Assembly: GCA_022447625.1 (NCBI GenBank)
Contig: JAKVAX010000005.1
Location: 1 to 64,000, forward strand
Origin: Flavobacteriales bacterium
GTDB lineage: Bacteria; Bacteroidota; Bacteroidia; Flavobacteriales_D; Sanyastnellaceae
Direction: 5' to 3'
Length of the DNA stretch: 64,000 nt
Shown here: in pieces, positions 1 through 64,000 of the stretch
How positions within the stretch are numbered: position 1 is the first letter of the stretch
How the letters are laid out: each line of letters starts with the position of its first letter
Translations under genes and position numbers: made by a program
Notes under the pieces: model-generated
What the model was told of the DNA's origin: nothing
Seen by the model: the letters and a program-made list of their open reading frames with translations, nothing else
Databases searched by the model: none

Positions 1-82
1 GTTTGTGAAGACGTTTTCCTGTTTTTATCATGGTGATTTTCCGCTTAAAAGCGGTCAACCTATTTCAGGGAATGACAGAATG

Positions 83-117
83 GTGGAACGGACGCCGGAA
101 TCTGGACGCCGGAAATT
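83..117. repeat. 7-nt periodic intergenic array
   Basis: Five consecutive heptamers can be read here: gtggaac, ggacgcc, ggaatct, ggacgcc, ggaaatt. The array runs into the stop codon (116-118) of the minus-strand surface protein gene. Related heptamers recur at 2484-2523 and 4122-4156, with the same GGA phasing. Function unknown. Confidence 0.7.
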
Positions 118-739
118 ACTGCCTCTTAAAATCCCCATTCCTCCATGCCTGAATAAACTGTGCCCAGGCGATAGGGTTCATCAGAGAGATGGTAGGGAGT
201 TGGCCAGCATAGCTGATTTTATTTGACTCTTGCGTTATGGCATACCGGTAAGCTTCGGCGGCGCTTGGGTCTATTTCTCGCATGCGCTCGTACATCATGG
301 CTGCTTCGAGGTTTTTCTCGGCGAGTTCTTCTTCTGTGCGAGGTATGTCTAGGGCGAGGAAGTCTTGCTTGAAACGTTCCTTGGTTGGCCAAGGGTAGAC
401 GTAAGTGGTGTTCAGCTGGATGGTGTCTCTGCTAAGAAGCTGAACGATGTTGTAACGTAAATTTGTAAGCGTATCAGGGATGATGTACTCTTCAGGCATG
501 TATCCAATTCCGGAGAATTTGATAGTATCTCCTGCGAAAGCTGGGAGGCTGAAGAACCCTACATTGTCTGTGATGCTTCCTCGTTGATCTCTTTCACGGT
601 ACACGGTAGTGAACGGAACTGGATTCAAGGAGTCTCCTGTCACAACCAAACCACTGAACTGGATCACGGCTTTGGTGCTGTCTTGAGCGTTCAATTGAAC
701 GACAGTAATATAAAGGACAAGAAGGATTAAATTCCGCAT
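116..739 (-). CDS. Carboxypeptidase-regulatory-like domain surface protein
   Basis: Exported protein of about 207 residues. The start at 739 (MRNLILLVLY) is preferred over the in-frame ATG at 763 because it gives a clean signal peptide ending near LNAQ. After it comes a beta-sandwich of the CarboxypepD_reg-like type seen at the N-termini of Bacteroidota outer-membrane proteins: FSGLVV, a P-F-T-T-V-Y strand, then an F-x-G-I-G-Y segment. The C-terminal part is helical, with an E-x-x-A-A-M-M-Y-E-R-M-R stretch. There is no TonB-dependent barrel, so this is a free-standing version. Its role is unknown. It lies downstream of prfC on the same strand, about 70 bases away, and its stop codon overlaps a heptamer repeat array. 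Confidence 0.75.
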   Translation of the reverse strand: MRNLILLVLYITVVQLNAQDSTKAVIQFSGLVVTGDSLNPVPFTTVYRERDQRGSITDNVGFFSLPAFAGDTIKFSGIGYMPEEYIIPDTLTNLRYNIVQLLSRDTIQLNTTYVYPWPTKERFKQDFLALDIPRTEEELAEKNLEAAMMYERMREIDPSAAEAYRYAITQESNKISYAGQLPTISLMNPIAWAQFIQAWRNGDFKRQ

Positions 740-808
740 TTTATCAAAGATAGCTAAAAACACTCCTCCTTAAGACGTTAGCCTAGGTGTGTTTTGTTAC
801 AGTTTGAA

Positions 809-970
809 TCAATTCACACCTGCGGTCTTAAATTCACTTGTAAAGTGGAACTGAAGTTCTGGGAAATTCTGACGCTCCATATCGAGTAGGAACTGAGAAG
901 GGGCGAGGTAAACATCGTTTCCGTCCTTGTCTTGAACGATTTCGAGTGCCTTGATACGTTTAAATACCTC
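809..970 (-). pseudogene. prfC: Severed C-terminal segment of release factor 3
   Basis: This stretch lies directly after the in-frame TAA at 971-973 and continues the prfC reading frame for 53 sense codons to a TGA at 809-811. It reads EVFKRIKALEIV, then YLAPSQF, then a terminal FHFTSEF, which looks like the C-terminal end of RF3 domain III. There is no good start codon, so it is probably untranslated unless the TAA is read through. With it, the protein would be about 531 codons, matching the usual RF3 length of about 529 residues. Confidence 0.8.
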
Positions 971-2404
971 TTATTTCTCTTCATTATCTGTAGTGAGCCA
1001 GCATGCCTTGAAGTAGTTCTTCGGACGGAATTCACACTTAGCTCCGTATTCGTGTTCGAGTCGGTATTGAATTACCTCAAACTGAAGTTCACCAACAGTT
1101 CCTACGATTTTACGACTACCAGCTTCTCGGATAAACAACTGCGCCACACCTTCGTCGGTCAGCTGTTTGATTCCTTTATCCAGTTGCTTGCTCTTCATCG
1201 GATCAAGGTTGACCAACTCTTTGAAGATCTCAGGAGAGAAACTAGGAATCCCTTGGAATTGAAGCGCTTCACCTTCGGTTAAGGTGTCTCCAATCTTGAA
1301 GTTACCGGTGTCATATAGTCCAACTACATCACCAGGAAAGGCTTCATCTACCACATTCTTCGAGCGTGCCATGAAGGTCGCCGGATTGGCGAATTTCAGC
1401 TTTTTTTCCAGTCTCACATGGTTGAAGAACTTGTTGCGTTCGAACTTACCTGAGCAAACACGTAAAAAGGCAATGCGATCACGGTGCTTCGGGTCAATAT
1501 TTGCGTGAATCTTGAAGACAAAGCCAGTGAATTTATTTTCGTCTGGAGCAATGTCACGCACGTTGGTAGGACGAGGCTGTGGAACAGGAGCGATGCGGAC
1601 GAAAGTATCGAGCATTTCCTGAACCCCGAAGTTATTTACAGCTGAACCAAAGAATACAGGAGCAAGTTTCCCTTGCAGGTACTCTTCGTCTTCAAACTCT
1701 TCGTACACTCCTTGGATCAAGTCAACATCTTCTCTCAACTGATCGGCATGTTCGCCTACCAATTCATCAAGCTGAGGATCATCAAGGTCTTTAATTTCCA
1801 CCTGCTCATGAACCACTTTTGTCTTGTTCGCTTCAAACAACTTCAATGAACTGTTGTAGAGATCATACACTCCTTTGAAGCTGTACCCTTTACTGATAGG
1901 CCAACTCAATGGACGCACATTGATATTCAACATGCTTTCTAGCTCATCAAGAAGATCGAAGGGGTCACGTCCTTCGAGGTCAACTTTGTTCACGAAGATG
2001 ATCACCGGGGTATCGCGCATGCGGCATACTTCCATCAAACGCTTCGTCTGCTCCTCCACACCTTTCACACTGTCGACCACAAGAATTACCCTGTCTACAG
2101 CAGTCAGAGTTCGGTAGGTATCTTCTGCGAAGTCTTTGTGGCCTGGGGTGTCAAGGAGGTTGATTAAGAGTCCTTTATACTCAAAGCCCATCACCGAGGT
2201 CGCCACCGAGATTCCACGTTGACGCTCGATATCCATGAAGTCAGACGCTGCTGTCTTCGTGATTTTATTATTCTTCACTGCACCCGCTGTCTGGATGGCC
2301 CCTCCAAAAAGAAGGAATTTCTCTGTCAGCGTTGTCTTTCCGGCATCTGGGTGAGAGATGATCGCAAAGGTTTTCCGTTTATTGATCTCTTCGTTCAATG
2401 ACAT
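971..2404 (-). CDS. prfC: Peptide chain release factor 3, truncated by an in-frame TAA
   Basis: Translational GTPase that removes RF1/RF2 from the ribosome after termination. The start is at 2404 ([11 protein letters not shown]); the frame is open a further 72 codons upstream, but a promoter-like TACCTTTG ends five bases before this ATG. GTPase motifs are clear: G1 [12 protein letters not shown], switch region RQRGISV, G3 DTPGHKDF, G4 NKVD. Domains II and III follow (EFRPKNYF near the end). The frame stops at 971-973 (TAA) after 477 residues, about 50 short, while the missing C-terminus is intact downstream in the same frame. Either the gene is a fresh pseudogene, or the stop is recoded, or it is a sequence error. 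RF3 is dispensable in several bacteria, so loss is tolerable. Confidence 0.9.
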
Positions 2405-2409
2405 GGCGG

Positions 2410-2417
2410 CAAAGGTA
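2410..2417 (-). promoter_or_regulatory. Bacteroidota -7 box of prfC
   Basis: On the minus strand this reads TACCTTTG, matching the TAnnTTTG consensus of the Bacteroidota housekeeping sigma factor. It ends five bases before the prfC ATG, so the transcript would be leaderless or nearly so. No convincing -33 element was recognised. Confidence 0.55.
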
Positions 2418-2427
2418 GATTGTTTTC

Positions 2428-2523
2428 GTTGAACGTGGAACACGGGAAGTGGAGCGCGGTGGTAATGATCTGTAAGAAGAAACGGATGCCAGATGCCGGA
2501 ATAGGGACGCCGAAGGCTGGAAA
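2428..2523. repeat. Heptamer-type repeats in divergent gap
   Basis: The gap between prfC and the sugar dehydrogenase holds gttgaacgtggaa (2428-2440), shared exactly with 4122-4134. It also holds a 7-nt periodic run from 2484: ggatgcc, agatgcc, ggaatag, ggacgcc, gaaggct. The latter resembles the array at 83-117. No gene is seen here. Confidence 0.6.
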
Positions 2524-2554
2524 AACCGTATCTTGTCGTATCAAAACCAGAGCT

Positions 2555-4087
2555 ATGTACCTTAATCGCTTTTGCCTTTGCCTTTCGGCATGCTTTCTTA
2601 GTGTGAGCCTTTTTGCTCAATTACCGTCACCTTTAGAAATTGAATTAGAGCCTTTCATTACTGGGATGAATGATCCTGTTGGGATCTATCATTGTGGAGA
2701 TGATCGCTTATTCATCATCGAACAAGACCTCGGGCATATTGAAGTTTATGATGCGATGGGGAATGATCTTGGGACCTTCCTTGACATCGGGGGCTTAATT
2801 AGCAATGGCTCAGAGCGTGGTCTGCTTGGATTGGCTTTCCACCCAGATTATGCGAATAATGGGTTCTTCTTTGTAAACTATACAGACGGTTCAGGTGATA
2901 CTCAAGTGGCGCGTTATACCGTTTCTGGCAACCCCAATGTGGCAGATGCTAGTTCGGCTGAACTGATTATCAATGTGGATCAGCCTGCAGGTAACCACAA
3001 CGGAGGGCACATTGCGTTTGGTCCTGACGGTTTCCTATACGTTGCTCTTGGAGATGGCGGCGGACAAGGAGATCCGAACAACTACGCACAGAACCCTCAG
3101 AACCTTCTGGGTAAGATTTTAAGACTGGATGTTGATAATGGCTTGCCTTATTCGATTCCAGCTTCGAACCCGTTTGTGGGTGACGCGACGGTATTAGATG
3201 AGATCTGGTCTATCGGCTTCAGAAACCCATGGAAGTTCTCTTTTGATCGGTTGACTGGAGACCTATGGATTGGAGATGTTGGGCAGAACGATTGGGAAGA
3301 AGTAGATTTCCAGGTCGCAGCTTCGGTAGGAGGAGAGAACTACGGATGGCGCTGTTATGAAGGAACAGATCCTTACAACACTTCTGGGTGCGCAGGTGCT
3401 GCAGCCTACGTTGATCCAGTGGCACAAGTGTCTCATGGTGGTCCGTACAACTGGTGTTCAATTACTGGAGGTCACGTCTACCGAGGGAGTGAATTCCCGA
3501 ACATGTATGGCAAGTATTTCTTCACTGATTACTGTGCTGGTGACTTCTTATCGTTGACACCAAACGGTGGAGGTTTTGATCAAGACGAAGTTCTACTCGG
3601 ACAAGGATTTGGATGGGTGGCTTTTGGAGAAGACATGGCTGGAGACCTCTATGTTGCCAATCTTAACGGAACAATCTATAAGCTGGTTGATCCATGTGGT
3701 GATTTGGATCCACAGATCTCAGGAAACGACGTATCACTCTTTACTTCAGGAGGTGACAATTACTACTGGTACCAAGACGGGAACCTCGTTGCAGGAGCCA
3801 ACGGATCAAGCTTTTCACCTACTGAAGCAGGAGCATACTACTGTGTAGTTGAACTTGCCGATGGATGTGCTGCTTCAACACCAACAGTTAACTGGGGTAT
3901 CGTTTCAGGTATTTTAGGTTGTACCAACCCTAATTCAGATAATTACAACCCGTCAGCCGCCATTGATGATGGCTCATGCATTGGTCCCAACGGTGAAGAA
4001 TGCGTTGCAGACCTTGATGATAATGGTATCGTAAATGCAGCTGACCTCTTGATTTTCCTCGGCGCGTTCGGACAGATATGTGATTAA
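2555..4087 (+). CDS. Secreted PQQ-type sugar dehydrogenase with dockerin-like tail
   Basis: About 510 residues. The start at 2555 ([10 protein letters not shown]) gives a signal peptide ending near LFAQ; upstream in-frame codons look non-coding. The body is a glucose/sorbosone dehydrogenase-type six-bladed propeller: [57 protein letters not shown] and [12 protein letters not shown]. These normally oxidise sugars or sugar alcohols with PQQ in the periplasm or outside the cell. An Ig-like strand region follows (residues about 390-450), then a cysteine-bounded [11 protein letters not shown] repeat, and a C-terminal calcium-loop module ([20 protein letters not shown]) like the one ending the 60464 gene. 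A T9SS sorting domain of the usual kind is absent. Substrate unknown. Confidence 0.85.
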
Positions 4088-4090
4088 TCA

Positions 4091-4156
4091 CCGTCCACCG
4101 TCCAATCGTTGAAGAGGTTCTGTTGAACGTGGAATGTGGAATGTGGAATGTGGAAC
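4091..4156. repeat. 7-nt periodic arrays after a stop codon
   Basis: Two blocks lie in the convergent gap. ccgtcca occurs twice (4091-4104). Then gttgaac, gtggaat three times and gtggaac form 35 perfectly phased bases at 4122-4156. The first block begins three bases after the sugar dehydrogenase stop codon. Confidence 0.75.
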
Positions 4157-4175
4157 GAATAAAAGCCATTTCGCC

Positions 4176-5198
4176 CTAAATCGAAATAACTCCATCATTC
4201 CCAACCATCAACACCAACTCATCCCAACTCAGCTGGCCCATGCTGATGGCTTGTTCCAACTTCGCCATGTCTTGAACTGAAACTCTGATTTGAAAGGATA
4301 ATTCTTCTGATACCTTACTGTTTTTGCAAAGAAGGGCTGGTTCAGGATATGCGAAGGTCAATGAATCGACTACGAAATAGATTGAGCTGAACCCTTTATT
4401 GGACAGTATTTGAAGGGTCTTTTCGCTGATTTCTTGTTCGACTTCGATGTACTGCATGTATGGGCCACGATCACTCAATGCACCGAATTGAAGGTAGCGC
4501 ACAAGTTCATCTGATTCGAAAGGACTTGACTCGTCTTTTAAAAAGATCACTGGGAAATGTGGAATCACTGGAGGCAGCGTTTCATTAACTTCGACACCTT
4601 GCCAATGTGCTTTGCCGCTTACAATAGATTGAACGAGTCGTTCAGCACCGCCAGTGGCAATGACATTGATAAGGCCGGGAGAAGGCTTTGATCGTTGAGC
4701 TCTAACAAATGCATCTGCCTGGGTGAATTTACCTGCGGACACAAGTGTGTTGAAATAGCCTACCTTGAGTTGTTGGTCATTAGGGTATTCAAGGGTATTT
4801 TGCTCGAATAGAGTGAGGGCCGTGTCGAGATGTGATAATCCTGTAGCCTCATCTCCCAGCATTAGAAATGCATTTGCTGCGTTCGCATGAGCTTGTGGAT
4901 CACCGTGATAATAACTCAGTACCTTGTTTGTGGAAGCAATGAAATCTGCAGAGCTCTTTTGCTGAAAGGAAACCCATGATTTCAATTCCCAGGCACCAAT
5001 ATTCTCTGAGTTCAACTCAATAGCGTGATCGAGGATAGCATGCGCAGAATCGAGTAAAGCTTCTTGGTTGCTGCTATTCCGATATTCCTTTATAATATTT
5101 TGAGCTTCATGGAGTAAGGCACTGGATTCTGAATGAGGATCACATGATGAAAAGACCATGATGAACGTGGTTAGAATAAAAAAGTACTTCAGATGCAT
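4176..5198 (-). CDS. TPR-containing lipoprotein, unknown function
   Basis: 340 residues. The N-terminus is a lipoprotein signal (FIMVFSSC with the cysteine near residue 19), so it is probably anchored in the outer or inner membrane. Residues about 30-190 look like tetratricopeptide helices: a W-E-L-K-S-W-V-S-F segment, then A-H-A-N-A-A-N-A-F-L-M-L-G, then L-D-T-A-L-T-L-F. The C-terminal half, with conserved-looking aromatic and charged residues, is not recognised. It stands alone between convergent and same-strand neighbours. Confidence 0.6.
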   Translation of the reverse strand: MHLKYFFILTTFIMVFSSCDPHSESSALLHEAQNIIKEYRNSSNQEALLDSAHAILDHAIELNSENIGAWELKSWVSFQQKSSADFIASTNKVLSYYHGDPQAHANAANAFLMLGDEATGLSHLDTALTLFEQNTLEYPNDQQLKVGYFNTLVSAGKFTQADAFVRAQRSKPSPGLINVIATGGAERLVQSIVSGKAHWQGVEVNETLPPVIPHFPVIFLKDESSPFESDELVRYLQFGALSDRGPYMQYIEVEQEISEKTLQILSNKGFSSIYFVVDSLTFAYPEPALLCKNSKVSEELSFQIRVSVQDMAKLEQAISMGQLSWDELVLMVGNDGVISI

Positions 5199-5245
5199 GC
5201 CGTGAAAATATCAAATGATTAGCGAACACTTTAGAAAACGACGAT

Positions 5246-6349
5246 TCAGAGTATGGCTAGCAACGATTCCATAACCACACTTTCCTCAAATCGTCTACTT
5301 CCTTCTTTCGATTTCCGAGATAGCGTTGTTCGAAGTTCCTCATCAAATAAGGCGCGTATATGAGAGTTGAACGCATCGATGTTACCAGGTGCGTAAAGCA
5401 TTCCGATTTCGCCATGACCTAATAAGTCCGGTGTGCCTGATGTGTTGGTGCCTATGATCGGTAATCCACTGGCCATGGCTTCGATGGTGACCATTCCGAA
5501 TGTTTCCCCCACACTTGTCATCGCGAAGATGTCAAGTGCACCAAATGCTTTTTCAACGTCGCCGCGATGTGGTAGGAAGTGTACACGACTATCCAATTCC
5601 GCGTTAGCGACAATAGCCTTCAATTTCTGAATGAAAGCATCACCTTCATTCTTCGTTGGATCCCCCATAATGAGCAGGTGCAAGTCAGCTCGCTCTTGGG
5701 CCAAGATGATGAACGACTCAATGAGGAATTGCTGGCCCTTCAATGGATCGATTCGACCGATGTTCCCGAGAAGAAGCGCGTCTGTGGGCAAACCTAGCTC
5801 AATACGGAGCTTATTTTTATCTGACTTATGTTTGAAGCGATTCATACTCACCGCCAGAGGAATGGTGTGAATTCTATCCTTCGGGAATCGCGTCATCTTT
5901 TTTACTTGATCGGCGAGAAAGGGCAGGGGAGCCACCCAAATATCAATTTGTCGGAATCGAAAGGTATGTGCTGGGTCTTTCTTCGAAACGCCAAACTGCA
6001 TTGCCTGTTGGTACAGGAGTTTAAACTTCCGTTTCGAGAAGCGTTTTGCCCAGCCGCAAACATCAATATCTCTGGTGTCGCGGATCCAAACTACATCTAC
6101 ATTCAGCTCATTGAAGAGCTTTCCAATCTTCCGGGCGGAAGAGAAATCGAAGTATTTCTTATTCCGTTCAATATGAATAACTGAGACCTCTTCTTTTTGA
6201 GCTGCTTTGTCAAGGGGAGAGCCTTGTACACAGACTAAGGTCACGGTTTGATGCGCCTTTTTCATGCGCAAAGCGAATCGCAAGACATTCATCTCTAATC
6301 CGCCCCAACTAATGGAGCTACAATAAAAGGCGATCCGTTTATTGTCCAC
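5246..6349 (-). CDS. Glycosyltransferase family 4 (GT-B fold)
   Basis: 367 residues. Typical GT4 layout: an N-terminal donor-independent domain (SSISWGGLEMNVLRFA), then the nucleotide-sugar binding domain with GNIGRIDPLKGQQFLIE, HFLPHRGDVEKAFGALDIF and the E-x7-E region SVGETFGMVTIEAMASGLPIIG. It probably builds a surface polysaccharide or glycolipid. The acceptor and sugar are unknown. Its start codon touches the stop of the lipoprotein gene upstream, implying co-transcription with it and the short-chain dehydrogenase. A copy of the iterated 14-bp word lies inside it (5597-5610). Confidence 0.85.
   Translation of the reverse strand: MDNKRIAFYCSSISWGGLEMNVLRFALRMKKAHQTVTLVCVQGSPLDKAAQKEEVSVIHIERNKKYFDFSSARKIGKLFNELNVDVVWIRDTRDIDVCGWAKRFSKRKFKLLYQQAMQFGVSKKDPAHTFRFRQIDIWVAPLPFLADQVKKMTRFPKDRIHTIPLAVSMNRFKHKSDKNKLRIELGLPTDALLLGNIGRIDPLKGQQFLIESFIILAQERADLHLLIMGDPTKNEGDAFIQKLKAIVANAELDSRVHFLPHRGDVEKAFGALDIFAMTSVGETFGMVTIEAMASGLPIIGTNTSGTPDLLGHGEIGMLYAPGNIDAFNSHIRALFDEELRTTLSRKSKEGSRRFEESVVMESLLAIL
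5597..5610 (-). repeat. Iterated 14-bp word, copy 1
   Basis: Minus strand TCGCTAACGCGGAA. Inside the GT4 gene, read in sense as V-A-N-A-E. Confidence 0.85.
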
Positions 6350-6978
6350 TACTTAAAACGTGTCTGAATGCTGTCGAGTACAACACGATTTCCATGTTTT
6401 ACATGCATTCCGTCGCTGCCGATGTCGAAGCCTGATGGATGAATACTGGTTGCCTTTTCATCAATCATTAAGGTGAATAACCCTTCAGGATATTTTGCAA
6501 GCAAGTCTTTGACGCGATTGGATGTATTTCCGTCGAACGGAATGAAAAGGTCAAATCCGCCATCAATTTCGTTGATCTCAGCAGGACGTCCGCCACAAGT
6601 AATGGCAGTGTGGTCGAAGCGATGGAATTGTATCCAGTTGTATTCTGGATACTCATCACTGCGCCAATCCTCACGGCGATTTACCATACGCGTCCAAATC
6701 TGAAGTGGCAATAAATCAACGGTTACTCGCGAGTGCTTAGGCGCAAAGTAAAGGCCATCTTCAGCAGGGAACTGGTAGGTGATTTTCAAGCTGTCTAAGA
6801 CTTCCTGAGAGAATTCGTTCACGCCATCGAAATTCTCTGCAGTGCGCAAGAATCCGGTGGTTGCTGCAGAGTCCTCAGTTGGTGTATCTCCTTGAGGATC
6901 TTTCGGGTCGGTGTCACAGTTTGAACAAGCAAACAAGAAAAGCGAAGCTAGGATGAAGAGTGGGAGCCGTTTCATCAT
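6349..6978 (-). CDS. Lipoprotein, unknown function
   Basis: 209 residues (or 208 from the second ATG at 6975). A lipoprotein signal is clear: a hydrophobic stretch then LFAC, with the cysteine near residue 18, followed by a low-complexity acidic linker rich in D, P and T. The body (residues about 45-209) has W-T-R-M-V-N-R and C-G-G-R-P motifs and is not recognised. The start overlaps the stop of the upstream short-chain dehydrogenase in an ATGATGA, and its stop touches the glycosyltransferase start, so the three genes are probably translationally coupled. Confidence 0.65.
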   Translation of the reverse strand: MMKRLPLFILASLFLFACSNCDTDPKDPQGDTPTEDSAATTGFLRTAENFDGVNEFSQEVLDSLKITYQFPAEDGLYFAPKHSRVTVDLLPLQIWTRMVNRREDWRSDEYPEYNWIQFHRFDHTAITCGGRPAEINEIDGGFDLFIPFDGNTSNRVKDLLAKYPEGLFTLMIDEKATSIHPSGFDIGSDGMHVKHGNRVVLDSIQTRFK

Positions 6979-7679
6979 GAGTTCGGACGAATAATGATTT
7001 CACTCACATTTGAACTTTGAGGCATGTTCACAGCATGCGCAATTTGCTCGGCAATCAGTTCCGCAGTCATACCAGCTTCGAAGTTTGGTTTGTAGCTCTT
7101 CAAAAGTTCTTCATTCTTCGTTTGGTCGATAAACTCCGTGTTCACCGCTCCAGGAGAAATGGTTGTTACACGCACTTCTTTGCGAAGCTCAATTCTGATT
7201 GATTCTGAAATAGCGAGTACTGCATGCTTCGTTGCGCAGTACACACCAGAATTGGGAAATACATTGTGTGAGGCTACCGAACCGAGGTTGATGATATGTC
7301 CGTGTGTTTTGCGTAATTCAGGAATGCCGGCATGAACACAAGTCAAGAGACCTTTCACGTTTACGTCAAACATCGAATGCCAATCTTCTAGTTTAGCATC
7401 GATGAGCGGGTCAAACAGCCCCATACCTGCGTTGTTGATTAGAACATCAACACCTCCGAAGGCATCAACACACTTCTGAACCATCGCACGCACTTCGTCT
7501 ACCTTCGTGACGTCACATTTAATGGTTTCAATCTGCCCTGGGAATTTGGTTGCGAGTTCTTCAAGACGGTCAGGTCGTCTTGCACTGACTAAGATTTTAT
7601 TTCCTTGTTCGGCGAGGAGGGAAGCAGCGGCATATCCTATTCCACTGCTAGCGCCGGTAATAATGATTCGTTTTGACAT
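6975..7679 (-). CDS. SDR-family NAD(P)-dependent oxidoreductase
   Basis: 234 residues, a classical short-chain dehydrogenase. Cofactor motif TGASSGIG at residues 8-15, a basic residue after the second strand (SARRPDR) suggesting NADP, NNAG near residue 86, and the catalytic S...Y-x-x-x-K (GSVAS and YCATKHA). It resembles the YdfG-like 3-hydroxy acid dehydrogenase group. Substrate unknown. First gene of a three-gene overlap with a lipoprotein and a glycosyltransferase. Confidence 0.9.
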   Translation of the reverse strand: MSKRIIITGASSGIGYAAASLLAEQGNKILVSARRPDRLEELATKFPGQIETIKCDVTKVDEVRAMVQKCVDAFGGVDVLINNAGMGLFDPLIDAKLEDWHSMFDVNVKGLLTCVHAGIPELRKTHGHIINLGSVASHNVFPNSGVYCATKHAVLAISESIRIELRKEVRVTTISPGAVNTEFIDQTKNEELLKSYKPNFEAGMTAELIAEQIAHAVNMPQSSNVSEIIIRPNS

Positions 7680-7692
7680 GATGCGAATTTAA

Positions 7693-7713
7693 GGCTTATG
7701 GCTTTAGACGTGC
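7693..7713. repeat. Short heptamer run
   Basis: Reads ggcttat, ggcttta, gacgtgc with 7-nt phasing, shortly upstream of the short-chain dehydrogenase start. It shares ggcttat with the array at 15751-15785. Weaker than the other arrays. Confidence 0.4.
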
Positions 7714-7766
7714 GACCTATGTATGATTTCTTTTGTTAGAGTGAATGCGCTGAATGACGATCACTT

Positions 7767-8774
7767 TTACTGACCGAATTCTTGTCTTAGAACCTCTTCA
7801 GCTGGCTTGTTTTGAGGGGTAAATCTGTTATCAGCTGCACCCCCGGATTTGTCATGATTAGGAAACCATTTCCAAACAAATCCTCCAGCAAACCAGGGTT
7901 TATTCCAGAACTGGTTAAATGTGGCGCGGTAGGCATTTGATTGACTCTCTAGATTGACAGATTGTCCTTTTCCTGTTTCCCAGGGTTTCTCTCCGGTGTA
8001 GTTGTTGGAGCGGTAACCCCACTCAGTGAACAGTATCTTCTTCCCATAGTCTGAAGAGTATTGTTCGAGTTGGTTGACCCACTTACTCCAGCCTTCTTCG
8101 AATTCTTCTTGCGTTGGAGAAACATCATTATTAAGGGGAAAGTATGCGTCTACACCAATGTAATCAAGGTCGTCCCAGAAGGGCATGCGTTTGTAACTAT
8201 CCCAATTGGCTGCATAGGTTAGTTTTCCGTCGTAAATTCTCCGGATATCTGAGATGAGATTTTTCCAATATTCAGGACGTTGTTCCGCGAATGCGCATAG
8301 CTCAGTTCCGATACAGAACATCGGGAGGTTATGTTTTTGGCTCATTTCCGCATAGATCATAATGAACTCGCGGTAGTCGTTTTCAAATTGAACCCAATCT
8401 GCTTCGCTGTCAAACTCTTGATTTCCTGTAAAGCTCCCCCAGTCGAGCCAAAGTTGTGGTTTGATCATCACGGAAAGCCCTTGTTCGTGAGCTACTAGGA
8501 TGCTTTTTTCTGTGCCTTCAGCAGATTCACCCCACCATTGCCAATTGAGATTTGAGTGACGAATATTCGGTTTGCCTAGATCGCCATAAGCAAAAGGCAT
8601 CAAGGTGATGTAATTCGCATGAATGCTCTTGACTGAATTGAAATGTGATGCATCGACGGGGTTCGGTCCTCCCACAAATGACACCCCATTGATCATGGGT
8701 TCTTGTTCAAAACTACGTTGTGCTCCACACGCTATGGTGAAACAAATAAGAAGAGTTAGACCTAGTAAACGCAC
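7767..8774 (-). CDS. GH113-like glycoside hydrolase
   Basis: 335 residues with a signal peptide or lipoprotein-like N-terminus (LICFTIACGAQ). TIM-barrel hydrolase resembling family GH113 (beta-mannanases): GVSFVGGPNPV near the start, KPQLWLDWG, the acid/base region CIGTEL with E158, DYIGVDAYFPL, and the nucleophile region LFTEWGYRS with E251. GGFVWKWFPNH closes the barrel. It likely cleaves beta-mannan or a related glycan outside the cytoplasm. It starts two bases after the secreted serine hydrolase ends, so the two are probably one transcript. Confidence 0.75.
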   Translation of the reverse strand: MRLLGLTLLICFTIACGAQRSFEQEPMINGVSFVGGPNPVDASHFNSVKSIHANYITLMPFAYGDLGKPNIRHSNLNWQWWGESAEGTEKSILVAHEQGLSVMIKPQLWLDWGSFTGNQEFDSEADWVQFENDYREFIMIYAEMSQKHNLPMFCIGTELCAFAEQRPEYWKNLISDIRRIYDGKLTYAANWDSYKRMPFWDDLDYIGVDAYFPLNNDVSPTQEEFEEGWSKWVNQLEQYSSDYGKKILFTEWGYRSNNYTGEKPWETGKGQSVNLESQSNAYRATFNQFWNKPWFAGGFVWKWFPNHDKSGGAADNRFTPQNKPAEEVLRQEFGQ

Positions 8775-8776
8775 GC

Positions 8777-10282
8777 TTATTCGATAATCAATCGTTGCGT
8801 GAGTTGTTGTCCAACAGCCGTAGCAACGAGAGTATATATACCACTTCCAATAAAAGGGATTTCGAATGAATTGTTGCTGAATTCGAGGAGAATACGACTT
8901 CCTTTAGCATCAATTAACGCAAGCGTATCGATGCGTACATCTGTATCTATTTGAACCGTGGCACCGGCATTCGAGAGGTTAGGGTAGACCCTAAATTGTG
9001 ATCGGTTCAAATCAGTCACGGAATTTGCACATTCCAGTTCATCACTTACGGCATCGAACACTTCTTCTTCAAGAGTGTAGAATGCAGAGGTGTTCCCAAA
9101 TGAGAACCCATTCCATGATCCATTGGTCATGAAGATGATTCCGAACTCTTCGTCTTTATTGAAGTACCAATCGCTGATGAGGCCGTAGGCTTCACCTGGA
9201 TGACCGAGGAAAGTCATATCAGGGATGACAATATCTCCCATCGAGGTGTTGGTCGTTTGCTGAATACCGAGTCCCCATTGGTTGAAGAGGTTGTAGTAGT
9301 TGTCGCCATTACTTCCATCGTAGGTCCATACCGGTGTGTGCATGAGCTCCATCATATCGGTAGCGATCAACTGGCCACTCGCCTGGTGGAAGCCATTATT
9401 CATATGCATGATCATCAATTGAGATAGATCGTACACACTGCTTCGAAGTCCTCCTTGGGGTGCAAAACGTGAACCGTTGGTTCCAGGTTGGTAATCACCA
9501 AGATCTGGTTGAGCCGGAGCTACCCCTTGATAGTTGTCTACTTGTGGATTCCACCCGCCTTGATTTCGGTAGATGACCGCGAGGTTGTCAATGTTATCGA
9601 TGTTGGCAGTGTTGTAGGTACATGCCAAGCCGAGTGGCTCGAAGATGAGTTCTTCCATTAGAAGATCGAACCGTTGTCCGCTTACTGATTCCATAACTGT
9701 CGCCAGTACCCCCATGTTGATGTTGCTATAGGCGAAATGGGTTCCAGGTTCCTCCGTGCGCCACATGTTTGATGTGTAGTAGTCTCCATCAGGATGCACG
9801 AGTTCAAACATCGAAGGCAAGTCGACACCTAGGTTGTAGGTATCAGAGAGGAAAGGACTGTAGCCATCGCCATCTTGCAAAGAAGAGGTGTGACCCATTA
9901 CCATTCGAGTAGTAATAACTGTATTGGGGTGATTGGGATTGGCAAATTCATATCCCAAATAGTTACTAACCGGCGCATCCAAATCGAGTAAGCCTTGATC
10001 TACCAACTTCATGGCACCAGTAGAAGTGATGGCCTTCGATATGGAAGCAATGCGGTACATGGTACTATCATCAATGGCGAGATCTCTTGTGTAGTCTTTG
10101 GTGCCGTAGTGATAGTGTGCATGAACGTTTTGTCCGCATACAACTAGTACTGACATTCCCATCAACTGATAGTCTTCAGCGATGGCATCTAGGTCTTCTT
10201 CGAGACTTTGGGCATGAATAGTGCCTGAGAAAAAGAGAAGCGCAAATAGCGCAAGGAGTTGATTGTTTAATTTAAGATCCAT
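8777..10282 (-). CDS. Secreted serine hydrolase (beta-lactamase/D-Ala-D-Ala fold) with T9SS tail
   Basis: 501 residues. Signal peptide ends near IHAQ. The catalytic domain is of the class C beta-lactamase/esterase type: S80-x-x-K83 (ASISKA), Y-S-N (FAYSNINMG) and late HPGEAYGL in the position of the HxG triad. The last ~75 residues (FRVYPNLSN through TQRLIIE) look like a type A T9SS sorting domain, so the enzyme is probably exported to the surface. It may be a peptidase or esterase rather than an antibiotic-resistance enzyme. Its start lies inside the end of apaG (16-base overlap). Confidence 0.85.
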   Translation of the reverse strand: MDLKLNNQLLALFALLFFSGTIHAQSLEEDLDAIAEDYQLMGMSVLVVCGQNVHAHYHYGTKDYTRDLAIDDSTMYRIASISKAITSTGAMKLVDQGLLDLDAPVSNYLGYEFANPNHPNTVITTRMVMGHTSSLQDGDGYSPFLSDTYNLGVDLPSMFELVHPDGDYYTSNMWRTEEPGTHFAYSNINMGVLATVMESVSGQRFDLLMEELIFEPLGLACTYNTANIDNIDNLAVIYRNQGGWNPQVDNYQGVAPAQPDLGDYQPGTNGSRFAPQGGLRSSVYDLSQLMIMHMNNGFHQASGQLIATDMMELMHTPVWTYDGSNGDNYYNLFNQWGLGIQQTTNTSMGDIVIPDMTFLGHPGEAYGLISDWYFNKDEEFGIIFMTNGSWNGFSFGNTSAFYTLEEEVFDAVSDELECANSVTDLNRSQFRVYPNLSNAGATVQIDTDVRIDTLALIDAKGSRILLEFSNNSFEIPFIGSGIYTLVATAVGQQLTQRLIIE

Positions 10283-10653
10283 GGAACTTCCATTCTAAAA
10301 TTTGGGACGACAACTTGGAAGAATTGTTCGTCGTCTTTGTTTTCCATCATGTATTCTCCTTCCATGCTACCCATGGTTGAGTTGAGGTCACAGGCAGAGG
10401 CGTATTCATATGATTCACCAGGCTTGAGTGTAGGCGTTTCGCCCACTACACCAGGGCCTTCTACCTCACGTATTTCACCATTTGTGTCGTAGATGATCCA
10501 GTGACGTCGAAGCAATTGCACTGTATTCTCGCCCTTGTTTTCAATTCGTATTCGGTAAGAGAAGATGAACATTTTCGCTTGGGGATTGGAGTGTGAAGGT
10601 TCGAAGCGAGTGACAACAGACACTTGTATGCCTTGGGTTATTGCGGTGTTCAT
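10267..10653 (-). CDS. apaG: ApaG domain protein
   Basis: 128 residues, the full length of the ApaG family (fibronectin-III-like fold; linked to cobalt/magnesium tolerance and Ap4A phenotypes in enterics). Diagnostic segments are F-I-F-S-Y-R-I-R-I-E-N, R-R-H-W-I-I-Y-D, E-V-E-G-P-G-V-V-G-E and GSMEGEYMM near the end. The cellular role in Bacteroidota is unclear. It leads a minus-strand set with the serine hydrolase and GH113-like enzyme, although overlap alone does not prove a functional link. Confidence 0.92.
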   Translation of the reverse strand: MNTAITQGIQVSVVTRFEPSHSNPQAKMFIFSYRIRIENKGENTVQLLRRHWIIYDTNGEIREVEGPGVVGETPTLKPGESYEYASACDLNSTMGSMEGEYMMENKDDEQFFQVVVPNFRMEVPWILN

Positions 10654-10690
10654 AGGAGCTAATTTACTAGAAAAGGCAGAATGCCTGACA

Positions 10691-10723
10691 GGCTAAATGG
10701 CGAAAGGGCTAAATGGCGAAATG
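10691..10723. repeat. Left repeat of the four-helix-bundle element
   Basis: Two tandem copies of GGCTAAATGGCGAAA (10691-10705 and 10707-10721). The outer 18 bases at 10706-10723 are matched in inverted orientation, 17 of 18 bases, at 11184-11201. The copies contain heptamers gctaaat and ggcgaaa. Confidence 0.75.
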
Positions 10724-10813
10724 TGCTCTGGAGTCTTCATAAGTGAACTTTTGATCGACGTGTATAAAGTACTTGTTGGGGATGTAGGATTTTGATATTC
10801 CTTTGGTGGGAAA

Positions 10814-11071
10814 ATGGCAAGAACTGTAGAAGATTTAGTGGTTTGGCAACTCTCTAGAGAGTTAATGAATGATGTGTTTGATCTATGTGATGAGCTACCA
10901 ACGAATTCTAGAAATTTTGGTTTGCAAGATCAAATCAAACGAGCTGTCGTCAGTATCATGACCAACATCTCAGAAGTTGCTTCGCGTTCCTCATTGAAGG
11001 AATACGGGAGATTTCTTGATTACGCTAACGGTTCTTCCGCCGAAGTCAGAACACAACTGATCGTTTTTTAA
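10814..11071 (+). CDS. Four-helix-bundle (S23/IVP-like) protein, truncated
   Basis: 85 residues before an in-frame TAA. The N-terminus VEDLVVWQLSRELM and the segments FGLQDQIKRAVVSIMTNISE and GSSAEVRTQL identify the four-helix-bundle family first described as 23S rRNA intervening-sequence proteins and common in Bacteroidota intergenic regions. The family is usually about 115-125 residues. Here the frame ends right after QLIVF, and the missing last helix continues in the same frame to 11173. The gene is framed by an 18-bp inverted repeat, an arrangement that suggests a small mobile or self-spreading unit. Function of these proteins outside diversity-generating retroelements is not established. 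Confidence 0.85.
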   Translation: MARTVEDLVVWQLSRELMNDVFDLCDELPTNSRNFGLQDQIKRAVVSIMTNISEVASRSSLKEYGRFLDYANGSSAEVRTQLIVF

Positions 11072-11173
11072 GACCGAGGATTCGCAGAAGCCAAGCGTGC
11101 AGAAGATCTAAGAATCAAGTGTCGCAGAATCTCAGCCATGATCGTTAGCTTAAAACACTCCCTGGCGAAATAG
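11072..11173 (+). pseudogene. Severed last helix of the four-helix-bundle gene
   Basis: Directly after the TAA at 11069-11071, the same frame continues for 33 codons (DRGFAEAKRAEDL through HSLAK) to a TAG. This is what the family carries after Q-L-x-V-A-x-D. There is no start codon in a useful place. Confidence 0.75.
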
Positions 11174-11183
11174 TAGTAATAAA

Positions 11184-11201
11184 CATTTTGCCATTTAGCC
11201 C
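11184..11201. repeat. Right inverted repeat of the four-helix-bundle element
   Basis: Reads cattttgccatttagccc, the reverse complement of 10706-10723 with one mismatch. It contains the stop codon of the minus-strand gene at 11195-11662 (GGC-TAA-ATG). Confidence 0.75.
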
Positions 11202-11662
11202 TTCCGCCCCTTAACAGCTATAATCCGTCCTACTTCATCAAAAGCAATTTGCTCCAATTTTCCCTGTCTGAAGCCTATGGTAGAATCCAGAGGTGCCTTC
11301 GAATTCCGAAGGAGAGCAAGAGGCCTTCTGATTTTGCGACATATGGAACGCAGTGAATCATCTTTGGGGATGCGGAACCAGAGGGAACTGCCTTTTTCCG
11401 CGCCAGCGAGATTATAAGCCAACGGGAGACCAATAGAAATCTCGTTATCAGTGAGGTCAACCAGATCCCACATACCATCTGAGAGGGGGATGGTGTAGCG
11501 CTCAAGGGCATTTGGGTCAGCAAGTAATACCTCACATTGATCAGAGGTCAGTTCAGCGGTTGAAAAGGCTTCCGTTGATCCTAGTGTGGCGGGCTTGCCG
11601 TCGATCTCAACAGTTAGCTTTTCATCATTCATCAAGTGTCGGACTAAATCTTCCCTTTTCAT
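11195..11662 (-). CDS. Conserved-looking hypothetical protein
   Basis: 155 residues, not recognised. No signal peptide or membrane segment. The N-terminal half is acidic; the C-terminal part is basic (RSICRKIRRPLALLRN). A copy of the iterated 14-bp word gives the segment L-A-G-A-E-K-G. The stop codon falls inside the right inverted repeat of the neighbouring four-helix-bundle element, so the original C-terminus may have been changed when that repeat arrived. Confidence 0.6.
   Translation of the reverse strand: MKREDLVRHLMNDEKLTVEIDGKPATLGSTEAFSTAELTSDQCEVLLADPNALERYTIPLSDGMWDLVDLTDNEISIGLPLAYNLAGAEKGSSLWFRIPKDDSLRSICRKIRRPLALLRNSKAPLDSTIGFRQGKLEQIAFDEVGRIIAVKGRKG
11396..11409 (-). repeat. 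Iterated 14-bp word, copy 2
   Basis: Minus strand TCGCTGGCGCGGAA, one base off consensus. Inside the hypothetical gene at 11195, read in sense as L-A-G-A-E. Confidence 0.75.
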
Positions 11663-11709
11663 AGCCGTATCTTTGGCTCAACTTTTGATTTCTTGCAAGA
11701 AACAGAATT

Positions 11710-13701
11710 TTGAGTTTTCTCACTCAACATATCAATCACTGGAGAACCTGTCTGGTAGCGTTCATGTTATTCGCAGCGGTAGAACAAGCTCATGCGCAAT
11801 GTGGGGCATGTGAATTCTTGAGTGGCAATTTGGTCACCAATGGCGACTTTCAGCAAGGAAATACAGGTTTTTCAACCGATTACAATTTGGCTACGGTAAA
11901 TGGTCCTTGGGGGCTATTATCGTTTGAAGGGAACTATGTCATTGGTTCCAATGCCGCTAATTTCCATGATTTCTTTGCTGGTTTTGATCATACGAATCCG
12001 CCGACCGGGAATTATATGATTGTGAACGGGGCTTCATTGCCAAATACCAATGTTTGGTGTCAGACCATTGACGTTGAACCCGATACATGGTATAGCTTCT
12101 CAGCCTGGGGTAGGAATGTCGATACCAATCCAAACAATACGATTTACGCCCAGCTACAGTTTAATATAAACGGAGTTCCTCTTGGTGCTTCTCAAACGGT
12201 GAGTGGTGGTTGGCAAGAATTTGCAGAAGACTGGTACAGCGGGGCCAATACGTCGATTGACATCTGTTTGGTGAATCAACAAACCGATGGAGGGGGGAAT
12301 GATTTTGGAATCGATGATATCACCTTCACTACCTGCATGCCCTATGTGGTAGAGAATATCATTGACGCCGGTAACGACATCACTATTTGTAGCGGTGAAA
12401 CAGTACAGCTTGGATCGACTGATATTGACAACTTTAGTTATGAATGGACAGGAGATGGATTGAATGACGATGAAGTCGCCAATCCTTCCGTGACATTGGT
12501 CAACGTAGGCTCTACACCAGAGACTTTCACTTATGACCTTGTAGCAGATACTGCTGGTTTGGGATGTGTTCAATCAGACCAAATCACGGTTACAGTGAAT
12601 CCGCTTCCCACACCTGATTTAGGAGAGGATGTTGTGATTTGTGAAGGGGAGAACACGCTCTTAGACGTTGGGCAAGGCTGGGAATCTGTTGAATGGAGTA
12701 CCCAAGAGTCGACCAATCAAATTAGCGTTGATCAGCCTGGTGGCTTTTCTGTGACCGTAACATCACTCGGTTGTGAGGCTAGTGATGACATCGCTGTAAC
12801 AACGCCATTTCTACCGACCATTGCACTTGGTCCTGATACTTCTATATGTGTTGATGGTGATTTTACGTTTATCGCTAACGCGGAAGGGCTCTGGAGTACA
12901 GGGGAAGTTGGTACATCAATCACGGTGAACCAACAAGGATGGTATTGGATGGAAGTGGAGAACCAAGGGTGTACACGAAGAGATTCTGTTTTCTTAAATG
13001 TCATTGCCTACCCGCAAGTTAACTTACCTGAAGAGGTGTTCTTATGTCCGGGAGAGACGGTGACTTTGGGTGCTTCTCAACCAGGTTTGTGGTCAAACGG
13101 ACAGATGTCTGATTCGATCACTGTTTCTGCAGAAGGAGATTATAGTATCATTCTCAATAACCAACAGTGTTACGTCAACGGCGAAACAAGCATTTTCAAT
13201 CTTCAATATCCTGAAGCGGTGCTGGGTGATGACCAGATACTGTGCATACGAGATATTGTTGATTTAGACGCTAGTGGTCCATGGAATGACTCGGTCATGT
13301 GGAATGATGGCAGTACTGAGTTTATTCGTGAGATCAGGGAAAGCGGTTATTACCAAGCAATTGTATCAAACCAATGTGGAACAGATTCCGCTGAGGTGAC
13401 TTTAGTATTTGAAGACTGTAACTATGCGCTCTACATTCCGAATACCTTTACTCCTGATAATGACGGATTGAATGATGTTTGGTGTCCGGAGACGCTTAAT
13501 ATTGTTGAATTCGAGTTGATTCTATTCAACCGATGGGGAGAAGAGGTTTGGTATACCAATGAGACTGGCCAATGCTGGAATGGATCATTCCAAGGTGGAG
13601 GTCATTACGTCAGGGATGGTGTGTACTCATACATCGCCAAAGCCATCAGTCTTAAAGGAAATACCATCGTTCGTAAAGGAAGTGTGGTTATCTTACGATA
13701 G
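11710..13701 (+). CDS. Large secreted adhesin-like protein with gliding-motility C-terminal domain
   Basis: 663 residues; signal peptide ends near AHAQ. N-terminal carbohydrate-binding-like or jelly-roll region (NLVTNGDFQQGNTGF, FGIDDITF). This is followed by about five Ig-like or PKD-like repeats, each opening with a variant of L-G-x-D-x-x-I-C (for example LGEDVVICEG, LGPDTSICVD, LGDDQILC). The C-terminus (YIPNTFTPDNDGLNDVW, then FNRWGEEVW, then GVYSYI) is a type B T9SS sorting domain (gliding motility-associated). It is expected on the cell surface, possibly in adhesion. It contains a copy of the iterated word (I-A-N-A-E). Confidence 0.88.
   Translation: MSFLTQHINHWRTCLVAFMLFAAVEQAHAQCGACEFLSGNLVTNGDFQQGNTGFSTDYNLATVNGPWGLLSFEGNYVIGSNAANFHDFFAGFDHTNPPTGNYMIVNGASLPNTNVWCQTIDVEPDTWYSFSAWGRNVDTNPNNTIYAQLQFNINGVPLGASQTVSGGWQEFAEDWYSGANTSIDICLVNQQTDGGGNDFGIDDITFTTCMPYVVENIIDAGNDITICSGETVQLGSTDIDNFSYEWTGDGLNDDEVANPSVTLVNVGSTPETFTYDLVADTAGLGCVQSDQITVTVNPLPTPDLGEDVVICEGENTLLDVGQGWESVEWSTQESTNQISVDQPGGFSVTVTSLGCEASDDIAVTTPFLPTIALGPDTSICVDGDFTFIANAEGLWSTGEVGTSITVNQQGWYWMEVENQGCTRRDSVFLNVIAYPQVNLPEEVFLCPGETVTLGASQPGLWSNGQMSDSITVSAEGDYSIILNNQQCYVNGETSIFNLQYPEAVLGDDQILCIRDIVDLDASGPWNDSVMWNDGSTEFIREIRESGYYQAIVSNQCGTDSAEVTLVFEDCNYALYIPNTFTPDNDGLNDVWCPETLNIVEFELILFNRWGEEVWYTNETGQCWNGSFQGGGHYVRDGVYSYIAKAISLKGNTIVRKGSVVILR
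12872..12885 (+). repeat. Iterated 14-bp word, copy 3
   Basis: TCGCTAACGCGGAA in the adhesin-like gene, read in sense as I-A-N-A-E-G. Confidence 0.85.
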
Positions 13702-13728
13702 GCGCTAGATTTTTACTTCCTTTCGATC

Positions 13729-15105
13729 ATGCAAATTACTCGGAGCCTTATTGCCATTGTTGTCAGCACGCTTTCCTTGTGCGCTGCAGCCTTCTGGAAT
13801 GGTTTTCCGATTCTCTATTCAGATACAGGAACCTATATTTCTAGTGGTTTCGGACTGGAAACACCCTTTGATCGACCGATTACCTACGGGGTGCTTCTTC
13901 GACTGTTTAGCTTGAACGGCTTAACTATTTGGGGAGCAGTGATCACTCAATCCTTGCTGGTTTCAGGGTTGGTGATTCGGTTAGTCAATTGGTTGGTTCC
14001 TTCTAAGAATGCGCCCATCTATGGTATGGTCATTCTGATCATACTTTCCTTGTTCAGTACGGTTTCTTGGTATAGTTCACAGTTGATTGCCGATATATTT
14101 ACTTCGATATCCTTCTTAGTGGTGTTGAACCTCTTTTTCGGCTTGAAGGAAGGTTGGAAGCAAGCGTTATTCTATCTCTTGTTCTTTGTGTCCATTGCCA
14201 CGCATATGGGGCATTTTAGTCAATTCCTGGCCTTCTTGATGCTTGTTTTGGTCGCCTTATGGCGGAATTGGATTCCAGCGTATCCGTTTACGAAACGTAC
14301 AATGTATGGGCGCCTTGGGATGCTGATAGTGCTTACAGGGCTTTCTGTACTCACCATGGGTTCTGCTTTGGCAAAGAGTAAACACGCCTTCTTTATGGGA
14401 GCTATGCTCGAGAATGGGGTTTTAGAAAAAATGCTCGACGAGGAATGTGACCAAGGATTTGCCATTTGCGAGTACCGCGATGAGCTTCCCGATGAAGCTT
14501 GGCGTTTCATTTGGGATGAATCTAGTCCGTTCTATGCCATGGGGGATTTCCCGGGCACCAGAGAAGAGTTCAATGAGATCATCAACCTTTCCTTTTCGAA
14601 GCCAAAGTACCTCCTGTGGCACGTAGAAGCGAGCTTGAAAGCGACAGGACGTCAGTTGGTTTCCTTTGGTGTTGCTGATGGAAATGGTCGTTTTGAAAAG
14701 GGAAGCACGGTCTGGAATGCCTTAAATGATCACCTTTCGAGTGAAATCGAAAGCATGGAGTCGTCCAGACAATTTGACAGAGAACTCTTGGTTGGAGAGG
14801 AATTTGGTGTGGTGGAAGCACTCAATAGCTTGTATACACTTGTTGTGGTATCGAGTATTCCACTGCTTATCTTGATTGTTTTGCAGTGGAGAAAGATTAG
14901 TCCGTCAGTAAGAAGAAGCGTGGTACTCACGCTGTTATTTTTGCTAATCAACGCGTGGGTCAATGGTACTTTCGCGAATGCCATACCAAGGTTAGGAGGG
15001 AAGGTCATCTGGTTATTACCGATGATGACAATGATCGGATGCTTAGCGCTGTTGAGGACAAGAGCGGAGAGGAAAGACCTTCCGCCACCTCATGAAGCAA
15101 CGTAA
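13729..15105 (+). CDS. Multi-spanning membrane protein, unknown
   Basis: 458 residues, perhaps nine or ten membrane helices, with a long hydrophilic segment (residues about 225-345) between the last-but-few helices. The first helix is followed by F-W-N-G-F-P-I-L-Y-S-D-T-G-T-Y, a pattern reminiscent of polytopic glycosyltransferases (GT-C), where an acidic residue sits in the first external loop. A GT-C activity is only a guess. It is followed three bases later by a ClpP-like gene, so the two are probably expressed together. Confidence 0.6.
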   Translation: MQITRSLIAIVVSTLSLCAAAFWNGFPILYSDTGTYISSGFGLETPFDRPITYGVLLRLFSLNGLTIWGAVITQSLLVSGLVIRLVNWLVPSKNAPIYGMVILIILSLFSTVSWYSSQLIADIFTSISFLVVLNLFFGLKEGWKQALFYLLFFVSIATHMGHFSQFLAFLMLVLVALWRNWIPAYPFTKRTMYGRLGMLIVLTGLSVLTMGSALAKSKHAFFMGAMLENGVLEKMLDEECDQGFAICEYRDELPDEAWRFIWDESSPFYAMGDFPGTREEFNEIINLSFSKPKYLLWHVEASLKATGRQLVSFGVADGNGRFEKGSTVWNALNDHLSSEIESMESSRQFDRELLVGEEFGVVEALNSLYTLVVVSSIPLLILIVLQWRKISPSVRRSVVLTLLFLLINAWVNGTFANAIPRLGGKVIWLLPMMTMIGCLALLRTRAERKDLPPPHEAT

Positions 15106-15108
15106 ATT

Positions 15109-15702
15109 ATGGAACGAGCGATTCGTTTTATGGCGCCAGTAAACAACAAAACTGCTGATCGCCTTTTCAAATCTGTAGATGAACTTATCACCAAGGGAAC
15201 ATCACACATTCACCTACTACTCTCAACACCAGGAGGGTCTGTATTCCACGGACTATCACTACACAACTACCTCAAAGGAATTCCTATCCCGGTGTCTACC
15301 TATAACTTCGGTTCGGTAGACTCCATCGGAGTGGTGATCTATTGCGCCGGCTCAAACCGCTATGTAGTTCCGCACTCACGGTTTCTCATTCACAGTGTTA
15401 AGCTCAACCTCAAGGGTGGTTTATCGGTAGATGAAAAGCAAATCGATGAGTACTTGAAGAGTGTGAAGATTGATCAACACAACATCGCTCGCGTCATGAG
15501 CGACACCACAGGAAGATCAGTTGAGTCACTAGAATCTGATATGGTGAATCGAACAACTCTCAGTCCAGAACAATCAGTACAGTATGGCTTAGCTCACGAG
15601 ATCAGACAAGAACTCATCAAACCCGGCATGGAAATGATCACCATCGGTGAACCTGTAGATGGAGACAAATACCAGCCAAGAGGCGTAAGATTCGGGAAGT
15701 AA
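15109..15702 (+). CDS. ClpP-like/SppA-like serine protease
   Basis: 197 residues, ClpP/crotonase fold. STPGGSVFHGLSL, then FGSVDSIGVVIYCAG with the likely nucleophile S72, and PHSRFLIHSV with the likely catalytic H95. In ClpP the third catalytic residue is the Asp of a T-x-R-D-x-F motif; here the aligned stretch reads V-N-R-T-T-L, so the Asp seems to be missing. This could be an inactive or altered paralogue of ClpP. It has no Clp ATPase neighbour but follows a polytopic membrane protein. A heptamer array begins directly after its stop codon. Confidence 0.75.
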   Translation: MERAIRFMAPVNNKTADRLFKSVDELITKGTSHIHLLLSTPGGSVFHGLSLHNYLKGIPIPVSTYNFGSVDSIGVVIYCAGSNRYVVPHSRFLIHSVKLNLKGGLSVDEKQIDEYLKSVKIDQHNIARVMSDTTGRSVESLESDMVNRTTLSPEQSVQYGLAHEIRQELIKPGMEMITIGEPVDGDKYQPRGVRFGK

Positions 15703-15785
15703 GCTGTCGCTGTAAACCTTATGCTGTAAGTAGTATACAACTTTTAAAATGGCTTAGGCCTTAAGCCATAAGCACAAAGGCTTAT
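15703..15785. repeat. Two 7-nt periodic arrays after a stop codon
   Basis: Block one (15703-15730) reads gctgtcg, ctgtaaa, ccttatg, ctgtaag and starts immediately after the ClpP-like stop codon. Block two (15751-15785) reads ggcttag, gccttaa, gccataa, gcacaaa, ggcttat. No gene is seen in this convergent gap apart from the small frame listed next. Confidence 0.65.
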
Positions 15786-15791
15786 AACATC

Positions 15792-15932
15792 TTATTCAAC
15801 TTCAAGGTCTGCTTGGGCTGGAATGAGCGTGACGAATGCCTCGAACTCATGCTTTCCCACGTTGCTGGTTGATCGATATTCATAGTAGCGTCTATATAGC
15901 TGAAAGTTAGCTATTCGCTTCCAGCCAGGCAT
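15792..15932 (-). CDS. Possible small protein overlapping the purC 3' end
   Basis: A 46-codon frame starting with ATG inside purC ([10 protein letters not shown]) and ending in the gap. Its middle, [21 protein letters not shown], has a natural-looking composition and a strong sequence-like pattern, and could be the remainder of a longer gene. I do not recognise it. It may be a chance frame. Confidence 0.3.
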
Positions 15933-16854
15933 CTACGTTATTCTTGACTCTTATTAGCAACTGGCTCTGGTCAGCCTTTTCAAAACTGCTTCCTGTCACT
16001 TTTTCGAAAAGCTCTATGTATCTGTCGGATACCGAGTTCACGAAGGCATCATCCATGCTGGGCTGCGTTTGTCCGTCTTGCCCCATGAAATCATTGGCCA
16101 TTAGCCACTCGCGCACAAACTCTTTACTCAATTGCTTTTGCGCGGCACCACTAGCTTGACGCTCTTCGTAACCATCAGCATAGAAGTAGCGAGATGAATC
16201 AGGTGTGTGAATTTCATCAATCAAATACACCTTCCCATCCTTCACTCCAAACTCGTACTTCGTGTCTACGAGGATCAGTCCATTCTTCGCTGCGATTTCT
16301 GTCCCGCGTGCAAAGAGCTTGCGAGTGTAGTCTTCCAGCTGTAGGTAGTATTCTTCAGCCACAATACCTTGAGATAGGATCTCTTCACGACTGATGTCTT
16401 CATCGTGACCTTCTTCTGCTTTGGTAGCAGGAGTGATGATGGGTTCTGGGAAGCGATCGTGCTCTTTCATGCCTTCTGGCATCGTCACACCGCAAAGTGT
16501 GCGTTCACCCGACTTATAAGTTCTCCATGCATGTCCTGTCAAGTAACCACGAATAACCATTTCCACGCGGAATGCATTGCACTTGTGACCAATTGTGACA
16601 TTTGGGTCTGGACTGGCAATCTTCCAGTTGGGAACAATGTCAGAAGTTTGGTCTAGAAAGGAGCTGGCAAGTTGATTCAAAACTTGACCTTTAAATGGGA
16701 TGCCTCTCTTCAGAATAACGTCAAATGCAGAGATGCGATCTGACGCCACCATCACGAGTAGATCGTCACCAATTGAATAGACGTCACGGACTTTTCCGTG
16801 ATAAACTGAAGTTTGGCCTTCAAATTGATAATCAGTAGTGTATATACTGTTCAT
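15907..16854 (-). CDS. purC: Phosphoribosylaminoimidazole-succinocarboxamide synthase
   Basis: 315 residues. Converts CAIR, ATP and aspartate to SAICAR in purine synthesis (cytosolic). Signature [12 protein letters not shown] near residue 20, [18 protein letters not shown]-type [36 protein letters not shown], and [29 protein letters not shown]. The length fits the longer (yeast-like) form. It overlaps the start of the upstream lipoprotein gene by four bases. Purine genes are not clustered here. Confidence 0.95.
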
Positions 16855-17255
16855 TCATCAATAAGTTTAAGTTCGAAACGAATGTCGCCCATACGTGTTG
16901 TTTTCGTGCTGCAGCGAAGTAAACCGGGTTCGATTTCCTCAACGGCGAGCACTTGTTTGGGCTCATTTCCCATTTGAAGGATGTAGGCACTTTGGCCGTC
17001 TTCAGCGACAGTCCAACTGCCTGCTTTTCCATCCGGATTGTTCGGTGTGTAGATAATGTAAGTCTGGTCTTCAAGGAAGGAGTAGCGCGTACTTTTTGAG
17101 AGCTCTACCATGATCTCTTGCACCTTGCTACCAGCATTGGGATCATTCACTTGGAAGTTTTGCATCTGCCATTCTCCAATGATGAGCTCTTTTTTCCCGC
17201 CACAGGCGGAAATCAATAACACGAAAATACTGATAAAGAATAGTTTACGCTTCAT
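16851..17255 (-). CDS. Lipocalin-like lipoprotein
   Basis: 134 residues from the ATG at 17255, where [18 protein letters not shown] gives a clear lipobox. The in-frame extension to 17393 runs antisense-like through phoH and is not real. The body, beginning I-I-G-E-W-Q-M and rich in alternating strands (SGSWTV-type G-S-W-T-V), resembles small lipocalin-like domains. It starts inside the last codons of phoH and ends inside the first codons of purC. Role unknown. Confidence 0.7.
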
Positions 17256-18267
17256 AATTCTTCTTTTCGTCGTTCGCTTCTTTCTTCTCTTGCTTCTTTG
17301 CTTCGCGGTAGGTCTCTCGTTCCTTTTCGTCGTGTTCGAAAGCGTTGATGACCATCGTGACGAGCTTGTGGCGGATGATATCTTCACCACCAAGACGAAT
17401 GATAGAGATACCTTCTTTGTTATCGAGAATCTTCACGGCGCGCAACAAACCCGAAGGCTGCTTGCGAGGAAGGTCAACCTGGGATACGTCTCCAGTGATA
17501 ATGAACTTGGCGCTTTGCCCCATGCGGGTCAAGAACATTTTCATCTGCGATACCGTAGCATTCTGCGCCTCATCGAGAATAACGAAGGCTTTGTCGAGTG
17601 TTCGTCCACGCATAAAGGCGAGGGGAGCCACTTCAATAACGCCTTTCTCGATGTAATCAGCCACCTTTTCATAAGGCAGCATATCTGTAAGGCCGTCATA
17701 CAATGGCTGCATGTACGGATCTAGCTTTTCTTTCAAATCACCTGGAAGGAAACCGAGGTTCTCTCCGGCTTCAACGGCAGGACGCGTGAGAATGATGCGT
17801 CGTACTTCTTTCTCTTTCAAGGCACGAACGGCGAGTGCAACTGCGGTATAGGTTTTACCGGTGCCGGCAGGGCCGATCGCAAAGACCATATCATTGTCTT
17901 CGACGGCCTTCACGAGGCGACGTTGATTAGGTGTTCTCGCAGTGACCTTGATGCCTCCTGGTCCGTAAACAAGCACATCTTCGTCTTTCGCGCGATTTTT
18001 CACCTCTTCATTATCGGCCTGCATCAGGCGTTCAATATTTCTTTCGGTGAGTCGCTGGTACTTTTCGATATGCCATAAGACGAGTTCGAGCTTCTTTTCA
18101 AAGCGATCAACTTCTTCGGGTGCGCCAAGCACCTTGACTTTGCTTCCTCGCGCTACAATCTTGAGTTTCGGGAAGTATGACTTAATCAGTTTGAACTTGG
18201 AATTGTTTGCTCCAAACAACACCAAAGGATCAACTAAAGGGATTGAAATTTCTTTCTCTTGGTCCAA
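17245..18267 (-). CDS. phoH: PhoH-like ATPase
   Basis: 340 residues. Cytosolic P-loop NTPase related to the ATPase part of superfamily 1 helicases; associated with RNA handling or phosphate starvation, with no settled function. Residues about 20-100 form an N-terminal KH-like region. Walker A is in IGPAGTGKTYTAVAL, then TRPAVEAGENLGFLPGDLKEK, DEAQNAT as Walker B, and GDVSQVDLPRKQPSGL. The lysine-rich tail is typical. A downstream lipoprotein gene overlaps it by eleven bases. It diverges from the SAM hydrolase gene. Confidence 0.93.
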   Translation of the reverse strand: MDQEKEISIPLVDPLVLFGANNSKFKLIKSYFPKLKIVARGSKVKVLGAPEEVDRFEKKLELVLWHIEKYQRLTERNIERLMQADNEEVKNRAKDEDVLVYGPGGIKVTARTPNQRRLVKAVEDNDMVFAIGPAGTGKTYTAVALAVRALKEKEVRRIILTRPAVEAGENLGFLPGDLKEKLDPYMQPLYDGLTDMLPYEKVADYIEKGVIEVAPLAFMRGRTLDKAFVILDEAQNATVSQMKMFLTRMGQSAKFIITGDVSQVDLPRKQPSGLLRAVKILDNKEGISIIRLGGEDIIRHKLVTMVINAFEHDEKERETYREAKKQEKKEANDEKKNYEA

Positions 18268-18373
18268 TACAGATCGTTATTAATTTTTTTGACCCTGAAC
18301 TGTTCGTTTTTCGGTGGCTGCAAAGTAAGGAAAAGCCCATGGAATTTGCACCTTTGTCAGCGGCGGAAAAGAA

Positions 18374-19186
18374 ATGGCGATCCTCACATTTATATCTGAT
18401 TTTGGAACAGCTGACCCATACGTGGCTATGGTTAAGGGAGCTGTGTATTCACAGCTGCCCGAAGCGAAGATCGTTGACATTAGTCACGAGGTGTCGCCTT
18501 TCAACGTTACAGAAGCCGCATTTCATTTACGCCAGTCATACTCCATCTTTACTAGAGGAACCGTGCATTTGATCGGAGTGAATGCCGATCATTCTGATGA
18601 TACTCCACACCGAATTGCGGTGTATGACGGGCACTATTTCATCGCTGCCGACGGAGGGATTTTCTCCCTTATCTTTGATAAACAGCCAGATGCCGTATAT
18701 GATATTAACGTGCCATACGACAGTGATATTCTAACCTTTCCGGTGCTACACCGATTGGTCAAAGTAGCCTGTCACTTGTTACGTGGAGGAACTCCTGAGG
18801 TTATTGCCCGTCAAGCAGAGGCTGTAACTGAGGCCACGAGACTACGTCCAATCATCGATGGTGACAGTATTCGCGGACATGTGGTTTATGTTGACCGCTT
18901 TGACAATTTAGTGACAGATATTTCCTCAAGCATGTTCCGAGAGGTAGGGAAGAGTCGTGCTTTCACGATTCACCACCGCACGGCGCGCCACAAGATTGAA
19001 AAAATCTCTGGTCATTACAACGAGGTTCCAAATGGTGAGAAGGTAGCTCTGTTCAATAGCGCAGGTGTTCTTGAGATTGGAATTGGTGGCGGTGCTCCAG
19101 AATCAGGAGGAGGCGCTGCGCAGTTATTCGGCTTGAAAAAAGGAGACCTAATCTTAGTTGTATTCCATGATCGTTCGAATCGTTAA
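18374..19186 (+). CDS. SAM hydrolase (adenosine-forming), DUF62 family
   Basis: 270 residues. Family splits S-adenosylmethionine to adenosine and methionine, and is related to fluorinase and chlorinase. Motifs: LTFISDFGTADPYVAMVKG at the N-terminus, DISHEVSPFNV, VHLIGVNADHSDD, FIAADGGIFSL, and in the C-terminal domain VVYVDRFDNLVTDI. The promoter-like TTGCACCTTTG about 20 bases upstream is shared with the yqgE-like gene. It overlaps the monooxygenase-like gene downstream by about 20 bases. Confidence 0.88.
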   Translation: MAILTFISDFGTADPYVAMVKGAVYSQLPEAKIVDISHEVSPFNVTEAAFHLRQSYSIFTRGTVHLIGVNADHSDDTPHRIAVYDGHYFIAADGGIFSLIFDKQPDAVYDINVPYDSDILTFPVLHRLVKVACHLLRGGTPEVIARQAEAVTEATRLRPIIDGDSIRGHVVYVDRFDNLVTDISSSMFREVGKSRAFTIHHRTARHKIEKISGHYNEVPNGEKVALFNSAGVLEIGIGGGAPESGGGAAQLFGLKKGDLILVVFHDRSNR

Positions 19187-19475
19187 AATGGTCTTCCGCC
19201 CAGAGGGCGTGGAAGAATTCCTAACCACCTTCGAGAAATTCAAGAGCGATATCCGAAATCAACCGGGATGCCTGCACCTTGAGTTGCTGCAGCAGAAAGA
19301 CGGTTACACCTTCTTCACTTACAGCTACTGGGAATCTGAGAAAGAGCTCAACGCCTACCGCGATTCCGAGACTTTTAAGACGGTCTGGCCTTTGACGAAG
19401 AAACACTTCGATGCCAAGCCAGAGGCATGGACAACTGAACAAATGGTTGTTCTCGGGAAGAATGAAGTGAATTGA
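19167..19475 (+). CDS. Antibiotic biosynthesis monooxygenase (ABM) domain protein
   Basis: About 102 residues; start at 19167 (MIVRIVKMVF) chosen over 19158. A dimeric ferredoxin-like barrel: V-F-R-P-E-G-V-E-E-F, then G-C-L-H-L-E-L-L, then F-F-T-Y-S-Y-W-E-S and T-V-W-P-L-T-K-K-H-F-D. The window has three unrelated ABM proteins (also 29614 and 42619). Such proteins may be quinone-related monooxygenases or binding proteins; substrate unknown. Co-transcribed with the SAM hydrolase by overlap. Confidence 0.85.
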   Translation: MIVRIVKMVFRPEGVEEFLTTFEKFKSDIRNQPGCLHLELLQQKDGYTFFTYSYWESEKELNAYRDSETFKTVWPLTKKHFDAKPEAWTTEQMVVLGKNEVN

Positions 19476-19569
19476 ACACAGGAAAGGGCCTTGGGAATAA
19501 ATCTCAAGAATACCCGTTGAACTGTGAAAAACTGAAGAATTTGAAACCGGGTAAGCCCAGAGTTTACCT

Positions 19570-19577
19570 TAATTTTG
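19570..19577 (+). promoter_or_regulatory. -7 box upstream of gldF
   Basis: TAATTTTG matches TAnnTTTG, 15 bases before the chosen gldF start, so it likely drives gldF-gldG-DUF4340-doxX. Confidence 0.5.
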
Positions 19578-19592
19578 CATGAACCACCTGCA

Positions 19593-20324
19593 ATGCTTGC
19601 ACTACTAAAGAAAGAGATCCGTTCCTTCCTGAGTTCACTCATCGGTTACGTTGTAATCGCAGTGTTCTTGCTCTTGGTGTCTCTGTTTATGTGGATTTTT
19701 CCTGGACAATGGAACACACTGGATGTAGGTCTATCTAACCTCGACACCCTTTTCTTCATCGCCCCATGGGTCTTTATGTTCTTGATTCCTGCCATCACCA
19801 TGCGCAGTTTCTCAGAAGAAAAAAGAACCGGAACGATTGAGTTGCTCTTAACTCGTCCGCTGAGCGATATGCAAATCGTACTTGCGAAGTACTTAGGTGG
19901 AGTAATGCTGGTTTTGATCAGCCTGCTTCCAACCTTAGTGTATTTCTTAACCGTGCATTTCATTGGGAATCCTGCGGGGAATGTAGATAGCGGAGGTACA
20001 TGGGGCTCATACATCGGGCTGTTGCTGCTCGGTAGCGCCTATGTGAGTATTGGGATTTTCACTTCTGCGATTACACCGAATCAGATTGTATCCTTCTTGG
20101 TTTCTGCGCTGATTTGCTTCTTCATGTTTATCGGTTTTGAATCTCTAGGGAGCTTTGATCTATTCGGCCCACTAGACGATGCAGTGATTGCTCTGGGAAT
20201 GAATGATCACTACAAAAGCCTTTCTCGAGGCTTGGTGGATTCACGTGATGTTGTCTACTTCGGTATTCTAACCGCACTCTTTCTATTTGCTTCACGAACA
20301 GTTTTACAAAGCAGAAGATGGTAG
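19593..20324 (+). CDS. gldF: Gliding-associated ABC transporter permease GldF
   Basis: About 243 residues (start MLALLKKEIRSF; an in-frame ATG lies six codons upstream). Six membrane helices are visible. The cytoplasmic segment RSFSEEKRTGTIELLLTRPLSD is characteristic of the ABC-2 permease of the GldF type. With GldG and GldA it forms an ABC system needed for gliding in some Flavobacteriia. The ATPase gldA is not adjacent, as also in Flavobacterium. The last codon region overlaps gldG. Confidence 0.92.
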   Translation: MLALLKKEIRSFLSSLIGYVVIAVFLLLVSLFMWIFPGQWNTLDVGLSNLDTLFFIAPWVFMFLIPAITMRSFSEEKRTGTIELLLTRPLSDMQIVLAKYLGGVMLVLISLLPTLVYFLTVHFIGNPAGNVDSGGTWGSYIGLLLLGSAYVSIGIFTSAITPNQIVSFLVSALICFFMFIGFESLGSFDLFGPLDDAVIALGMNDHYKSLSRGLVDSRDVVYFGILTALFLFASRTVLQSRRW

Positions 20325-22075
20325 AACACAAGAAGACATACCGCCGCAACGACTTGGTGCAGCTTCTGTTGAGCCTTGCCATTCTAGTAGTGTTTGGTTT
20401 TGCTTCAAGCTTTGCTTTCGCTAAGATTGACTTGACCGAAGAGAAGCGTCACACACTCACAGAATCAACGGAGCAAATGCTCGGATCCCTCGAGGAAACG
20501 GTCTACATCCGTTGCTACCTTGATGGCGACTTCCCAGCGCGTTTTAAGCGTCTACAGAAAGCGATTCGTGAACGCCTTGACGAATTTGATGATTTCGCCA
20601 ACGGCAACATCGAGTACGAATTCATTGACATCTACGCATCAGAAGATGACCAGACGATTGGTGAGAATGAAGAAGCACTCTATGAGCAAGGACTCCAGTT
20701 CACCCGTATTGCCTACGAAGAGAATGGGGTAAACAACTACCAGAACATCTGGCCAGGTGCAATCATGACCTTTAAAGGGAAGGAAATCACCGTTCAGTTG
20801 TTCAATAGCCAGTCGCCTGAGCCAACGGATGAAATGGTGAATTCTTCGATTAACAACATCGAGTATGAGTTTGCTTCAAAGCTGCGAAAGCTGATGCGCG
20901 ACGATCGTCCTGCCATTGGCGTGTTAGATGGACATGACGAGCTGTTACCAATCGAGACGGCTGATCTTGTTGAGACCTTGAAAGATGATTACGACGTTGA
21001 GCGTGTTGAAATTGGTGGCAGAGTGAACGCGTTGAGCGACAAAGTTGAAACTGCTCCAGAACGCACCAATCGTTATGATCTTCTTATCGTAGCTAAGCCA
21101 GATAGTGCATTTTCCAGAGGTGATAAGATTATCCTTGATCAGTTCATCATGAACGGAGGTGCGGTGCTTTGGATGATTGATCCGATCATTACTGATCTTG
21201 ATAGCCTTCGAGTAAATCAGCAAGCGCTAGCGAATACCAATGAAATGGGCTTGTACGACATGCTCTTCGATTATGGCGTTCGTATCAACCGTAACTTGAT
21301 CATTGACTACCAATGTGCTCCAATCCTTTTGGATGGAGGTCCGCTTGGGAACCAGCGTAACATGCAGCTTCAGAACTGGTATTTCGCGCCCGTAGTGATT
21401 CCTGATGCTAACGCACACCCGATTTGTACAAACTTAGATCCGATTCACTTTGACTTCACCTCTTCGTTGAGCTTGGTTGGGAATAACCCTCAAGTTGAGA
21501 AGACGGTATTGCTGGCTTCGAGTGAACTTTCGCTTGAGCGCAAGGCCCCAGTAAGGGTGAATCCAGCGATTGTAGACTTTGATATTGATTATTTCCGCAA
21601 CGGACCTCATGGATCTTACCCGCTAGCGGCCCTGCTAGAAGGGGAGTTCACAAGTAACTTTAAAGGGAGATTGGCTGACACGCTCGTGCGTGATCCAAAC
21701 TTTGCTTTCCGTGAAACAAGTTTGCCGACGCGTATGATTGTGGTTGCCGATGGTGATATCGGTCGCAACAAATTCATGCCAGTGGAAGGTGGCTTTGCAC
21801 CGCTACCACTAGGATATGATCGCTACGCTCGCAAAGTAGTGTACGACAATAAAGATTTCCTTCTCAACGCAATCAACTACTTGTTGGATGATCCTGAAAT
21901 GATCAGCATCCGTTCGCGTACGATTGAGCTGAGAAAGCTAGACGCTGAATCCGTGAAAGATCATCGTGGCTTAATTCAAGTATTGAATGTTGCTGGCCCG
22001 CTGTTAGTTATCGCTATCGCGGGAATGGTTCTGTTGTGGATGAGAAAGCGTCGTTATACAGAGAAATATGCGTAA
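20318..22075 (+). CDS. gldG: Gliding-associated ABC auxiliary protein GldG
   Basis: 585 residues. One N-terminal membrane anchor (residues about 15-35), a large periplasmic region (IDLTEEKRHTLTEST, then AIGVLDGHDELLP, then GGAVLWMIDP), and a C-terminal membrane helix (LLVIAIAGMVLLWMRKRR). This is the GldG/ABC-type uncharacterised transport family layout. It overlaps both gldF and the DUF4340 gene, so the three are one transcript. Confidence 0.93.
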   Translation: MVEHKKTYRRNDLVQLLLSLAILVVFGFASSFAFAKIDLTEEKRHTLTESTEQMLGSLEETVYIRCYLDGDFPARFKRLQKAIRERLDEFDDFANGNIEYEFIDIYASEDDQTIGENEEALYEQGLQFTRIAYEENGVNNYQNIWPGAIMTFKGKEITVQLFNSQSPEPTDEMVNSSINNIEYEFASKLRKLMRDDRPAIGVLDGHDELLPIETADLVETLKDDYDVERVEIGGRVNALSDKVETAPERTNRYDLLIVAKPDSAFSRGDKIILDQFIMNGGAVLWMIDPIITDLDSLRVNQQALANTNEMGLYDMLFDYGVRINRNLIIDYQCAPILLDGGPLGNQRNMQLQNWYFAPVVIPDANAHPICTNLDPIHFDFTSSLSLVGNNPQVEKTVLLASSELSLERKAPVRVNPAIVDFDIDYFRNGPHGSYPLAALLEGEFTSNFKGRLADTLVRDPNFAFRETSLPTRMIVVADGDIGRNKFMPVEGGFAPLPLGYDRYARKVVYDNKDFLLNAINYLLDDPEMISIRSRTIELRKLDAESVKDHRGLIQVLNVAGPLLVIAIAGMVLLWMRKRRYTEKYA

Positions 22076-23141
22076 GAACCTTCGTCTTTTATTGATACTC
22101 GTAGCCTTGACGCTAGGAGCAGGAGTGATGTGGTACATGAATGACGGGCAGTCTTCAATGTCAAAGAATGCGCTAACGGATTTCGCTATCGCAGATACCT
22201 CTCAAGTGGATAAGATCTTTATCGCTGATGTGCATGAACGAAGTATTACACTGGAGCGTGCAGCAGATAGTCGCTACTGGGATCTAAATGGCAAGTACAA
22301 AGCTCGAAAGGATGCTGTGGACCTACTACTGAAGACGTTCACTCGCATTGGAGTGAAATCTACAGTACCAGAAGCCGCACGAGATAACGTTATCCGTCTA
22401 TTGTCATCTGGAGGTAAGAAGGTGGAGATCTATGAGAACGGTCAGCTATCAAAGACATACATCGTAGGGAATGCTACCCAAGATCATACAGGTACATACA
22501 TGCTCTTAGAGACGCCTGAAGAAGGACGTTCTTCCGAACCATTCATTACGCATATGGAAGGGTTCACTGGATTCTTGAGCACACGCTTCTTCACGGATGA
22601 GAATGATTGGCGATACACTGGAGTGTTCGATTATCCTGAACTAGATATCAGTGAGGTGACGGTGCAACACCATGAATCTCCTGAGTTGTCTTTCACCATC
22701 AAATATAGCGGTGGAAACGATTTGAAACTCCACAGCGAGTTGCTGGAGCGAGATGTTCCTCTGTTCGACACCTTGGCAGTTAAGAATTACCTCTTACTTT
22801 ACAAGAAAGTGCACGTTGAGACTTACATGTCTCACTTGACAGAGTCTCAAGAAGACAGCTTGTTGAATACCAACCCGGCTTTTACCTTGAGTGTACTTGA
22901 GAATTCAGGGAATCGCAAGAAGATTGACATCTACTACAAGCAGCCGATTACTGGAACTGTTCAAGTACCTGATGCCAATGGAAACCTCCCCGAATGGGAT
23001 GAGTCTCGGATGTACGGAGTGGTCAAAGGAAGTGAGGTAACATTGATTCAGACATTTGTATTCAATGCCCTGCTTCGTCCGATTGGGGCGTTCGCACCAA
23101 GTCCTAATTCTGGTGCTGGATACCAGGCCATTGCACCATGA
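22068..23141 (+). CDS. DUF4340 domain protein
   Basis: 357 residues; N-terminal membrane anchor (RLLLILVALTLGAGVMWYMN) and an extracytoplasmic DUF4340 region, with I-T-L-E-R-A-A-D-S-R-Y-W-D-L-N-G-K near residue 60. DUF4340 genes often sit beside GldG-type ABC components, and here it overlaps gldG by eight bases and doxX by four. It may be an extra subunit of the GldFG system. Function not known. Confidence 0.82.
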   Translation: MRKNLRLLLILVALTLGAGVMWYMNDGQSSMSKNALTDFAIADTSQVDKIFIADVHERSITLERAADSRYWDLNGKYKARKDAVDLLLKTFTRIGVKSTVPEAARDNVIRLLSSGGKKVEIYENGQLSKTYIVGNATQDHTGTYMLLETPEEGRSSEPFITHMEGFTGFLSTRFFTDENDWRYTGVFDYPELDISEVTVQHHESPELSFTIKYSGGNDLKLHSELLERDVPLFDTLAVKNYLLLYKKVHVETYMSHLTESQEDSLLNTNPAFTLSVLENSGNRKKIDIYYKQPITGTVQVPDANGNLPEWDESRMYGVVKGSEVTLIQTFVFNALLRPIGAFAPSPNSGAGYQAIAP

Positions 23142-23515
23142 AAAAGAGCTATCCAGATATCGTAGCTTTAATCCTCCGACTTGGATTTGGTGGAGCCATG
23201 CTTGTTCACGGAGTGCAAAAGGCAGAGAAATTACTCGGAGGCTTTGATAAGATCAAATTTGCTGATCCAATAGGCATTGGTGAACCTGCCACTTTGGTTC
23301 TTGCCATCTTTACTGAGCTCATTAGCGCCATCGCCTTGGTTCTAGGTTACTACACCCGTATCGCAGCCGCGTTGTTAGGGGTGACCATGATTGTAGCCAT
23401 GTTCATTGTTCATGGGGGAGATTCATGGGCAAAGAAGGAGTTGGCAGCGCTCTACCTTATAGGATACCTAGCGTCATTCTTGATGGGCGGAGGAAAGTAT
23501 TCGATCACGAAGTAA
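23138..23515 (+). CDS. DoxX-family membrane protein
   Basis: 125 residues, four membrane helices. RLGFGGAMLVHGVQKAEKL, then a G-E-P-A-T-L-V-L-A-I-F-T-E-L segment, then Y-Y-T-R-I-A-A-A-L-L-G, typical of the DoxX family whose roles include quinone-linked or thiol-linked redox. Last gene of the gldF operon; overlaps the 3' end of a convergent glycosyltransferase by eleven bases. Confidence 0.87.
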   Translation: MKKSYPDIVALILRLGFGGAMLVHGVQKAEKLLGGFDKIKFADPIGIGEPATLVLAIFTELISAIALVLGYYTRIAAALLGVTMIVAMFIVHGGDSWAKKELAALYLIGYLASFLMGGGKYSITK

Positions 23516-24599
23516 TCAACTGGGCGAAACGCTTCCAGCTGAATTGATCCTTTTTCTTTTGTATGCTTTCTTCTCTCGCTAGCGCGGAATCGCTCTCGTT
23601 AAACCAGTGAAGAATTGCCTCGCTCAGTGCATTCTCATCCAATGGTGGAACCAACATCCCTGTGGATTCGTTGTCAATGTATTCAGATAGACCACCAACG
23701 TTCGATGCCACGATCGCTTTGTTGAAGTGAAGAGCCGTAGCTGTCACACCACTTTGAGTTGCCGACTTATAAGGTAATACCACGAGGTCACATGCTGAAA
23801 ACCATCGATTGACTTCATTGTCTGGAATGAATCCATTGGAGAAGATCACTCTGTTCTTGGCGGCTTCATCAATCATCGTCTTGTATTTACCTTGATCTTC
23901 GTAGGCTTCTCCTGCGACCAATAGTTGGTATTCTGAAGGAAGTTTATTGAAGGCTTTCAATAAGATGTCAAGTCCTTTGTAAGGCCTAATCAATCCAAAG
24001 AAGAGCAGTGTTTTCTTGTCTTCAGAAACACCAAGAAGCTGTGAAGCAGCGTTCCGCGCTAGCGATTCACCAAGATGATTATAAATTGGATGAAAAGCCT
24101 GAGTTACTGAAGCATTGGGACGTAATCGAAGGAGGTCATTCGAGACAGCTTCAGAAAGCGTGATGTAGCGATCACAAGCGTCAATAAAACGCCTCCCGAG
24201 TTTCTGCTGAAAGCTTCCCGCGTCATGAGGAATCGCATTGTGGAGCAATCCTACAACTGGAGCAATGCAACGACGCGCAACTGAAGCAAGGGCAGGAGCC
24301 AGGTAGCCGGTCCAATAAGGAATGATAACGAAGTCGGCATTCAATGAGTTTACATGGCTCGCAGTGCGTTTCCAGCTGAGCGGATTGATGGAGTCTAGAA
24401 GTGCTGGGGTATTAGCGATTTCGCGATGGTCATTGAGGTATTGTGTTTTCCCAGGAAAGATGAGTTGAGGATACTGACGCCTGAAATTGATGGCGTGTAC
24501 CTCATGTCCTTGGTCCACTAACGCACTCATCATGTGCTCGTTAAATTGAGCAATACCTCCACGGAACGGAGGGAAGACAGAAACGATCACGATCTTCAC
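23505..24599 (-). CDS. Glycosyltransferase family 4 (GT-B fold)
   Basis: 364 residues. N-terminal FPPFRGGIAQFNEHMM, GLLHNAIPHDAG, then the donor-binding domain FFGLIRPYKGLDILLKAF, FIPDNEVNRWFSACDLVVLPY and SQSGVTATALHFNKAIVA. The E-x7-E region is replaced by the Q-S-G-V-T form found in some GT4 enzymes. Two copies of the iterated 14-bp word are inside it and a third is just upstream of its start. Probably acts on surface polysaccharide; sugar unknown. Confidence 0.85.
   Translation of the reverse strand: MKIVIVSVFPPFRGGIAQFNEHMMSALVDQGHEVHAINFRRQYPQLIFPGKTQYLNDHREIANTPALLDSINPLSWKRTASHVNSLNADFVIIPYWTGYLAPALASVARRCIAPVVGLLHNAIPHDAGSFQQKLGRRFIDACDRYITLSEAVSNDLLRLRPNASVTQAFHPIYNHLGESLARNAASQLLGVSEDKKTLLFFGLIRPYKGLDILLKAFNKLPSEYQLLVAGEAYEDQGKYKTMIDEAAKNRVIFSNGFIPDNEVNRWFSACDLVVLPYKSATQSGVTATALHFNKAIVASNVGGLSEYIDNESTGMLVPPLDENALSEAILHWFNESDSALAREESIQKKKDQFSWKRFAQLITS
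23576..23589 (+). repeat. Iterated 14-bp word, copy 4
   Basis: TCGCTAGCGCGGAA on the plus strand, antisense to the GT4 gene, read there as S-A-L-A-R. The identity continues to TCGCTAGCGCGGAATCG, as in copies 11 and 12. Confidence 0.88.
24052..24065 (-). repeat. Iterated 14-bp word, copy 5
   Basis: Minus strand TCGCTAGCGCGGAA in the GT4 gene, read in the second frame as S-L-A-R-N. Confidence 0.85.
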
Positions 24600-24632
24600 A
24601 TTCCGAAGGTCGGAAATTCCAAGGATTTCCTA

Positions 24633-24646
24633 TTCTGCGCTAGCGA
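24633..24646 (-). repeat. Iterated 14-bp word, copy 6 (intergenic)
   Basis: Minus strand TCGCTAGCGCAGAA, one base off consensus, in the divergent gap between the GT4 gene and the thiolase. The only intergenic copy. Confidence 0.75.
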
Positions 24647-24678
24647 AAAGAGCAGACAAAAAGCCTCAAAATGAACAC

Positions 24679-24686
24679 TATCTTTG
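24679..24686 (+). promoter_or_regulatory. -7 box of the thiolase operon
   Basis: TATCTTTG matches TAnnTTTG and ends sixteen bases before the thiolase ATG. Confidence 0.6.
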
Positions 24687-24702
24687 CTTCAGAATATCGA
24701 AT

Positions 24703-25911
24703 ATGAAAGACGCATTTCTTATAGACGGAATCCGCACTCCAATTGGAAATTTCGGAGGAACCTTAGCACCAGTCAGAACAGATGATTTGGCAGCTCACGC
24801 GATCAAAGCATTGATTGAAAGACACCCAAATCTTGATTTGGCAGGCATTGAAGATGTCATCTTAGGCTGCGCCAATCAAGCAGGAGAAGACAATCGCAAT
24901 GTCGCTCGCATGGCTGGTTTGTTAGCAGGCCTTCCATGGAGTGTTCCTGGTGAAACGGTGAACCGACTATGTAGCTCCGGACTGGCATCTGCGATCAACG
25001 CCTCACGTGCTATTCAATTGAACGAAGGTGATGTATTTATTGCCGGTGGTGTAGAGCACATGACGCGAGGTCCGTGGGTAATCTCAAAGGTGAGCAAGCC
25101 TTTCGGACGCGATGCAGAGATGCACGATTCAAGTTTTGGATGGCGCTTCGTCAATAAGAAGATGAAGGAACTCTACGGTACCGATTCAATGGGACAAACC
25201 GCAGAGAACTTGGTTGATATTTACAAGATCAGTCGAGAAGACCAAGATGCCTTCGCCTACAGATCTCAAATGAAAGCAGCGGAAGCACAGCGTAATGGGC
25301 GTTTGGCTGAAGAGATTGTTGCTGTGGAGATCCCGAGAAGAAAGCAAGACCCGTTGGTATTTGATCAAGATGAGTTTATCAAGCCGAACAGCTCTATGGA
25401 GGTGCTTGGGAAGTTGAGAGCTGTATTCCGCAAAGAAGGTGGAACGGTGACAGCTGGAAATGCCAGTGGCTTGAATGATGGTGCAGCTGCTTTGTTGATG
25501 GCGTCTGAAGAAGGAGTGAAGCAACACGGACTGACTCCGAAGGCGCGCATTGTAAGCTCTGGAGTAGCTGGTGTTGAACCACGAATTATGGGAATTGGCC
25601 CTGTAGAGGCGACGAACAAGGCGTTGAAACGTGCTGGATTGAGCTTGAATGATCTAGACATTATAGAATTGAACGAAGCCTTCGCAGCTCAGAGTTTAGC
25701 ATGTATGCGTCAGCTTGGTCTTGATGATGATGATCCGCGTGTCAATCCGAATGGCGGTGCGATTGCGATTGGACACCCACTCGGAATGACCGGAGCGCGG
25801 ATGTTGAATTCAGCGGCTATTGAGCTTCAGAAAACTGGCAAGCGTTATGCCCTAGTAACGATGTGTGTTGGAGTAGGACAAGGGTACGCGGCCATTATTG
25901 AGCGAGTATGA
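24703..25911 (+). CDS. Acetyl-CoA acyltransferase (thiolase)
   Basis: 402 residues, thiolase superfamily. It cleaves 3-ketoacyl-CoA with CoA, or condenses acetyl-CoA. Motifs: [14 protein letters not shown] with the nucleophilic cysteine, [40 protein letters not shown] with the active-site His, and the last-cysteine region [11 protein letters not shown]. The set with a PaaY-like gene downstream hints at aromatic or beta-ketoadipyl catabolism (PaaJ/PcaF type), but plain beta-oxidation is equally possible. Lead gene of a four-gene overlap group. Confidence 0.92.
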
Positions 25912-26516
25912 GTAAGGTGAATCCAGATGCAGCGCAAAAGATCCAAGCCTACTTGGACAAACGTGATGATGCTGAGCGTGCGATAATTACTTCGATTCGT
26001 GAGGCCGCACACGATGCTGTTGCTGAGATTCAAGATGATTATAAATGGCAATGGCCTTGTCTAAATCATCACGGCTTGGTGTGCAGCTTCGGCGCTCACA
26101 AGCATCATATGGTGGTTCATTTTTTCCAAGGTGCTTTAATTAACGATACTGCGGAGGTCTTGAGTGTTGGACCAAGCGGTAATGCAGCAATGCGCACATG
26201 GAAATTCACTAAAGACGATTCCCTTGACCTTGATACCTTTAAAGCGTACGTCCGTGAAGCTGCAGCGAACAATGCAGCGGGTAAAAAGGTCGACCTCACG
26301 AAAATGCGCAAACCATTGAAGATACCAGAAGCCTTCAAAAAAGTGCTGCAAAGCAACGAGGTCTGGAATACGTTCGACGGTATGAGCTATTCGAATAAGA
26401 AAGAATATGTAGAGTTCTTTACAGAACCGAAACGTGAGGAGACCAAGGAACGCCGAATGAAAAAGGTGGTTAATCTTTTGACAAAGGGAAGCGGACTTAA
26501 CGATAAGTACAAGTAA
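25908..26516 (+). CDS. DUF1801/YdeI-like (OmpD-associated) protein
   Basis: 202 residues. Residues about 10-115 carry the YdhG/DUF1801-like fold (ISIREAAHDAV-type I-T-S-I-R-E-A, then W-P-C-L-N-H-H-G-L-V-C-S-F-G-A-H-K-H). The C-terminal part (KPLKIPEAFKKVLQSN, then FDGMSYSNKKEYVEF) is of the YdeI/OmpD-associated type, often called bacteriocin-protection-like. It starts inside the thiolase stop (ATGA). Function in this context unknown. Confidence 0.8.
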   Translation: MSKVNPDAAQKIQAYLDKRDDAERAIITSIREAAHDAVAEIQDDYKWQWPCLNHHGLVCSFGAHKHHMVVHFFQGALINDTAEVLSVGPSGNAAMRTWKFTKDDSLDLDTFKAYVREAAANNAAGKKVDLTKMRKPLKIPEAFKKVLQSNEVWNTFDGMSYSNKKEYVEFFTEPKREETKERRMKKVVNLLTKGSGLNDKYK

Positions 26517-27115
26517 TGTTTTACGAATTCAAAGGGTTCATCCCGGTTGTCCACCCATCTTCATACGTTCATCCGCTCGCGGCGGTGACTGGGAATGTCA
26601 TCATCGGAAAAGACTGCTATATCGGACCGGGAGCTGCGATTCGTGGTGATTGGGGAGGTATTGTGATCAAAGACGGTTGTAATGTGCAAGAGAATTGTAC
26701 AGTGCACATGTTCCCAGGCGTGACCTTAACCCTTGATGAAGGTGCGCACATTGGGCACGGAGCCATCGTACATGGAGCCAATATTGGTAAGAATGTGCTG
26801 GTTGGAATGAACGCCGTGATTATGGATGAAGCAGAGATCGGTGACGGATCGATCATTGGCGCCTTGAGTTTCGTGAAAGCAAAGACAGTGATTCCTCCTA
26901 GAAGTTTGGTCGTTGGCAACCCAGCTAAGATCATCAAGGAGGTCTGTGACGACATGCTTAACTGGAAGACAAAAGGCACAGCGCTGTACCAACAACTCCC
27001 AAGCGATATTCGGGAGCACATGCGTGAAGTAGAGCCTCTGAGTGAAATTCCAGCTGATCGACCGTTACAAGAAAAGCTCTACGAAACCTGGGAACAACTG
27101 AAAAAGGGTGAGTAA
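26516..27115 (+). CDS. Gamma-carbonic-anhydrase-fold hexapeptide protein (PaaY-like)
   Basis: 199 residues, left-handed beta-helix. Hexapeptide run from V-T-G-N-V-I-I-G-K-D-C-Y-I-G to I-G-N-V-L-V-G-M-N-A, with histidines H-M-F-P, G-H-G-A and V-H-G-A that fit the zinc-binding positions of gamma carbonic anhydrases. Closest in look to PaaY, a thioesterase or hydratase linked to phenylacetate degradation. Starts at the last base of the gene before it and overlaps the methyltransferase gene after it. Confidence 0.85.
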   Translation: MFYEFKGFIPVVHPSSYVHPLAAVTGNVIIGKDCYIGPGAAIRGDWGGIVIKDGCNVQENCTVHMFPGVTLTLDEGAHIGHGAIVHGANIGKNVLVGMNAVIMDEAEIGDGSIIGALSFVKAKTVIPPRSLVVGNPAKIIKEVCDDMLNWKTKGTALYQQLPSDIREHMREVEPLSEIPADRPLQEKLYETWEQLKKGE

Positions 27116-27812
27116 ACCTTTTCGCTTTAAGCAATTCCAAGTACGACAAGACCGAAGCGCAATGAAAATCGGCACCGATGGATTGGTGCTTGGTGCTCTG
27201 GCGCCTTGTGAAGGAGCCTTACAGGTCTTGGAAGTAGGGACGGGGACAGGAGTGGTGAGCATGATGCTTGCTCAGCGATTTCCTGGTATTGAGATTACCA
27301 CGCTAGAGATTGATGAAGCAGCTGCCTCAGAGGCAATACAGAACGTGGAAGCATCTCCTTTCGGTGATCGTATTGAAGTCATCAACACGCCCTTTCAGTC
27401 TTTCTTGAGCGACCGTCAGTTTGATCATATCGTTTCTAATCCACCGTTTTTTCAAGAGAGTCTGAGATCTCCGAGGTACCAGCGTTCTTTAGCACGTCAG
27501 GATCACGGTTTGTCCATATTCGACTTGCTTGATGGCGGAAAACGTTTGCTAAAACCAGGAGGGAAGATGACCATTATTTGGCCATTCGACCGAAAGGAAG
27601 AACTCTTTAATACAGCTCATGATGTGGCGCTTTATCCTGAGGTAATTACTCATCTGCACACAAAGCCAGATCGTGAGGCAAAGCGGATCATTGTGAAGTT
27701 AGGGCATAAACAGGTTGAGATGGTGGCGAACCAACTCACGGTGGAAGATGCCTTTGGCGAGTATTCAGATGAATATAAGGAGCTCTTGAAAGACTTCCTT
27801 TTGATATTCTAG
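27108..27812 (+). CDS. tRNA1(Val) (adenine37-N6)-methyltransferase
   Basis: 234 residues. Class I SAM methyltransferase of the YfiC/TrmN6 group, which methylates A37 of tRNA-Val. Motif I is LEVGTGTGVVSMML (residues about 42-55), and the N6-adenine catalytic motif N-P-P-F is in IVSNPPFFQES. The start MSKPFRFKQFQVRQDRSAMKIGTDG is typical of the family. Final gene of the thiolase overlap group. Confidence 0.85.
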   Translation: MSKPFRFKQFQVRQDRSAMKIGTDGLVLGALAPCEGALQVLEVGTGTGVVSMMLAQRFPGIEITTLEIDEAAASEAIQNVEASPFGDRIEVINTPFQSFLSDRQFDHIVSNPPFFQESLRSPRYQRSLARQDHGLSIFDLLDGGKRLLKPGGKMTIIWPFDRKEELFNTAHDVALYPEVITHLHTKPDREAKRIIVKLGHKQVEMVANQLTVEDAFGEYSDEYKELLKDFLLIF

Positions 27813-27819
27813 AAGGAGA

Positions 27820-28209
27820 CTATGAACCTAGAATACGCTTGAGCTTGTCAACTTGGCTATCCCAAAGCAGCTGCGATTCTTCTAGTTCATCCTCTTCAGC
27901 GAAATCAGTCACAATTAAGGCTGTTTCACCGGTGAGTGCATCGATCTTAATTCGAAGTTCAAAGAACGATTTGTCATCGTCATCTTCTTCGGTTTCGAGC
28001 CACTTGAATTTAACGTACTCTTCACGTTTTTTAGTGAGTAGACGGGCGTCTTCACCGGCACCATCCCACAGGAATGTGTAGACATCTTTGCGGATGTTTA
28101 CATCATCAGCGAACCATTCAGAAAGCCCGCTTGGAGTGCTTAAACAATTATATAGAATACCTTTAGAGGCGTTAATGAGGTATTCTCGTTGGAACTTTTC
28201 CTTATCCAT
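27820..28209 (-). CDS. START-like domain protein
   Basis: 129 residues. N-terminus K-F-Q-R-E-Y-L-I-N-A-S-K-G-I-L-Y-N-C-L-S-T-P-S-G-L matches the small START/AHSA1-like family conserved in Bacteroidota, with a following S-E-W-F-A-D-D-V-N. Likely a ligand-binding cavity protein, cytosolic; ligand unknown. Convergent with the tRNA methyltransferase, seven bases apart. Confidence 0.8.
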   Translation of the reverse strand: MDKEKFQREYLINASKGILYNCLSTPSGLSEWFADDVNIRKDVYTFLWDGAGEDARLLTKKREEYVKFKWLETEEDDDDKSFFELRIKIDALTGETALIVTDFAEEDELEESQLLWDSQVDKLKRILGS

Positions 28210-28310
28210 ACATAGTCCTTGTTAGGAAGTCAGGTAATATAGACATTTTCCCTTACGATACCACTCCGTTTATATAAGTCTAAAATGTGGTGTGGCTTTT
28301 AAAAAATATC

Positions 28311-28318
28311 TATATTTG
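28311..28318 (+). promoter_or_regulatory. -7 box of tRNA gene
   Basis: TATATTTG matches TAnnTTTG, thirteen bases before the mature tRNA 5' end. Confidence 0.65.
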
Positions 28319-28330
28319 CACCCCTGAAAT

Positions 28331-28404
28331 GGCGAGGTAGCTCAGCTGGTTAGAGCGCAGGATTCATAATCCTGAGGTCGAGAGTTCAAGTCTCTCTCTC
28401 GCTA
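28331..28404 (+). tRNA. tRNA with CAU anticodon (elongator Met, possibly Ile2)
   Basis: Cloverleaf of 74 nt: acceptor GGCGAGG pairs with TCTCGCT (two G-U), D arm GCTCAGCTGGTTAGAGC, anticodon stem CAGGA/TCCTG with loop TTCATAA (anticodon CAT), T stem GAGAG/CTCTC with loop TTCAAGT. CCA is not encoded. It looks like elongator tRNA-Met; a CAT tRNA could also be a lysidine-modified tRNA-Ile. Confidence 0.93.
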
Positions 28405-28415
28405 CAAAAAAAAGA

Positions 28416-28441
28416 AAAGCCCGTTCAATCGAACGGGCTTT
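28416..28441. terminator. Bidirectional intrinsic terminator
   Basis: Perfect 11-bp stem AAAGCCCGTTC with loop AATC; both ends carry A/T runs, so it can stop the tRNA transcript and the minus-strand gene at 28461. Confidence 0.88.
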
Positions 28442-28460
28442 GTCTTTCCAGCTATTTTGG

Positions 28461-29447
28461 CTAGTCTTTGATAAATCGGGCGGAACCTAGGTTTATTCCA
28501 TCTCCCCAAATGCCCAGTATGTAAAGTCCGTTAGGTAAATCATCAATAGCGATGACAGAAGTTTGTGTTTCGCTTTGATTGATTTTCTTGACCACTTTTC
28601 CTTGTAGATCATAGACCTCATAACGCAGCTGTCCGGGAGGTGCAGGGAAGTTCACGGTCAGCTGTTGCTGAGCGGGGATAGGTCCAACAGTGATGTTGGG
28701 ATAAGTCGGAAAGCTGACGAATCCTCCGAAGTCAATTGCGTAGAAGCGGAAGTTATCAATCATCCAGCCTTCTTTCTGGGTGTCTATGCTATCAGAGATA
28801 AAGTTAAACCGCAGGATGAGTGAGTCGATTTGACTTACTGCTATGTCCGAAGGAAAAAGAGGTAAGCCAACACTAAAGCCAAAGTTCGTTTGAGTCCAAT
28901 CATAACAACCAGAGAAGCCTGGCTCGCCGTTGTGTAGCGTGTCTGTTTCTGTGTAGAGACCTAAGTTGGTTTCCATCCAATCAGCCCCAGTCCATGGAGA
29001 AATGGCCCAATAGATGTCACCTGCAGGCTGTTCAATGATATTGGTAAAAGTCTGTCCACCGTCAAACGATAGTTCAATGTAGCCTCCATCCAGAAGCGTA
29101 TCTGAGTACATTTTGTGTTGGAACTCAATAAAGAAATGATCTGGAAAGAAGAAGCCAGGTGTATTGAACTCATCAGTAATTATAAGGTCGAACCAAGAGT
29201 GGTTATTGATCGGGTAATCCAACACGCTGTCAGTGATCATGGCTAACTGTGGTGTAAAGGCAGTATCTAGCTTATTTTTTCCAGGTGTGCCAAGCACCCA
29301 GAGATTTGTAGAGTCATCCGGAATGACAATCGCATCAAATGGTTCTTCTAAGTTGTACAATGAATCGCCAGGGTATTCCTCCCAATCCTGCGCAATTGAG
29401 TGAATGCTTATCAAAATGGAAAGCACGAGAAGGTAGAGTGTTCTCAT
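28461..29447 (-). CDS. T9SS-sorted secreted protein
   Basis: 328 residues; signal peptide ends near IHSIAQ. The body has jelly-roll-like strands (FQHKMYSDTLLDGGYIELSFDGG, then W-M-I-D-N-F-R-F) typical of Bacteroidota secreted proteins with sheet-rich domains. The C-terminus V-Y-D-L-Q-G-K-V-V through NGLYILGIWGDG is a type A T9SS sorting domain. It ends right at the terminator hairpin. No enzyme motif seen. Confidence 0.8.
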   Translation of the reverse strand: MRTLYLLVLSILISIHSIAQDWEEYPGDSLYNLEEPFDAIVIPDDSTNLWVLGTPGKNKLDTAFTPQLAMITDSVLDYPINNHSWFDLIITDEFNTPGFFFPDHFFIEFQHKMYSDTLLDGGYIELSFDGGQTFTNIIEQPAGDIYWAISPWTGADWMETNLGLYTETDTLHNGEPGFSGCYDWTQTNFGFSVGLPLFPSDIAVSQIDSLILRFNFISDSIDTQKEGWMIDNFRFYAIDFGGFVSFPTYPNITVGPIPAQQQLTVNFPAPPGQLRYEVYDLQGKVVKKINQSETQTSVIAIDDLPNGLYILGIWGDGINLGSARFIKD

Positions 29448-29613
29448 AAATTAAGTGTTTGTTGTTAACTTGAAGTTAGAATAGTTCCCAAGGGTTCACA
29501 AGGCTAGTTGAATACGAAGCTTGATATCTCAATCTAAGAGGTTGCTTGGATGATTAAGCTCAATAAATTAGAGTAGGAATGTGAGTTCTGAAGCTATGTC
29601 AGTAGATGGGAAG

Positions 29614-29931
29614 TCAGGATTGGAAGGGGGTAGAGGCCAGGAGATCATCCGTGCTCTCGAGTTGGTACACTGTTTTAATCTTAAGGGTAGAATCTTTCAT
29701 GTCTTGACTAATTTTTTCCGCTATAGCGGGAAGCCGAGAGCCTGAGTTTTCCCATCGTTCTTTCGAAGGCCACTGCGCATAAGCTACGTAGTGGGTGTCG
29801 CTCTGTTGATGGAGTCTAGATCCAAGACTACCCTCGAATTCATAGATGAGCTCAGTCATTTCACGCCAAGCTTGGCAGAACAAATCTTCTTTTCCAGGGA
29901 TGACCTGGAATTCATATACAACACAAAACAT
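29614..29931 (-). CDS. ABM-like (antibiotic biosynthesis monooxygenase) protein
   Basis: 105 residues: F-C-V-V-Y-E-F-Q-V-I-P-G-K-E-D, then an A-W-R-E-M-T segment, then L-G-S-R-L-H. Ferredoxin-like dimeric barrel; similar to small proteins of unknown redox or binding role. Eighteen bases downstream of the HEAT-like gene and on the same strand. Confidence 0.75.
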   Translation of the reverse strand: MFCVVYEFQVIPGKEDLFCQAWREMTELIYEFEGSLGSRLHQQSDTHYVAYAQWPSKERWENSGSRLPAIAEKISQDMKDSTLKIKTVYQLESTDDLLASTPFQS

Positions 29932-29948
29932 AGTTGAAAAGATAGCGA

Positions 29949-30473
29949 TTAGCTTCGTGCATTGATCGACGCGATGATCTTATGTGCATTTTGAACGAAG
30001 TTGGTAGTTTCATTTGGAAGATTCACTTCGATTGCCGCCACTAATTCATTGGAAATCTCGGGATAGATCTTGCTCAAGCTGGCGAGGATAAACATGGAGT
30101 AATATCGTTCCGCGGTAGCGCTTTTAGGATCCATTAAGCGCTCAAAACATACATCCATAACTTCACCCTGATGGTCTACAGGAATGCCTTGTTCTTTGTC
30201 TACATCATAGATGCATTTCAGCAAATCTCTTCTGGCACCCGTTATAGTCACTTCACGTAATTGCGCAGTTAAGAAACTGATATGATTGATCACAGATTTG
30301 TGATCGTCATCGGCTATGGTTCGAAGGACATAGGCAGCCTTTGCAGACGCTGGGTACTCATTTTCAGTGATGATATCTAGAAGCTGATATAAGTCTTCCC
30401 TACCGTCTCGAATACGTTGGCTCAGCTCTCGGGCTTTTTGTTTGGCAAACCCCGTGGTCAGTATGTCTCGCAC
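29949..30473 (-). CDS. HEAT-like helical protein, unknown
   Basis: 174 residues, nearly all helix; segments like E-N-E-Y-P-A-S-A-K-A-A-Y-V-L-R-T-I and Y-Y-S-M-F-I-L-A-S-L-S-K-I-Y look like HEAT/armadillo repeats. Function not recognised. It starts at the last base of the TlpA-like gene. A copy of the iterated 14-bp word inside reads S-A-T-A-E-R. Confidence 0.6.
   Translation of the reverse strand: MRDILTTGFAKQKARELSQRIRDGREDLYQLLDIITENEYPASAKAAYVLRTIADDDHKSVINHISFLTAQLREVTITGARRDLLKCIYDVDKEQGIPVDHQGEVMDVCFERLMDPKSATAERYYSMFILASLSKIYPEISNELVAAIEVNLPNETTNFVQNAHKIIASINARS
30108..30121 (-). repeat. Iterated 14-bp word, copy 7
   Basis: Minus strand GCGCTACCGCGGAA, in the HEAT-like gene, read as S-A-T-A-E. 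Confidence 0.82.
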
Positions 30474-31999
30474 TATCCTCGTTCTTCGCGTACCGCCTTT
30501 TCTTCCTTTGGTGTTTTAGCAGGAGGGAAGTCCCCTGTTGAATTGTCTTCAGCTTCTAGTCGCTTCAACAATTCTCCGATTTGCTCTGCACTCAACTGCT
30601 TTGCGATTACTCTCTTGTCCTCGTCAAGAAGGAAGACTTTTGGAGTTGAGAATACATCAAAGGTCGAACGGAAATTCAAGCTGAGAAGGCTGGTCACACC
30701 AGTGCTGATTAGCTTGGTTGCTGAATCAGTGGCATTAATAGCAGGGTTATCAGAAACGTGGTACCAACCGTCTAATTCTTTTTCTCGGATGAACTTGATC
30801 CACGGCTCTGTTTCAAAGTCGTTTCCTATGGCAAACACCTTTAGTCCCTTGTCGTTCCACTCTTCTGAGAGCTCCTGAAGCTTCGGCATTTCTTTCTTAC
30901 AATGACCACACGTTGATTCCCAGATGGCGATAACCGTATACTTGGCTTCAATCTCATATAGGTTCACCCAGTTGGTTAACGTAGTGTCTGGAAGAATAAT
31001 ATTTGGAATAGGTTCTCCACAAACCGTATACCTCAAATCCTTCGCACGGTCAAGAATCTTCGTTGTTGCTTCCTCGTCAAGCCAGTCAGCTTTGCCTGTT
31101 CGATAGTATCGATCAACCATTCCCACGAAGACCTTATCCATACACATGATGTTCGATGATTCAGCTGCGTACGTAATGTGATGAGTGAAGTACTTAAACA
31201 TATCGTAGTTGTCAGTACGTTCAACCAATTCAAATGCTTCTTTCAATAACGAGTCAGGAATTTGAGGTAGCACCTTCGTCCAGTACTTATCAAGTACGCG
31301 GTGAAACATCTGGTCACGCACAAGGCGTGGGTCAGAGAAATCTACGCGATCCCAGTAATGATCGCGGTAGTAGTAGTACTTCCACGTCTGAGCGTCTTCC
31401 ACACCTTCTGGGGCTTCAGGCACCTCAACATCCAAGGTCATTTGCATAAGCTTGGTGAAAAGTAGTTCAGGATGCTTGGCGATGAGATCTTTCTGGTATT
31501 CCTGAACATCGTCGTTCAATTGCTTGATCTCAGCACGTGCTTGCTCTTTTTGTTGATCAGACTTCAATGTGTCAGCCAACACAGCATCAAAAGGCGCACG
31601 CGCATTTCGTTTACGTTGGATGAAATGCAAGTAGTTGAAGAACTGCTCGTTCTCATCCGACTTATGCACTGTCAGGTTGTTTATCAAGTCGTTCGTATCT
31701 GTCTCTAGGTAGATATCTTCTTGACTGACGATGATGTCAAAGAATTTCGGTCCTGGCGCAACAACGGCGTACTTCCCACATTCCTCAAATGGCTTTCCTT
31801 GGAACTCGAAGTATCCATTAGCATCAGCCATAGTCGTGTCGTTGTAGTAGAGCTTTTCTCCGTAATAATTGGCCAGGTAGACTTCCTGATTCTCGACCCC
31901 TCTGATCTTCAGTCGGATTTTATTGTCTTGTGCATCGGTATGTATGGTGAACATGCCTAAGACAAGGATCAAGCTAAATTTCAGGATAGATTTGATCAT
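30473..31999 (-). CDS. TlpA-like thioredoxin-domain protein
   Basis: 508 residues from the ATG at 31999 (signal peptide ending FTIHTDAQ). N-terminal DUF4369-like sandwich (residues about 25-130), a long helical middle (residues 130-360), and a C-terminal TlpA/AhpC domain with active-site T-C-G-H-C-K-K-E-M-P. Usually periplasmic thiol-disulfide oxidoreductases in Bacteroidota. The final residues are a charged tail. Overlaps the start of the HEAT-like gene by one base. Confidence 0.85.
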   Translation of the reverse strand: MIKSILKFSLILVLGMFTIHTDAQDNKIRLKIRGVENQEVYLANYYGEKLYYNDTTMADANGYFEFQGKPFEECGKYAVVAPGPKFFDIIVSQEDIYLETDTNDLINNLTVHKSDENEQFFNYLHFIQRKRNARAPFDAVLADTLKSDQQKEQARAEIKQLNDDVQEYQKDLIAKHPELLFTKLMQMTLDVEVPEAPEGVEDAQTWKYYYYRDHYWDRVDFSDPRLVRDQMFHRVLDKYWTKVLPQIPDSLLKEAFELVERTDNYDMFKYFTHHITYAAESSNIMCMDKVFVGMVDRYYRTGKADWLDEEATTKILDRAKDLRYTVCGEPIPNIILPDTTLTNWVNLYEIEAKYTVIAIWESTCGHCKKEMPKLQELSEEWNDKGLKVFAIGNDFETEPWIKFIREKELDGWYHVSDNPAINATDSATKLISTGVTSLLSLNFRSTFDVFSTPKVFLLDEDKRVIAKQLSAEQIGELLKRLEAEDNSTGDFPPAKTPKEEKAVREERG

Positions 32000-32106
32000 A
32001 ATCGTTGTTGGTTTGTTTCGATGACTACCTTTTGAGTGCAAAAGTTGTTCCTCAAAGGTAGGATTAACAAATATTCACCACTAGTGTTGCCAAATTGATT
32101 TCGACA

Positions 32107-32904
32107 ATGAACTTTTCAAAGGTATCGATCATAGGAAGTGGCTGGAGCGGAATAGCGCTAGCGCGGAAGCTGAGAAAGGAAGGGAGAGAGGTGGTAGTGA
32201 CTTCCAGATCATCAGCTCAGAGAGAGGCGTTAGCCCAAGAAGGAATTCGTTTAGAAGTGCTTGATGTCTTGAGCGATGAATTCCTCGAAGCAACCACAAT
32301 GGTGCTTTCTGAGGTCTTTCAGACTGATTTGGTCATTATTACACTTACGCCGCCGAAAAGTGATCGAATAGAAAACGCTGCTCAGCGAGGTCACGAAGCT
32401 ATAGCTCGTCAGTTGAGTTTGCATGGCGTCGAGCAAACTGTGCTGCTTAGTTCTACTGGAGCTTATCCGAACCTCAATAAAGACGTTTTTGAGGACGATG
32501 CTGCAAATATTATTTCGAGACATTCAGGTGTTTCAATTCTTGCGTTAGAAAAGGTATATAAAGAGCTGCCTATCTGCATTTTCAGAATGGGGGGATTGGC
32601 GGGGTCAGGTCGTGAACCAAGCCGTATGTATCATAGGGATGGTATGATCATCAATAGTAAGAGTCCGGTCAATGTTACATGGTTACGTGATATTCTAGGG
32701 GTGATAGGATTCCTTTGTGATGTAGGACAAATGTCAGGGGTTTATAATTTGGTTGATCCGGAGTTATTGACAAAGGAAGAGTTCGTTCGTAGGTATAACT
32801 CTGAACCTTTTGTATCAACGCTAAAAATAGACAACCAACTCGCTGAATGGAAGCGAGTTCGGAGTGACCGAGTTATGTCAATTGGATATCAGTTCGTACC
32901 TTAG
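32107..32904 (+). CDS. YeeZ-like NAD-dependent epimerase/dehydratase-family protein
   Basis: 265 residues from 32107 (MNFSKVSIIGSG). Rossmann motif G-S-G-W-S-G-I-A-L; V-I-I-T-L-T-P-P; V-L-L-S-S-T-G-A-Y; then I-F-R-M-G-G-L-A-G. Resembles the YeeZ/atypical SDR group. Cofactor and substrate unknown. It holds a copy of the iterated 14-bp word. Confidence 0.75.
   Translation: MNFSKVSIIGSGWSGIALARKLRKEGREVVVTSRSSAQREALAQEGIRLEVLDVLSDEFLEATTMVLSEVFQTDLVIITLTPPKSDRIENAAQRGHEAIARQLSLHGVEQTVLLSSTGAYPNLNKDVFEDDAANIISRHSGVSILALEKVYKELPICIFRMGGLAGSGREPSRMYHRDGMIINSKSPVNVTWLRDILGVIGFLCDVGQMSGVYNLVDPELLTKEEFVRRYNSEPFVSTLKIDNQLAEWKRVRSDRVMSIGYQFVP
32155..32168 (+). repeat. Iterated 14-bp word, copy 8
   Basis: GCGCTAGCGCGGAA in the YeeZ-like gene, read in the second frame as A-L-A-R-K. 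Confidence 0.82.
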
Positions 32905-32968
32905 GAAAATACGGTTTTTCCCGTTTTAGGAATTCAACTGGATTCCCATTTGTGGAAAAAATTGTCTA

Positions 32969-33859
32969 ATGATTTATCGGCAATCGATAGGTCAGGTTAA
33001 CTTAGCTACTGTAAAGTCACAGTCTATGCTCTCCACATTGACTCACGTACTTACTGGGCGCAATAATCGCCCCATTCTACTGGACATAAAGTGGGACAAA
33101 GAACAGACTCAAAAGGGTCTGGTCATCTTCGTGCACGGGTATAAAGGGTTCAAAGATTGGGGTGCATGGAACCTAGTGTCTGAGAAATTCGCTCGAGCTG
33201 GTTACACCTTCTTGAAGTTTAACTTCTCACACAACGGTACTACACCTGAGTACCCCGAAGACTTCGTAGATCTAGAAGCGTTCAGTGATAACAACTATTC
33301 CATCGAGCTGGATGAAATCCGTATTGTTACGGATTGGGCCTTGTCAAGTAAAGAGGTACCTAAATCAAAACAAACCTCATTAATTGGGCACAGCAGAGGT
33401 GGCGGGCTTGCCATTCTCGGAGCAACGGAAGATGAACGGATTGATAAATTGATCACGTGGGCTGCTGTTTCTGATTTTGGTGATCGTTTCCCTATCTATG
33501 AAGATCTGCATCAGTGGAGGTGGGATGGTATATACCATGTTCTAAATGGAAGAACAGGTCAGAAAATGCCTCACAAATACCAGTGGTATAAAGACTTTAA
33601 AGAAAACGAAGAGCGTCTCTATATTCGACGACATGCCCGAAAATATACAAAGCCATCGTTGATTGTGCACGCCCTAGATGACCTGGCTGTTCACGGGAGT
33701 GCAGCAATGCGCATTCACAAATGGATTAAGACCTCACAGATCATTCTGAAAGATGATGGAGGTCACACTTTTGGGATGTCTCACCCTTGGGAAAAAGAAA
33801 ATTTACCAATTGTTATGAATGACGTTGTAGCTAGAAGCATTAGCTTTCTGTCGCTATGA
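32969..33859 (+). CDS. Alpha/beta hydrolase
   Basis: 296 residues from 32969, or 277 from the ATG at 33026. Serine-hydrolase core: L-V-I-F-V-H-G-Y-K-G-F oxyanion region, nucleophile elbow G-H-S-R-G-G-G, acid in V-H-A-L-D-D, and catalytic His in G-G-H-T-F-G. Likely an esterase or peptidase-like enzyme; substrate unknown. Overlaps a small membrane protein gene by ATGA. Confidence 0.82.
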   Translation: MIYRQSIGQVNLATVKSQSMLSTLTHVLTGRNNRPILLDIKWDKEQTQKGLVIFVHGYKGFKDWGAWNLVSEKFARAGYTFLKFNFSHNGTTPEYPEDFVDLEAFSDNNYSIELDEIRIVTDWALSSKEVPKSKQTSLIGHSRGGGLAILGATEDERIDKLITWAAVSDFGDRFPIYEDLHQWRWDGIYHVLNGRTGQKMPHKYQWYKDFKENEERLYIRRHARKYTKPSLIVHALDDLAVHGSAAMRIHKWIKTSQIILKDDGGHTFGMSHPWEKENLPIVMNDVVARSISFLSL

Positions 33860-34011
33860 GTATTCTAAGAGTTATCCTATCCATCATTTTCCCTCCGTTA
33901 GCTGTATTTGATCGAGGCTGTGGATCGATCATTATCGTATTTCTTTTGACCCTATGTGGATGGGTGCCTGGTGTTATTGCAGCCCTAATCATTCTTAACA
34001 GGAAGGAATAA
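33856..34011 (+). CDS. YqaE/Pmp3-family small membrane protein
   Basis: 51 residues with an ATG overlapping the hydrolase stop. Two membrane helices around F-P-P-L-A-V-F-D-R-G-C-G, then F-L-L-T-L-C-G-W-V-P-G-V-I-A-A-L. This is the UPF0057/Pmp3 signature; yeast Pmp3 affects membrane potential and ion tolerance. Bacterial role not settled. Confidence 0.9.
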   Translation: MSILRVILSIIFPPLAVFDRGCGSIIIVFLLTLCGWVPGVIAALIILNRKE

Positions 34012-34058
34012 AAAAAGAGGGTTGACGACCTTCCTAAGCTAATCAGTATTGCTAAACA

Positions 34059-34802
34059 TTAGTAGACGAGCGCCGTACCTGTTCTCAACGCAGTTTCTTT
34101 CTGGATCAGCTCATCCATCAAGTTCTGGCGTTGTACCTCTAGAGCACGCACTTTGCGCTCACTCTCATCAATATCATCGTTTGCTTTGTCTCTGCGGCGC
34201 ATGTGTCTATTCTTTTGCGCCTTTAAAGACGCACGATCATCTTCTAGTTCTTCAAGTTGCTCATTCTTCGTTACAAGGGCGAATGCAGTGATTTTTTCTT
34301 GAGTGGCTTCAATTTCAACTTCTTTGTGTTCGATGCCTTGCTCTCCATCGATGATTCGCTGTTCCAACATGTCAATCTCACCAAGTAGTTTTTCAATTTG
34401 CGCCTTTTTCTTGATGATTGCGTTGGCATCTCGTTTGTTGCGGCGCTCCAGTTGATGTTGTTCTTTTTCAACACGTTTGATCTTATCTTCTAGCGTTTCT
34501 AGGTCATGTCCAGCGATCTCAGCTTTCAATTTCGCTGTTTGCTTCACATTTTCTTCTTCTTGCTTTTCAATGTAGGAGATTTCACGGTCCGCTTCTTTTG
34601 AAGTGTGATCTTTCGATTTCATTGTACGCTCTTCACGCATGATCGCGCGGTCAATTTTGTCCTTCTCCTTATGGATGTCAGAAACACGTTCTTCAAACAT
34701 TTCTCGTTCTGTGGCAGAGAGCGATTGTGTTGACAAGGGGGGTGTTTGAGCTCCAGCCATGAGAGAGAGGAACAAGGCACATAGTAGGATAGGGGTTTTC
34801 AT
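34059..34802 (-). CDS. Secreted coiled-coil protein
   Basis: 247 residues with signal peptide (LLCALFLSLMAGAQ). Almost the entire remainder is charged heptad-like coiled coil (REERTMKSKDH, LEDKIKRVEKEQHQLERRNK, L-E-Q-R-I-I). Low-complexity lysine/glutamate content gives many shadow frames. Function unknown; probably a periplasmic or outer-membrane-facing structural protein. Confidence 0.65.
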   Translation of the reverse strand: MKTPILLCALFLSLMAGAQTPPLSTQSLSATEREMFEERVSDIHKEKDKIDRAIMREERTMKSKDHTSKEADREISYIEKQEEENVKQTAKLKAEIAGHDLETLEDKIKRVEKEQHQLERRNKRDANAIIKKKAQIEKLLGEIDMLEQRIIDGEQGIEHKEVEIEATQEKITAFALVTKNEQLEELEDDRASLKAQKNRHMRRRDKANDDIDESERKVRALEVQRQNLMDELIQKETALRTGTALVY

Positions 34803-34872
34803 ATCGAAAGTTTTTATTCTGATATTCAGACGTCAACAAAAAGAAAAAGTCACATTCGAATTATTAGGGCAT

Positions 34873-34909
34873 AAAAAAACCGACCCCTTCACCAAAGTGA
34901 AAGGGCCGG
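34873..34909 (-). terminator. Intrinsic terminator of the 34935 gene
   Basis: On the minus strand a 13-bp stem (CCGGCCCTTTCAC, two G-U) with loop TTTG is followed by seven Ts. Confidence 0.85.
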
Positions 34910-34934
34910 AATCTGAATTATTTTTAGGTGAAGT

Positions 34935-35873
34935 TTAGTGACTTACGACCAAACGTTGTGTTAGGGTTGTCAAGCCGTTATTTACTTCAATGAAGTAGAT
35001 GCCGTCGTTAAGATCACTAACGTTCACATCAACGATTCCTGTTGAAGCGCTATATGAAGCAGACTTAGCGATTCGTCCGTCAAGAGCGATTACACGAACC
35101 TGAGCGTTGCTCATTCCAGTGATGTCAATCTTAGCGATGTCAGTTGCCGGGTTCGGGTAGATAGCCACGGTAGGGGTATCAGACACATTGACAGAAAGCC
35201 CAGTAGTTTCTGTAACTGTGAAATCATCTAGGTAGTAAAGACCATTTGCCTGGTCAGGCCCAAATGCAAAGAAGTTGACTACTTGTAGTTGATTTAAACC
35301 AGCTGAACCATCAGCGTTGTTCAATGACCATTGGAAGCTGGTTGCTAGCTCACCGTTTAGGTAGAGGTAGCCCATATCGTTATCAAGGTCAACTGCTACT
35401 TTCATGTCGTTCCACTCATCGTGAGCGAAAGAAAGTGCACCTCCGTCGAAGCTACCAGTTGTCCATGTCATGTCACCTCCAGTGCTGAAGTATACGTCAA
35501 CTGCCCATTCGTAAGCGTTGGTAGATGTGTACTCCCAGCTGTGCATGAGGTTGAAGTAACCTTCTGAACCAGTTGGAATCAACATCTTAAACTCAACATC
35601 GTATTTCCCGCTAGTGTAACCACCGAGATCGTATACGATATCATCACCGTTTCCTTGATCAAGAAGAACAGAGTTACTTCCGCTTGCCGCATAGTCAGTT
35701 GAAACTTCGCCATCTACATCTAGGCCTTCGTTCCATACGTACCAGTCGTCAGCTTGTTCTGCAATACCACTTCCAGCTGTGTAGCTTTCGAAATCATCAG
35801 AATAGAGGACTGTTTGCGCGTTAATGGATAATGCAAAGGCACATGCCCCTGCCAATAGTAGAGCTTTTCTCAT
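34935..35873 (-). CDS. T9SS-sorted secreted protein
   Basis: 312 residues from the ATG at 35873 (MRKALLLAGA, signal peptide ending INAQ). A laminin-G/concanavalin-like sandwich: Y-S-D-D-F-E-S-Y-T-A-G, then V-E-F-K-M-L-I-P-T-G, then Y-Y-L-D-D-F-T-V-T. C-terminal sorting domain begins V-A-I-Y-P-N-P-A-T-D and ends L-T-Q-R-L-V-V-S-H, so surface exported or released. Enzyme activity is not apparent; may bind glycans. Confidence 0.82.
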   Translation of the reverse strand: MRKALLLAGACAFALSINAQTVLYSDDFESYTAGSGIAEQADDWYVWNEGLDVDGEVSTDYAASGSNSVLLDQGNGDDIVYDLGGYTSGKYDVEFKMLIPTGSEGYFNLMHSWEYTSTNAYEWAVDVYFSTGGDMTWTTGSFDGGALSFAHDEWNDMKVAVDLDNDMGYLYLNGELATSFQWSLNNADGSAGLNQLQVVNFFAFGPDQANGLYYLDDFTVTETTGLSVNVSDTPTVAIYPNPATDIAKIDITGMSNAQVRVIALDGRIAKSASYSASTGIVDVNVSDLNDGIYFIEVNNGLTTLTQRLVVSH

Positions 35874-35976
35874 AATGTAAGGTTTAGGGTTCGAAACGCT
35901 CCAAGATACCAATTCCAATAAAAAGAGCGCACATTGGCGCTCTTAAAAAAGGAATGATTTACATAATGTATTAACC

Positions 35977-36603
35977 CTAAGCGTGTTGCTCATGTAAAGC
36001 TTTCTTCAAGACTTCCATCATTTCGTTCTGAAAGGTTTGCGTTTTGTCTGCATTGTACCACTTCTGAATTTCAATCTGGAATTCTGGATACGCCTGTTTC
36101 GGCTCTGGTTTGGTCTTGTAATCCATCACCATTGCTTGTATTGGCGCAGGACGAGGTCCCCATTGGAAAACGAGTTTGTTTTCTTCAGACAAAGCCACCA
36201 ACTTTGGAACACTGCGTCCGCCATTGGTTAAGTGCTCGTCCATGATATTTAGATGTTGATCACGAAGAATGATTCGTAGATCAATGTTTGGGTTTAATTG
36301 CGCCATGGTATTCATGAGGGGCATATTCTGCGCCCCATCACCACACCATGCTTCGTCTATCACTAGCCACGTTTGTTTGCCAAGTGATTTCAAAAGCTCC
36401 TTGAGCTCTGGTGCTAGCTGAGTAGTCTTATTCAGTCGCTTCATGCGGTGTGCATTGACCTTGGTGATATTCACCAAGAATTCCGACTGTTTTTCTCCGG
36501 AAGTTTTTCCTTCAGCAACTAAGTGTTCTACTAGAGCCATGAACTCGTCGTAGCTCATAGACCCTGGCAGGCCTTGGTTGATGTATTCTATGGTGTTTTT
36601 CAT
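35977..36603 (-). CDS. Thioredoxin-like protein with a single active-site Cys
   Basis: 208 residues from 36603 (MKNTIEYINQG). Thioredoxin fold C-terminal to an all-helix start: V-I-D-E-A-W-C-G-D-G-A-Q-N-M-P replaces a C-x-x-C with C-G-D-G, as in a family common in Bacteroidota. Possibly a monothiol reductase or a structural protein. Divergent from the DUF2797 gene. Confidence 0.8.
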   Translation of the reverse strand: MKNTIEYINQGLPGSMSYDEFMALVEHLVAEGKTSGEKQSEFLVNITKVNAHRMKRLNKTTQLAPELKELLKSLGKQTWLVIDEAWCGDGAQNMPLMNTMAQLNPNIDLRIILRDQHLNIMDEHLTNGGRSVPKLVALSEENKLVFQWGPRPAPIQAMVMDYKTKPEPKQAYPEFQIEIQKWYNADKTQTFQNEMMEVLKKALHEQHA

Positions 36604-36664
36604 AACAGTACAAAGATTGATACTTGATGTCACAAGAAGGTCACATTGTTATCCAAAATCCATT

Positions 36665-36672
36665 TAGCTTTG
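36665..36672 (+). promoter_or_regulatory. -7 box of DUF2797 gene
   Basis: TAGCTTTG matches TAnnTTTG and ends four bases before the ATG, so the message would be leaderless. Confidence 0.55.
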
Positions 36673-36676
36673 GAAC

Positions 36677-37495
36677 ATGCAAGTGAAAGGGAACCTTCGT
36701 AAGATGCGCGTAGCGCTTGAAGATGGAAAAGCAAAATACCATATGCGATTCTTCGATGTGCTGGAGTCATCTGAGGAAGTATACATGAACGAGTTAGTTG
36801 GTCAAGAAATCAAACTTAGCTGGGACAATAAAATCCACTGTGTTGTTACTGGAAAGTCAATTAAGAAGACCTACGGTGAAGGAATGAGCTTTGACGCTTG
36901 GAGAACTTCTCCCATGTCAGTAGAAAGCATCGTTCGTCCTGAATTGAGTCGGATTCATGAAGGTATTGCCCTTCGCGACAAAAAGTGGGAAGAAGAACAT
37001 CATAACAAGCCTCACTATGTCTACCTCTCGCTTACGTCCGATGTGAAAGTTGGAGTGACTCGCGAGACGAATATTCCTAGTCGCTGGATTGACCAAGGGG
37101 CTGTACGAGCAATTAAACTGGCCTACACGCCCTACCGCCAGCTAGCTGGACTGATCGAAGTTTCGTTGAAAGATTACATGGCCGATAAGACTAATTGGCG
37201 AAACATGCTTAAAAACGCACACGATGATTCGGTCGATCTTGAAGATCTCAAAGATCAAGTGATCGATTGGATGGATGAAGAGTATCATGGTTTCATCAGC
37301 GACGACGACGAGGTGACGCACATCGAATATCCGGTGATTGAATACCCTATTAAGGTGGTGAGTATGAAGTTTGAAAAACTACCCGTCATTGAGGGTGAGC
37401 TGATGGGAATCAAAGGGCAGTACTTGATATTCGACAATGGAAGGGTTATCAATATTCGCAGTCAAGCTGGCTATGAAGTGACACTTGAATTTTAG
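36677..37495 (+). CDS. DUF2797 domain protein
   Basis: 272 residues. Segments I-K-L-S-W-D-N-K-I-H-C, then C-V-V-T-G-K-S-I-K-K-T, then V-Y-L-S-L-T-S-D-V-K-V-G-V-T-R-E-T-N-I-P-S-R-W and I-D-Q-G-A-V-R-A place it in DUF2797, which carries a GIY-YIG-like region in part. Function unknown. The promoter abuts the start. Confidence 0.8.
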   Translation: MQVKGNLRKMRVALEDGKAKYHMRFFDVLESSEEVYMNELVGQEIKLSWDNKIHCVVTGKSIKKTYGEGMSFDAWRTSPMSVESIVRPELSRIHEGIALRDKKWEEEHHNKPHYVYLSLTSDVKVGVTRETNIPSRWIDQGAVRAIKLAYTPYRQLAGLIEVSLKDYMADKTNWRNMLKNAHDDSVDLEDLKDQVIDWMDEEYHGFISDDDEVTHIEYPVIEYPIKVVSMKFEKLPVIEGELMGIKGQYLIFDNGRVINIRSQAGYEVTLEF

Positions 37496-37547
37496 GCGTT
37501 GATTAATCCTTGGCACGTTCATTGAAGTCGTATATAAAACGACTGAT

Positions 37548-38936
37548 ATGAAGCCTCATGTTGAACAACAGATTAAACACCTGTACCACCGAACTTCCTT
37601 CGGATGGGTGCCTACACAGGCCAAGCTTTCTTCTCAAACACTCGATGAGCACATTGCTTCTATCTTTCGTTCTACACGGAAGTACAAGCCTCTAAGTACA
37701 CTTCCTGATCCGCGTCCGAAACATGGGGAAGTCAAGAATTTAAAGGAACTCCTCATGGTCTTGAAGTCTAAGAAAGACCTCGTGCGCTTGAACAACGCTT
37801 GGATTGATAAGGTGGGGGATACTCAATCAGTCTTTCGTGAGCAGATGACGGTCTTCTGGCATGGTCATTTCGCGTGTTCAGCACCTTTTGGAATCTTGAT
37901 GCAGGAGCAGAACAACATGCTTCGAACCCATGCCTTGGGTAGTTTTCGAGATATGCTGCATGCGGTCGCAAAAGACCCTGCGATGATTCTATATCTCAAC
38001 AATCAACAGAACCGCAAGCAGGCTCCAAATGAGAATTTCGCTCGTGAGGTGATGGAGCTTTTCACCTTAGGCGAAGGGAATGGATATACCGAATATGATA
38101 TCAAGGAAGCAGCACGCGCCTTTACCGGTTGGCACATCAGTAAACGTGGTGAGTTTGAATTCAACGCTAACGCGCATGATGTAGGAGAGAAGACCATCTT
38201 CGGTCAGTCTGGATTCTTTGGAGGCGAGGATGTCTTGGACATGCTTCTTGACAATCCGCAAACGGCTAAGTACATCACTGAAAAAGTCTACAAGTACTTC
38301 GTGAATGAAGACGTAGATCAATCCATCGTCAATGGGTTGGCAAGACGGTTCTTCAAGAACAACTACAATATTGAAAGCTTGATGATGGACATCTTCACGA
38401 GTTCTTGGTTTTATGACCAACGCAACGTAGGGGTGTTGATTAAGAGCCCCGTGGATCTTCTGGTGGGCTACAAGCGTCATTTAAAGTTCGCTACCGCGGA
38501 ATCGCGTGTGACTTTGAAAATGCAAAAGGTCATGGGTCAGATCCTCTTCATGCCGCCGAATGTGGCGGGATGGAAAGGAGGAAGGCACTGGATAAATTCA
38601 AGTAGTCTGCTCATGCGTATGCGCCTTCCAATGCTATTATTCGGAAGTCCAAAAGACATTCCATCACTCGACAACAACTCCGATCGTTTTTTGTCGAAGC
38701 AGGAAGAAAGGCAACTTAAGAAACTGAAGGTCAGCACCAACTGGAACACAATGTCTGAGATGTTTTTACCGAGTAATGACATTGTTGGGGCCGTGACTTC
38801 TCACATGCTTATCGCTCCAACCGATAAGGTGCCTAAAGCTGAAATGCGGAAGATCGTTTCCGCGCTAGCGAAAAAAGACCAAATCAAATGGACGGTTACA
38901 CGAACAATGGCTTTGCCCGAGTACCAATTAAAATAA
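37548..38936 (+). CDS. DUF1800 domain protein
   Basis: 462 residues. Family markers: H-L-Y-H-R-T-S-F-G near residue 10, W-H-G-H-F-A, P-N-E-N-F-A-R-E-V-M-E-L-F-T-L-G-E-G, A-A-R-A-F-T-G-W, F-D-T-type M-L-L-D-N-P-Q-T-A, and P-P-N-V-A-G-W-K-G-G. DUF1800 genes pair with DUF1501 genes, as here (next gene six bases later). No signal peptide is seen. Two copies of the iterated word occur near the 3' end. Confidence 0.88.
   Translation: MKPHVEQQIKHLYHRTSFGWVPTQAKLSSQTLDEHIASIFRSTRKYKPLSTLPDPRPKHGEVKNLKELLMVLKSKKDLVRLNNAWIDKVGDTQSVFREQMTVFWHGHFACSAPFGILMQEQNNMLRTHALGSFRDMLHAVAKDPAMILYLNNQQNRKQAPNENFAREVMELFTLGEGNGYTEYDIKEAARAFTGWHISKRGEFEFNANAHDVGEKTIFGQSGFFGGEDVLDMLLDNPQTAKYITEKVYKYFVNEDVDQSIVNGLARRFFKNNYNIESLMMDIFTSSWFYDQRNVGVLIKSPVDLLVGYKRHLKFATAESRVTLKMQKVMGQILFMPPNVAGWKGGRHWINSSSLLMRMRLPMLLFGSPKDIPSLDNNSDRFLSKQEERQLKKLKVSTNWNTMSEMFLPSNDIVGAVTSHMLIAPTDKVPKAEMRKIVSALAKKDQIKWTVTRTMALPEYQLK
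38488..38501 (+). repeat. Iterated 14-bp word, copy 9
   Basis: TCGCTACCGCGGAA in the DUF1800 gene, read as F-A-T-A-E-S. Confidence 0.85.
38858..38871 (-). repeat. Iterated 14-bp word, copy 10
   Basis: Minus strand TCGCTAGCGCGGAA, antisense in the DUF1800 gene, read as S-A-L-A-K. Confidence 0.87.
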
Positions 38937-38942
38937 GTAGAC

Positions 38943-40139
38943 ATGAAAAGAAGAGATTTTTTACGTTTCTCAGCAGTAGCCACCGGTGCTACGTTGATGC
39001 CGCAATTTTTGAGCGCATCGAATCCAGTATTGTCTGCGATTGGTGCGAAAGGAAAGCGATTGGTAGTGATCCAGCTTTCGGGTGGCAATGACAGCCTAAA
39101 CATGTTGGTGCCATTCCGAAATGACACCTACTACAAAGAACGACCAAAGATTGCGATTGCTGCCAAAGACGTACTTCGTTTAACGAGTGAAGTCGGTTTG
39201 AACCCAGCGATGACAGGACTTCAAGAGCTGTATAACCAAGGATATTTGACACTCATCAATGGCGTAGGTTATCCAGATCCCAATCGATCGCACTTCCGTT
39301 CAATGGAGATTTGGCAAACAGCATGCGATAGCGACCAAACGCTGCAAAGTGGTTGGGTAGGAAGGTTTCTGGATGCGCAACCTTCTACTTTGGTACACCC
39401 ATTTTCAGCAATTGAAATGGAAGATGCGCTTAGCCTCGTTATGCAAGGAAATGAGCATAGCGGGCTTGCAGCTGCTGATCCCGCTCGTTTGAAAAAGGTG
39501 GTGAATCACCCTTTCATCCGTCAGGTAGCAAAGCATGATCACGGACACCATCATCATCCGCAGGTAGATTTCTTACATGAAACACTTGATGAGACCGTGA
39601 ACTCAGTGGATTACATTGCTGCCAAGGCACGAAGCGCCAGTAATCAAATGATTTACCCGGCAACTACATTGGCGCAACGTCTAAAGACCGTCGCAGGCCT
39701 AATCAATGCTGATGCTGATACGCAAGTGTACTACATGAGTCAAGGAAGCTATGACACCCATGCGAACCAGTTAGGCGGTCACGCCCGACTATTGGGAGAC
39801 TTAAGTAATGCCTTGAAGGCTTTTGTACTGGACCTGAAAGCATCAGGACGCCTAGATGACACGCTCGTGATGGTATTCAGTGAGTTTGGTCGACGAGTAA
39901 AACAAAATGCTGGAAGAGGAACGGATCACGGAACAGCAGGAACGATGATGTTGTTAGGCGGAAAGCTCAAGAACCAAGGTGTGTACAATGATATTCCATC
40001 GCTATCTGACTTAGATGATGGCGATTTGAAGCACAGCATTGATTTCCGAAGTGTTTACCGGAATGTATTGGAAGATTGGCTGCAGACGCCGTCGGAAGAG
40101 GTGTTGTTCAAGAAATTCGAACGACTAGATATCGTCTAG
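38943..40139 (+). CDS. DUF1501 domain protein (Tat-exported)
   Basis: 398 residues. N-terminus K-R-R-D-F-L-R-F-S is a Tat twin-arginine signal. DUF1501 is related to the alkaline phosphatase/sulfatase fold: V-V-I-Q-L-S-G-G-N-D-S-L-N-M-L-V, N-R-S-H-F-R-S-M-E-I-W, H-D-H-G-type metal region, and V-F-S-E-F-G-R-R-V, then G-T-D-H-G-T-A. The partner DUF1800 protein is upstream. Role not established. Confidence 0.88.
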   Translation: MKRRDFLRFSAVATGATLMPQFLSASNPVLSAIGAKGKRLVVIQLSGGNDSLNMLVPFRNDTYYKERPKIAIAAKDVLRLTSEVGLNPAMTGLQELYNQGYLTLINGVGYPDPNRSHFRSMEIWQTACDSDQTLQSGWVGRFLDAQPSTLVHPFSAIEMEDALSLVMQGNEHSGLAAADPARLKKVVNHPFIRQVAKHDHGHHHHPQVDFLHETLDETVNSVDYIAAKARSASNQMIYPATTLAQRLKTVAGLINADADTQVYYMSQGSYDTHANQLGGHARLLGDLSNALKAFVLDLKASGRLDDTLVMVFSEFGRRVKQNAGRGTDHGTAGTMMLLGGKLKNQGVYNDIPSLSDLDDGDLKHSIDFRSVYRNVLEDWLQTPSEEVLFKKFERLDIV

Positions 40140-40141
40140 AT

Positions 40142-40717
40142 CTAGTTTAAACTTGGGTTAGGGGGGAGGTCGGCCAAATGGCTGTACTCCTTTCCTAGTT
40201 TTTTAATGAGGCTGTTCCAGAGCGTTTCGTTGGTCGTATCCATCAAGGTACGTTGATCAGAGCTACTGATGAACCAGCTTTTGGATTTGACTTCACTCAT
40301 GAGTTGATCAGGTGACCAACCAGCATAACCCACAAAGAATCGCACGTGATCATCGGTTACTTTTCCTGCCAGTGCGAGTTCCTTTAGTTCCTCGAAATTC
40401 CCACCCATGTAAATGCCTTCAGTTACGTGAATGCTGTCTGAGAGCGTATCACCTAAGGTATGCAGGTAGTAGAGGTTGTTGTGCTTGACAGGACCTCCAA
40501 CGGAAATTCGAGATTGGAACATGGATAGATCATCCATGATGTCTTCGAGGCTGGCGTCAATGTAGTTATTAAGGACAAAGCCAAACGAACCTTCTTCATT
40601 ATGCTCGCACAAAAGAATAACCGTACGTCGGAAGTACGGGTCTTCCATGAATGGTTCAGCAAGAAGAATATCTCCTTTCTGAGGTTGTTCTTTGTCGTTC
40701 GGAGTGAACTTCAGCAT
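40142..40717 (-). CDS. YqgE/AlgH family protein
   Basis: 191 residues. G-D-I-L-L-A-E-P-F-M, then R-T-V-I-L-L-C-E-H-N-E-E-G-S-F-G-F-V-L-N-N, and G-Y-A-G-W-S-P-D-Q-L identify the DUF179 (AlgH/YqgE) family. Cytosolic, function uncertain. The promoter-like TGCACCTTTG sits at 40739-40748. Convergent with DUF1501, two bases apart. Confidence 0.9.
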   Translation of the reverse strand: MLKFTPNDKEQPQKGDILLAEPFMEDPYFRRTVILLCEHNEEGSFGFVLNNYIDASLEDIMDDLSMFQSRISVGGPVKHNNLYYLHTLGDTLSDSIHVTEGIYMGGNFEELKELALAGKVTDDHVRFFVGYAGWSPDQLMSEVKSKSWFISSSDQRTLMDTTNETLWNSLIKKLGKEYSHLADLPPNPSLN

Positions 40718-40738
40718 TATCTAGTTAGTCGTTCTATA

Positions 40739-40748
40739 CAAAGGTGCA
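40739..40748 (-). promoter_or_regulatory. Promoter-like TGCACCTTTG of yqgE-like gene
   Basis: Minus strand TGCACCTTTG; the word TTGCACCTTTG is also found upstream of the SAM hydrolase (18350s). It matches TAnnTTTG in the TTTG half only. Confidence 0.35.
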
Positions 40749-40909
40749 ATTTTCGTTGATAAATCGGAATCGCGCCGTTTTCTAGGGCTATCGGCTTAGG
40801 AATCAGGTGAATTAGCTCCGGTTTTCAGCCATTTAGGTCTTTAGGAATGATATTTTACTGCTTGTCAATTAGCCTGAAATTGTACGATCTTGCAGTGAAA
40901 TCGGATGGA

Positions 40910-42634
40910 ATGAGACTATTGGTGTTTTTGTCGGCGATTTTTTTGTCGTCATGTGCTCTTACTTCACAAACTATACAGCCTTTCCAGAGCAATCAATCTG
41001 TTACTTGGGAAGAGGCTATTGCTTCTTACGATAGTCTAGCTGCCACTTCATCTAGCGCTTTCTTAATGGAAATGGGGAAGAGCGATGTAGGCAAACCAAT
41101 CCATTTATTTGTTTTGAATAAGGGGGCGCAAGATCCCTTTGAGATCTCCTCTGAACGTTCTGTCCTACTCATTAACAATGGCATCCATCCAGGTGAGCCT
41201 TGCGGCGTAGACGCAAGCATTCAATTGGCCGAACGGCTCCTAGCTTCAAATAGCGAATTACTCGATTCAGTGGTCATAGGGATCATTCCGATTTACAACG
41301 TAGGTGGTGCTTTGATGCGCAATTCCTGCGTTCGCGCAAACCAGAACGGACCCGAAGAATATGGTTTCCGAGGGAATGCTCGCAACCTTGATTTGAATCG
41401 AGATTTTATCAAGTCTGATTCTCGAAATGCTCATACATTCTATTCGATTTTCCACGCGTTAAGCCCTCATGTTTTTATTGACACTCATACGTCTAATGGT
41501 GCAGATTATCAGTATGTTATGACTATGATCAATACGCAGTCAGATAAAGCTGGAGAGTTGATGGGGAATTATATAAAGGATGAGATGAGTCCTGCCTTGT
41601 TTGAGTCAATGGAGGAACGTGGATTTGGAATGACTCCGTACGTCTATTCGTTGGGTAAAACTCCCGATGATGGGATTAAAGACTTTCTTGAAACTCCCCG
41701 ATATAGCACAGGGTATGCCGCATTATTCAACACCATAGGTTTCACGAGTGAGACGCATATGCTGAAGCCTTTTGCTCAGCGAGTTGAAAGTACTTATCAG
41801 TTTATTCTTGCTTGCGCAGAATACATGTACGCGCACAATGAAGTGTTGATTGATTTAAAAAGTCAAGCTGATCAAGCGGTCACGACGCAAACGGAATTTG
41901 AACTTTCGTGGGAATTGGACACGACTTCATTCCGGACGATCCCTTTTAAAGGATTTAAAGCGGAATACATTGAAAGTGAAGTGACAGGAGGTGAGCGATT
42001 ACGTTACAATAGATCAAAACCTCAAACCATTTCAATCCCGTATTACGACACCTACACTGCTACTAATGTGGTAGAGGTTCCAAGGAGCTACATCGTACCT
42101 CAGGCTTGGGGTGGTGTGATTCAACGACTTCATGAGAACCATGTAGAAATGACTCCCTTACCACGAGATACCATCATGGTGGTAGAAGCCTATTACATCC
42201 GCGATTATAGTTCGTCTTCTCGTGTATACGAAGGGCATCATATGAACGAAGTTAAGAAGATCGATAAGGTATCGGAAGAGGTGAGATGTTACGAAGGTGA
42301 CATGGTGATCAAGGTTGACCAGACAGTTAATCGATACATCGTAGAAACACTCGAACCACTTTCAGCTGACGCTTTCTTCGTCTGGAACTTCTTCGACAGT
42401 GCAATGCAACAGAAAGAGTGGTATAGCGACTACGTTTTTGAAGATACGGCAGCGGAACTACTCAAGACAGACCTTGATCTTAAGGAAAGATTCGAAGCAG
42501 CGAAAAATGAAGATCCCGAGATGGCCTCTAGTCCGTCAAGACAACTCTACTGGATTTACATCAATTCACCGTACTTCGAAGGAACAGTGAATCGTTACCC
42601 GGTGTATCGTTGGGAAGGTCAACTTTCAAAGTAG
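40910..42634 (+). CDS. M14-family metallocarboxypeptidase-like lipoprotein
   Basis: 574 residues from 40910 (MRLLVFLSAIFLSSC, lipobox). Zinc motif I-N-N-G-I-H-P-G-E-P-C-G, then a conserved N-R and D-L-N-R-D, a distal H-V-F-I-D-T-H-T-S-N, and S-E-T-H-M-L giving the expected glutamate. The large C-terminal region of about 250 residues is strand-rich and not recognised. Probably a periplasmic or surface peptidase. It overlaps the convergent ABM gene by sixteen bases. Confidence 0.85.
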   Translation: MRLLVFLSAIFLSSCALTSQTIQPFQSNQSVTWEEAIASYDSLAATSSSAFLMEMGKSDVGKPIHLFVLNKGAQDPFEISSERSVLLINNGIHPGEPCGVDASIQLAERLLASNSELLDSVVIGIIPIYNVGGALMRNSCVRANQNGPEEYGFRGNARNLDLNRDFIKSDSRNAHTFYSIFHALSPHVFIDTHTSNGADYQYVMTMINTQSDKAGELMGNYIKDEMSPALFESMEERGFGMTPYVYSLGKTPDDGIKDFLETPRYSTGYAALFNTIGFTSETHMLKPFAQRVESTYQFILACAEYMYAHNEVLIDLKSQADQAVTTQTEFELSWELDTTSFRTIPFKGFKAEYIESEVTGGERLRYNRSKPQTISIPYYDTYTATNVVEVPRSYIVPQAWGGVIQRLHENHVEMTPLPRDTIMVVEAYYIRDYSSSSRVYEGHHMNEVKKIDKVSEEVRCYEGDMVIKVDQTVNRYIVETLEPLSADAFFVWNFFDSAMQQKEWYSDYVFEDTAAELLKTDLDLKERFEAAKNEDPEMASSPSRQLYWIYINSPYFEGTVNRYPVYRWEGQLSK

Positions 42635-42957
42635 TTGTTCCGGTACACCTTACAAACATGGAGGGCATAGCTCTCATAGAACTTGTTGATCCCGTTCTTT
42701 TGTGCCTCTGAATGTTCTGGATGTCGTCGCCACTTGTTCACTGATTCTTCATTCTTCCAGTAGGAGATGGTAATGCCTACTTCTGAGCGAGCATGGTCCA
42801 TTCCTAGATACCCCGGTTGGTTTTGAACGAGTTCCTCCATGTGCTCCGCCCACTTTCCATATTCATCTAAATCACAATCTGCTCTTGTTGTCGTTGTAAA
42901 GATGACAGCAATGTATTCGTCAAGTTTTGAGATTTTTAATGGTTTCGCTGCAGGCAT
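42619..42957 (-). CDS. ABM-like protein
   Basis: 112 residues from the ATG at 42957 (MPAAKPLKISK). Y-I-A-V-I-F-T-T, E-H-M-E-E-L-V-Q-N-Q-P-G-Y-L-G-M-D, I-S-Y-W-K-N-E-E-S-V identify the dimeric barrel (ABM/DUF3291-like). Divergent from the esterase gene with 18 bases between starts. Confidence 0.75.
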   Translation of the reverse strand: MPAAKPLKISKLDEYIAVIFTTTTRADCDLDEYGKWAEHMEELVQNQPGYLGMDHARSEVGITISYWKNEESVNKWRRHPEHSEAQKNGINKFYESYALHVCKVYRNNYFES

Positions 42958-42962
42958 ACGTT

Positions 42963-42970
42963 TAACTTTG
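42963..42970 (+). promoter_or_regulatory. -7 box of esterase gene
   Basis: TAACTTTG matches TAnnTTTG, five bases before the esterase ATG; another near-leaderless start. Confidence 0.5.
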
Positions 42971-42975
42971 TGATC

Positions 42976-43884
42976 ATGGGAAAGGTACATTATCAAGCTG
43001 TGATGGCCTACTACTGGCTAATTCGCAAACTCAGAAATGCGGGGGTGGATCCTTCGCCAAGACATCTGCGTCTAGCGGCAGACCGCGTAGGTTCGGTTTC
43101 TCCAATGCCCATGGGTACGAAGTTAGAGCGAACAGAGTTAGAGGGGGTTCCAACAGGACAAATCTCTTTCCGTACTCCAAATGATGAAGGCGTTCTCATG
43201 TTTATTCATGGCGGTGGTTTTGCTTTTGGCTCCGTGAATACCCACCGTTCGGCGGTAGCCCATTTATGCAAAATGACCGGTTTCACAGGCTACATACCTG
43301 AGTACCGGTTAACCCCTGAGCATCCTTACCCCATTCCAAAAGAGGATTGCGTTGCTGCCTACGAAGGAATGATAGAGCGACATCCAGGAAGAAAGATCAT
43401 TCTTCTGGGCGATTCAGCAGGAGGGAACCTCGCAACAGAAACGGTACTTGAAATAATTAGAAAAGGAAAGAAGGCACCAGATAAGTTCATCTTGATGTCG
43501 CCATGGTTAGACTTATCTCCAGAATCTGAGAGCGCCCAAAAGAACCGTGATGAAGACAGCTTGTTTGATAAAAATGACCTCATTCATTACAGCCGCATGT
43601 ACATTGGTGATTTGAATCCGAATTCGTCAGCGATATCACCCATCAATGCAGATCTAAAGGGATTTCCAGAAACCTTGATTCAGGTGGCGGAGAATGAGCT
43701 TCTCTACTTTGATTCGCTTCGTTTCTCCGAAGCTCTAGTAAAGGCAAAGGTAGATGTGGAGATGCAGGTAGAGCCCCATTTATTCCACAGCTGGCAGCTC
43801 TTCCCAGACTTCGTTCCAGAAGCAAAAAGATCGCTTAAAAAGGTAGCAGAGTTTATTTTAACAAGGACTCCTGTCCAAGGCTAG
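42976..43884 (+). CDS. HSL-family esterase (alpha/beta hydrolase)
   Basis: 302 residues from 42976 (MGKVHYQAVM). Hormone-sensitive-lipase group: H-G-G-G-F-A-F-G, nucleophile G-D-S-A-G-G-N, acid in Q-V-A-E-N-E-L-L, and His in H-L-F-H-S-W-Q-L. Cytosolic, substrate unknown. Its stop region abuts a broken lipoprotein gene on the other strand. Confidence 0.9.
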   Translation: MGKVHYQAVMAYYWLIRKLRNAGVDPSPRHLRLAADRVGSVSPMPMGTKLERTELEGVPTGQISFRTPNDEGVLMFIHGGGFAFGSVNTHRSAVAHLCKMTGFTGYIPEYRLTPEHPYPIPKEDCVAAYEGMIERHPGRKIILLGDSAGGNLATETVLEIIRKGKKAPDKFILMSPWLDLSPESESAQKNRDEDSLFDKNDLIHYSRMYIGDLNPNSSAISPINADLKGFPETLIQVAENELLYFDSLRFSEALVKAKVDVEMQVEPHLFHSWQLFPDFVPEAKRSLKKVAEFILTRTPVQG

Positions 43885-44079
43885 ATTGACATTCTTCCAA
43901 TCAAGGAAGTTAGGTGTGGTTTATCTTCTCCATATTTGGTTTGTTGCTTGTCAACAACCTCTTTCATCGCTTCTTTCTTCATAGGTGACAGCTTCGTTAC
44001 CGAGTTCCTCTTTCCTAGAATCTGAGGTGCTACACGCGACTACCAGTGCACACAAGAGGAAGCGAATGCTCTTTTTTAT
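43881..44079 (-). pseudogene. Frameshifted small lipoprotein
   Basis: The first frame begins with ATA-AAA-AAG (probably once ATG) and reads I-K-K-S-I-R-F-L-L-C-A-L-V-V-A-C-S-T-S, a lipoprotein signal. The frame then fails; the next frame gives K-R-N-S-V-T-K-L-S-P-M-K-K-E-A-M-K-E-V-V-D-K through G-R-M-S-I and stops at 43881-43883. The total length (199) is not a multiple of three. Start-codon loss plus frameshift suggests decay. Confidence 0.5.
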
Positions 44080-44142
44080 GAGGTCGGATTTCAAGCACAC
44101 TTACAAGGTGCAAGCAAAATTATTCCGCTCTATAAATACAAA

Positions 44143-44168
44143 AGGCCATCACTCGTTAGCGACGGCCT
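44143..44168 (-). terminator. Intrinsic terminator (minus strand)
   Basis: On the minus strand a 10-bp stem AGGCCGTCGC/GTGATGGCCT (two G-U) with loop TAACGA is followed by TTTTG and TATTT. The plus-strand version has A-C mismatches, so it is directional. Probably ends the 44358 transcript. Confidence 0.65.
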
Positions 44169-44206
44169 AATGCCTTGGGATAATGCAATAGTTGTGTCAA
44201 GTTAGA

Positions 44207-44437
44207 TCAACGATGAAGCCTTTGCTCCACCATGCTGAGAACCTCCAGACTGAGAGAAGAGAACTGCGATTGTTCATTCCTTAATCCGAGTGCAAGAAAC
44301 TGATGCACTGATAACTCAGCTTTAACGCGAGTTTGCTTTAGGATTAATTGAAGGGAGTTAAGCTTGTTGTTCTTTACGCTCTTCGGCGAGAACTTTGCCC
44401 ATGTAGCGAAATAAGGTAAGGAGAGCAACGGATGCAA
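44207..44437 (-). CDS. Possible small ORF after the membrane protein
   Basis: 76 codons starting inside the membrane protein gene. Only its last 50 residues (L-K-Q-T-R-V-K-A-E-L-S-V-H-Q-F-L-A-L-G-L) look protein-like. It lies between the membrane protein and the terminator at 44143. May be a gene remnant or chance. Confidence 0.25.
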   Translation of the reverse strand: MHPLLSLPYFATWAKFSPKSVKNNKLNSLQLILKQTRVKAELSVHQFLALGLRNEQSQFSSLSLEVLSMVEQRLHR

Positions 44438-44852
44438 CAGTAATGAAAACAGGAACGAGGTAACTCGATTCCACGAAATCTGAAGTGATCATATATGTAT
44501 CAAATTCAGAAACGCGTTGCTCTGCAATGTAGGTCAATTGTGCACTTTGAAATGTTGTTCTGAAGTATGCCCAAAGAAAGAAAGCTGCACAAACAAAATT
44601 CACCACCGCCCCGGCAACGGATTTCCATCCAGATTGAATGAGATCAATCAGAGAAGCAATAAACAAGGTGCCTGAGCAACAGAGCATGATGGCTAGTGAG
44701 CGTGTATCTGCAATTTCTTCAAAGACATGCCCCGGCACAGAAGATGAAGCACCGTCTTTGACCGAGATTGGAAAGAAGCTTGTCTCCAGTGATGCTCCAA
44801 GGACGAATCCTAGGAAAATAGCACCGATGTATATGAAGATGGTACGTTTCAC
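44358..44852 (-). CDS. Four-helix membrane protein, unknown
   Basis: 164 residues with helices at about 5-25, 50-70, 75-95 and 130-150 (I-Y-I-G-A-I-F-L-G-F, M-L-C-C-S-G-T-L-F-I-A-S-L, F-V-C-A-A-F-F-L-W-A-Y). No family recognised. It ends in a charged tail. Confidence 0.6.
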   Translation of the reverse strand: MKRTIFIYIGAIFLGFVLGASLETSFFPISVKDGASSSVPGHVFEEIADTRSLAIMLCCSGTLFIASLIDLIQSGWKSVAGAVVNFVCAAFFLWAYFRTTFQSAQLTYIAEQRVSEFDTYMITSDFVESSYLVPVFITVASVALLTLFRYMGKVLAEERKEQQA

Positions 44853-44964
44853 GCGACGAAAATAAAGGATAGTCTAACGCCTGCAAAGTCAATGAGTGTT
44901 TCTTTGGTGGGCTATGAAATTCCGACGAACTTCGCTTCGAAGCCTCTCTCATGGCGGCGGTGGT

Positions 44965-44979
44965 GGGGGTGGGACCCCC
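44965..44979. other. GC-rich hairpin after the methyltransferase
   Basis: GGGGGT-GGG-ACCCCC, 6-bp stem and 3-nt loop, in a G-rich tract (44952-44980) 18 bases past the methyltransferase stop. It has no T-run, so it is not a standard terminator. It may stabilise the mRNA 3' end. Confidence 0.4.
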
Positions 44980-44997
44980 GTCGTTCTCGATGAAGAG

Positions 44998-45714
44998 TTA
45001 ACTATTGTTCTTTGGCTTTCGATAGCTTCCCGCAACTCCATATTTCCACCCCTTCGGAACCACCATCGAAAACAACATTCGATCCAGCTGACCAAGCAAT
45101 CTCCTCTGCCATTCATTCCTACCAAAGGCACCAAGGAAACCAAAGCGACGAAGTTCAAGTTCGCCGTCTCCAAGGCATTCCTCAATCTCAGAATAAGACA
45201 TATATCGCCAGTAAGCACCCCATTTGGTAAATCGTCTTCGAAAGAACTGATGCGCCTGTGAACCATCAAGATTCTCAGCGAACAGTAGCAAGCCACCTGG
45301 CTTCAGGGCTTGCTTCATATTTTGAATGGCTTGAAGTTGTGCAGCTTTGTTGTCATCACGTCCAATTCCGCCTAAGACACTCTTGAAAAGGATGACGTCG
45401 TACTTCTCCAGCTCATTCCAGTCGGTGGCATTAAGTGCCTTGTAATCTACCTTGGTCGCAATACCATGAGATTCATGAAGCGGCTTGGCAGATGCCTCTG
45501 AAGACTCTAAGTCGGTGCATAGCACCTTGTATCCTTCAAGTGCTGCGAATAGACTCAAACCGCCTCTACGGCCGCCAATTTCAATCGCTTGGCCTGATTT
45601 CTCTTTAGACTCCAAGGCTCCCGTCCATAGGGGAAGAGCTGAACTCCAGTTGACTACATCCCATTCAAAGATGTCGTTCACGACCGGTTTAGTGTATTTG
45701 CTATCGAAGGCCAT
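44998..45714 (-). CDS. Class I SAM-dependent methyltransferase
   Basis: 238 residues. Motif I-E-I-G-G-R-R-G-G-L-S-L-F-A-A-L stands where G-x-G-x-G is expected, followed by C-T-D-L-E and D-V-I-L-F-K-S-V. Typical layout for methyltransferases acting on small molecules or glycans; target unknown. Start overlaps the aminotransferase stop by 14 bases. Confidence 0.7.
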   Translation of the reverse strand: MAFDSKYTKPVVNDIFEWDVVNWSSALPLWTGALESKEKSGQAIEIGGRRGGLSLFAALEGYKVLCTDLESSEASAKPLHESHGIATKVDYKALNATDWNELEKYDVILFKSVLGGIGRDDNKAAQLQAIQNMKQALKPGGLLLFAENLDGSQAHQFFRRRFTKWGAYWRYMSYSEIEECLGDGELELRRFGFLGAFGRNEWQRRLLGQLDRMLFSMVVPKGWKYGVAGSYRKPKNNS

Positions 45715-46891
45715 TCAACGCATTGATTAATTGATCTTCCGCCCAAGACAGTTCTTCATCTGATATAACGAGAGGAGGGGCTATTCTGAAAGAGTTCGGA
45801 CAACTCAAGAACCAGAACCCGATGTAGCCGTGCGCCATGCCATAGTTGACCACGTACTCTACATCCGCACGTGTTTCCATGTCTATCGCGAAGTAATAGC
45901 CGATTTGACGGACCTCTTTGACTTTAGGATGCTTCCGTAAAGTATCCGCTAGTTTCCTTCCGCGTTGGTTGATAAGATTCAAGTCGACATCCTCGGTTAA
46001 TACATCTAATCCTGCTTTCGCTGCAGCGCAGATCAGAGGATGTCCGCCGAAGGTGGTGATGTGACCGAGCATGGGGTCTGTCGTAAATTGAGCCATATGA
46101 TGCTTTGAGGCCACAATAGCACCGATGGGCATTCCGGCTCCCAATGCTTTGCCTAAAACAAGTATGTCTGGAACAATATCAAAGTGTTCGAATGCAAAGA
46201 GCTTCCCTGTTCTGCCCAGGCCAGCTTGAATTTCATCGAGGATAAGAAGGACACCATGATCGGTGCATCGCTTTCTCAACGCTTGGATCCATTCCTTTGA
46301 TGGAATTCGAACTCCAGCGTCTCCTTGGACGGTTTCGATGACGACTCCGGCCGTATTGTTATCAATCAGATCAAGACTTGAGAAGTCATTGAAGGTCATG
46401 AAATAGACATCTGGAAGTAACGGCCTGAATGCCTGTTTTTTCACTTCATTTCCGCTGACGCTCATAGCCCCGTGTGTGCTTCCGTGGTATGCTCCACGAC
46501 AAGAAACCAGCTTAGATCGACCAGTGACTCTTTTGGCTAGTTTTAAAGCAGCTTCAATCGCTTCAGCTCCGCTGTTGACGAAGTAGCATGTATCTAATGA
46601 CGAGGAAAGGAGTGAAGTGAGCTTCTGAGCTAGTTCACGTTGAGGAGCCTGCATGAATTCCCCGTACACCATCACGTGTAAGTGTTTCTCTGCTTGGTCT
46701 TTGATGGCCTTGATCACTTTTGGATGACCATGTCCTAGGGCCGAGACGCCAACACCAGAAATGAGATCCATGTAACGTTTTCCGGAAGGTTCATAGAGCC
46801 AGACGCCTTCAGCCCGCTCGATTTCTAAACCAAACGGAAACGGGGTCGTTTGTGCTAAATGCTGATCGAAAAAGGAATGATTCTCGGGCAT
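45701..46891 (-). CDS. Class III aminotransferase (PLP)
   Basis: 396 residues. Markers: D-L-I-S-G-V-G-V-S-A-L-G-H, F-V-N-S-G-A-E-A-I-E-A-A-L-K-L-A, C-R-G-A-Y-H-G-S-T-H-G, D-E-I-Q-A-G-L-G-R-T-G, and the PLP lysine in L-G-K-A-L-G-A-G-M-P. Close to acetylornithine or ornithine aminotransferases, though the amine is unknown. Overlaps the GH92 stop by one base and the methyltransferase start. Confidence 0.88.
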   Translation of the reverse strand: MPENHSFFDQHLAQTTPFPFGLEIERAEGVWLYEPSGKRYMDLISGVGVSALGHGHPKVIKAIKDQAEKHLHVMVYGEFMQAPQRELAQKLTSLLSSSLDTCYFVNSGAEAIEAALKLAKRVTGRSKLVSCRGAYHGSTHGAMSVSGNEVKKQAFRPLLPDVYFMTFNDFSSLDLIDNNTAGVVIETVQGDAGVRIPSKEWIQALRKRCTDHGVLLILDEIQAGLGRTGKLFAFEHFDIVPDILVLGKALGAGMPIGAIVASKHHMAQFTTDPMLGHITTFGGHPLICAAAKAGLDVLTEDVDLNLINQRGRKLADTLRKHPKVKEVRQIGYYFAIDMETRADVEYVVNYGMAHGYIGFWFLSCPNSFRIAPPLVISDEELSWAEDQLINALNGLR

Positions 46892-49845
46892 TATTCAGCT
46901 AATTCGATTTCAATCTCATCTAGAAACAACCAGGATGGATTTCCATTTCCAAGATGCCACGGAGGAATTGTTCCGTAGTTCTCTGCGACCACCTTAATCC
47001 ATCGTGTAGTCACAGGTTTGGTAGATTCAAATCTATGCGTTTGAACGGTATAATCATTCGTGGCAATGGAATGATCTACTTCATCGAAGATGTCGAAGTC
47101 ATTTGTATCTGTAGCAGCATAGAATCTCACAACTGGTGGAAGCCAAATCCATGGTTTGACATCCTGCAAGGCACCGATCGTAACTTTTGACACCGATTGT
47201 GGTTCGCCCAAATCAATCCAGACCTCTACATCAGTGCCGTAGTATCCTTGCCATTCACCGGTTTTGAAGTTTGGTCCACCTGTGATGCCATCCATCAAGG
47301 CTTGTTCACCGCCTGCATGATACTGGTTATCGTATGCTGATTTGACAAGGACCTTATAGTCATGATCGATTTTCTTGATCTCTGATTTTACCGGCTTGCT
47401 GTGTCTTCGGCCGCTTTCAGAATAAGTCTCAATCATGCAGCTTTCCGATACTTCAAGTGGATGTTTGTACGCCAACCAATCCGTGGTGTCCGGTGCTAAA
47501 AAGCGATAGTAGATTAAGGCATCTTCTGCTGCAATATCAATGGTGATTTCTGTCTCTCCTTTGAAAGTCCTAGGTGCTCGAATGATCGGTGTAGGGAAGA
47601 AGCGGTCGTTACGTACCTTCTGATATGGACGGTCAGATTGCCCTTGTCCGAATGATTTGTTCGGAGTCGAACCCATATTGAATTCAAGAACGCCGCCTTT
47701 CATGATGTCGTCATGCTTAATGTAGGCACGTGTATGATCAACTCCATTCAATGTCACAGATTGGATGTAGATGTCTTCTTCGTCACCGTTCGCAACAATC
47801 TTAAAGGTGTTGCCATTTTCTAGGTTGATCGACGCTTCGTCAAATCGAGGAGTTCCGAAAACATAGATGTCACTTCCTGGAGTCACTGGATAGAAGCCCA
47901 TGGCTGAAAGCACGTACCAGCTCGACATTTGCCCGCAATCTTCGTTCCCTGAAAGTCCATTGGGTTTTGCATGATAAAGATGGCTCATGATGCTATCCAC
48001 CAAGGTCTGGGTTTTCCAGGCCTCTCCTATGTAAGGATACAGGTAAGCCATATGGTGACTTGGCTCATTTCCATGAGCATACTGTCCGATCAAACCTGTA
48101 ATATCAGCTTGATTTCTACCTAGCAAAAGACTGTTCGAATAGAAAAGTGAGTCGAGTTTACTTCCAAAAGCTTCGTCTCCGCCCATTAACTCTATATGAC
48201 CATTCACATCTTGAGGAGTGAAGAAGTTGTATTGCCAGCCGTTGGCTTCTGTGTAATTGAAGTTGACTTCCCTTGGGTCAAATCCAGGGATAAAGCTTCC
48301 TCCTCGTTTTGAACGGACAAAGCCAGTCTCTGGGTCATAGAGGTTGCGGTAATTCAAAGCACGTCGACTAAAGCGCTTTACGATCGGGTCGTCATTGCCG
48401 TTCAATGAACGTGCGAAATCAGCGATACACCAGTCGTTGTACGCATATTCCAACGTCTTAGAAACACTTTCATGCTCAATTTCAGATGAAAGAAAGGCCT
48501 GCGATTCATAGTCACGTTTACCCAATTCATCCATCGTAGCTTCGGCCACCATGGCTTCAAGTGCTAATTCAGTATCAAAATCGGTGATTCCTTTTTTGTA
48601 CGCATCCGTAATCACTGGAATGGCGTGATATCCAATCATGCACCCAGTGTAGTTTCCGCCCAATTCCCACATCGGCAGTTCACCACCTTTTTGGTACATG
48701 TCAAGGAAGGTGTGAATGAAATCATTGGTTCGCTCACGTTGAATGATGGTGTACAACGGATGCGTTGCTCGGAAGGTATCCCACAAGCTGAATACCGTAT
48801 AATGCCTGTGTCCATCCGTGGTATAGGCACTTCCATCAGTACTTCTGAAGTTTCCGTTCACATCATCAAATGCGTTCGGAACTGTCAAGCTGTGATATAG
48901 GGAGGTATAGAATATGGTCTTATCTTCTGCATTGGAAGTTTCAATTTCTATCGCCTTAAGTTCATTGTTCCATGCCGATTCCGCGCTAGCGAGATATTCA
49001 TCAAAATTCCAGTGAGGAGCTTCGGTATCAAGATTTTCAATAGCGGCGTCAATTCCTGACACCGCGAGTGCGACCTTCACATTCAAGGTATCAATTACGC
49101 CAAATTTCAACGGGAATACCGGGACATATTCAGTTACCTCAACATACTCACCCAAAGTAGAGTCATAGGCCTGGTAGAGTTCGTAGGTCTGGTCTAAGTA
49201 CTCGAAGGGCTTGTCAAACTTCATGGCGAAATAAACTAGCTGATTTTGAGCCCATTCCTTGGATTGACGAAGCCCCACGATCATACTATCACCCATTGGT
49301 TCGAATTGGTACGAAATCAACTGGTCGCGGTGCTGCATGTCAATGAACAACACAGAGCTATCCGGTTCATCATAGATATAGCGATGGATACCCACACGCT
49401 CTGTGGCTGTCAACTCTGCTGTGACATTGTGATCATCCAAATGGACAGAGTAGTATCCTGCATGTGCACGCTCAGTTTCTTTTCTGAAAGAAGAGCGGTA
49501 GCGCTCACTCCAGTTGTTTCCGGTGTGAACTTCATTATTAGTTGGAATGATCAGGATATCTCCGTAATCCGAAATTCCAGTTCCTTGTAAATGGGTATGT
49601 GAGAACCCATAGATCAAACTATCTGTGTAGTGATACCCACCACAACCATCCCATCCGGTGAGTCGGGTGTCCGGACTGAGCTGTACCATCCCAAACGGAC
49701 GCGTTGCACCAGGGTAGGTGTGGCCATGTCCGCCAGTGCCAATGAATGGGTCAACCCATTCGCATAAAGGCTTGTTTTCTAGGGGTGAACTAGTTGAACA
49801 ACTCCAAAGAGCTGCGCATAGTAAGAGCAGGAACAAATAGCGCAT
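46891..49845 (-). CDS. GH92 alpha-mannosidase lipoprotein
   Basis: 984 residues. Lipobox L-W-S-C-S-T. GH92 signatures: V-D-P-F-I-G-T-G-G-H-G-H-T-Y-P-G-A-T, P-F-G-M-V-Q-L-S-P-D-T-R, F-S-H-T-H-L-Q-G-T-G, F-S-L-W-D-T-F-R-A-T-H-P-L, and G-N-E-D-C-G-Q-M-S-S-W-Y-V. It probably trims alpha-1,2-mannose from glycans outside the cell using calcium. C-terminal 120 residues look like a carbohydrate-binding discoidin-like domain. The operon with an aminotransferase and methyltransferase is unusual. Confidence 0.93.
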   Translation of the reverse strand: MRYLFLLLLCAALWSCSTSSPLENKPLCEWVDPFIGTGGHGHTYPGATRPFGMVQLSPDTRLTGWDGCGGYHYTDSLIYGFSHTHLQGTGISDYGDILIIPTNNEVHTGNNWSERYRSSFRKETERAHAGYYSVHLDDHNVTAELTATERVGIHRYIYDEPDSSVLFIDMQHRDQLISYQFEPMGDSMIVGLRQSKEWAQNQLVYFAMKFDKPFEYLDQTYELYQAYDSTLGEYVEVTEYVPVFPLKFGVIDTLNVKVALAVSGIDAAIENLDTEAPHWNFDEYLASAESAWNNELKAIEIETSNAEDKTIFYTSLYHSLTVPNAFDDVNGNFRSTDGSAYTTDGHRHYTVFSLWDTFRATHPLYTIIQRERTNDFIHTFLDMYQKGGELPMWELGGNYTGCMIGYHAIPVITDAYKKGITDFDTELALEAMVAEATMDELGKRDYESQAFLSSEIEHESVSKTLEYAYNDWCIADFARSLNGNDDPIVKRFSRRALNYRNLYDPETGFVRSKRGGSFIPGFDPREVNFNYTEANGWQYNFFTPQDVNGHIELMGGDEAFGSKLDSLFYSNSLLLGRNQADITGLIGQYAHGNEPSHHMAYLYPYIGEAWKTQTLVDSIMSHLYHAKPNGLSGNEDCGQMSSWYVLSAMGFYPVTPGSDIYVFGTPRFDEASINLENGNTFKIVANGDEEDIYIQSVTLNGVDHTRAYIKHDDIMKGGVLEFNMGSTPNKSFGQGQSDRPYQKVRNDRFFPTPIIRAPRTFKGETEITIDIAAEDALIYYRFLAPDTTDWLAYKHPLEVSESCMIETYSESGRRHSKPVKSEIKKIDHDYKVLVKSAYDNQYHAGGEQALMDGITGGPNFKTGEWQGYYGTDVEVWIDLGEPQSVSKVTIGALQDVKPWIWLPPVVRFYAATDTNDFDIFDEVDHSIATNDYTVQTHRFESTKPVTTRWIKVVAENYGTIPPWHLGNGNPSWLFLDEIEIELAE
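48979..48992 (-). repeat. Iterated 14-bp word, copy 11
   Basis: Minus strand TCGCTAGCGCGGAA, extended identity to TCGCTAGCGCGGAATCG, in the GH92 gene, read in sense as L-A-S-A-E-S. Confidence 0.88.
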
Positions 49846-49910
49846 TTGGTCTGAATTTGAGGTAAAAATAAGCTTTCATTCCATGTGCAAGAATGAAGAT
49901 CGCGGTCATT

Positions 49911-51110
49911 CTAGTCTACGCGAAGAACAAGCCCTTTAAGGTACTCACCTTCAGGGTGAAAGGCATTCACTGGGTGATCAGCAGGTTGATGTAATTGATG
50001 CAAGATGCGCACTTTTCTACCAGCTTCAATTGCTGAAGCAATCACCGTGTTGTTGAAGAGCTCTTTATCGACAGCCTGTGAACACGAAAAGGTGAAAATC
50101 AAGCCGCCTGATTTGATGTGCTTGATCGCCTGCATGTTAATTCGCTTGTATCCTTGAACAGCGCGATGTCTAGCGCGTTGGTGCTTTGCAAAGGCTGGTG
50201 GATCTAGTACAATGATGTCGTAATCTTCTTCAAGCTGCTTGAGGTATTGCACTGCATCAGCTTGAATACTTTTGTGTCGTCCGTCGTCCAGAGAATTGAG
50301 AGCTACGTTGTTCTCGCCAACCTCTAAAGCTCGTGCTGAACTATCTAAGCTATGCACCAGGGTTGCGCCTGCTTGAAGCGCGAATACTGAGAATCCTGCC
50401 GTGTAAGAGAAGGTATTCAATACCTTTTTTCCTTTTGACAAATCGCCTAAGAGCTTCCTGTTTTCGCGTTGGTCAATGAAGAAACCCGTCTTCTGCCCCT
50501 TTTCCCAGTCGATGTTGAATTCTAGTCCGTATTCTTTGGCGGTCATTTTCGCTAGCGCGGAATCGGAACCATGTGCATAGTAGTTCTCGACCTGCATTGC
50601 TTCTGCATTCGGCAGCGTGTCGCGACTCTTATTGTAGACTGCTTTTAAGTTGTCTCCATAGATCTCGACGAAGCTAGCTACGAGCTCGTCTTTGATCATC
50701 CACATTCCAGGGGCATGAACCTGCATGACCAAAACACCATCGTAATGGTCAATAATCAGCCCTGGGAACCCATCGCCTTCACCATGAATGAGACGGTATG
50801 CCGTAGTTTCCGCGTTAGCGACAAAACCAAGGTCATTGCGTAGATTATATGCACGCTGCAAACGTTCATGCCACCAGCGATCAACGACTTTTTCTTTTCC
50901 GAAATGAGTCATGCGCACCGCAATGGAAGCATCAGGGGTGAAGAAGCCATGTCCTAGGACTTTGCCTTTCGTGTCCGTGACTTTGACGAAATCTCCATTC
51001 TCAGGTTCTCCATCAATAAATGCAATCGCTCCAGAGAAAATCCATCGGTGGAATCGTTGGATAGATCGCGTTTTCTTAGGCTTAAGGGCAATGTTGGCTG
51101 TTACTTCCAT
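49911..51110 (-). CDS. RlmI-like rRNA methyltransferase
   Basis: 399 residues: N-terminal PUA-like domain (R-F-H-R-W-I-F-S-G-A-I), then a class I methyltransferase with E-K-G-Q-K-T-G-F-F-I-D-Q-R-E-N, V-L-N-T-F-S-Y-T-A-G-F-S-V, and D-P-P-A-F-A-K-H. Resembles RlmI/RlmK, which methylate C5 of cytosines in 23S rRNA. Two copies of the iterated word fall here, one giving V-A-N-A-E-T and one giving S-D-S-A-L-A-K. Confidence 0.87.
   Translation of the reverse strand: MEVTANIALKPKKTRSIQRFHRWIFSGAIAFIDGEPENGDFVKVTDTKGKVLGHGFFTPDASIAVRMTHFGKEKVVDRWWHERLQRAYNLRNDLGFVANAETTAYRLIHGEGDGFPGLIIDHYDGVLVMQVHAPGMWMIKDELVASFVEIYGDNLKAVYNKSRDTLPNAEAMQVENYYAHGSDSALAKMTAKEYGLEFNIDWEKGQKTGFFIDQRENRKLLGDLSKGKKVLNTFSYTAGFSVFALQAGATLVHSLDSSARALEVGENNVALNSLDDGRHKSIQADAVQYLKQLEEDYDIIVLDPPAFAKHQRARHRAVQGYKRINMQAIKHIKSGGLIFTFSCSQAVDKELFNNTVIASAIEAGRKVRILHQLHQPADHPVNAFHPEGEYLKGLVLRVD
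50549..50562 (+). repeat. Iterated 14-bp word, copy 12
   Basis: TCGCTAGCGCGGAA on the plus strand, extended to TCGCTAGCGCGGAATCG; antisense in the rRNA methyltransferase gene, read as S-A-L-A-K. Confidence 0.88.
50808..50821 (-). repeat. Iterated 14-bp word, copy 13
   Basis: Minus strand TCGCTAACGCGGAA in the rRNA methyltransferase gene, read as V-A-N-A-E. Confidence 0.85.
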
Positions 51111-51125
51111 GGGATGGCAAAGGTA

Positions 51126-53024
51126 CTAGTTGCGTTCTTCTGTCCAATGCAATAGATCTTCTTCATCTCGCGAGACCTCTCCATCGTCCATTGATCGATT
51201 GAGTTGCGTGATGATTTCCTCTCTTGGAACCTCACTGTGTTGGTCTATCAATCCGCTGAGGTCAGTAGGAGCGGAGAGGAGGCTTTCTTTGATAAGCTCT
51301 CGAACGTCATAGGCCACAATCTTCTCTTTGCGGCACCAATCACAAACTCCACATAATGCAGACTCTTCGTCTCCAAAGTAGGTGGCAACGAAATGGCTTC
51401 TACAACCGTCGTGATGCAAGTAACGCATCATCGCCTCCCAACGAGACACACTTCTTTCAATCCGCTCTTCGTAGGCTTCAGGTGGGATGATCAGGTTTTC
51501 TTTTTGCTGCCTTCCAGTTAAAAAAGTGATAGTTGGATGCTCGGTACGTGGACGATAAGAGAGCACCTGCATGTTGTCTAGTCTTGCAAGCGTCTCACGC
51601 ACCTGTCCTGTGCTCCATCCGGTTTTCCTAGCTAGGAAGTGCTCATCAATGCGGGAATAGGTCTCAAACAAGCCACCATAAGTTCTGAGCAACAAACGGA
51701 TAAAGGCATCATGCTGTTCGTTCCGAACTTGAAAGTTGTACAGTTCTTGTGCTTGCATCTGAAACATTACTCTGGAAGGGAGCATGGCGCCTTCAGACAT
51801 CGATAGGTACCCAGACATTTCAAGCGTCTCAATATCGAAGTAGACATCTCTAGGATGCCGATCATATTGCTTGCTAAAAGCAGACAGGTCAAAAGTGAAC
51901 TGCTCGTTGAGTCCTGCTGCAAAAGCAATTTGGAAGAACGAGTTCAACTGATGATAGGTGTCTTTGACTTGATCTTTCGGCGAAAAGCGATCATGTAGTT
52001 GCGAAGTAAGACGTTCCACCATCTTGGTGTTCCACATAAGAATGGCCCAACTTTCGTCTCCATCTCGTCCTGCTCTTCCTGCTTCTTGAACGTAGTTTTC
52101 TAAGTTTTGAGGCGGTTGAATATGCACGACAAAACGAACATCGGGCTTATCGATTCCCATTCCGAAGGCATTGGTCGCTACCATCACTGAGAACTTATTC
52201 TTCAACCAGTCTTGTTGGAGTTTCTCCTTCGTGGCAGCATCAATACCCGCATGATAGTAACCAGCCTGAATACCATGTGAGTTCAAGAATTCCGCGGTAG
52301 CGCGAACCTGCTTACGTGTTGGGGCATAAACAATACCACTACCGCCAATCCGCTTACAAGCACGAAGCAATCGACCAAGGGGTTCTACTTCGTCAAGAAC
52401 TACGTAGTTGAGGTTCTTTCGAACCATCGAAGATTCGAAACGGGCAGGGGCATTTAGCTCAAGCTGCTCAACAATATCATCTGCAACTTCAGGCGTGGCA
52501 GATGCCGTAACGGCAATGATCGGAACGTTCGGATGATGTTCACGAATACCACTGATTTCTCGGTATGCCGGACGAAAATCATGTCCCCATTGCGAAATAC
52601 AATGTGCTTCGTCGACCGCAATCAAGTTCACCGGCATCTTTTTAAAACGTTCGATGAAAAGCTCACTCTTGAGGCGCTCTGGAGATACATACAGGAACTT
52701 CATATTCCCATAAATAGCGGAGTCAAGCAAGTGATCAATCTCCTTCCTGCTTTGAGCTGCGGTAATATAAGCAGCACGTACATCCATGCTTTTTAAGCGG
52801 TCTACCTGATCTTTCATCAAGGCGACCAAAGGAGAAATGACCACGCAGATGCCTTCTTTGGCTAACGCCGGAACTTGAAAGCATAGTGACTTACCACCTC
52901 CGGTGGGCATAAGAGCCAAGGTGTCTTGCCCGAGCATCACTGCGTAAATGATGTCAGATTGCTTGGGCCTGAAAGAGGTGAATCCCCAATACTGTTCAAG
53001 TATTTCCAGCGGTTCAGCTTGCAT
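51126..53024 (-). CDS. recQ: RecQ-family ATP-dependent DNA helicase
   Basis: 632 residues. Q-motif-like F-R-P-K-Q near residue 20, Walker A M-P-T-G-G-G-K-S with K45, DEAH box V-D-E-A-H-C-I-S-Q-W-G-H-D-F-R, V-G-Y-Y-H-A-G-type G-Y-Y-H-A-G, F-G-M-G-I-D-K-P-D-V-R, and R-A-G-R-D-G. The zinc-cysteines appear as C-R-S-H-F and C-G-V-C-D-W-C. RNase D C-terminal (HRDC) domain not seen. Unwinds DNA in repair and recombination. Ends 15 bases before the rRNA methyltransferase start. Confidence 0.92.
   Translation of the reverse strand: MQAEPLEILEQYWGFTSFRPKQSDIIYAVMLGQDTLALMPTGGGKSLCFQVPALAKEGICVVISPLVALMKDQVDRLKSMDVRAAYITAAQSRKEIDHLLDSAIYGNMKFLYVSPERLKSELFIERFKKMPVNLIAVDEAHCISQWGHDFRPAYREISGIREHHPNVPIIAVTASATPEVADDIVEQLELNAPARFESSMVRKNLNYVVLDEVEPLGRLLRACKRIGGSGIVYAPTRKQVRATAEFLNSHGIQAGYYHAGIDAATKEKLQQDWLKNKFSVMVATNAFGMGIDKPDVRFVVHIQPPQNLENYVQEAGRAGRDGDESWAILMWNTKMVERLTSQLHDRFSPKDQVKDTYHQLNSFFQIAFAAGLNEQFTFDLSAFSKQYDRHPRDVYFDIETLEMSGYLSMSEGAMLPSRVMFQMQAQELYNFQVRNEQHDAFIRLLLRTYGGLFETYSRIDEHFLARKTGWSTGQVRETLARLDNMQVLSYRPRTEHPTITFLTGRQQKENLIIPPEAYEERIERSVSRWEAMMRYLHHDGCRSHFVATYFGDEESALCGVCDWCRKEKIVAYDVRELIKESLLSAPTDLSGLIDQHSEVPREEIITQLNRSMDDGEVSRDEEDLLHWTEERN
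52290..52303 (-). repeat. Iterated 14-bp word, copy 14
   Basis: Minus strand GCGCTACCGCGGAA in recQ, read as R-A-T-A-E-F. Confidence 0.82.
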
Positions 53025-53073
53025 CTAAGTGTATCAAAGACAATATTACATAAGTACGTTCCAATTTGTGTCC

Positions 53074-53081
53074 TACCTTTG
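53074..53081 (+). promoter_or_regulatory. -7 box of tpiA
   Basis: TACCTTTG matches TAnnTTTG; 66 bases before the tpiA ATG, so a real 5' leader is expected here. Confidence 0.5.
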
Positions 53082-53147
53082 GGGTGTTAAACCTGTTCAT
53101 TTTGCAAATGTGAGCTAAAAGTTTGCAGATTGCCTGAAACCATTCTT

Positions 53148-53921
53148 ATGAAAAAAAGAATTATCGCCGGTAACTGGAAAAGTAACACTACTTGGACAGA
53201 GGCTAAGCAACTTGTGGAAGAGTTGAGCCGCATGACTACCGGAAAAGATATCAATACACGAGTAGTTATAGCACCTCCCACACCTTATTTAGCGGCTATC
53301 CGTAGCGGATTGCCGCCAATGATAGCCCTTGCAGCACAGAACTGCAGCGCAAATGACACTGGTGCTTTCACTGGAGAATACACAGCCGGAATGCTGGCTA
53401 GCGTAGGAGTGAAGTACGTTATCGTAGGACATTCTGAACGTCGTGCGATGTACAACGAAACCGATGAAGTTTTAGCGCAGAAAGTGCGTCAGGTTCTTGA
53501 TGCTGGTCTATACTCGATTCTTTGTGTGGGTGAAAGCCTTGAAGAACGTGAGTCTGAACGTCATTTCGATGTAGTAAAGTCTCAAATAGAGGCTGCATTT
53601 ACCGCTCAAATCGGGAAAGAAGAAGCAAATCACGTTGTGGTGGCATATGAGCCAGTTTGGGCTATCGGTACGGGGAAAACGGCCTCTGATGAGCAAGCAC
53701 AAGAAATGCACGCACATATTCGCCATTTGCTGAATGAAGCTTACGGAGAGGTTGCTAGCGATATCAGCATCCTCTATGGAGGAAGTGTCAAGCCAGGGAA
53801 TGCCGCCGGGATCTTCCAGGGAGAAGACGTAGATGGCGGCTTAATTGGTGGAGCTTCACTCAAAGCTGAAGATTTTATGGCGATTATCGAAGCCAATAGC
53901 GAATGGACTACTGTGAGCTAA
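53148..53921 (+). CDS. tpiA: Triosephosphate isomerase
   Basis: 257 residues from the ATG at 53148 (MKKRIIAGNWKSN). Interconverts glyceraldehyde-3-phosphate and dihydroxyacetone phosphate. G-N-W-K-S-N, V-G-H-S-E-R-R with the catalytic His, A-Y-E-P-V-W-A-I-G-T-G-K with the catalytic Glu, and C-terminal phosphate loop G-G-A-S-L-K. It overlaps prmA by 19 bases, as often found in Flavobacteriales. Confidence 0.96.
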   Translation: MKKRIIAGNWKSNTTWTEAKQLVEELSRMTTGKDINTRVVIAPPTPYLAAIRSGLPPMIALAAQNCSANDTGAFTGEYTAGMLASVGVKYVIVGHSERRAMYNETDEVLAQKVRQVLDAGLYSILCVGESLEERESERHFDVVKSQIEAAFTAQIGKEEANHVVVAYEPVWAIGTGKTASDEQAQEMHAHIRHLLNEAYGEVASDISILYGGSVKPGNAAGIFQGEDVDGGLIGGASLKAEDFMAIIEANSEWTTVS

Positions 53922-54730
53922 GTTTTCAATTAAAACCGGTATTGCCGGCACGAGAGATCCTAATTGCTGAATTAGCAGAGCTCGGCTTCGAGAGCTTCGT
54001 TGAACGCGAAGACGGTCTTGAGGCATACATTGAAGGAGAGGGGCCTAGTGATCTTGAAATCAGTGAGTTAAGTGCGTTCAGAATAGAAGGGGTAACTGTT
54101 GTTTATCAACGTAAATCTCTGGCCCGAGAGAATTGGAACGCGAAGTGGGAATCAGATTTCGAGATGATCTTTGTGAATGACGATGTGTGCATCCGCGCTC
54201 CTTTTCATGATCAGAGTTCGGCACGATTCGACATTGTAATACAGCCAAAAATGAGCTTCGGTACAGGTCACCATGACACTACGTGGCTTATGTTGAAGTT
54301 GATGTTAGATCAAGACCTCAAAGACAAACAGGTCTTAGATATGGGCAGTGGAACTGGGGTGCTTGCTATTTTAGCTGAAAAACTGGGAGCTTCAAAAGTT
54401 GATGCGATTGACATTGACGACTGGGCCAAGGAAAACTGCGACGAAAACGCCGAATTAAATGGATGCACCAAGATCAGTGCATATCAAGGAGACAGTACGA
54501 TGTTGAATGGGAAACAGTACGACGTGATTCTAGCTAACATCAATCGAAACGTTCTAACGAATGATATGTCAGAGTATTCTGCTTGTATGAATGAAGGCGC
54601 TACCATCCAGTTCAGCGGTTTCTTTCCAACTGATTTCCCAATTATTCGCGCTAGCGCGGAAGAGAACGGCCTTATCTGGCAAGGGGAATGGGATCGTAAC
54701 GGTTGGGGAAGCATGCGTTTTGTCAAATGA
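53903..54730 (+). CDS. prmA: Ribosomal protein L11 methyltransferase
   Basis: 275 residues. Trimethylates lysines and the N-terminus of ribosomal protein L11. N-terminal domain binds L11; the methyltransferase domain carries F-G-T-G-H-H-D-T-T-W-L-M, L-D-M-G-S-G-T-G-V-L-A-I-L-A, and D-I-D-D-W-A-K-E-N. N-I-N-R-N-V is the methyl-transfer motif. Contains a copy of the iterated word. Confidence 0.93.
   Translation: MDYCELSFQLKPVLPAREILIAELAELGFESFVEREDGLEAYIEGEGPSDLEISELSAFRIEGVTVVYQRKSLARENWNAKWESDFEMIFVNDDVCIRAPFHDQSSARFDIVIQPKMSFGTGHHDTTWLMLKLMLDQDLKDKQVLDMGSGTGVLAILAEKLGASKVDAIDIDDWAKENCDENAELNGCTKISAYQGDSTMLNGKQYDVILANINRNVLTNDMSEYSACMNEGATIQFSGFFPTDFPIIRASAEENGLIWQGEWDRNGWGSMRFVK
54648..54661 (+). 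repeat. Iterated 14-bp word, copy 15
   Basis: GCGCTAGCGCGGAA in prmA, read as R-A-S-A-E-E. Confidence 0.85.
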
Positions 54731-54787
54731 GATAGCCTTGAACCAATAGTCAAGTTTCGTATACAGTCATGTAAACCTGCACATGTC

Positions 54788-55243
54788 ATGAACCAATTGT
54801 TTCTTGCACTCATCCTAGCATGTCTTTCTAGCGGTCTGAATGCGCTTGATCAAGTCGAAAAATCGAAATGGAGCTAGGTCAGTATGTTATCTGAAGATGG
54901 CGACAATGGGAGGCTCCAACGTCCTGTTTATCTAAATATGCATTCAGGTGGACTGTACGGGTATTCGAATTTCGAAGTCAATCAGTGTTTTGGTTCCTTC
55001 GAACGCTTATCAGGACACTGTATTCGATTCAGCGATGCGGATTACACCGAAGCATGCTGCCACAGACGACGAAATGAGCTTGATGAGTCTGCTTCCGTAG
55101 ATGTCGCGCTGCACACAATGAACCCAACTCATTTGACCTTTACTGGAGAGGTGATTTACTTTATTGTATTCCACAATTACCTCGAAGATCCCGACACACA
55201 GCTAGGTTTCATGACCATTAAAATGGTTCGAGTTCAAGACTGA
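54788..55243 (+). pseudogene. META-domain (HslJ-like) secreted protein broken by TAG
   Basis: The 152-codon frame starts with ATG (MNQLFLALIL, signal peptide ending LNALDQ) and has one internal stop, TAG at 54875-54877, after residues K-W-S. The rest continues in frame: V-S-M-L-S-E-D-G, then F-G-S-F-E-R-L-S-G, then Y-T-E-A-C-C. This matches a META/HslJ-like domain, where W-x-L-V normally occurs and the stop replaces that Leu. An internal ATG (54884) could restart translation but would lack the signal peptide. Confidence 0.7.
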
Positions 55244-55379
55244 ACTCTAGGAGTAGGACGATTCCTACAGTCATTTGGGTATACGTGACTAGTCGCTAGG
55301 TGGAATTGACATCGTTCTTTGGAAAACAAAGGGCTTGAAACAAGATTAGTGGAGGCTGGAATAGACTATTTTAGTTTGC

Positions 55380-57356
55380 ATGAGAAACCTCACGGTCATT
55401 TGTCTTTTTGTTTTCTGCTCACAACTCCTTCTTTCTCAGTCAGAAGGTGAAGCACTTAGAGTCTCTATATCTATTATTGATGACTCTACTAAAGGCGAGG
55501 AGCTTAGTCAATTAGATTACACCGTCCTTCAAGATGAAGTTGCCACCCTTGACAATGGGACGCACGTAGCCATCAAATTAGGAGTCCCTCAGAATGCAGT
55601 CAGTATTAAGAACTCTATTCACCTAGACTATGCTTTGCTCGATACCGTAGAACTGTGGAAAGCAGATACCAATGGGCAACTTGAGCTAATCTATCAAACC
55701 GGCCAAGCATTCCCCTTTGATACACGTCCTTATGAGAATTCGAGCTTCGTATTTCCCCTTGATGGGACATCAGAAGAGTATTATTTGAGGGTCTTCAGTA
55801 CCAAACCCGTGGTACTTCCATTCAAGCTTTTAGGAAAAGAAGCCCTTGTGAAAGAGTTAACCTTCAAGGATTTTCTTTTCGGAATATATGGGGGAGCGAT
55901 GATGGTCATGTTCCTGTATAATCTGGTATTGACTTTCATTACTCGTGACAATAGCTATGGTTTTTACATCATCTTTTTAGTGTGCATTTTAACCGCGCAA
56001 TACGCTTTGTTCGGTTACACTGATCGATATATGTTAGCTAATTGGCCTGCCTTAAACCAGAAGTTCACCGTTCTAACCGGAGCCGTTGTTGGAATTGCCA
56101 CGGTGATTTTTGTGATGAACTTCTTGCAGCTCAAACAGAAGGCGCGAAAATTCTATATCCCACTATATGGTACGATTCTATTAGATATCGTTGCGATTGC
56201 CCTGTTGATATTCGATTTAGATGTCGCTGCTTATCATACGGCTAATGTGGCCTCGCTATATGGGGTTTGTATCGTGATTGCTGCAGCACTCAAATTGTCT
56301 CGAAATGGCTTTAAACCAGCGAAGTTCCTACTCATTGCATGGACTATCCTGATCGTAACAGTCGCTATTTTCGCCATGACAAATCTAGGTGTCATTCCTT
56401 ACAAGCCATACTTTTTAGGAGCAATACTGTTTGGCTCAAGTATTGAGGTTGTCTTACTCTCTATCGCATTAGCTGATCGAATTAATGCATTGCGTAAGGA
56501 GACGGAAGAGTCTCAAGAGAAAGCTCTTGAAATGGCTCAGGAAAACGAACGGATTATTCGCGAACAGAATACCATCCTTGAAGAAAAAGTACAATCGCGA
56601 ACGGAGGAGCTACAAGGAGCGAACGATGAATTGAAAACTACGCTTGAGAATCTCAAGGAGACGCAGACTCAGCTGATACAATCAGAAAAAATGGCTTCCC
56701 TAGGTGTCTTAACAGCTGGTGTGGCACATGAAATTAACAATCCGTTGAATTTCATTCACGGTGGGTCGGCTGCGATCAATGCAGAACTAGAAAACGACGA
56801 AATAAACAGGGATGAGTTACGGGAGTACTTGCGATGGATCAACGAAGGAGTTGAAAAGGCTGGTCAGATCGTGAAGAGCCTAAACATCTACAGCAGAACA
56901 AATGACGACTTTACGGAAGAATGTGATCTTCATGAGATCATAGATGGATGTTTGTCTATTCTGCAATACACAGCAAAAGACCAGGTTTCTCTCAAAAAGG
57001 AATTCTCGAGTGACTTGGGAGTGGTGAAGGGGAATAGTGGCAAATTGCATCAAGTCGTCCTTAATCTCATTGGCAATGCCATTGATTCTATTGAGGAAGA
57101 CGGGGTTGTAAAGATCAGCACTGAAACTAAAAACGATAAAGCGATAATTCGGATAGCCGATACCGGGGCAGGAATTGCGAAGGAAGACCTTGAAAAGATC
57201 TTGGACCCTTTTTTCACAACCAAAGCCCCAGGTGAAGGTACAGGACTGGGCTTGTCCATCGTGAATTCAATCGTTCATGAACATGGGGGGACCATCGATT
57301 TTGAATCAGAAATTGGTAAAGGAACAACCGTTATTCTGAGCGTTCCGAAGTTGTAA
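55380..57356 (+). CDS. 7TMR-DISM sensor histidine kinase
   Basis: 658 residues: signal peptide (LLLSQS), extracellular DISM-type domain (residues about 25-150, ends Y-Y-L-R-V-F-S), seven membrane helices (residues about 160-370), coiled coil (375-435), HisKA with [12 protein letters not shown] and H450, and a HATPase domain ([20 protein letters not shown]). A carbohydrate-related ligand is suggested by the DISM class. The response regulator gene follows 2 bases later. Confidence 0.92.
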
Positions 57357-57358
57357 TT

Positions 57359-57724
57359 ATGGGGGAGAAAAGGAAAGTTCTTTACGTCGATGACGAACCT
57401 ATCAACAGGCAAATCATCTCCAGTATTCTTGGAAAAGAATATGACGTAATCGTAGTAGAAGACGGACCACAAGGATTAGATTGTCTGGATTCTGATCCTG
57501 AGATCCAATTAATCATTAGTGATCTTCATATGCCGCTGATGTCAGGATTGGAGTTTATACAAGACGCTCAAAAGCGCTTTAAAGGAAAGAGGTATTTCAT
57601 TCTCTCAGGTCATTCTTTAAATAAAGAGATTAAAGAGGCTCTCGACTCAAAGTTGATTAGCGATTTCTTCGAAAAACCAGCTAACTTTAAGCTTATCGAC
57701 ACTGCTCTCAAGAGTGATGAGTAG
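57359..57724 (+). CDS. Stand-alone response regulator receiver
   Basis: 121 residues, a receiver domain only. Acidic pocket Y-V-D-D-E-P and phosphoacceptor D55 in I-I-S-D-L-H-M-P; conserved S/T in F-I-L-S-G-H and K in F-E-K-P. No DNA-binding or enzymatic output is present. It may act through protein contact. Two bases after the sensor kinase. Confidence 0.9.
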   Translation: MGEKRKVLYVDDEPINRQIISSILGKEYDVIVVEDGPQGLDCLDSDPEIQLIISDLHMPLMSGLEFIQDAQKRFKGKRYFILSGHSLNKEIKEALDSKLISDFFEKPANFKLIDTALKSDE

Positions 57725-57804
57725 AATGCTGGACTGAATTTATAGCAATGTCTATACTGCTATTTCAGGGTGCTTTAAGCAGCCGCTCGTACTTTACTAA
57801 AATC

Positions 57805-58428
57805 ATGAGATACACTCTCGCTCTTATACTTTCGCTTGCATTGAATTCATATGCCTGCTGTGCTCAGTCTGAATGGATGATGGTACCTTCGGTTGGTTTT
57901 GGTACTTCGGCATCTCATTTCTGTGCTGATGGAGAGGCAAGTTCTTTAGGAGTCCTCATTCCATTCAGAAGACTAGAGTCAAGTGAGGTTCACTACGCTT
58001 CATCCACATTAGAGGTTGAGTTTCAGCGGAAATTCGAAGATCGAATTCACTTTATAGGCCTGAAGGGATCATTGAGACAAAGTGGGCTAAAGAATCGCGT
58101 CTTAGTTGGTGCTGCTGTAGGTCCGTCGGTTCAACTTCCCTTACTGCGAGGGTTGAGTATAGTTTATGGTCTGAGAGTAGGCCTGTGGTATGATCTTGAA
58201 AAACAGTTCTCAGGATCAGATTACCTCTCCGTATATGCGTCGTTTTCTTCTCAATTCGGTGTGATGAAGGAATGGGATTCAGGCCTCGGCGTTGGGATTC
58301 GCTCAGAAAGCATGTTTGAGTCCGGATATGAAGAAGTTATTTATGAAAGGCACGGACATGTTTATTTAGCTGGTGAACGAAGGCCATGGACACAGCTTGT
58401 CTTGCTGACAATGAGTTTTTCTCTCTAA
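57805..58428 (+). CDS. Secreted beta-rich protein, unknown
   Basis: 207 residues from 57805 (MRYTLALILS, signal peptide ending CCAQ); an in-frame ATG at 57748 would give a less typical N-terminus. The rest alternates hydrophobic and polar residues (F-I-G-L-K-G-S-L, V-Y-G-L-R-V-G-L-W-Y), which fits an outer-membrane beta-barrel. Not recognised. Downstream of the two-component pair on the same strand. Confidence 0.65.
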   Translation: MRYTLALILSLALNSYACCAQSEWMMVPSVGFGTSASHFCADGEASSLGVLIPFRRLESSEVHYASSTLEVEFQRKFEDRIHFIGLKGSLRQSGLKNRVLVGAAVGPSVQLPLLRGLSIVYGLRVGLWYDLEKQFSGSDYLSVYASFSSQFGVMKEWDSGLGVGIRSESMFESGYEEVIYERHGHVYLAGERRPWTQLVLLTMSFSL

Positions 58429-58434
58429 AAGAAA

Positions 58435-58456
58435 AAAGCCAGGAATACCTAGCCTT
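58435..58456 (-). terminator. Intrinsic terminator of acs
   Basis: On the minus strand a 9-bp stem AAGGCTAGG/CCTGGCTTT (two G-U) with loop TATT is followed by TTTCTTTT. Confidence 0.6.
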
Positions 58457-58478
58457 TGATTGTGGTTCAATTTCGATC

Positions 58479-60386
58479 TTACAAAGCGTTCTCCTTGATC
58501 ATCTCTACAACTCCCGGATCAAGCAGGGTAGATGTGTCTCCTAGATTTGAGGTATCACCTTCTGCCACTTTTCGAAGTATGCGCCGCATGATCTTTCCGC
58601 TTCGAGTTTTTGGAAGCCCGGGTACAATCTGAATCTTATCCGGACGTGCGATCTTTCCAATCTCTTGGATGACGCTACTCATGATCTCTGATCTTAACGC
58701 ATCATCATCGATGTCTGCTTCTTTGCAAATAACGTAGGCATAAATGCCTTGACCTTTGATGTCATGAGGATAACCAACAACCGCAGATTCAGCGACCTTA
58801 TCGTTTGAATTGATGGCATTTTCAATTTCCGCCGTCCCAAATCGATGTCCTGAAACATTGATTACATCATCGACGCGTCCGATAATGCGGTACATACCAT
58901 TTTCATCACGACGAGCGCCATCGCCAGTAAAGTAATGTCCTTTGAAGTTGGAGAAGTATACGTTGCGGCAGCGTTCGTGATCACCATATGTAGTTCTAAT
59001 CATTCCCGGCCACGGGTGTTTAACGCAGAGGTAGCCCTCTTTTTCGTTCTCAGTAATCTCGTTTCCTTCTGCATCCAATAACACGGGGTGAATTCCTGGC
59101 ATTGGATAACCGGCATAGCTTGCCTTTTGCGGACTGTGCCCACCTAGACCTGAGATCATTATCCCTCCGGTCTCTGTCTGCCACCAGGTGTCTACAATCG
59201 GACAAGTCCCTTTTCCTACTTTATCCTTGTACCAGTGCCAAGCTTCTTCATTAATTGGCTCACCAACAGTACCAATGACTTTTAAATCAGATAGGTTGAA
59301 ATCATTCACAAACTGATCTCCGGCAGCCATGAGTGCGCGAATGGCTGTTGGAGCGGTGTAGAATTGGTTGACCTTATGCTTTTCACAGATTTGCCAGAAT
59401 CGACTGCTGTCTGGCCAGCTTGGTACACCTTCAAACATCATGGTGGTAGCGCCATTAAGTAACGGACCATAAATGATGTAGCTATGCCCAGTAATCCAAC
59501 CAATATCTGCGGTACACCAGTAGATGTCGCCGCGTTGGTATTGGAAGACATTTGCAAAACTATATCCAGCGTATACCATATAGCCTCCGGTAGTGTGCAC
59601 TACACCTTTCGGTTTTCCTGTGGATCCACTTGTGTATAGAATGAAGAGCAGATCTTCACTATCCATAGGTTCAGCGGGGCAATCTGTTTCAACTTTTGAG
59701 AGTTCTTCCGTGATGAAGTAGCCTCTTTCTGAGACCATCTCAACCTCGTCGTTGGTTCGCTGTGAAACAAGCACACTTTGAACCGATGGACAATCTTTCA
59801 CGGCTTCGTCCACAATAGATTTTACCGCCATTTTTTTGGCACCTCGATACATCCCATCAGAAGTCAAGACCATTTTAGCTGAAGCATCAATGATTCGGTC
59901 AGCTAAGGCGCTTGCGGAAAAACCAGCAAACACGACGCTATGCACAGCACCAATTCGGGCACATGCCAAGACAGCCACGGCAAGATCCGGGATCATCGGC
60001 ATGTAGATAGCGATTCGATCTCCTTTGATAACTCCGTGTTGCTTCAAGACATTCGCATAAGCGCAAACTCGCTGATGCAATTCCCTGTAAGTAATATAGA
60101 TAGCCTTGTCTTCAGGAGAATTGGGCTCCCATATAATTGCAGTTTGATCGCCGATCTCAGCAAGATGTCTATCAAGACAATTACTGGCAATGTTGGTCTC
60201 ACCGCCTAAGAACCACTTGACATTGGGAGAGTCAAACTCCCATTCTAACGGTTTGTCCCAGGGTTTAGTCCACTGAAAGGACTTCGCTATTTCTGACCAG
60301 AATTGATCTGGTGAGTCTACACTTGATTTATATCGTTCTTGATACTCCGCGAATGAAGAGATCTGATGTTGTGTGTCGCTAATCAT
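58479..60386 (-). CDS. acs: Acetate-CoA ligase (acetyl-CoA synthetase)
   Basis: 635 residues. Activates acetate to acetyl-CoA via acetyl-AMP. Markers: Y-T-S-G-S-T-G-K-P-K-G-V, D-T-W-W-Q-T-E-T-G-G, Y-F-T-G-D-G-A-R-R-D, G-R-V-D-D-V-I-N-V-S-G-H-R and the catalytic lysine in K-T-R-S-G-K-I-M-R-R. The usual length. A terminator follows its stop. Confidence 0.95.
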   Translation of the reverse strand: MISDTQHQISSFAEYQERYKSSVDSPDQFWSEIAKSFQWTKPWDKPLEWEFDSPNVKWFLGGETNIASNCLDRHLAEIGDQTAIIWEPNSPEDKAIYITYRELHQRVCAYANVLKQHGVIKGDRIAIYMPMIPDLAVAVLACARIGAVHSVVFAGFSASALADRIIDASAKMVLTSDGMYRGAKKMAVKSIVDEAVKDCPSVQSVLVSQRTNDEVEMVSERGYFITEELSKVETDCPAEPMDSEDLLFILYTSGSTGKPKGVVHTTGGYMVYAGYSFANVFQYQRGDIYWCTADIGWITGHSYIIYGPLLNGATTMMFEGVPSWPDSSRFWQICEKHKVNQFYTAPTAIRALMAAGDQFVNDFNLSDLKVIGTVGEPINEEAWHWYKDKVGKGTCPIVDTWWQTETGGIMISGLGGHSPQKASYAGYPMPGIHPVLLDAEGNEITENEKEGYLCVKHPWPGMIRTTYGDHERCRNVYFSNFKGHYFTGDGARRDENGMYRIIGRVDDVINVSGHRFGTAEIENAINSNDKVAESAVVGYPHDIKGQGIYAYVICKEADIDDDALRSEIMSSVIQEIGKIARPDKIQIVPGLPKTRSGKIMRRILRKVAEGDTSNLGDTSTLLDPGVVEMIKENAL

Positions 60387-60463
60387 AGAGCGTCAAATTA
60401 CAAATTCATACAAACAAAGACGCCACGACTTCATGTCGTAGCGTTCGCAGAAAATCAAATACG

Positions 60464-62584
60464 CTAGTTACAAGTCTCTCCGTATCCAGAGAGGAAGATG
60501 AGTAGATCTGCAATAGACACAACGTCATCGTTGTTAAAGTCGCCTACAAGACAGTTTTCTTCGCATCCAAAGTTGGCTAGCATGATTAGCAAGTCTGCTG
60601 CGTCAACTACTCCATCGACATCAAGATCCGCGAGATAACAAGCAGAAGGATCAACAGTGTAGATAGAAAGCGTTGCGCTGACTTCGTTGGCCATAATGAC
60701 CATGCCATGTCCGTTTGGTGAGTCGGCAGAGGAGATATAGATGATGCCTTCCGGGCCAAGGTCTCCTCCGTCATCTTCTCCTAGTGTGCGGTTGTTATCG
60801 TAATCAACAAAGAAGGCATTGGCTGGGTCAGTGACATCATAAGTCATGACACCCCCAACGCGTTCCAATGTGATGAATGCGTAATTGCGACCATTGATCT
60901 CAGCTACAGTGACACCTTCAGGTTCAGGACCTTTATTGTCAGATCGATTCTTGAAGTTGTTGTTTGAGTTGCTGGCATTGAAAAGAGCCCCATAAACTGG
61001 ATCGTTCGCCGTGATGCGCTCAAAGTCTGATCCGCTATCAAAAACGAGTTCGCCTGTTGTTCCATTCCAAATAGAGAATGAACGACTTCCAAAAACATGG
61101 ATTTCATCGAAATCACCATCGCCCTCTATATCTCCAGAGTATGGTGAGCAGGCAAGACGTCCGAGTACAGGGTCGTTCTTCAGTACATCAGCATGAGGGA
61201 ACACGGTTGGATCCAAAACGTATTCGTCAGTGTTAATATCAACATCTTCATCGATTGGACCAAACTCACGTTGATCACCTTCATTAGCTGTAACTAGATA
61301 AGTAACCCCGTCTAACTGGTATGAAGCAATCGCATCAGGCTGGAACATTCCCTTAACTGGCCAGTTATGGAAGAAAATCTCATCGCTACGGTCAGAAGCA
61401 TCTAAGGCGTTCTGTTCCAGACTATGATCTTTCTTTCCTAATGGGAGAATGTCTGAAATCTGATTTGTGTTCAGGTCAATAACGGCAACCGCGTTGTTCT
61501 CCTGTAGTGTAACCCATCCCGTTTGAGAATCTTCAGAGACAGTAATGTACTCTGGTTCGAGGTCACGAGATACAGACGTTTCGAACCCGAAAATTCGAAC
61601 ACCTGCCGCGCGAAGGGTTTCAATTTGATCGTCGAATGCATTGAAATCAATCGTGACAACGTTGTCATCTGTTAGATTTTTAACCCCTCCTGAAATATCA
61701 ATACGCGAGATCGTTCCTTCTGGATCAATCGTGTAATCATCATTTGGCTCACCCTCATTGGCAACCAATACTGAGTTTCCGTCCGGAGTGAATACCAGCA
61801 TGTCCGGAAGCGCACCAACAGTAACTGATGAGACAATATTTCCGTCAAGATCTAGGAACACAACTTTTCCGTTTTCACCTTCCAATCCGTCAATGGTTGC
61901 AGCAACAACTCCATTGTTTACTTCGATGCTCGTGGCACCTTCACCAAATCCACTCATATCGATTACAGCAATTTCGCTGAGTGAATTAGGATTGGAGAAG
62001 TCGAGAATATGAACTGCGGGTGCGTCTGAATTCAGAACATACAAACGCTGCATTCCGGCATCGTGAGAAACAATTTCTGCTGATCCTGATTCGTCCACGA
62101 GAAATGAACTCACGTAATTCAGTTGAATATCGCCGTTTTTTTCAACTACAATCTCTTCTGACTCCTGAATAAACAAAGTGATTGTATTGTTGTCACCAAT
62201 AAATGCACTCAGCGCTCCTGTAATCCTCAAAGTCAGAAAATCTTCGATTACAGTATCGTCATTTTCAGAGATGTTGAGAGGGAAGGAGAATGGGCCAATA
62301 TGACCTTGAGGAATAGTGAAGGTTGTTCCTTCGAAATCATAGTCTTCGTCTTCTACAGCTGAACTAATGCTGAGGGCTTCAATCGTGAATTGAGCATCTG
62401 TTTCGAGTGCTCCAAAGATGTCAACCGAAATCAAAACTGTTTCGGCGTTTTCATTTACATTTCTGAAATCTTCACTAAACGAGATGGTCGGAAGAACTTC
62501 TTCTCCAAAGTTTTGAGAGGATGCCTTTAGCGTTGAAAGGCAGGTCATAGCCAAGGCAATAACTGACAGAGCTAGGAACTTCAT
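60464..62584 (-). CDS. Choice-of-anchor I-like secreted protein with dockerin-like repeats
   Basis: 706 residues from the ATG at 62584 (MKFLALSVIALA, signal peptide ending ASSQ). Upstream in-frame codons (to 62725) look like leader sequence. Residues about 35-150 form a Calx-beta-like domain (S-E-D-F-R-N-V-N-E-N-A-E). The main domain is a propeller like choice-of-anchor I proteins (L-V-A-N-E-G-E-P-N-D-D-Y; T-A-N-E-G-D-Q-R-E-F; P-E-G-V-T-V-A-E). The C-terminus carries two calcium-loop units (D-L-D-V-D-G-V-V-D-A-A-D-L-L; D-F-N-N-D-D-V-V-S-I-A-D-L-L). Phosphatase-like activity is sometimes assigned to relatives but not shown. Confidence 0.82.
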   Translation of the reverse strand: MKFLALSVIALAMTCLSTLKASSQNFGEEVLPTISFSEDFRNVNENAETVLISVDIFGALETDAQFTIEALSISSAVEDEDYDFEGTTFTIPQGHIGPFSFPLNISENDDTVIEDFLTLRITGALSAFIGDNNTITLFIQESEEIVVEKNGDIQLNYVSSFLVDESGSAEIVSHDAGMQRLYVLNSDAPAVHILDFSNPNSLSEIAVIDMSGFGEGATSIEVNNGVVAATIDGLEGENGKVVFLDLDGNIVSSVTVGALPDMLVFTPDGNSVLVANEGEPNDDYTIDPEGTISRIDISGGVKNLTDDNVVTIDFNAFDDQIETLRAAGVRIFGFETSVSRDLEPEYITVSEDSQTGWVTLQENNAVAVIDLNTNQISDILPLGKKDHSLEQNALDASDRSDEIFFHNWPVKGMFQPDAIASYQLDGVTYLVTANEGDQREFGPIDEDVDINTDEYVLDPTVFPHADVLKNDPVLGRLACSPYSGDIEGDGDFDEIHVFGSRSFSIWNGTTGELVFDSGSDFERITANDPVYGALFNASNSNNNFKNRSDNKGPEPEGVTVAEINGRNYAFITLERVGGVMTYDVTDPANAFFVDYDNNRTLGEDDGGDLGPEGIIYISSADSPNGHGMVIMANEVSATLSIYTVDPSACYLADLDVDGVVDAADLLIMLANFGCEENCLVGDFNNDDVVSIADLLIFLSGYGETCN

Positions 62585-62898
62585 GGTATAGTCTTTTGGT
62601 GCAGTAAACATATTGTCAGTCTGCATGGTCAACGTTGCTCTGAGGTTATGAAAATGTAATGCTGAGTAACCTTCTGGTTGCCATACGCATCCTACAAAGG
62701 ATGGGGCTTTCAGGAGATTTGTCATGAATGCTGGTTAAGTGAATGTTATGAACTTCTCCGCGATACACGTAACATTCGTGGGTGCTTCATCCGTTATGGT
62801 CATATACTGTGGATAACCTGCGGCACAACAATTGTAATTTCACCTGTATATCTGCTCTGGAAAGCTGAATTTTGAATCAATACACCCAACTCAAGCAT
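62585..62898. other. Divergent intergenic region
   Basis: A 314-base gap between the start of the choice-of-anchor gene and the start of the partial gene. It holds presumably both promoters. No RNA, repeat or ORF is recognised; the minus-strand frame extending through part of it has no protein-like composition. No good TAnnTTTG box was seen for either gene. Confidence 0.4.
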
Positions 62899-64000
62899 AT
62901 GCGCAAGATTTTACTTGTATTTCTCGCTAGCCTGCTCGCCTTTTCTGTGAAGGCCCAAAAGAAAGGTGACTTCCCAAACGAACCTGAAGCCTTCGTCAAA
63001 GAGTTGGCTTCATTTATGGGAGCCTCTAAAAAGGAGGGGAAGAAGTTTGTCGAAGACAACTTTGAACCGGTTTTCCTTGGAGGGGCAGTGTCAGCGGATA
63101 TGCAGTCGATAGTCGTTAAGACCTGTAAGCGATTCAAAGAGAGGAAGTTTAGAGCCTACCCACAATATATGTTGTATTTATCATCAGTGGTGAACTTCAC
63201 AGGCACATCAAAGGACGAGGCCTTCTTTTACGAATGGCATGAGATACTCTACAAGATGATGGATAACAAGAAGACCAAGAAACTAGTTGACGAGTATCTG
63301 GCCAGTTCGGAGACCTTGTTTGAAAAACGCGTGTTCTACAGTTCAGGGTCAGTAGAATGGGCGTTTTCTAATGAAAGCTATGAGTTTAAGTTTGATTCGA
63401 TTCCACTGATCTCTTTCCCTGGAGGAGACTTGATCGGTTATGCCAAAGGAGACAGTACACGCGTTTTAGGTACCAAAGGTTATTATGTGTTCGATCGCGA
63501 GCGTTGGATAGGTGACGGAGGTAAAGTGACCTGGGATAGAGCAGAGTTTAACCCAGAAACCACTTATGCTCAATTTGAAGAGTACGAAGTCCGAATAAAA
63601 GGTTCTAGCTTCATTGTAGATAGTGTTCTCTTCTTCAACGATTACTTCGATACACCATTGATTGGTCAATTGACAGAGAAAGTATTGGCTGATCGCACAG
63701 GTGAAAACGCAAGTTATCCTCGATTTGAATCGTACAATAAACGTCTTGAAATCAAGAACATCTTCGAGAATGTCGATTATGACGGCGGGTTCACCATGCG
63801 TGGTTCGAAACTCGCGGGTACGGGAACGACAGAAGAACCTGCTCAGTTGACCTTCTTCAGAGAAGGGAAGGAATTTCTCGTCGCAAATTCCCTTGAATTT
63901 ACTATTCGTCCCGAACGATTTACCTCTAGAAATACATCGGTTTTGTTCAAGATCGAAGAAGACTCCATCTATCACCCAGACATCTCCATGAAGTTTGATC
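62899..64000 (+). CDS. Large secreted protein, N-terminal part only
   Basis: 367 codons are open to the window edge. Start at 62899 (MRKILLVFLASLLAF), signal peptide ending VKAQ. It continues with D-F-P-N-E-P-E-A-F-V-K-E-L, a lysine-rich helical region, and strand-rich segments (K-G-Y-Y-V-F-D-R-E-R-W, D-Y-D-G-G-F-T-M-R-G). It resembles large hypothetical periplasmic or secreted proteins of Flavobacteriia. Function unknown; truncated by the window. Confidence 0.75.
   Translation, partial: MRKILLVFLASLLAFSVKAQKKGDFPNEPEAFVKELASFMGASKKEGKKFVEDNFEPVFLGGAVSADMQSIVVKTCKRFKERKFRAYPQYMLYLSSVVNFTGTSKDEAFFYEWHEILYKMMDNKKTKKLVDEYLASSETLFEKRVFYSSGSVEWAFSNESYEFKFDSIPLISFPGGDLIGYAKGDSTRVLGTKGYYVFDRERWIGDGGKVTWDRAEFNPETTYAQFEEYEVRIKGSSFIVDSVLFFNDYFDTPLIGQLTEKVLADRTGENASYPRFESYNKRLEIKNIFENVDYDGGFTMRGSKLAGTGTTEEPAQLTFFREGKEFLVANSLEFTIRPERFTSRNTSVLFKIEEDSIYHPDISMKFD

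Follow-up and report, generated by a model that had tools for sequence, protein, structure and literature searches.

The window analyzed here, a stretch of 64,000 nucleotides from the start of one contig of a draft Flavobacteriales assembly (G000), carries on its minus strand a prfC gene, encoding the termination factor RF3, with a stop codon inside its reading frame. The frame from 2404 to 974 encodes 477 residues with C-terminus ...DNEEK and is closed by an in-frame TAA at 973-971 (codon 478); beyond this codon the peptide EVFKRIK...FHFTSEFKTAGVN follows in frame 0 up to a TGA at 811-809, giving a whole frame of 531 codons plus terminator, with 53 codons between TAA and TGA. An earlier note on this DNA had described a frame that stops after E-E-K at 971-973 and runs on in register to 809. 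Reading of the frames bears this out except for the exact extent of the tail: the continuation (809-970, codons 479-531) is coding from 970 to 812, and 811-809 is the normal terminator. The stop lies ~1 kb from the contig end, and the gene that follows prfC (116-763, minus strand, ~0.1 kb from the contig end) is open and 96.7% identical to its ortholog in G002 (one contig, same genus), the nearest relative found.

Residues 1-477 (974-2404) belong to the RF3 equivalog by both NCBIfam models, with 716 bits against NF001964 (cut-off 473) and 641 bits against TIGR00503 (cut-off 467). The Pfam domains GTP_EFTU, EF-G_D2 and RF3_C all occur before the stop, corresponding to the GTPase domain, domain 2 and the beginning of the C-terminal domain; RF3_C is reached only over profile positions 1-94 of 132, and the product ending at the TAA thus does not hold a complete copy of it. 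When searched alone, the tail aligns weakly with the last ~45 positions of TIGR00503 and NF001964 (E 0.016 and 0.0016, respectively). This match exceeds chance, as the frame with the stop written as X is 98.7% identical to the G002 protein over 531 residues. Apart from the in-frame TAA and two private substitutions at conserved columns, the gene resembles other members of the RF3 family: residues 1-477 fall within the family, and the whole frame, when the stop is skipped, closely matches G002 RF3. The genome yielded no second RF3 copy; the match next in rank shows 32% identity and, judged by its length, is EF-G-like.

Comparison of codon 478 in close relatives had been proposed in the earlier note. 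The window gene differs from that of G002 at 117 of 1596 bases, and seven codons change meaning, including the stop, which in G002 is a leucine codon (TTA). For a wider comparison, 138 fetched loci (29, the best 80 of a longer list, and a further 29) were aligned together with the window, yielding 121 distinct homologs. A stop at residue 478 occurs in none of them; two have a terminal stop, at position 526 or 529. Seven columns between 481 and 523 are invariant in 120 or 121 of the 121 homologs. A family search matched RF3 in 93 of 114 genomes with five rows flagged for stops, namely prfC here and four others, all four of which proved terminal on reading. A class search matched RF3 in 288 of 395 genomes, where the matches listed include 11 stop flags, and the ten other than prfC here have no stop before residue 526. 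On these alignments the TAA is private to this genome copy among those examined, and is best explained as a single-base change.

Two further residues set the window protein apart from all 121 homologs, both of them radical changes at conserved columns. At codon 105 (2090-2092), AGG encodes Arg where every homolog has Ser (S105R), and at codon 480 (965-967), only two codons from the TAA, GTA encodes Val where Glu is found in 86 of the 121 homologs and in 40 of the 40 close ones (E480V). The count of private residues is not unusual, as the three of the window protein compare with a median of 2 per homolog and a range of 0-21; residues 158, 199 and 239, which score as private to G002 by the same test, are absent from the window-G002 differences and are therefore common to both. 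By their nature, the private changes in prfC would be compatible either with loss of constraint or with base errors.

A stop codon inside the gene for a termination factor recalls the programmed +1 frameshift of prfB, and the earlier note had raised recoding or autoregulation of that kind. In prfB, the stop is an early UGA that is passed by a change of frame, with a ribosome-binding-like stretch upstream; in prfC, by contrast, it is a late TAA and the tail lies in the same frame, not in the +1 frame. Frameshift bypass of the prfC TAA was rejected, as neither shifted frame yields the tail: the -1 frame is closed by a TAA after four codons, the +1 peptide does not look RF3-like by eye, and the tail could therefore be reached by readthrough only. 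The genome also has its own RF1 and RF2 genes with no stop within the matched domain, and prfB carries the pattern AGGGGG-TAT-CTT-TGA-C (G000:C12:323558, locus L190), which we take to be a typical-looking RF2 +1 frameshift site. Control of prfB would therefore be separate from, and different in kind to, the prfC stop.

Programmed or regulated readthrough would form a loop in which low RF3 weakens termination, the TAA is then passed, and full-length RF3 is restored, making it a lineage-specific counterpart of prfB control that works by readthrough instead of frameshifting. The frame that stays open beyond the stop to a normal terminator agrees with such a loop, as do the greater stop-codon readthrough in E. 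coli without RF3 and the rise of prfB frameshifting without prfC (~47% versus 28%), both as reported in PMC5373646. Against it, the stop is not conserved together with the tail in any of the 121 homologs, and codon 480, two after the stop, departs from the residue kept in all 40 close ones. The RNA after the stop is ordinary in folding energy (z -1.15) and has no Rfam match; a 6-base pairing (GAGGTA/TACCTC) predicted there is absent in G002, but 31 of the 121 homologs are at least as stable. Of the 55 window genes whose end coincides with that of the G002 ortholog, 23 use TAA as terminator; a genetic code change for this ordinary terminator is accordingly not supported. Nor is a suppressor tRNA, as no stop anticodon occurs among the 33 tRNAs found (150 of 238 candidates scored), although this list is incomplete, because none of the 33 reported for the whole genome has an Asp anticodon; the lack of tRNA-Asp probably reflects incompleteness of the draft or of the scan. 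Promoter- and terminator-like sites in positions 1-2800 exceed shuffled sequences by at most about one standard deviation. No natural in-frame stop in prfC was met in the literature searched, which does not mean that none is in print.

Taken together, these observations make readthrough extremely unlikely, and the non-recoding readings jointly almost certain. The recoding idea of the earlier note is thus not supported, whereas its judgement that a simple nonsense mutation is more likely than recoding stands; nonsense and the read-level error that it had set against its own proposal are the two readings now favored. More generally, an open frame past a stop can resemble recoding where relatives and other breaks in the same assembly would give a plainer account.

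What truncation at codon 478 would cost can be judged from an AlphaFold2 model of G002 RF3 (26 sequences, mean pLDDT 77, with blocks 471-520 at 87-91). Residue 478 is placed within helix 475-484, with three strands and a further helix downstream. A 477-residue RF3 would be 54 residues short at its end, missing about a third of the C-terminal domain, and would probably be inactive. A shortened protein that still functions is very improbable: the GTPase domain and domain 2 are indeed encoded before the stop, but the lost part completes RF3_C, only 94 of whose 132 positions are matched without it, and is conserved nearly to its end, as the seven invariant columns between 481 and 523 attest.

If the stop were instead a real and recent nonsense mutation, translation would end at residue 477, RF3 would probably be inactive, and the strain would live without it, there being no second copy found in the genome to take its place. 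Such a break would interrupt the modeled helix and remove the three strands and the helix beyond, and S105R, at the column where all 121 homologs have Ser, would together with E480V fit a loss of constraint. A living strain without RF3 is plausible, as PMC1780047 describes E. coli with prfC inactivated as viable with disturbed growth, and a 2007 survey given there found the gene lacking in 72 of 191 bacterial genomes. The ratio of nonsynonymous to synonymous differences from G002, 3:11 in the tail (codons 479-528) and 6:95 in the body, deviates in the direction expected under nonsense but is not significant (Fisher p 0.078) and is not relied on. Set against this reading are the retention of RF3 in 47 of the 50 family genomes with >=90% completeness and <=5% contamination, and a frameshift in alaS of the same assembly that is hard to believe (see below). 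We put real nonsense at a little under an even chance; if the mutation is real, it would be a natural loss of RF3 in a family where nearly all good genomes keep the gene.

The reliability of the assembly was evaluated with a 160-kb sample from another contig (G000:C23:160001-320000), compared with G002. In this sample a one-base frameshift splits alaS (G000:C23:245584-248183, loci L204-L205), and identity is ~97% to either side of the break; the G002 counterpart, identified as alaS by TIGR00344, is intact, and the G000 genome yielded no further alaS. The gene is in practice essential, and a viable cell with such a break is difficult to envisage. A helicase of the PcrA/UvrD type in the same sample is also frameshifted by one base. 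As alaS is broken, is the sole copy found and is practically essential, the assembly probably contains false breaks.

A second line of comparison counted changes on the branches leading to G000 and G002, with G001 (a two-contig genome) as outgroup. Over 99 genes there are 216 amino-acid changes on the G000 branch versus 136 on the G002 branch, and 1733 versus 1743 third-position changes; this set took in alaS and other broken genes, which inflates the G000 count. Strict filtering, which dropped genes with <90% coverage in G000 or <70% in G001 as well as codons with poorly matching neighbors, left 87 genes, with 106 amino-acid changes versus 63 and 1036 third-position changes versus 998. The excess of amino-acid changes on the G000 branch would fit scattered errors, but would also fit relaxed selection. 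Transversions on the two branches (330 of 1200 for G000 versus 271 of 1114, p 0.088) are not relied on.

The reading to which we lean slightly, over real nonsense, is a consensus base error, in which a wrong base in the draft consensus turns codon 478 into TAA; it has about an even chance of being correct. The lean arises because the alaS and helicase breaks suggest false breaks in the same assembly, and the prfC stop may have the same origin. Also in its favor are the leucine codon TTA in G002, the absence of the stop from all 121 homologs, the branch excess, the radical changes in prfC and the nearness of the contig end. Under a consensus error, the organism would probably have an ordinary full-length RF3. 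Several observations count against it, however. In prfC the changes are base substitutions, unlike the one-base indels of alaS and the helicase; the branch excess can be explained by relaxed selection as well; and the number of private residues is ordinary. Seven further tRNA synthetases that pass the Pfam cut-offs, presumably of the Ile, Val, Leu, Met, Asp, Lys and Asn types, have open frames in G000; the open length equals that of G002 in six and is 576 versus 601 in the seventh, and errors are therefore not everywhere. In addition, the alaS of G001 is split as well, at another place, and G002 itself has an internal stop. The prfC break has in common with the nonsense pseudogenes and frameshifted genes of draft assemblies a single-base origin, an open frame beyond it, its absence from the relatives examined and the presence of other breaks in the same assembly (alaS and the PcrA/UvrD-like helicase), and no tested feature sets it apart from these.

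The remaining stop flags in the two-way comparison of G000 and G002 were sorted by eye, with no fixed rule. Stops close to either terminus and stops in ORFs overlapping other genes were set aside in G000, as were two ORFs with stops before the likely true start. Three cases were kept as possible breaks: a 213-residue protein in G000:C23 with an internal TAG, and window positions 10814-11170 and 54788-55243. The first of these window positions is a gene of the four-helix-bundle family TIGR02436 with an internal TAA; the family has nine matches in G000, seven in G002 and three in G001, and two other G000 copies are stop-flagged. The second encodes a small protein that shares 70% identity with an ORF of G002, and a TAG falls at residue 30 in the numbering of the latter; this reflects either a start-site difference or a break. 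The reverse situation is found at window positions 4176-5198, which are open, whereas a TAG interrupts the G002 ortholog at residue 132; single stops therefore occur in the one-contig relative too. Among the remaining cases, a 99-residue ORF of G002 is interrupted by a stop and ORFs of 102 and 444 residues are split there, and in G000 a 105-residue ORF is split.
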